A stretch of DNA of 21,586 nucleotides from positions 1 through 21,586 of IMG/VR virus record IMGVR_UViG_3300046001_006440; one strand, 5' to 3'. The notes under the pieces were generated by a model. The model ran no database searches, was not told where the DNA came from, and was given only the letters and a program-made list of their open reading frames with translations. A program made the translations under genes and the position numbers. Positions 1 through 21,586 of the stretch are shown here, piece after piece. The DNA is from a virus. Position 1 is the first letter of the stretch; every line of letters begins with the position of its first letter.

Positions 1-814
1 TTTGATCAGTTCCAAAAACCATATTATCTCCACTTATTGTATTAGTTACTTTAAATACGGCTTCCATTGTATATGGAGCATCGTAAATACCTAGATTGCT
101 AGCTGTCTTAGTAGTATTTATGTAATCATCGGTACCATCAAATACAATTTGAGCATTTGAGGTAAAAGACATATTTGATAAATCTAATGTTGAATTTCCT
201 ACCAATGGTAAAAGTCCTTGTGTTGCTGAACGAGTGCCTGCTACAAATTGAGTAGCATAAGCTTTCTGTTCTACTTGAAGACCATCCCACCATATTACAA
301 CTCCAGATTGAAAAGAATCAGGTCCGTCTAATCTAGCCTGTATTGCTACTACATTCCCGTCTGTAAAAGTTCTAGTATAAGTATATCTAGTCCATTCTGT
401 TGTAAGAGATATTCCTGTAGCATTAAAATCAATAATATTTCCTGAAGAATTTGCCCCAAAGTGAAAGATTGCTCCTGTAGTATTTTGATTAGCTTTTGCC
501 CATACACTTATAGTCCATGTTTGTCCTGAAGCAGCAGCTGCTATATTATTACCAGTACCACCATACGTACTTATATATGGGTCATTTCCGTTACAAACCA
601 TTTTAAGCGGAGTATTACCCACCGGCGATGGTATGGTATCTCGGGACAATGTGACTTGATTTCCTCCATTTACCCAGCCATACAAGTCAGTAGGGTATGT
701 TCCAAAGGCATTAACTGTAGGTTGTCCTTTATAGCTATTTACAGTATCTCCTGTATCATAAGCAAACACCGATCCTGATGTGACTGTTTTTCCGTATCCT
801 TGTGCTACTGCCAT
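1..814 (-). CDS. LamG/carbohydrate-binding-like fibre or adhesin protein, 3' end outside window
   Basis: This frame opens with ATG at 814 and stays open for 271 codons to the window edge, so the C-terminus is missing. The N-terminus (MAVAQGYGKTVTSGSVFAYD) and the segment GTRSATQGLLPLVGNST are shared with the next gene upstream, so the two are paralogues. Residues about 75-195 look like a beta-sandwich carbohydrate-binding module (TWTISVWAKA, WWDGLQVEQKAYATQFVAGT). A LamG/concanavalin-like fold begins near residue 215 with FDGTDDYINT. The start lies one base beyond the stop codon of the upstream gene, so it is translated from the same message. Its likely place is the phage surface as a receptor- or glycan-binding structural protein. 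That role is inferred from the fold and fibre-cluster context; the substrate is unknown. Confidence 0.8.
   Translation of the reverse strand, partial: MAVAQGYGKTVTSGSVFAYDTGDTVNSYKGQPTVNAFGTYPTDLYGWVNGGNQVTLSRDTIPSPVGNTPLKMVCNGNDPYISTYGGTGNNIAAAASGQTWTISVWAKANQNTTGAIFHFGANSSGNIIDFNATGISLTTEWTRYTYTRTFTDGNVVAIQARLDGPDSFQSGVVIWWDGLQVEQKAYATQFVAGTRSATQGLLPLVGNSTLDLSNMSFTSNAQIVFDGTDDYINTTKTASNLGIYDAPYTMEAVFKVTNTISGDNMVFGTDQ
204..235 (-). repeat. 32-bp direct repeat, copy in truncated LamG gene
   Basis: This copy is identical over 32 bp to 1348-1379. It encodes the TRSATQGLLPL segment at the junction between the carbohydrate-binding-like half and the LamG half. Confidence 0.9.
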
Positions 815-815
815 A

Positions 816-1982
816 TTAACTTAAATTAAAACGTGTTTTGTATTGTTGGTAGTTTTGCTTTACTTCCAGTGCTGTTAGTGCTCTGTCATACACTTTACTG
901 ACTGCTATTTTTCCAATCCATCTTTCTCCATCCGATACTCCGTGTGCTCCTATTCTTAAAAAATCCCAATCTGTGATATCTGTACAAGTTGCAGTTATTG
1001 TTTCGGTAACTCCATTTACACAGTAAGTAAGGTTAGTTCCATTATAGGATACAGCAACATAAGACCACTGCCCTGTAGGTACTGTTAACGAGGACACTGA
1101 GCATGGCCAAAAACCTAGTCTACCATCCGGGTATACATACAGTGCATCGTCGGATGCTAAATTACTCTGTACGATTGATTCATACCGACCTGTTGCTGTT
1201 GATCTATATACAACAGCTTCTATTGTAGGAGTATTAAGTGTTGTAGCGGGAAAATTTGTATCTATAAAATCATTCGTACCATCAAATTCTATTTGAGCAT
1301 TTGAGTCAAAAGATACATTTGTTAAATCTATTGTACTATTTCCTACTAATGGTAAAAGTCCTTGTGTTGCTGAACGAGTTCCATAAGCAAATGGAGTAGG
1401 ATGTGATTTTTTCTCCCACTGTAATCCGTTTATGTAAAGCACTCCTGCTGAGTAACTATATCCCCAGCTTGGTCCGTCTACTACAATAGCATTTGAGTAG
1501 TTTTCATTAAACTGTGTTACTGTATAATTGTAGTGCCACTGTCCATCGGCAATGATATCACTTACGTTTGCTAAGATTGTAGTACTATACGGTCTAGACC
1601 AGTCTGGGGTATAGAAGTATCCTACTCCAAATCCTGTATTACCTGCAGGTGCTGTTGTTTTGTACCAGTAACTTGTAGTCCAAACATCTCCACTATTTCC
1701 TGTCCATATTCCTCCGTAATTACTTTCCCATCCATTCCACTGATTTGAGCCTCCTGTTTTTTCAAACTTCCAGGTTTTTGCTCCCTTTACGGGGCCTCTT
1801 TCCGATGTGTTAGATACATCGGTATTTGTGCCACTTACAGTCCAAGGTGTTACTTCACTCCCGCCATTCCACTGGTAGTTAATCGTAGGTTCTCCTTTAT
1901 ACGAATTCTTAACATCACCTGTATCGTAAGCGAATACTAAATTACTTTCTCCTAATGTATTTGGTCCTCCTGCTGTTGGCAT
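816..1982 (-). CDS. LamG-domain fibre/adhesin protein (388 aa)
   Basis: A complete paralogue of the truncated gene downstream. After a short N-terminal tag with FAYDTGDVKNSYKGEPTIN, residues about 70-200 resemble a carbohydrate-binding beta-sandwich (WTTSYWYKTT, QWHYNYTV, LYINGLQWEKKSHPTPFAYGT). Residues about 230-385 carry a LamG-like jelly roll: FDGTNDFIDT, TIEAVVYRS, GQWSYVAVSYNG, LTYCVNGV, then the closing strand WIGKIAVSKVYDRALTALEV and the helix VKQNYQQYKTRF. This ending is typical of phage LamG structural proteins. The start lies one base past the previous stop, with no Shine-Dalgarno. LamG folds bind sugars or proteins, so a role in host-surface contact is likely but inferred. Confidence 0.85.
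   Translation of the reverse strand: MPTAGGPNTLGESNLVFAYDTGDVKNSYKGEPTINYQWNGGSEVTPWTVSGTNTDVSNTSERGPVKGAKTWKFEKTGGSNQWNGWESNYGGIWTGNSGDVWTTSYWYKTTAPAGNTGFGVGYFYTPDWSRPYSTTILANVSDIIADGQWHYNYTVTQFNENYSNAIVVDGPSWGYSYSAGVLYINGLQWEKKSHPTPFAYGTRSATQGLLPLVGNSTIDLTNVSFDSNAQIEFDGTNDFIDTNFPATTLNTPTIEAVVYRSTATGRYESIVQSNLASDDALYVYPDGRLGFWPCSVSSLTVPTGQWSYVAVSYNGTNLTYCVNGVTETITATCTDITDWDFLRIGAHGVSDGERWIGKIAVSKVYDRALTALEVKQNYQQYKTRFNLS
1348..1379 (-). repeat. 32-bp direct repeat, copy in 388-aa LamG gene
   Basis: The partner of 204-235, in the same codon phase within its gene, 1144 bp away. Recombination between the copies would join the first half of this gene in frame to the second half of the downstream paralogue. 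Confidence 0.9.
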
Positions 1983-1983
1983 A

Positions 1984-2682
1984 TTATATAAATCTCGATT
2001 TTAAAGCGTTGTAGTTTTGTAATACTTGAGCTGCTGTTAAAGCTGTTCCTCTATACATGGAAAGAGCTGCTATACTACCATTGTAATATCCTGCCCAGCT
2101 TCCTGCTATTCTGTCTACAGGATTATTATTTCCTGATGTAGAATTGGCAACTGATGCATCTAATACTCCGTCTACATACATATCCATGGTATAGTTTGTA
2201 TAGTTTACCCAAGTTAACATGCGCCAAGCGTTGTTATTTACTGTAGCGTTTCCTAGCTTTTGTGCCCAGTTACTATTTTGATATGTCCAGTATACTATTT
2301 TACCTGCATTGACTCCTAGCATAGAATATACCGGTCCTCCGCTTGAGTTTGATAGAATAGATCCTGCTCCTAAATCATTTACTGTAGTGGAAGTTTTTGT
2401 CCAAACACTAACAGTCCATGCAAGATTCCCATTTCCTAAACTAATGGCATAATTTCCTCCCAGTATTTCTACATAATCATTACTTCCATCAAATGTAAAA
2501 TTTGAAGAAGGAGGTGTATTGTTGAAGGTAGGGTTATTTGTTAACAAACATCCAGGTGCATTTTTAACTAAATTACTCCAAGAAGTTCCACTTCCTGGGT
2601 ATGATTTAGGTTTTACTGCATCTACATAAAATGTTAGCCCTTCTGTAACTCCCGGTATGTCTGGTCCGTACATTAGTCCCAT
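1984..2682 (-). CDS. LamG-domain phage surface protein (232 aa)
   Basis: A single LamG/concanavalin-like domain fills almost the whole protein. The opening block GLTFYVDAVKPKSYPGSGTS and FDGSNDYVEILG is the common start of phage LamG structural proteins. Core strands follow (WTVSVWTKTS, WRMLTWVNYTNYTMDMYVDG) and then the closing segment GSIAALSMYRGTALTAAQVL with the helix LQNYNALKSRF. It lacks the N-terminal tag and carbohydrate-binding-like half of its two downstream neighbours, so it is a shorter relative rather than a recent copy. It sits six bases after the 651-aa fibre gene and one base before the next LamG gene, making a compact fibre/adhesin string. The fold call is good; the target is unknown. 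Confidence 0.83.
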   Translation of the reverse strand: MGLMYGPDIPGVTEGLTFYVDAVKPKSYPGSGTSWSNLVKNAPGCLLTNNPTFNNTPPSSNFTFDGSNDYVEILGGNYAISLGNGNLAWTVSVWTKTSTTVNDLGAGSILSNSSGGPVYSMLGVNAGKIVYWTYQNSNWAQKLGNATVNNNAWRMLTWVNYTNYTMDMYVDGVLDASVANSTSGNNNPVDRIAGSWAGYYNGSIAALSMYRGTALTAAQVLQNYNALKSRFI

Positions 2683-2688
2683 AACTTC

Positions 2689-4644
2689 TTATTTATCAAA
2701 TTCTGTTACCAATTTCTCTATATCTTTTCTTTCAGCAAACACTGTATAGAAGCAGTTTATTTCATTGTCTGATCCTACCGTGATAGTAGTGTCTGTTACC
2801 GTCTCTACCCATAGGTCTTGTCTTTTACCTATTGGTGTTAGGTTTACTGTAATTGTATCTTCATGTACAAGTGCATGCCAGTGGTCTGGAAGTGTAATTG
2901 TATTGTTGTTTGTTAATTTTCCTCTTACGTAAACTGAATGTTCTGGTCCCTCTAATACTCCGTATTGAAGTTTTTTTCCTTCTTTGGTTGGGTGATCAAT
3001 GATGAACGATTTTACAGTTGCTGTAAGTGTTCCACCTATGTTGAAGGTTGCTCCATTCCAAGTTAAGTTTGAATCTGTAGTAGTTGTATTTGTACCGTTA
3101 TTGAATAATACTCGGTTAGTACCCCCTACTACATTAGTTGCTGTAGTAGCTGTTGATGCATTACCCCCAATACTTAAACTAGTAGCTGTACCTGTTAATC
3201 CTGTACCTGCTCCATTAAATAATGATGCTGAAACTAGACCTGCAGTTCTAAAAGAAGAAGCATTAAAAGCTAGCCAAGCATCATTCATTGTCCCCGCAAA
3301 ACCAGAAGTTGCAGTACCAAACCAAAATGAATTTTGACCAAGATTCAACGCACCATTAGTTCCAGTTATTCCAAAACCTGTTCCTATAGAACCTGCTCTA
3401 GTTAAACCATAATAACTATAATTTGAAGCATTAGCTGGTTCAGTAACAGCTGCTGTTCCATAAGGATCAGCTGTAGCACCATTTCCAGCTACATTAAGAG
3501 TTGTACTACTAACACCTGAAGTAGCTGTAACAGATGTAGCTGATATAATTGAGGTTGTTAAGGTATTTGTATTTGGGTTATAGGTTAATCCTGTACTATC
3601 TATTTTTACTTGTTGGGGAGTTAATGTTGATGATCCAAATACCGGATAAAAAGTTGCATTAGTTGAAGTATCATCTGCTACTATTATATTAGTAGCATTA
3701 GTTGCTGTAGTAGCAAACAGTGAACTTGAAGCATTTATAGCTACAGATGCAGATGTGGAGTATGAGGCCGTTCCGAATAAAGAGCCTGTTATACCTTGAG
3801 TTACGTTTAGTGATCCTGTTATTGAATATGAACCACTTAAACTTCTACCATGTTTCCAAACCCCTACTGAGCCTGTTTGTTGATAGGACCAAATATCTCC
3901 ATATTGGTAAGTACCTCTTTCGGCAGATGCTAAATCTCCAAAATCAATTGGTTGGGTTGGGAATACAAAAATTATTCCGCTTGCACCTGGTCCTGCCTTA
4001 ACACATACCCCTACTTGTATTACCTCAAAAGGTGATTGTGGTACTACGTTGGTAAGTACTCCTGCTGATGATGATACAAATAGTAGATCTCCGTCTACAA
4101 AACCATTTGTATTTAAACCTCTTACTAAACCTTGTGTTGTTACGTATCCGATTGAATTAGTTTCAATAGTGTGAGTTGCTAATCCTATAATTTGATTATC
4201 CCCTAATGCACTTCCCGATACTTGTTGGGATTGTGCTCTTACTATAAGTGGAACATCCCCGTGTGAACCTACAAGTCTTACGGCAGTACCATTGGTAATG
4301 GTTGTTCCTTCATTAAATACACGTACCCAACTTTCTTGTCCTACTTGAAGAGTAATGTCGGCTTCTGCGTTGTAAACAGATAAAGCTCCATCTGTATTGT
4401 CCCAAAATACTCTACCTGATTTATAGGCAGGTACTGCTGATCCAGTATTGAAATCAATATAATCAACATTGTTGATTGAACCAGAAATTTGTAAGTTTCT
4501 TGAGTATGATGCTGTTAAAGCTTGAGATGCACTTGTAGCATATGAGGCAGTTCCAAACAAAGAACCTGTTATTATGTTTGTAACTGTAAGTGAGTTTAAT
4601 GCAGCATCAGATCCACTGATGATGACTTTTTTCCATGATGGCAT
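2689..4644 (-). CDS. Large tail fibre-like protein (651 aa)
   Basis: The modular fibre-like protein starts with MPSWKKVIISGS, a tag shared with the 381-aa protein upstream. Residues 25-47 and 285-302 carry low-complexity GTASYxTSAS repeats. Residues about 60-235 form a domain I recall from other phage fibres (GRVFWDNTDGALSV, VGQESWVRVFNEGTTITNGT, GYVTTQGLVRGLNT, GDLLFVSSSAGVLTNV). Residues 300-540 are Thr/Ser/Asn-rich. Residues 545-651 form a conserved-looking C-terminal tip: KSFIIDHPTKEGKKLQYG, LEGPEHSVYVRGKL, ITLPDHWHALVHEDTITVNL. The tip ends near FAERKDIEKLVTEFD, which could act as a maturation or receptor-contact piece. It is the first gene after a candidate promoter with a 71-base leader. 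The exact fibre type cannot be fixed from sequence alone. Confidence 0.82.
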   Translation of the reverse strand: MPSWKKVIISGSDAALNSLTVTNIITGSLFGTASYATSASQALTASYSRNLQISGSINNVDYIDFNTGSAVPAYKSGRVFWDNTDGALSVYNAEADITLQVGQESWVRVFNEGTTITNGTAVRLVGSHGDVPLIVRAQSQQVSGSALGDNQIIGLATHTIETNSIGYVTTQGLVRGLNTNGFVDGDLLFVSSSAGVLTNVVPQSPFEVIQVGVCVKAGPGASGIIFVFPTQPIDFGDLASAERGTYQYGDIWSYQQTGSVGVWKHGRSLSGSYSITGSLNVTQGITGSLFGTASYSTSASVAINASSSLFATTATNATNIIVADDTSTNATFYPVFGSSTLTPQQVKIDSTGLTYNPNTNTLTTSIISATSVTATSGVSSTTLNVAGNGATADPYGTAAVTEPANASNYSYYGLTRAGSIGTGFGITGTNGALNLGQNSFWFGTATSGFAGTMNDAWLAFNASSFRTAGLVSASLFNGAGTGLTGTATSLSIGGNASTATTATNVVGGTNRVLFNNGTNTTTTDSNLTWNGATFNIGGTLTATVKSFIIDHPTKEGKKLQYGVLEGPEHSVYVRGKLTNNNTITLPDHWHALVHEDTITVNLTPIGKRQDLWVETVTDTTITVGSDNEINCFYTVFAERKDIEKLVTEFDK

Positions 4645-4657
4645 ATTTTGTCTTATT

Positions 4658-4677
4658 ACGATTGGTTACAGAATCGT
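4658..4677 (-). other. Small hairpin in the leader of the 651-aa fibre gene
   Basis: The sequence ACGATT, an 8-base loop, and AATCGT form a 6-bp stem in the 87-base gap before the 651-aa fibre gene, 13 bases before its ATG. There is no U-tract, so it is not a terminator. It could influence initiation, or be chance. Confidence 0.3.
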
Positions 4678-4715
4678 GTCTGCCCACTTCCTTCTCAGGT
4701 CTATAATATATACCG

Positions 4716-4723
4716 ATAAATAT
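4716..4723 (-). promoter_or_regulatory. Candidate late promoter motif, 651-aa fibre unit
   Basis: The coding strand reads CTCATATTTATCGGTATATA, 71 bases before the ATG of the 651-aa fibre gene, in an 87-base non-coding gap. Confidence 0.5.
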
Positions 4724-4731
4724 GAGGAGGG

Positions 4732-4953
4732 TTATTTACCTTTAATGGATTTTTCTATCTTTTTAAATTCTTCTGACATTTCAATTGTTTCAGATTGAAT
4801 AAAGTTTTCAATTTGAGAAATTTCATTGTCTAATTTATTCTGTAAAGAAGCAACGAATTGAGCGGAGTTTCCTGTTATTTGGATGATGTTAAGTGATTGT
4901 CTTATTAATTTAATTTCATCCAGATTTAAGTTTTCTAACGTGTATAACATCAT
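4732..4953 (-). CDS. Small helical protein of unknown function (73 aa)
   Basis: A short ORF in the fibre cluster, predicted almost fully helical and charged. Its core, LNLDEIKLIRQSLNIIQITG followed by LQNKLDNEISQIE, has the heptad look of a small coiled coil. The length, lack of membrane segment and position immediately after another tiny helical gene suggest a paired role, perhaps chaperone or assembly factor for the adjacent fibres. That is inference only. The ATG at 4953 is 12 bases after the stop of the 67-aa gene and is preceded by an A/T-rich leader without Shine-Dalgarno. A second Met follows directly, so the start could be one codon later. Confidence 0.65.
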   Translation of the reverse strand: MMLYTLENLNLDEIKLIRQSLNIIQITGNSAQFVASLQNKLDNEISQIENFIQSETIEMSEEFKKIEKSIKGK

Positions 4954-4965
4954 ATTTTATAAATT

Positions 4966-5169
4966 TTATTTTTTGTGTTCTAAGTACGATTGTTGAAGTT
5001 TAAGTACTGTATTGTAAACAGTTTCAACATCTGATCCTTTGAAGGAAGAGTATTTGATTGTAGATAAAAGAAGTTCTACTTCCTTTAAATTAAAATCTAT
5101 TAAGGTATTAGAAGAGTCAACCGGTAAAGGTTGACTCGTCTTATTTAACAATTTATCTATTAATGCCAT
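4966..5169 (-). CDS. Small protein of unknown function (67 aa)
   Basis: I do not recognise a named family. The N-terminal 25 residues are polar and Pro/Ser-containing. The rest (LIDFNLKEVELLLSTIKYSS, then DVETVYNTVLKLQQSYLEHK) is predicted as two helices with regular Leu/Val spacing. It lies 27 bases after the 381-aa fibre gene and 12 bases before the 73-aa gene, all in one direction, so it is probably co-transcribed with the fibres. The leader is a run of A residues (AAAAAAAAAACAAATAAG on the coding strand), typical of the other starts here. Coding is likely because it fills the only gap between two genes in the right frame and strand. Confidence 0.62.
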   Translation of the reverse strand: MALIDKLLNKTSQPLPVDSSNTLIDFNLKEVELLLSTIKYSSFKGSDVETVYNTVLKLQQSYLEHKK

Positions 5170-5196
5170 TATAACTTATTTGTTTTTTTTTTATTC

Positions 5197-6342
5197 TTAT
5201 GACCAGATAAAAATATCTTGGTTGGTAGCAATTTTAATGTTACCCATTTTTTGGTAAGCAGCAATATCTGTACTTTCTGCTACATTTAAATCCAATACTG
5301 TTGCAACGAAAGCATCTGGTGCAGCTGATGTAGCTAAACCTGATAATGAACCTGTGAATGCCCATCTAGCTTGTGCTGAATCATATAATAAAGCAAATCC
5401 TGTTCCTCCAGTAGCACTTTGTACTATAATACCACCATCATTAGCTGAAGTTGATCCAGAAGATAATAAGATGAATTTATCAGCTACGTTTAAGTTTGTA
5501 GTGTTGATAGAAGTTGTAGTACCATTAACTGTTAAATCACCAGATATAGTTTGACTACCATTTAATATTAAAGTAGATCCATCAAATGTTAAATTAACTT
5601 CACCATTTATTGTTCCACCACCATTATCAGTTAATACTCTATTATTAGCAGTATTTGTTATTGCAGGTGTAATATTAGATGCTGTTAAAGCATTTGTAGC
5701 AGTAGGAGTATTTAAAGCAAAAGAAGCAGTTAAAGCATAAGATGAACTTATTGCTGATAATGAACTTGATACCGCCATTGAAGACGTTTGAGAGTTCAAT
5801 ACAAAAGCAGTTGAATCTAAACCATCTAATTGATTAGCATTAGCTGCATATAATGAACTTGAAGCATTAATTGCAAAAGATGCACTTAATACTGTCATTG
5901 AAGACGTTTGAGAGTTCAATACAAATGCTGTCGCATGTAAACCATCTAATAAATCAGCATTTGTAGCGAATGAAGCTGTACCTGTAAAGTTAGTTGAAGT
6001 TACATTTGTTAAACCTGCTAAAGAAGTTACTGTAGAACCTAATCCTACAAATGTACTACCAATAGTTGAACCTGATCTTTGTAAACTTTCGGTTGGAATT
6101 GATGATAGACCGAATGTTAAGGTATCAGTTCCAGCATTAGCAGAAATGGTTAAACCTTGTCCTGAGCTTGAAGCAAAGGTTAAGGTTCCTGACATATCGG
6201 CTATTAAATTTGTGCCGTTATATGATGCTGTTGAGAAGGAATTGTACCCTGCAGGTACCTGTGAAGCCGAGATATACCCCGAGTCATTTACTAATTGTGA
6301 TATCGCACTTCCAGATACGACGAGTTTTTTCCAAGTTGCCAT
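5197..6342 (-). CDS. Repeat-containing tail fibre-like protein (381 aa)
   Basis: The N-terminus MATWKKLVVSGSAISQLVND matches the WKKxxxSGS tag of the 651-aa fibre. Residues 132-149 and 172-189 are near-identical 18-residue blocks (LDGLxxTAFVLNSQTSSM) with a 40-residue period. They are flanked by Ser/Ala-rich ASSSLYAAN and SSSYALTASF linkers. Residues about 235-300 hold a domain also hinted at in the 268-aa protein (NRVLTDNGGGTINGEVNLTF) followed by VNGTTTSINTTNLNVADKFI. This is a sequence style I recall from phage fibres. The C-terminus (LNVAESTDIAAYQKMGNIKI) may be a trimerising or tip piece. A candidate promoter lies 27 bases before the ATG. The structural role is well supported by composition and context; the receptor is unknown. 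Confidence 0.78.
   Translation of the reverse strand: MATWKKLVVSGSAISQLVNDSGYISASQVPAGYNSFSTASYNGTNLIADMSGTLTFASSSGQGLTISANAGTDTLTFGLSSIPTESLQRSGSTIGSTFVGLGSTVTSLAGLTNVTSTNFTGTASFATNADLLDGLHATAFVLNSQTSSMTVLSASFAINASSSLYAANANQLDGLDSTAFVLNSQTSSMAVSSSLSAISSSYALTASFALNTPTATNALTASNITPAITNTANNRVLTDNGGGTINGEVNLTFDGSTLILNGSQTISGDLTVNGTTTSINTTNLNVADKFILLSSGSTSANDGGIIVQSATGGTGFALLYDSAQARWAFTGSLSGLATSAAPDAFVATVLDLNVAESTDIAAYQKMGNIKIATNQDIFIWS
5776..5949 (-). repeat. 120-bp-period coding repeat in the 381-aa fibre
   Basis: Two blocks (5896-5949 and 5776-5829) encode LDGLxxTAFVLNSQTSSM and share an uninterrupted run of more than 25 identical bases. The spacing is 120 bp, or 40 residues, so it is a structural fibre repeat with recent DNA-level similarity. 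Confidence 0.85.
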
Positions 6343-6369
6343 GTTATATTTTTATTTTTATGTTTATTA

Positions 6370-6377
6370 ATAAATAT
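6370..6377 (-). promoter_or_regulatory. Candidate late promoter motif, 381-aa fibre unit
   Basis: The coding strand reads CATAATATTTATTAATAAAC, 27 bases before the ATG of the 381-aa fibre gene. Confidence 0.5.
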
Positions 6378-6383
6378 TATGAG

Positions 6384-7190
6384 TTAATCTATCCCTATAA
6401 AGAAATTACTTCCACTATAATATATTCCACCTCCTATAGCAGTTGGTTCACTATCATATGAAAGTAGTTGTAAAATTCCTTGATCATTTACTTTTATTCC
6501 TGAACCTGATAGATTTTTTATTAATATTAAATCACCAGATCCTGTTATTTGGAGTTTTGCTTGTGCTGATCCTGTACCCCCTATCATTAAACCCGAGCCA
6601 TCAAATCGTAGATTAGCTTCACCATTTAGTGTGTTAGTTCCTGTAGCAGTAATTACATAATTGTTAACATTATTTGTAATATCAATTGCACTACTATTGA
6701 GATTTGTAATAGAAGTTCCAAGTAAATCCTCTACCCAATATGATTTATCAGGAAATGCGGTTGAAACCGCAGTTAAATCATTTAAAGAATATACATTATC
6801 AACTGATCTAAAGAAAATACCATTTGTGTCTTCTTCAGGTAAATTGTCAGGTGGATCTTGAGTAGAATTTATATATTCTTTTAAATCAGTATCCCTAATA
6901 TCAATTGTAGCATTGTAAGCATCAGAAACACTTATAGAAGTTACTTCATAAGTTTTACCTGATGGAAGTCCAAACATAAAACCTATTTCTATATCGTATG
7001 CGGTATAGGTTTCGGGATTATTTATATTATTAGGCCACCCTGTTGATTGAGGTAGAATATTAAATTCAGCATTGTAGGTTAAGTTAGTTCCATCATATAT
7101 ACTACTAGCAGATGAGAAGGTTTCAACAACTGTAGTGGTACCAAATTTAAGATTACCTAAGATTAATATATCAGGAGACGATAATGCCAT
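6384..7190 (-). CDS. Putative fibre/structural protein (268 aa)
   Basis: No named family is recognised for the N-terminal part. Residues 1-100 contain beta-rich segments (NLTYNAEFNILPQSTGWPNN, YDIEIGFMFGLPSGKTYEVT). Residues 110-155 form a less repetitive stretch with an acidic Pro-rich turn (DPPDNLPEEDTN). Residues about 172-205 (ITNNVNNYVITATGTNTLNG, EANLRFDGSGLMIGG) match the pattern of a module in the 381-aa fibre, which places this protein in the same structural group. The C-terminal 50 residues (LQITGSGDLILIKNLSGSGI) have the ITGSGD style of phage fibre proteins. It starts 15 bases after the 328-aa gene, behind an AAAACAAAAC leader, with no promoter-like motif of its own. Confidence 0.7.
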   Translation of the reverse strand: MALSSPDILILGNLKFGTTTVVETFSSASSIYDGTNLTYNAEFNILPQSTGWPNNINNPETYTAYDIEIGFMFGLPSGKTYEVTSISVSDAYNATIDIRDTDLKEYINSTQDPPDNLPEEDTNGIFFRSVDNVYSLNDLTAVSTAFPDKSYWVEDLLGTSITNLNSSAIDITNNVNNYVITATGTNTLNGEANLRFDGSGLMIGGTGSAQAKLQITGSGDLILIKNLSGSGIKVNDQGILQLLSYDSEPTAIGGGIYYSGSNFFIGID

Positions 7191-7205
7191 TTTTATGTTT
7201 TGTTT

Positions 7206-8192
7206 TTAACTTATAATTCCAAACGTAATCAAAACTGTAGTAGCACCTGATGATGCACAACCGGTATTTACATAGTTTATACCATATACATCTAATGTAG
7301 TAAATAATCCTCCTGATAGTGTTTGGGCAGCGGAATAACCAGCTGTACTGTTTTGTGAAGGTGATTTAGTCCAAACATTTCCGGCATTATTACCATGAGT
7401 ATGGATATTAACAGCGGGTTGAGTTTGGGTACTTACTGGTCTCCCTATTGTTAATCTTGAAGTTGTTGGTGTTGAAAATGACCATCCTAATCCTTCTAAT
7501 GTTGCTTTATTTTCACCATTTGGTCCTAATACGCTAGCTATAGGAGTTCCTCCTATATCAATACTTCCACCAGTCATATTTAAAACTAGTTGATAAATTG
7601 ATGCTCCTCCTTCTGTACCACCAGTAGCATTAATAGTAACTGATCCTGTACCTTGAGTTGGAGATAGAGTTATATTAGTTCCAGCTACAATTTTAGTTAC
7701 ACCCCCATTTAAAGCATAAGAAGCACTTGTTGAACTTGAAGCAAAAGATGAAGATGCTACAGTTAAATTAAAAGTACTACTATCTCCTTTAGTGAAAGTT
7801 AAAATATTGCTACTAATAGAAGCAGTAACTAATGAAGTTGCTGATGAAGCCGTAGCTGATACTGTTAGATTGAATGTTGTATTATCACCTTTAGTAAAAG
7901 TTAAAATATTACCACTAGAAGAACCAGTAGCAATATAAGAAGATGGGGAGATTGTGTTTGGGTTTGGGGTCCAATAAATATCTCCGGATGCAGTGTTATA
8001 TGCTATTATAGAGATTGGGGTAGGATTATTTAATAAACCTTTGAACTTAACATCAGAAGCAGATACGATTAGAGACCCCGATAGAGTAAAATCATAACCT
8101 ACATCTCCTCTTAAGGCCTCAATAGGTCTTAAAACATGTTCCGGGTATATAATACTACCACTAGCTATACCTGTTGTACTAATTTGCGCCAT
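7206..8192 (-). CDS. Putative low-complexity fibre/structural protein (328 aa)
   Basis: Residues 1-80 (SGSIIYPEHVLRPIEALRGD, FTLSGSLIVSASDVKFKGLL) look like a virion-attachment region. Residues 95-111 and 129-145 are a tandem repeat (NILTFTKGDxxTFNLTV) with a 34-residue period, followed by a Ser/Ala-rich linker. Residues 195-328 form a less repetitive C-terminal domain with GGSIDIGGTPIASVLGPNGE and a His-containing VNIHTHGNNAGNVWT segment. Such a segment could bind metal as in some fibre tips, but this is speculative. It is the first fibre-cluster gene after the neck genes and has a candidate promoter 40 bases before its ATG. The structural assignment rests on composition, repeats and neighbours. 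Confidence 0.7.
   Translation of the reverse strand: MAQISTTGIASGSIIYPEHVLRPIEALRGDVGYDFTLSGSLIVSASDVKFKGLLNNPTPISIIAYNTASGDIYWTPNPNTISPSSYIATGSSSGNILTFTKGDNTTFNLTVSATASSATSLVTASISSNILTFTKGDSSTFNLTVASSSFASSSTSASYALNGGVTKIVAGTNITLSPTQGTGSVTINATGGTEGGASIYQLVLNMTGGSIDIGGTPIASVLGPNGENKATLEGLGWSFSTPTTSRLTIGRPVSTQTQPAVNIHTHGNNAGNVWTKSPSQNSTAGYSAAQTLSGGLFTTLDVYGINYVNTGCASSGATTVLITFGIIS
7758..7910 (-). repeat. 102-bp-period coding repeat in the 328-aa protein
   Basis: Blocks at 7860-7910 and 7758-7808 both encode NILTFTKGDxxTFNLTV, 34 residues apart. Similarity is at the protein level with many matching bases. Confidence 0.75.
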
Positions 8193-8232
8193 TAATTTTA
8201 TATTTTATTGAAAAAGATATATCATTTCTCCA

Positions 8233-8240
8233 ATAAATAT
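8233..8240 (-). promoter_or_regulatory. Candidate late promoter motif, 328-aa fibre unit
   Basis: The coding strand reads TCTTAATATTTATTGGAG, 40 bases before the ATG of the 328-aa gene, in a 75-base non-coding gap. Confidence 0.5.
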
Positions 8241-8267
8241 TAAGAAATTAAAGGTAAATTGGATTAA

Positions 8268-9140
8268 TTATTGAACTCTTTCGTTGAAGGTAGTTTTAGT
8301 CACATTATATGACTTAGGATTTGGACCAGCTTGAGATACATTGATGGTTTTAGGTATAATATACCCTTGTAGTGTAACACTTAATTCACTTTTAGTGGCT
8401 CTGTCTATTCCATTTTCTAAAGATACTGGAGTAGGGAATGAAGTTATGATAGCTCTAAATTGGAAGCTTTCTGGATCGCCCCAATATGAGTCTGATGCGA
8501 ATTCTAGTGCTTCTATTAATTTATTCATCTGTTCTACATAATCAGTAAATATAGAGATTTTATAAGTTAAAGTAATATAATCAGGTATAATACCTAGTAT
8601 GTATTCTTTTTGTGGTTTTTGATTGTTTAATACACCAAAGTTATCATATACGTTTCTTTTTGAATATCCTTTTTCAAAGTATTGGACGTTATGAACTACA
8701 TTACCATCTAATTTATTTCCTAATGAACGGTTTTTTTCGAATGATTCTCTTTTAAACATAATTAAAGGAATCATAGTTTTACCGTTTTTATCACGATAAA
8801 ACCCGTCGGCTTGAATCGACTTCCATCTTTCCGGTGAACCATATATAACAGGAACTGCTATTTGTTTTCCGTTTTGTTCTACCGTAGGTTTAATAACATT
8901 TTCTAGGTAGTATAACACAGCATTGTCATGATCTTCTAAACCAATGTTAATGGTTTTGGTATCATCATCTTTTAAAGAAACTTGTGTTGCTCTATTAAAT
9001 TCTGGTTGGCCGGGTTGTGCTTCTAATGAAAGTTTTGAGTTAGGATTTGAGTATGGTTGTACATCTCTCTCAGGTTGCACATAAGGCTCTGATAGAGTAG
9101 TTAGAAATTCACGTTTATTTATTGGTCTTGGTTTAGCCAT
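8268..9140 (-). CDS. Putative tail terminator / sheath-stabiliser protein, T4 gp15-like
   Basis: The ATG at 9140 is chosen over an in-frame Met at 9191. It overlaps the previous stop by one base (TAATG) and begins the sensible [13 protein letters not shown]. The N-terminal 60 residues are polar and probably flexible. The core has features I associate with T4-like gp15: AVPVIYGSPERWKSIQADGF, MIPLIMFKRESFEKN, then PDYITLTYKISIFTDYVEQM with NKLIEALEF, and the strand SELSVTLQGYIIPKT near the end. gp15 (272 aa in T4; 290 aa here) caps the tail and joins it to the neck. Its position directly after gp13- and gp14-like genes supports this. Similarity is distant, so the call is moderate. Confidence 0.58.
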   Translation of the reverse strand: MAKPRPINKREFLTTLSEPYVQPERDVQPYSNPNSKLSLEAQPGQPEFNRATQVSLKDDDTKTINIGLEDHDNAVLYYLENVIKPTVEQNGKQIAVPVIYGSPERWKSIQADGFYRDKNGKTMIPLIMFKRESFEKNRSLGNKLDGNVVHNVQYFEKGYSKRNVYDNFGVLNNQKPQKEYILGIIPDYITLTYKISIFTDYVEQMNKLIEALEFASDSYWGDPESFQFRAIITSFPTPVSLENGIDRATKSELSVTLQGYIIPKTINVSQAGPNPKSYNVTKTTFNERVQ

Positions 9141-9637
9141 TATATTCTTTCTTCTTTTAATCCAACTCTTTCTGGACGTGTGTAATGACAAGTTAGTATG
9201 ATTGAGAAACTAGAACCAGCATCTGGTACACCATCAGTATCCTTATAGGCGTAACTAGGGTCTTTACCTACTACTAGTTGATTTTCATTTACATTATCTA
9301 CCTCAAAATAATCTTCATTCCAAAGTATAATATCACCTATATTAGGGACAACGTTGGCTGTGATTAAATGAGGTCTAAAAAATCTTACTACTAATGATCT
9401 TGAAGTATCTACCCCAAAATCATCGTTTGAGGATTCTGTTGCTCCCCTTTCTAATAAACAAGTTATTAATACAGGGCCTGTAAATCTTTTATTAACATTC
9501 TCACCATAAATGTTTGATGGAGTTTCATCTAGAACTACTTGATAGTAACCTACCTTTTGTTCTATAACTTGACCCAACAATTCATTGTTGACATTTGAAA
9601 ACATACTAATATCACGTGAGCGTCCGAAATAAGCCAT
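9140..9637 (-). CDS. Putative neck / head-completion protein, T4 gp14-like
   Basis: This 165-aa protein has [20 protein letters not shown], then a beta-rich stretch [13 protein letters not shown], and [20 protein letters not shown]. The order of Tyr-Gly-Glu, an S/T-rich loop, an RFFRP strand and the GDII(L/Y)...YFEV block recalls T4-like gp14 neck proteins and related head-tail connectors. T4 gp14 is longer at 256 aa, so this would be a compact form. It starts one base after the gp13-like gene and overlaps the gp15-like gene by one base, so the three are translationally linked. The connector role is inferred from order and these motifs; a generic head-closure protein is the main alternative. 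Confidence 0.55.
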
Positions 9638-9638
9638 A

Positions 9639-10805
9639 CTATCCTATATAAATTGGGATTGGAACATTAGCTAAAGTTTTAGCCATATATTCATTCTCTT
9701 CAGCTCTTCTTTGAAGTTGCATTCTACGAGAATTTTCATCTAAGTCATTTCTTAATTTTTCAATTAAGGATACTTGTAATTCTTTAGATTTAGAAAATAA
9801 ATCTGCTTGATTTAATGTTGTTTCGGCTCCTGGAATTGGAACTGTAGAGTATTTACCCCTAATAAATCCTAACATTTCGGCTGCTAAAGCTAATGTATAT
9901 TCAAATATCCAATATCTACCAGGCCCATTTATAGTTGTATATGTTGGGTTGGTATAAGGTACATTTGATATGTCTGATATTAAATTAGCTCCTGAACCAG
10001 GTCCAGTAGTATTTATAACACTATTTCTTTCTGAAGTTTTGATGTATTCAAAGAATAACATTTTATCTGCGGTAGGAATAGGGAATATTTTTAATTTATT
10101 ATTTACAATATTAAATGAGAATGCTGAACGTCTAATGGTATCATTCAATTCAATTGCTTGAATTGTGGCTATATCATAATTTAATGGCATTAACATAAAG
10201 TTAATAGCAGGAGATTTATTACCGAACCCAAAGGCATCTAGTAATTGTTGTGATCCGTATCCTGTACCAGCATAAGGGTCAAAATAACGAACAATAGCAG
10301 GAGCGTTTTCATAAAAAATAGTTTTTATTTCAATTGTATCACTTCCTGTTACAACACCTGAAGACGAAGCCCAAGCAGCTAAATCATAGTCTTGGTTACC
10401 TTCTTTCATTGTTAATGAACCAGTATAAACAGTAGTTGTACCACCCACACCAGCTTCACTACCATAATCTTGTGCCATCCTGATTATATTACCTAATGAA
10501 GGTTTTATAACTTGGTTATTAAGATTAATAGTTGTTGAATTAGCTTCTAATGATAAGAAATTATTTCTAATTTGATATAGGTAAACTTCATTTCCGTAAG
10601 TAGTAACTGCGGTTTCAAAACAAGTAAAGAATTGATCAGCACCCATTTCAATATCCATTGAAGGATATCCTAAACGAGTAGCACAAAAGTTAGCTACTTT
10701 TACTGCATCTGTTCTAAAACTCGATTCTGAATCGTAGAAATGGAATGGGGTTGAGGCACCTGTAATAAAGGTTGCTGTCCCAGTCCATAATTGTGAATTG
10801 GCCAT
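9639..10805 (-). CDS. Putative neck protein, T4 gp13-like (388 aa)
   Basis: Residues 18-85 ([60 protein letters not shown]) match a pattern I recall from neck proteins of environmental T4-like phages: a helix, the RLGYP turn, then a Phe/Glu helix. Residues 90-260 hold a beta-rich insert with [18 protein letters not shown]. Residues 270-388 include [20 protein letters not shown] and a C-terminal charged helix ending [15 protein letters not shown]. In T4-like phages gp13 and gp14 form the collar that seals the packed head. At 388 aa it is longer than T4 gp13 (309 aa). It opens a three-gene unit and has a promoter-like motif 15 bases before the ATG. Confidence 0.6.
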
Positions 10806-10820
10806 GTTGTATTATTTAGT

Positions 10821-10828
10821 ATAAATAT
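10821..10828 (-). promoter_or_regulatory. Candidate late promoter motif, neck gene unit
   Basis: The coding strand reads TTCAATATTTATACTAAA, 15 bases before the ATG of the gp13-like gene and 11 bases after the PhoH stop codon. Confidence 0.5.
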
Positions 10829-10838
10829 TGAAAAGAGC

Positions 10839-11525
10839 TTAGTCTCTAAAGTCTTGGTATATTTTCAATATAGGTGTTACAATCTCATGTCTATGATTTT
10901 GTAGTAGAGCAAATACTCTAAATCCTTTAACATGTTCTTCAATTCTTGTTAGAAAAGAAAAACCAGTATCTTTTTTTATTTTTAAATCTATTTGAGCTAA
11001 ATCACCACATATTACCATTTTAGAGTTTTTACCTAATCTTCCGATTACTGTCTCCATTTGGTCGTGTGTAACGTTTTGTGCTTCATCTACAATAACGAAT
11101 GAGTTTAAGAATGTTCTTCCTCTCATGAATGCAAATGGTACAATCTCAATATTTCCGTTAGCCAATTCCTTATCTACTTTATCTTTGCTATATAGTGCGT
11201 ATAAATTATGATAAATCGGGGCTAACCACGGATCCATTTTTTCTTTCAGGTCGCCGGGTAAAAAACCAATGTCCTCTTTGGCTACCGTTGGTCTTGTTAT
11301 AATAATTTTTTCTACTTCTTTATTAAATAGTAAATCTAAGGCTGCTTGTACTGCTACAAGTGTTTTTCCACTTCCTGCCATTCCTTTTAAAACGGTTACA
11401 GGGTTTTCTAAGATGATTGCTTTTGCTTGTTTTTGTTCTTCGTTAAGAACTAAATTGAACTTGATAGGAGTTTTTGGTTTTCTCTTTTGAGTATAAACCT
11501 CGTCGGTGTGGTGGTTTGAAGCCAT
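10839..11525 (-). CDS. phoH: PhoH-like P-loop ATPase
   Basis: This 228-aa protein has the full PhoH core: Walker A GMAGSGKT (residues 48-55), Walker B FVIVDEAQNVT (143-153), the sensor-type GDLAQID (174-180), and LQNHRHEIV near the C-terminus. PhoH proteins are ATPases, often phosphate-regulated in bacteria and common as auxiliary genes in marine phages. Their phage role is unsettled; RNA metabolism has been proposed. The longer reading frame from 11594 is rejected because its first 17 codons are the stem-loop and U-tract of the gp23 terminator. The Met at 11525 follows a promoter-like ATATTTAT and an AAAACAAACG leader. Its location between capsid and neck genes makes it a late-region passenger. 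Confidence 0.93.
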   Translation of the reverse strand: MASNHHTDEVYTQKRKPKTPIKFNLVLNEEQKQAKAIILENPVTVLKGMAGSGKTLVAVQAALDLLFNKEVEKIIITRPTVAKEDIGFLPGDLKEKMDPWLAPIYHNLYALYSKDKVDKELANGNIEIVPFAFMRGRTFLNSFVIVDEAQNVTHDQMETVIGRLGKNSKMVICGDLAQIDLKIKKDTGFSFLTRIEEHVKGFRVFALLQNHRHEIVTPILKIYQDFRD

Positions 11526-11545
11526 ATTAATAACGTTTGTTTTCG

Positions 11546-11553
11546 ATAAATAT
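11546..11553 (-). promoter_or_regulatory. Candidate late promoter motif, PhoH gene
   Basis: The coding strand reads TTATATTTATCGAAAAC. The motif begins right at the end of the gp23 terminator U-tract and ends 20 bases before the PhoH ATG, so transcription stops and restarts here. Confidence 0.52.
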
Positions 11554-11583
11554 AAAAAAAAAGACCTAGCTTGCGCTAGGTCT
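11554..11583 (-). terminator. Strong intrinsic terminator after gp23
   Basis: On the coding strand a perfect 9-bp stem AGACCTAGC / GCTAGGTCT closes a GCAA (GNRA-type) tetraloop. It is followed by an unbroken run of eight or more T residues. It begins 24 bases after the gp23 stop codon and ends the capsid transcript. Confidence 0.93.
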
Positions 11584-11607
11584 CTTAATATCAAGAATTG
11601 ATTACTA

Positions 11608-13230
11608 CTATACTAAGTTAGTATCAGCAACTAATACTTTACCATAGAATTCTGGTCTTACCATTTTCTTAGCGTAACGAGTCATGATACCTTTTCTTGG
11701 AGTAAAAGTTTCTGGATCGTAAACTAATGGAGTCATGATAAGTGGAACATATGGAGCATAAACTGCACCTGATTCCAAGAATTGGTTACCTCTGAATCCC
11801 ATTAATATAACGTTTTCAGTCATATAAGGATTTTTGTAAACTTTATATCTAGAGTTTAATGAACCAATTTTTTGTACACCAAAAGCGTATGAAGCTTTAG
11901 ATACATCACCATCTGAATCAGAAGAGAAACCTGGGATTGATTCCAAAATAGTAGCTACTGTTGGAGAAATTACCATGAAGTTAGCACCACCTCTTAAAGT
12001 TCTTTGGTGAATTAAGTTAGAGATTTTTTGCAATTTAATTCCAAGAGTTTGGAACCAAGACATTTGAGTGTAGTATACACCTGATGTGTTAGAAACTCTG
12101 TTACCATTTACGAATGAATCACCTACTTTTGCAGACCATACTTCAACTTGGTTAGTTGGAACGTTTTGGATCAACATATCAAGGATTTCCAAGTCAATCT
12201 CTAATGAGATATATTCTGACAAGATTCCAGTCAATTCCGCTTCAGCATCTAGTGAATGGAATGCATTTAAATCTTGAGAGAACTCTGGAGTCCATTGTGC
12301 TTTCAATTTACGAGTTTTCGCAACGATAGCTTCTGATCTCATTTTAACATCAATTTCTGGGATAGAGATTGAAGTATCAACAGCAGCTGTTGAAGTAGCT
12401 TCGTAATCACCTCTTGCGTTATCAGCAGTTTGTTTGTTGTAAGCAACAGTAAATACTGATGGAGAAGTAATAACTGAAGTTGCAGATGCAGTAAAGAAGA
12501 AATCAATATTTGCACCGTTTACTTTTGTAAATGCTTGTAAACCTTTAGCATCAGTAAATGCACCAGAAGTAGCTGAGAATGCTCTAACTCCGTTAGTATC
12601 GTAAGATGCTAATTGAGAAGTTGGGATAGATACTTTCCAGATTTCACCTGCTAACATTGAAGCTGATAATTCTGATGTATAGTTAACGTCAGCGAATGTA
12701 GATGTTGTTCTTACAGCTGATCCTGAAACTAAGTTACCTGAAGCAGTTGAGAATTGGTTGATTGAATAACCAAATCTACCAGCACCATAAAGACCACCAA
12801 TAGCTTCGTTACCAAAGTTAGCAGATTGAGAACCATATAATGAATCTTGATCAGCGAATGGAGCTTTGTTGTTACCGTATTTAAAATCTAAGAAGAATAC
12901 CAAACCAGCTGGTAAGCTCATAGGTTGTACAGAAACGAATTCTTTAGCAGCAATTTGTCCGAAGATTTTTCTTACTAAAGGCAATGCTACAGCAGCATAT
13001 TGCTCACCTGATCCAGCTGAGAAGCTAGCTCCAGTTCCTGTAGTGTTGTTTTCAACTACTAATTGTTTTGCTTGACTTTCAAGCATAATAGCCATATTTG
13101 ACTTGTCAGTATCACCAAGACCTTCTAAAAGTCCTGATTTTCCCCATTTAGTTGCTAATCTAGCAGCATCTTTCTGTACCGATTGGTATGGGTTTGCAGA
13201 TTCCAATAATGAATTAATCATGTTTGCCAT
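11608..13230 (-). CDS. 23: Major capsid protein, T4 gp23-like (540 aa)
   Basis: Residues about 305-345 carry the signature LKAQWTPEFSQDLNAFHSLD followed by AEAELTGILSEYISLEIDLE. This aligns with the T4 gp23 segment LKAQYTPELAQDL and LDADAELSGIL. The C-terminus has the family block AVYAPYVPL and DPETFTPRKGIMTRYAKKM. The N-terminal 60 residues are a propeptide-like region (KWGKSGLLEGLGDTD). The gp21 cut would be near VVE60-N61, since gp21 cleaves after small-x-Glu; this is inferred. Residues about 150-290 are a Ser/Thr-rich insert that probably protrudes from the capsomer. At 540 aa it is close to T4's 521. It lies 28 bases after gp22 behind an AAACAAAAACAAAAC leader and is followed by a strong terminator. 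Confidence 0.96.
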   Translation of the reverse strand: MANMINSLLESANPYQSVQKDAARLATKWGKSGLLEGLGDTDKSNMAIMLESQAKQLVVENNTTGTGASFSAGSGEQYAAVALPLVRKIFGQIAAKEFVSVQPMSLPAGLVFFLDFKYGNNKAPFADQDSLYGSQSANFGNEAIGGLYGAGRFGYSINQFSTASGNLVSGSAVRTTSTFADVNYTSELSASMLAGEIWKVSIPTSQLASYDTNGVRAFSATSGAFTDAKGLQAFTKVNGANIDFFFTASATSVITSPSVFTVAYNKQTADNARGDYEATSTAAVDTSISIPEIDVKMRSEAIVAKTRKLKAQWTPEFSQDLNAFHSLDAEAELTGILSEYISLEIDLEILDMLIQNVPTNQVEVWSAKVGDSFVNGNRVSNTSGVYYTQMSWFQTLGIKLQKISNLIHQRTLRGGANFMVISPTVATILESIPGFSSDSDGDVSKASYAFGVQKIGSLNSRYKVYKNPYMTENVILMGFRGNQFLESGAVYAPYVPLIMTPLVYDPETFTPRKGIMTRYAKKMVRPEFYGKVLVADTNLV

Positions 13231-13258
13231 GTTTTCTGTGTTTTGTTTTTGTTTATAA

Positions 13259-14482
13259 TTAAATTATACCAGCAATTTTTTGCATTCTTTTCATGAACTC
13301 ATCACCTTCAACGATTGGTTGTCTGTTTGGAGCAACACCAGCTGCTTTAGAAGCAAATGATAAAGACTCTTTAATAGGGTTTTTAGTCGTTGTGAATGAT
13401 TCTTTCAATGTTTCAAAGATGTTTTTAGTTTCTTTAACTGTTTCAGCTCTATCGAAAGCGTTGATAACTTTTACTTTTTGAGCTTCTGTTAAATTTCTAC
13501 CTTTGAATAATTTGTTAACGTAAAGTAATTTAGCATTTAATAAATTTACTTCATTTAAAGAAGAACGTAATACAGCAATTGTGTTAAGAGCTTCTTCTAA
13601 TTCTGCAGATTCAAAAGCTTTATAACCTTTAGTCATACCTGTACCTAAGACACCTGCTTTTTTCAAGCTAGCAGCACCTTTATCGATTACATTTTTTTCA
13701 AAGCTTTTAGCTATTCCTAATTCAGGTGCGTTAGCTACAGCATCGTATGCTTTTTCAATTCCTCTGCTTACTTTTTGAGCAGCACCTTTAATAGCAGATC
13801 CGATACCTTCTTCCATTTCGTCTTCTGATTCTTCGAACATTTTAGGTCCAGTACCTAAACCTTTACCACCATGAAGTTTTTGACCTACAGAATCAATGAA
13901 TTTTTCTAATGACATTCCTGCTTTAGCAGCTAAGTCTTTAACATTATCCATTATTCCTTCTTCAAGTTCTTCTAGGTCTTCACCTTCGTTCAATGAATCT
14001 AATTCAGCTAAGATTTCGTTAAGGTTAAGTTCGTCTTCTTCCGAAGCTTCTTCTTCTTCACCTGCTTCTTCTTCACCTTCTTCTTCGCCAGTTTCCATAA
14101 CGTCGTTCATAACGCTTCTGATGATGTCTTTAAGTTCGTCAACTGTAATTTCACCAACTGCGTCTTCGTCTTCGGCTTCTTCTAATGTGTTTTCATTCAT
14201 AGCTTCGTCTGCATCTTTATCAGCAGCTTCTTCTAATGAATCTAATTCAGCGATTAATTCTTCTAATGAAATTTCTTCATCCATTGAATCGCTTTCCATG
14301 TTTTCGTTCACTTCTTCTTCTTCCATTTCCTCTGCTAATGCTTCCAATTTATTGGACATCATTTCTTGCATACGAGGAGCGAAAGCTTCTTCAAGTGCTA
14401 ATTTAGCGTTTGCCATAGCAGTCTCTCTAATAGACTTAGCCTCAGCAATAGCTTCACTATAAATTTTAGTGTTGTTTGACAT
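13259..14482 (-). CDS. 22: Prohead core scaffolding protein, T4 gp22-like
   Basis: The C-terminal third is diagnostic: EVNLLNAKLLYVNKLFKG, then NLTEAQKVKVINAFDRAETV with ETKNIFETLKE (residues 311-361), and the closing FMKRMQKIAGII. These match T4-like gp22 scaffolds. Residues 45-175 are very acidic, with poly-Glu and a duplicated unit (ELIAELDSLEE at 75-85, EILAELDSLNE at 155-165), as expected for an internal core later degraded by gp21. Residues 178-290 are unusual: Gly/Ala/Lys-rich amphipathic stretches such as IGSAIKGAAQKVSRGIEKAY. They make the protein 407 aa against 269 in T4. It is expressed behind its own promoter-like motif with a roughly 100-base leader, together with gp23. Confidence 0.92.
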   Translation of the reverse strand: MSNNTKIYSEAIAEAKSIRETAMANAKLALEEAFAPRMQEMMSNKLEALAEEMEEEEVNENMESDSMDEEISLEELIAELDSLEEAADKDADEAMNENTLEEAEDEDAVGEITVDELKDIIRSVMNDVMETGEEEGEEEAGEEEEASEEDELNLNEILAELDSLNEGEDLEELEEGIMDNVKDLAAKAGMSLEKFIDSVGQKLHGGKGLGTGPKMFEESEDEMEEGIGSAIKGAAQKVSRGIEKAYDAVANAPELGIAKSFEKNVIDKGAASLKKAGVLGTGMTKGYKAFESAELEEALNTIAVLRSSLNEVNLLNAKLLYVNKLFKGRNLTEAQKVKVINAFDRAETVKETKNIFETLKESFTTTKNPIKESLSFASKAAGVAPNRQPIVEGDEFMKRMQKIAGII

Positions 14483-14602
14483 AAAATTGTTTTTGATTGT
14501 TTTTGATTACTTATTGGGAAGTAATATAGAATTGTTTTAGTTGAGGGAGATTATATTGGGATAATCTATCATTAAGATATCCATAAATATATAGAGGGAA
14601 CC
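14483..14602 (-). promoter_or_regulatory. Long A-rich 5' leader of gp22
   Basis: About 100 non-coding bases separate the promoter-like motif from the gp22 ATG. The start-proximal part holds two tandem copies of ATCAAAAACA (14488-14507) just before the ATG and no Shine-Dalgarno. No ORF or strong fold is seen in the rest. Such an unstructured A-rich leader fits efficient translation in hosts that do not rely on Shine-Dalgarno pairing. Confidence 0.5.
14583..14590 (-). promoter_or_regulatory. Candidate late promoter motif, gp22-gp23 unit
   Basis: The coding strand reads CTATATATTTATGGATATC just after a stem-loop and about 100 bases before the gp22 ATG. It would start a separate scaffold-capsid transcript. 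Confidence 0.52.
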
Positions 14603-14631
14603 AAGAAAGCGCTTCTTTTTAGGAAGCGCTT
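14603..14631 (-). terminator. Stem-loop between gp21 and gp22
   Basis: A perfect 9-bp stem AAGCGCTTC / GAAGCGCTT with a 7-base loop (CTAAAAA on the coding strand) lies 22 bases after the gp21 stop. The tail TCTTGG is only weakly U-rich, so it may be a partial terminator or an mRNA end-stabiliser rather than a full stop. Confidence 0.62.
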
Positions 14632-14653
14632 AAATTTATGAGAATATGTTAAT

Positions 14654-15277
14654 TTATCTTATACAACATACACCTGATTGGGCACAGATAATATCTGATA
14701 TTAATGTATTTACTTTGTTGTATTTGTTTGTGGGTTGTTTTGGGTTGTAATTTTCGTTTAGTCCTGTTGGTTTCATAAACGCACCTTGTGTTGATGGAGT
14801 TGAAACGAAATCCCAACATAAAAGTTCGAAATCGTCTTGTACTTCTAATGTACCTTCTCCTAATGGTTGAACTGAACCCATACCACGAGATGAAATACCA
14901 ACTGTAATGTTACAAGCGAATAATTCTCTTAAAATGTTTCCGGATGGAGTAGGTAATATTTCAATTTTACCCATCAAATCATCCCCGTCCCACCATAATT
15001 TAAGTATGTTGTGTGATACGTTTTTTAAGTTGATTACAGCTGATTCTGGATGATCTAATTCACCTAATGCTCTATTTTCCGCAATTGAAGTGGTAATATA
15101 TTCTTCTACTACTCTTTCAAGTGTGTCTTTAGGATAAACTCTACCGTTTTGGTTTTTAGAGTCAGCTCTTTGAACTACTCCTTCAACAATGAGATTTCTA
15201 CTACCTTTAATTCCTTCAGTTAATGAAGTAGATTTAGGTGAGAAAATTGAATATTCTATTAATAATGACTTGCTCAT
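14654..15277 (-). CDS. 21: Prohead core protease, T4 gp21-like
   Basis: At 207 aa it is close to T4 gp21 (212 aa). It has the family order of motifs: NGRVYPKDTLERVVEEYI (44-61), the catalytic-His block LGELDHPES (71-79, His76), the nucleophile block VGISSRGMGSV (126-136, Ser129/130), and WDFVSTPSTQGAF (155-167). This serine protease of the herpesvirus-assemblin type cuts scaffold and capsid proteins during head maturation. The C-terminus after residue 173 is a polar tail ending CAQSGVCCIR, with three Cys residues that I do not know from gp21. The ATG is one base past the stop of the 516-aa gene, so it is co-translated. A stem-loop follows its stop. Confidence 0.95.
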   Translation of the reverse strand: MSKSLLIEYSIFSPKSTSLTEGIKGSRNLIVEGVVQRADSKNQNGRVYPKDTLERVVEEYITTSIAENRALGELDHPESAVINLKNVSHNILKLWWDGDDLMGKIEILPTPSGNILRELFACNITVGISSRGMGSVQPLGEGTLEVQDDFELLCWDFVSTPSTQGAFMKPTGLNENYNPKQPTNKYNKVNTLISDIICAQSGVCCIR

Positions 15278-15278
15278 A

Positions 15279-16829
15279 TTATCCTATTGTTACGGCATTA
15301 CCTTGTTTTAATTTATTTAGAGTATCTACTTTACCTGCACCAGATAAAGTTCCAAATTTTGGATCTTTTTGAGCATCATCTACTGCATCTTTACCAGCAT
15401 AAGTAGTACCTTCTTCCATTTCTCCATCTTCATTACCTACTGATAATGCTCCGTCTAAGTAGTCTTTAGCTCCATCCAAATAGTTTTTAGCTAAGATTAT
15501 TTTTGCTTGCCACCAATGTGGAAAATCAATTTCTCCCATATTATCTACAGAATCAATTGTTTTGTAAAGTTCAGATGCCATTTTAGCTATTAAATATAAT
15601 TCAGCTTTAATCATGTGAGGTTCGTTGTCTTGATGACCCAAATCTACATCTTCGTTTAATTCGTCGTTTTTAGGGGTATTGATTTTTTCTCTTACACTAA
15701 CTAAAAATTGGTCTATTTCGTTGTTATCAACATCATATCCTATTTTAGATAGGTTGGTTTTAATCCAGTTGAAAGTAAATTCATCGGGTTCAATAGCTGC
15801 AGTTGAAAGATATGGAGATTGACCTGACATGCTTCCACCTTTACGGTGTACTGTTAAGCCTACTTTACCATCATCATAGAATTTAGCTTCTAATGAACCA
15901 TTAGGAGAATATAATTCATCTAAAGATGGTTTGTCTATTTCTACTACGTTAGCTTTTTTTTTTTCGGCAACCATGGCTTTTACTTCCTCAACAGTTTTAC
16001 CTACCATTTCGGCATATTTTTCATATAAGGCCTCTGTCTTTTCATTTAATGGAGATGAATCAGCATTTACATCAGCTACTCTATCAGCATACTGACCATG
16101 TTCATCTAAGAAATCTGAATCATTGTAAAATGCTTCTCTTTCATCATCACTCATTTCATCATTAGATTTTGGAGTTCCATCTGGGTGGTAACCTGGTCTA
16201 GAAGATCCTTCACTTAAACTATCTAAATAATCTTTTACTTTTTTAGGTAATTTAGAACCTCCTTGTTTGTATTCATCCATGAAATCTTCAATATCAGATT
16301 CAGAATAACCCATTTGTTTTAATCCACTTTCTACACCTTCTCTCATTAAACCTTTAGATGCTTTACCTTTACCAATTTTATCGATTTCTTTTTTAGTAGC
16401 TTCGATCCATTTTTCTTCTACCTCACCTTTACCATTGATTTTTTCAAAGTAAAATTGTGGGTTTTTAGTTAGGTTAGCTAATACTTTTTTCTGCGCTTTA
16501 AGTACGTTATCAGTAGATAAATCACCACTAGGTGCTGGTACATCCATGATATCAAGTTCATAATCCATACCTCTTGCATATTCATATGGGTTAACCATAT
16601 CAATAGTTTTAGCTATAATTTCTACGTCTTGTTTACCTTCAGCTTGTTTAGCCTCTTTGTGAGCTTTCTCAGAAATAATATTTTTATTTTTAAGAATTCT
16701 AACAACATCATCAAATGAGTTTTGATGTGAGATCATAGAAAGATTTTGGTCTCTACGAACTTCGTAAAGAAATTTAGATTTAGTAACTTTACCATCTAAA
16801 TATTGAGTATATAAGTTTTGAACTGTCAT
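15279..16829 (-). CDS. Head-region protein of unknown function (516 aa)
   Basis: I cannot name this family. The N-terminal 60 residues are a helical basic segment ([20 protein letters not shown]). The middle (160-300) is charged and helical, with low-complexity turns such as [20 protein letters not shown]. Residues 310-385 are a compact mixed domain ([40 protein letters not shown]). Residues 405-465 are a helix pair, [20 protein letters not shown] with [20 protein letters not shown]. This resembles a segment I recall from hypothetical proteins near capsid genes of T4-like marine phages. Its place between portal and protease, and its acidic character, fit a prohead-core or internal head protein. 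A promoter-like motif sits only four bases before the ATG. Confidence 0.68.
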
Positions 16830-16833
16830 GTGT

Positions 16834-16841
16834 ATAAATAT
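16834..16841 (-). promoter_or_regulatory. Candidate motif very close to the 516-aa gene start
   Basis: The coding strand reads AAAATATTTATACAC directly before ATG, leaving only four bases between motif and start. If it works as a -10 element, the transcript would be leaderless or begin inside the gene, so this copy tests the promoter idea. Confidence 0.4.
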
Positions 16842-16842
16842 T

Positions 16843-16986
16843 TTATTTACCTTGCCCTTTGTATAGTTTTCTATAATTTTTAGAACTTTTCAACTTTGAT
16901 GTCTTGCATTTTGCATGAACTCCAGGACGTGATACTTTTGGTACTTCGGTTTTTACACCTGTTGAGTTTGATTTTACTTTTGCCAT
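16843..16986 (-). CDS. Small basic protein (47 aa)
   Basis: The ATG at 16986 overlaps the stop of the 187-aa gene by one base (TAATG), and the frame ends with TAA at 16843. The translation is very Lys-rich with no acidic residue except Glu14: [18 protein letters not shown], then [20 protein letters not shown] and RKLYKGQGK. The central (R/K)PGVHAKxKTSxLKSSKNY block is a pattern I recall from short hypothetical proteins in environmental phages. Strong positive charge near the portal and protease genes suggests DNA or scaffold binding inside the head. That is inference, and no enzymatic motif is present. It is too short for standard length cut-offs but tightly placed in the operon. Confidence 0.75.
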
Positions 16987-17549
16987 TACGTAGTTAAACC
17001 TTTTATTTTATCGTTAATTTCTTGTATTTTTTCGTTTATTTTAAACAATGAATTATGAGTACGTTTTAGAAGATTCATTTCTTCGGCATCACCTTTTAAT
17101 TCAGTTTTCATTCTAGTAGTAAAATCAACTAAACGATTAATTTCGTCTAATTTACGTTGCATTTCTTTAACACCCATGTGCAATTGCTCTTGTGGTGTAC
17201 GAGTTTTAGATTGTGACTTAAACTGAGAATAACGAACTTCGTTTAATGGTTCCTCTTTTGAGTCTACTATTTTAAATTTCATTGGTTCCATATGTAAATC
17301 TAAGTTTGGTATTTCTTCGAATCCAGTTTTAGAGGTTTCGTGTTTTTTATTTGGTTTTCTAAAAGCATGAGGTCCTAATGCACCCATTTTTTCTTCTAGT
17401 GGTTTCATTTTAGGTGGTTTTCTAAAAGCAACTTTACCTAAATATCCATTTAGTCCAGCTGTCGTATTACCTCCACCTACACCTTCGGCTTCGTCTAGAA
17501 TTTCTTCAAGACATTTTTGTATTAATTCTTTTATCTTATTTGGTTCCAT
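16986..17549 (-). CDS. Head-region protein of unknown function (187 aa)
   Basis: No named family is recognised. The N-terminus IKELIQKCLEEILDEAEGVG is an acidic helix like those at the ends of T4-like core and portal proteins. Residues 36-70 are a Pro/Lys-rich linker containing two copies of AFRKPxK (GKVAFRKPPKMKPLEEKMGA, GPHAFRKPNKKHE). Residues 120-187 form a long coiled-coil-like helix (EMQRKLDEINRLVDFTTRMK, SLFKINEKIQEINDKIKGL). The start overlaps the preceding 287-aa gene by 14 bases, and the stop overlaps the 47-aa gene by one base. Coiled coil plus position point to an internal scaffold or portal-associated protein, perhaps a functional counterpart of T4 gp67/gp68, though no similarity to those is visible. 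Confidence 0.66.
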   Translation of the reverse strand: MEPNKIKELIQKCLEEILDEAEGVGGGNTTAGLNGYLGKVAFRKPPKMKPLEEKMGALGPHAFRKPNKKHETSKTGFEEIPNLDLHMEPMKFKIVDSKEEPLNEVRYSQFKSQSKTRTPQEQLHMGVKEMQRKLDEINRLVDFTTRMKTELKGDAEEMNLLKRTHNSLFKINEKIQEINDKIKGLTT

Positions 17550-18399
17550 TATGAATCTTTTTTAATTCATTGTGAAGTTCTTGATATTGAAGTAATGATA
17601 CTATATAATCGTCTTTAACAGTTTTAGATTCTAGTATAGGTGTAATTAAATTAATTACTTCTTTTACTTTAATCTTAGTTGTTGCGTCTTCTATTTTGGA
17701 AAGTGATTTTGTTAATGATTCTTTTAATGTTTTAAATTTAGAATCAACAAAAGATTTTAATTGTGTTGTATTAGAAATATTGTTAATATATTCTTTTAAT
17801 ACTTCTTTTTGTTCAGTAGATAATGTATCAAATTTAGTGTTAAATTTTTCTAACATTATTTTGTATACTAAAGCTCTAGTTCCTTTATCCAATCCTTCAA
17901 ACTCATTAGCAATTGGTAATGGTGTGTTAGGGATTAATGGATTGTGAGAAATATGCTCTAAAATATTGATTTTAGAATTAATTATAGTTTCTAAATTCTT
18001 TACAGGTGAAGCATTAGCTTCTAATAGTGTGTAAGTTGAAGATAAAAGTTTATAATTTGAGATTTTAGCTTTAAAGAAATCTTCTATATCAAATGTAGAT
18101 TTAATTTCTTTAATTAAATTGTATTTTTCTTTAGATAATCTTACCTGGTCAAGTGATTTGTTGATCTCCAAAATAGTGGATAGTGTGGTTTCAGCTTTGA
18201 CCGGGGTTAGATTATGAGATTTAGATATCATTTGGTATATCTTATTTTCTTTTGCTAACTCAGTGTTAACAAAGTGCTTTTTGATAAGAGATACAGCTTT
18301 AGAGTCATGGTTAGACATAGTATCAGCTGTAATTTTTCTTACAAGAAGTTCGAATAAGATACCAGTATTTTTATACTTGTTGTGTTTAATTTGTGCCAT
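17536..18399 (-). CDS. Conserved-looking head-region protein, unknown function (287 aa)
   Basis: An all-helical Lys-rich protein. The N-terminus (HNKYKNTGILFELLVRKITA, DSKAVSLIKKHFVNTELAKE) and SKEKYNLIKEIKSTFDIEDF, FFKAKISNYKLLSSTYTLLE match, from memory, hypothetical proteins encoded next to portal genes in marine T4-like phages. Residues 145-287 continue as amphipathic helices (EFEGLDKGTRALVYKIMLEK, LLQYQELHNELKKIHNG). There is no signal peptide, membrane segment or catalytic motif. It follows the portal gene by 41 bases and has a promoter-like motif 28 bases before the ATG. A role in prohead initiation or portal handling is plausible from position only. Confidence 0.68.
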   Translation of the reverse strand: MAQIKHNKYKNTGILFELLVRKITADTMSNHDSKAVSLIKKHFVNTELAKENKIYQMISKSHNLTPVKAETTLSTILEINKSLDQVRLSKEKYNLIKEIKSTFDIEDFFKAKISNYKLLSSTYTLLEANASPVKNLETIINSKINILEHISHNPLIPNTPLPIANEFEGLDKGTRALVYKIMLEKFNTKFDTLSTEQKEVLKEYINNISNTTQLKSFVDSKFKTLKESLTKSLSKIEDATTKIKVKEVINLITPILESKTVKDDYIVSLLQYQELHNELKKIHNGTK

Positions 18400-18427
18400 T
18401 TATATGGTAAATAGTTAACTACTAATT

Positions 18428-18435
18428 ATAAATAT
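18428..18435 (-). promoter_or_regulatory. Candidate late promoter motif, 287-aa gene
   Basis: The coding strand reads TTAATATTTATAATTAG. The core is 28 bases before the ATG of the 287-aa gene, within the 41-base gap after the portal stop. Confidence 0.5.
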
Positions 18436-18440
18436 TAATT

Positions 18441-20366
18441 TTATTTTTCCTCCGTTAAAAGATTGTCCTCGTTCAATAAATCACTTTCTTCAAATAAATT
18501 TATTTTACGTTGAGGGAACATCCCTTTTAATTGATCTTGCATTTGGTTATATACTGTGTGAGTAGAAGCATTTTCATTTGTAAAAGCTGATCCACCTCTA
18601 TTTCCACTTCTATATCCTTCAGGCCCTCTGTCACTTTTCATATCGGCAACACCTAATCTGTCTTTACCGAACGGGTTTTCTTGAGTATTAATATTTGATG
18701 CTTTTTCTTTTGGTCTACCTAATACTTGATCAGGATAAACATCTTGTTTTTCATCGTATCCTTTTGGAAGTTGACTTGTTCCTTCATAACGACCTGGTCC
18801 ATATAGTGAAGCAAGTGAATGTGGTGTACCGTAAGCTGTACCAGTTTTAGATGGATCGTTTCCTTCTGATTCGATTTGATCAATTCTAAATTTACGTTTA
18901 GCGTCTTCAATCATTAAGTCTCTGTATTCTTCATACTGATCTTCGCTGAAATTAAATATATGATCGTAAACCCAGTCAGTTGGGACAATTTTATTTGTAA
19001 GTAATTCAGTTGCTAATGCTGCTTTTTCTTTAAATAAAGCTATTTTTTCTTGTTCGTATATGATTGAAGGTGTAGTTAATGATAACTCAAAGTTTGTCAT
19101 TGCTTCTCCATCATATCCTTGTGCATATAAGTGAACTAAAGCTATTCTTGTTAATTCAGATACAAGTATACGTTGAAGTCTTTCTACTGTACGAGCGAAT
19201 CTAATATCTTCAGCTGCTAATGTAGCTTTACCTGTTAAATCTTTTTCGTATCCGAAATAAGCTTTAGGTACTTTAAGTGCAGCAAATAATTTATTTCTTA
19301 AGTACTCAATATCTTCAATGGCTGCATAATCTAAACCTTTAGTAGTTTCGATTCTAGTTGTTGCATCACCCCCTCTTACAGGAATATAAAAATCTTCTAA
19401 TATATTTTGTACGTTATATTTTAGATTGTATTCACCTGTAGCTGGATCCATGTAAGGTGTTTTCTTCATCTTATTCATTGTTTTTTGCATGTAATTTTCT
19501 ACCTCATTTGGTGGAATGTTACCTACATTAACAAAGAATGTACGTTTTTCAGGTGCTCTAACAATACGATGTATTAACATCGCATCTTCCATTAAAGTTA
19601 ATTGTTTAAAGATTTTACGAGCTGGTTCAATGAAACTTCTACCATAAGGTAAATAGTTAAAATCAGATAGCAATCTAAAGTGAGCCATTTCATAATTGTC
19701 AAAATATATTTGACTATCTTTATTCATGGTCATTTGAGAAATGTTTTGAGATCCCAATTGTGAAGTTGCTGAGGTAAATGATGGGTCGTATCTGAATTTT
19801 ACTTCTTGGGGTTTTTCAGGGTTTTTACCTTCTACTCTAATAATTGAATAAGATGAGAATGGGATTACATTATACACACCAAATTTTTCTGATATCTCTA
19901 ATTTAAGATAAAAATCACCATACTTACACATGTTACGAGTCCAAGACCAAAGGTTAAACTCAATGTTTAATATATCGTAAAATAGGTTATAAAGTATTTT
20001 TTGTACTGTTTCATCCGAAGAACGTATTTGTAATACCTCTCCCATATCATTTCTTAGACAAGATTCATCTGCTAAGATATCTAACGTAGAAGCAATAATA
20101 GAATCACTATCCATCAATTCATAATCACTATAAAGTTGAATACGAGAGGTTGGATATGAAATATCACTATTATGGTTGTAGTTTAAACCACCTGTTGTAG
20201 TGTATACTTTATTATATCTATCAAATAAAGAGTTAGTTTGAAGTGTACCAAGTTGTTGAATACGATCGGTATCCATTACTTTTAATTGATCACCTCCAAC
20301 GTTTCTTATCAATACGTCTGTCGAGAATAATCTTTTTAATCTACCAAATAATGAGGTATCTACCAT
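18441..20366 (-). CDS. 20: Portal vertex protein, T4 gp20-like (641 aa)
   Basis: The core matches the T4-like portal family: DYELMDSDSIIASTLDILAD (81-100), MCKYGDFYLKLE (146-157), YGRSFIEPARKIFKQLTLME with DAMLIHRIVRAPEKRTFFVN (241-280), DFYIPVRGGDATTRIETTKG (325-344), and ALKVPKAYFGYEKDLTGKAT with LAAEDIRFARTVERLQRIL (363-401). A dodecamer of this protein forms the head vertex, nucleates prohead assembly and channels DNA. Residues about 500-641 are a polar, apparently disordered extension (SLYGPGRYEGTSQLPKGYDE, then LFEESDLLNEDNLLTEEK). It makes the protein over 100 residues longer than T4 gp20 (524 aa). A promoter-like motif lies 20 bases before the ATG, 35 bases after the terminase stop. 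Confidence 0.94.
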   Translation of the reverse strand: MVDTSLFGRLKRLFSTDVLIRNVGGDQLKVMDTDRIQQLGTLQTNSLFDRYNKVYTTTGGLNYNHNSDISYPTSRIQLYSDYELMDSDSIIASTLDILADESCLRNDMGEVLQIRSSDETVQKILYNLFYDILNIEFNLWSWTRNMCKYGDFYLKLEISEKFGVYNVIPFSSYSIIRVEGKNPEKPQEVKFRYDPSFTSATSQLGSQNISQMTMNKDSQIYFDNYEMAHFRLLSDFNYLPYGRSFIEPARKIFKQLTLMEDAMLIHRIVRAPEKRTFFVNVGNIPPNEVENYMQKTMNKMKKTPYMDPATGEYNLKYNVQNILEDFYIPVRGGDATTRIETTKGLDYAAIEDIEYLRNKLFAALKVPKAYFGYEKDLTGKATLAAEDIRFARTVERLQRILVSELTRIALVHLYAQGYDGEAMTNFELSLTTPSIIYEQEKIALFKEKAALATELLTNKIVPTDWVYDHIFNFSEDQYEEYRDLMIEDAKRKFRIDQIESEGNDPSKTGTAYGTPHSLASLYGPGRYEGTSQLPKGYDEKQDVYPDQVLGRPKEKASNINTQENPFGKDRLGVADMKSDRGPEGYRSGNRGGSAFTNENASTHTVYNQMQDQLKGMFPQRKINLFEESDLLNEDNLLTEEK

Positions 20367-20386
20367 AATGTGAAATTGTATATATT

Positions 20387-20394
20387 ATAAATAT
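20387..20394 (-). promoter_or_regulatory. Candidate late promoter motif, portal gene
   Basis: The coding strand reads AAATATTTATAATATATAC. The ATATTTAT core ends 20 bases before the portal ATG, in the 35-base gap after the terminase. It shares the exact 8-mer with eight other gene starts here. Confidence 0.5.
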
Positions 20395-20401
20395 TTGTTT
20401 G

Positions 20402-21586
20402 TTAAAGTAACCACGATATATCTTCCTTTCCTCCAGTTCCATCGTCCATTCTATATGGATTTTCAGCTTGGTTACTAAATGAAAATACACCAGCTGAGGA
20501 TTGATTGTTAGTATGGAAGCTACCTAGTGTAGCACGTGTAAGTTCCATGTTTTGTTGACGGAATCTTAATGCACTGTCTCTTAAAAATAAACCAATGGCT
20601 AAAGCCATTACTAAATCATCATTATAACCACTTTGTGATTGGGCTTTTCCATTTTTCCAAACAAAAGTTCTTAACTCAGTTAATGATCGTTTAGATTGAA
20701 TTATAACAGATTTTTCGTGAATGTACGAAACTAATTTGGATATGGCAAGTGGTCTTGTCTTCATTGATGTAGTAAAACCAGGTACCATACCTTGACCATT
20801 TTCCATTCTTGACATTTGGGATTCATTTGCTCCCATTGTGGTGTCAGCTTTTGAAGAGTAATGTAAATTTCTATAACCTCTTTCTATTAAGTGTTCTAAA
20901 ACACTCCACCCAATATTAGCATTTTCTACTACTAATAAAGCATCATTATATTCTGTTGCTATAGCAAATAATACGTTAGCATAATCTCTTGTTGAAATTT
21001 GTGCTTTATATTCACCTACTTGTTTAGCTTCAGCTACATCAAAAATATGAAATGCAGAGTAATCGGTTCCGTCTCCACGGGCAACGTCGGCTACTATCAT
21101 ATAGTCTTTACTATAGTCAGGTAATTCCCAAAGCCATAAGGCTCCATCTACTCCTCGTTTTTCCATAGGTTCAGTTATAAAACTGGCCTCATAGAAATTA
21201 AGCATATCTGGTTCAATAACTGTATCCCCTGAGGTGCTAAAATCGCAATCACACTCTTGTGCTGCATGTCTTAATCCTAAGATTTCATCTTGAGCATCTC
21301 TCCATACTTGGGTTCGTTCAGGATGAACAGTCCAAGGTAAAGATAGAGGAACAAATTTGTTTTCTTTATTTTGAGCTTTAGAAAAGGATTTATGAAACCA
21401 ATTACCAGTACCATTAGGGGTAGATAATGCTAAACATTGTCCCCCAGTAGCTAAGGTTTGTTGAGCCGAAGCAAAAATATCATCAATACCTTCAATAAAG
21501 GCAGCCTCATCAATAATAAGAAAAGTAACGGCTTCTGAACGACCAGCATCTGCTGTTGCACCTACTGCTTTAATTTGTGATCCGTT
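20402..21586 (-). CDS. 17: Large terminase subunit, T4 gp17-like, 5' end outside window
   Basis: The frame is open to the window edge (395 codons including stop), so the Walker A part is missing. Visible from the N-terminal side are Walker B TFLIIDEAAFI, the coupling motif LALSTPNGTGNWF, the linker CDCDFSTSGDTVI, and the RNase H-like nuclease domain. Nuclease acidic residues appear in MIVADVARGDGTDYSAFHIF (first Asp), LLVVENANIGW (Glu) and GYNDDLVMALAIGLFLRD (last Asp). These parallel T4 gp17 Asp401, Glu458 and Asp542. The enzyme cuts concatemeric DNA and pumps it through the portal. An internal Met at 21205 would lose Walker B and is not the start. The small terminase is not in the window. 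Confidence 0.96.
   Translation of the reverse strand, partial: NGSQIKAVGATADAGRSEAVTFLIIDEAAFIEGIDDIFASAQQTLATGGQCLALSTPNGTGNWFHKSFSKAQNKENKFVPLSLPWTVHPERTQVWRDAQDEILGLRHAAQECDCDFSTSGDTVIEPDMLNFYEASFITEPMEKRGVDGALWLWELPDYSKDYMIVADVARGDGTDYSAFHIFDVAEAKQVGEYKAQISTRDYANVLFAIATEYNDALLVVENANIGWSVLEHLIERGYRNLHYSSKADTTMGANESQMSRMENGQGMVPGFTTSMKTRPLAISKLVSYIHEKSVIIQSKRSLTELRTFVWKNGKAQSQSGYNDDLVMALAIGLFLRDSALRFRQQNMELTRATLGSFHTNNQSSAGVFSFSNQAENPYRMDDGTGGKEDISWLL

Follow-up and report, generated by a model that had tools for sequence, protein, structure and literature searches.

Seams and probable module exchange in the paired LamG adhesin-like genes of a T4-like phage and its relatives

Two adjacent adhesin-like genes at the end of a phage contig share a perfect 32-bp match at the boundary between their CBM-like and LamG parts. 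The initial annotation read this boundary as a module-swapping site, and the locus raises the question of whether modules are exchanged there and, if so, whether the partners are the two neighbouring genes or genes of different phages.

The tandem genes and their shared repeats

The window, i.e., the whole stretch of DNA analysed, is a virus record of 21,586 bases from a T4-like phage, as judged by its major capsid protein Gp23, portal and head protease; the genes for these proteins and the genes of the array all lie on the minus strand. The best capsid match in a phage collection is Flavobacterium phage immuto (56.7-60% amino acid identity), and the gene order head, neck, fibre, LamG is common to both phages. 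The genes of the array and the identical blocks are as follows.

2..814, minus strand: slot-B adhesin-like gene (open reading frame) with tag B, CBM-like module, junction and LamG start
204..235, minus strand: gene B copy of the 32-bp identical block (exact match)
816..1982, minus strand: slot-A adhesin-like gene, 388 residues, with tag A, CBM-like module, junction, LamG and C-terminal block (open reading frame, Laminin_G_3)
1348..1379, minus strand: gene A copy of the 32-bp identical block (exact match)
1984..2682, minus strand: LamG-like gene without CBM-like insert and without the 32-mer (PHROG 24074/8510, alignment layout)
2689..4644, minus strand: fibre-like structural gene upstream of the array (open reading frame, PHROG; aligned to immuto gp052)

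The slot-B gene encodes 271 residues and has lost its 3' end at the contig end; it is the second match of the gene A protein within the window's own record and also has a PHROG match. A Pfam profile search gave no match for the gene at 1984..2682. The depositors of the immuto genome labelled gp050 and gp051 'structural protein'. At 5197-6342 of the window lies a protein with internal repeats (by eye, LDGL.ATAFVLNSQTSSM twice), like fibrous phage proteins. Sixty further loci were found by the neck gene; the eight listed gene by gene carry different genes in the interval from neck to tail sheath, so that the array sits in a variable appendage region. Two of these eight (L047 and L045) have insert-free LamG genes in this interval, and the pattern detected no family gene in the DNA compared for the 60 loci. 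Without family genes and with other gene sets, these relatives are unusable for a vertical comparison of the seams.

The perfect match was borne out at the positions given above. Its copies are spaced by 1144 bases in the same codon phase and each reads TRSATQGLLPL in frame; the arithmetic of the earlier proposal, in which a 1144-bp deletion yields an in-frame hybrid, is therefore right. None of 100 dinucleotide-preserving shuffles of the window shows such a 32-mer repeat. The block sits inside a direct repeat of 152 nt (82% identity, spacing 1144), and a second repeat, 59 nt at 75%, spans the start of both genes. In the junction of 38 codons, genes A and B use the same codon at 27 of 32 synonymous sites, compared with a fraction of 0.47 expected from codon usage (binomial p 1.4e-5), and the 32-bp identity thus goes beyond protein identity and codon usage. 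The bodies of the two genes do not appear clearly alike and seem to lie near the family background, with 33% identity in the CBM-like part and 23% in the LamG part (family-wide pair means of 24.5% and 25.7%, 53 genes). The 32-mer is also present in five other stretches, among which L018, L020 and L021 are copies. A Mu/P1-type invertible tail-fibre segment gains no support, as the shared blocks are direct repeats and not inverted repeats around a variable segment; only four inverted pairs (14-24 nt, 75-86% complementarity) were listed for positions 1-4000 of the window, which stops at the contig end.

Gene A matches Laminin_G_3 over the cut-off (E 6.4e-14, 52.8 bits versus 27.6, residues 234-375), and 46 of the 49 family members in the alignment have a match at E 0.01; for gene B, which is truncated by the contig end, the profile search gave no Laminin_G_3 match. 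CBM_4_9 matches gene B below the cut-off (E 0.035, 14.9 bits against 25.9), is found at E 0.01 in seven of the 49 members and gives no match in gene A. The AlphaFold model of gene A (pLDDT 83, pTM 0.78) aligns with domain 4 of AbnA (5hon_A; Z 18.1, rmsd 2.6, 181 residues aligned, model range 10..379) and with CBM40 (6er3_B; Z 16.8, rmsd 2.4, 157 aligned, range 14..382), where the ranges are the first and last aligned residues only, not contacts. These predicted lectin-like folds suggest that the window's genes may act in host-surface recognition. Foldseek matches to toxin receptor-binding domains and sialidases were taken as a sign of a shared ConA-like fold only, not of function, and the predicted structure of L014:9574 (mean pLDDT 53) was set aside.

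The position of the CBM-like insert was derived from a profile of 10 insert-free LamG proteins, as a multiple alignment with such proteins misplaced the insert. Separate tag and post-junction matches to this profile were obtained for 15 of 73 family genes and are consecutive in the profile in 14 (overlap of at most 8); in L108:7104, residues 2-30 correspond to profile positions 4-32 and residues 193-385 to positions 35-226. The other 58 genes, including the window's two, gave no split match, and in some of them the first match runs across the insert. In the gene A model, tag A has a strand at residues 15-20, and the fold alignments begin at residues 1-14. The best reading of these data is that the CBM-like module appears to be inserted after the first strand of a ConA/LamG fold, an insertion that would explain the joint conservation of tag, junction and C-terminus. 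Each adhesin gene has three seams, i.e., the N-terminal tag, the junction and the C-terminal block, and the seams and modules lie in the window as follows.

122..235, minus strand: junction seam of gene B, 38 codons (86% nucleotide identity, 26/30 synonymous codons identical to immuto gp049)
269..709, minus strand: CBM-like module of gene B (approximate limits, from amino acid identity to relatives)
717..897, minus strand: seam comprising the gene A end, the intergenic bases and tag B (181 bp, 92.3% to immuto; 20690-20870 in the window reverse-complement)
819..920, minus strand: C-terminal seam of gene A (81% nucleotide identity, 22/24 synonymous codons identical to immuto gp050)
1266..1379, minus strand: junction seam of gene A, 38 codons (91% nucleotide identity, 31/34 synonymous codons identical to immuto gp049)
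1413..1877, minus strand: CBM-like module of gene A (approximate limits, from amino acid identity to relatives)
1881..1982, minus strand: tag A (MPTAGGPN..., proposed first LamG strand; slot-A tag class)
2689..3033, minus strand: C-terminal seam of the fibre-like gene (346-column match, 96.5% to immuto)

Module combinations in the family and in close relatives

Family members were picked by pattern, not exhaustively, and immuto gp049, which lies outside the pattern set, was compared separately. Family genes occur in 89 of 115 loci examined and number 132, with many copies of the same contig among them; these represent 75 distinct proteins and, once near-copies are removed, 73 non-redundant genes (IMG/VR contigs). 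The window's 32-bp block forms the centre of a conserved motif, variants of which are present in all 73. Only six of the 73 have the exact TRSATQGLLPL, and GTRS is found in 62. Aligned members (14; 49) have a common order of tag, variable module, junction, variable LamG body and C-terminal block. Six loci came from bacterial genomes, four of them with LamG only. Two small contigs of one Flavobacteriaceae metagenome bin (L180 and L181) gave near full-length matches to a window protein, at 35% and 31%; they may be phage DNA, and they offer a weak hint as to the host range of such phages.

The two modules of these genes occur in mosaic combinations. Among 2628 gene pairs, 46 have the CBM-like module in common and 24 the LamG module (at least 45% identity), and only two pairs have both; 43 pairs are alike in the CBM only (LamG below 35%) and 22 in the LamG only (CBM below 35%). 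The correlation between CBM and LamG identity over all pairs is 0.09. The CBM of gene A is 71-78% identical in amino acids to those of L003, L006, L023 and L005, where the LamG modules are only 21-28% alike, and its LamG module is 72% identical to that of L108:5986. Gene B and L014:9574 have 94% identity in the tag and 95% in the LamG module (cut short by the contig end) compared with 27% in the CBM; the gene B CBM instead matches L031 at 64% and L012:3935 at 46%, with LamG modules at 33% and 26%, respectively. Divergence compared half by half is thus not uniform along these genes, in keeping with the divergent domains around a conserved junction that the initial annotation had described, and junction variants are present at contig level. 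The slot-B protein L014:9574-11040 has 126 extra residues after LamG, absent from the other full-length proteins in the 14-member alignment. Its CBM-like module is 47% identical to that of L172:10149-11288, the two genes being otherwise different.

Closely related contigs show modules replaced in otherwise conserved surroundings. L126 and L136 are 94.3% identical in the 2.0 kb upstream and 99.3% identical in the 6.7 kb downstream, and their family genes agree in the tag (97%), the junction (94%) and the LamG module (100% in amino acids), with CBMs at 19-22%. Identity extends through nearly the whole tag, the CBMs are unrelated, and identity returns about nine codons before GTRS. Among the 47 differing columns downstream, seven fall at the module edge (first 14 columns), five in the junction (columns 25-124) and two in the next 1000, a spread expected if the crossover took place within the junction. 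The neighbouring upstream gene, an insert-free LamG gene (L126:2601-3290), also differs between the two contigs, its body being replaced between conserved start and end. L170 and L172, with backbones 89.6% identical over 6.2 kb and 86.8% over 2 kb, differ by a replacement between tag and junction (tag 88%, CBM 23% in amino acids, part after the junction 92%), and L127 and L144 carry two different modules each but have tag, junction and C-terminal block in common. The match between L014 and L111 (99.0% over 6.1 kb) stops at base 97 of the slot-A gene, beyond which the two contigs differ. Where long matches stop inside family genes, each of the 14 end points listed falls within the tag, the junction or the C-terminal block or at the margin of one of them; they come from eight contig pairs among 52 groups (matches of at least 800 columns and at least 85%, counting only ends more than 20 bases from a gene start and more than 10 from a gene end) and are not 14 independent events, as several pairs share a contig. 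No near-identical relative of the window phage was present among the compared sequences, and for this phage itself no exchange event was observed.

Apparent swaps of this kind could also arise from chimeric metagenome assembly at repeated seams. The comparisons were made on contigs only, assembly can misjoin at repeats, the seams are repeats of ~100 bp or more, and immuto is the only compared sequence that is not a metagenome contig. However, the isolate genome of immuto stands in the same relation to the window, with seams alike and modules not; the proteins of the L014 gene pair are found unchanged in L015, which stems from a different dataset; the L012 array equals the L013 array at 99.95% over 9.8 kb; and the discordance is spread over many contigs. 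We therefore regard misassembly as very unlikely to account for the pattern.

Synonymous sites in the seams and the backbone

A different reading is that the junction reflects a constraint of the protein fold only, such that old paralogues keep their scaffold and exposed modules diverge fast under selection, with no special exchange. The seams are indeed conserved as protein too, and the junction motif, strongly so, seems to match parts of the LamG scaffold. The synonymous sites speak against this reading. In seven backbone genes compared between the window and immuto, 825 of 1479 synonymous codons are identical (56%), whereas five seam blocks of the same phage pair agree at 87-96% (22/23 for tag B; Fisher p 3.7e-4 to 5e-16 against the backbone). 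By this measure the seams seem to be younger than the backbone. Tag A and immuto gp050 could be compared over nine aligned codons only, with 8/8 synonymous codons identical (p 0.0096). A stretch of 41 bases in tag B is exact in immuto and in four other stretches, of which L018 and L020 are copies. The final 111 codons of the fibre-like gene (~96% DNA identity, 98/106 synonymous codons identical to immuto gp052) appear to be another seam, at a C-terminus; 40-codon stretches before them are only 40-65% identical to gp052.

Some backbone stretches do come close to these values. Among overlapping 38-codon backbone windows, a synonymous identity of 0.88 is reached in 1/360 at a protein identity of at least 80% and in 4/691 at a protein identity of at least 70%, and the best DNA identity of a backbone window (0.912) equals that of junction A. 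The seams are thus exceptional together, not each beyond every backbone stretch. Fold constraint alone also leaves the CBMs of gene A and its relatives, so alike where the LamG modules are at background level, and the unrelated CBMs of the nearly identical L126 and L136 without an explanation, and we consider it an improbable account. The wide near-identity of the seams would be explained best by their spread through exchange, and a constraint on the DNA itself may be an alternative.

Taken together, the decoupled halves, the CBM replacements in close genomes and the excess of synonymous identity in the seams over the backbone strongly support the junction as a module-swapping site in relatives of the window phage. 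The part of the original proposal that concerned the window phage itself did not gain the same support, as no exchange was caught there and no deletion hybrid of its two genes was found (see below).

Paired slots, module exchange and known systems

The order of the two genes bears on the partners of the exchange. An MP..GPN gene (slot A) occurs in 24 of 34 distinct array patterns, and in 22 of these the very next gene, 2-9 bases on, is of the MAV.GYG type (slot B); the two exceptions are L029, where the DNA ends, and L159, where the next gene is not classed as B by the pattern. In none of the 34 patterns does B stand directly before A. Seven of the 11 B-type genes without a classed adjacent A gene have an MP-type gene upstream, which in L159 is the classed A gene. 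This constant order indicates that the two genes are a long-standing pair and not a recent duplication, and it agrees better with exchange between phages than with deletions that join neighbouring genes.

Recombination within one genome, in which the tandem genes lose ~1.1 kb and leave a hybrid, draws on the common codon phase and the 32-bp identity, and also on the likeness of junctions at one locus: their mean synonymous identity is 0.646, compared with 0.515 for shuffled locus labels (0/5000, 66 genes), and is uneven among the 23 pairs (0.42-0.88, two below the codon-usage expectation). The hybrid predicted from the window's own genes gave no match in an exact search of contigs that may not include the closest records to the window, and does not occur among the 73 family genes. 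What we did find is one hybrid-like gene, L148:6339, whose CBM matches that of L157:4748 (85%) and whose LamG module matches that of the following gene, L157:6001 (81%); at only ~81-82% DNA similarity, this event would be old. With the A-B order kept in nearly all patterns that have an A gene, such deletions are an unlikely main mode of change.

We consider module exchange at homology seams of paralogous appendage adhesins to be the best explanation of the locus, and hold it with good confidence. The two genes would encode paralogous virion appendage proteins with a ConA/LamG-type lectin domain and an inserted CBM-like domain, and three stretches of the lectin scaffold, near-identical in DNA across phages, would act as short homology seams. 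Related phages would presumably meet in one cell by co-infection, where homologous recombination between seams could replace either the CBM-like or the LamG module, or both together, without loss of the reading frame, and the two-gene A-B arrangement would stay through the exchange. RecA-type matches were found in six of six relatives, five of them over the cut-off, and the match is partial and weak in immuto, so that the recombinase is one that we infer. The probable benefit would be a combinatorial change of surface recognition, presumably through receptor binding and under selection for host range. It is also conceivable, although we advance this tentatively, that aquatic T4-like phages, some of them infecting Flavobacteria, share a DNA-level adaptor standard, in which tag, junction and C-terminal seams stay near-identical among phages whose genomes have diverged and through which any CBM-like or LamG module might enter slot A or B from a common pool, to give a combinatorial two-slot recognition array.

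The natural contigs analysed here show the cut-and-rejoin sites of recognition-type phage proteins at base resolution, with a lectin scaffold split into three homology seams and replaceable modules between them. Phage host-range evolution becomes testable in this setting by counting module combinations in populations, and host prediction by whole-gene similarity may mislead for such proteins.

Adhesins of the T-even type reportedly have conserved motifs that flank hypervariable recognition segments, and exchange at these motifs is said to replace specificity. Here too, conserved motifs flank variable modules, and exchange at the motifs was observed in relatives, though not in the window phage itself; by analogy, specificity might change through exchange in a similar manner. 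The difference is that the motifs here appear to be parts of a ConA/LamG scaffold into which a CBM-like domain is inserted, and that they occur in a tandem of two genes with slot-specific tags. Closest in layout is the region gp049-gp052 of Immutovirus (vB_FspM_immuto), which has the same order of fibre-like gene, LamG genes and tag-B gene and seam blocks with 81-99% DNA identity to the window. It differs in its diverged backbone, in its other modules and in its slot-A gene gp050, which lacks the CBM-like insert.

Among the top matches of a literature search, no title or abstract described this seam family. Mosaic tail fibre genes are known from T4 relatives (PMC2993671), and a survey of domain shuffling in phage proteins reports recent mosaicism in receptor-binding and neck proteins (PMC10684548). 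The latter resembles our case in the recent reshuffling of recognition domains across phages; it reportedly works with protein profiles, whereas the present analysis concerns base-level seams, synonymous conservation and slot order in one family. Accounts of metaviromic islands, or flexible homologous modules, likewise describe near-identical phage cores with interchangeable host-recognition genes, including carbohydrate-binding proteins (PMC3909814, PMC7468147). The likeness lies in the near-identical cores with interchangeable recognition-type genes, and the difference is that here the exchange takes place within genes, module by module, at identified seams. Judged against these sources, adhesin module swapping itself is already known, and the seam family described here is a variant of it.
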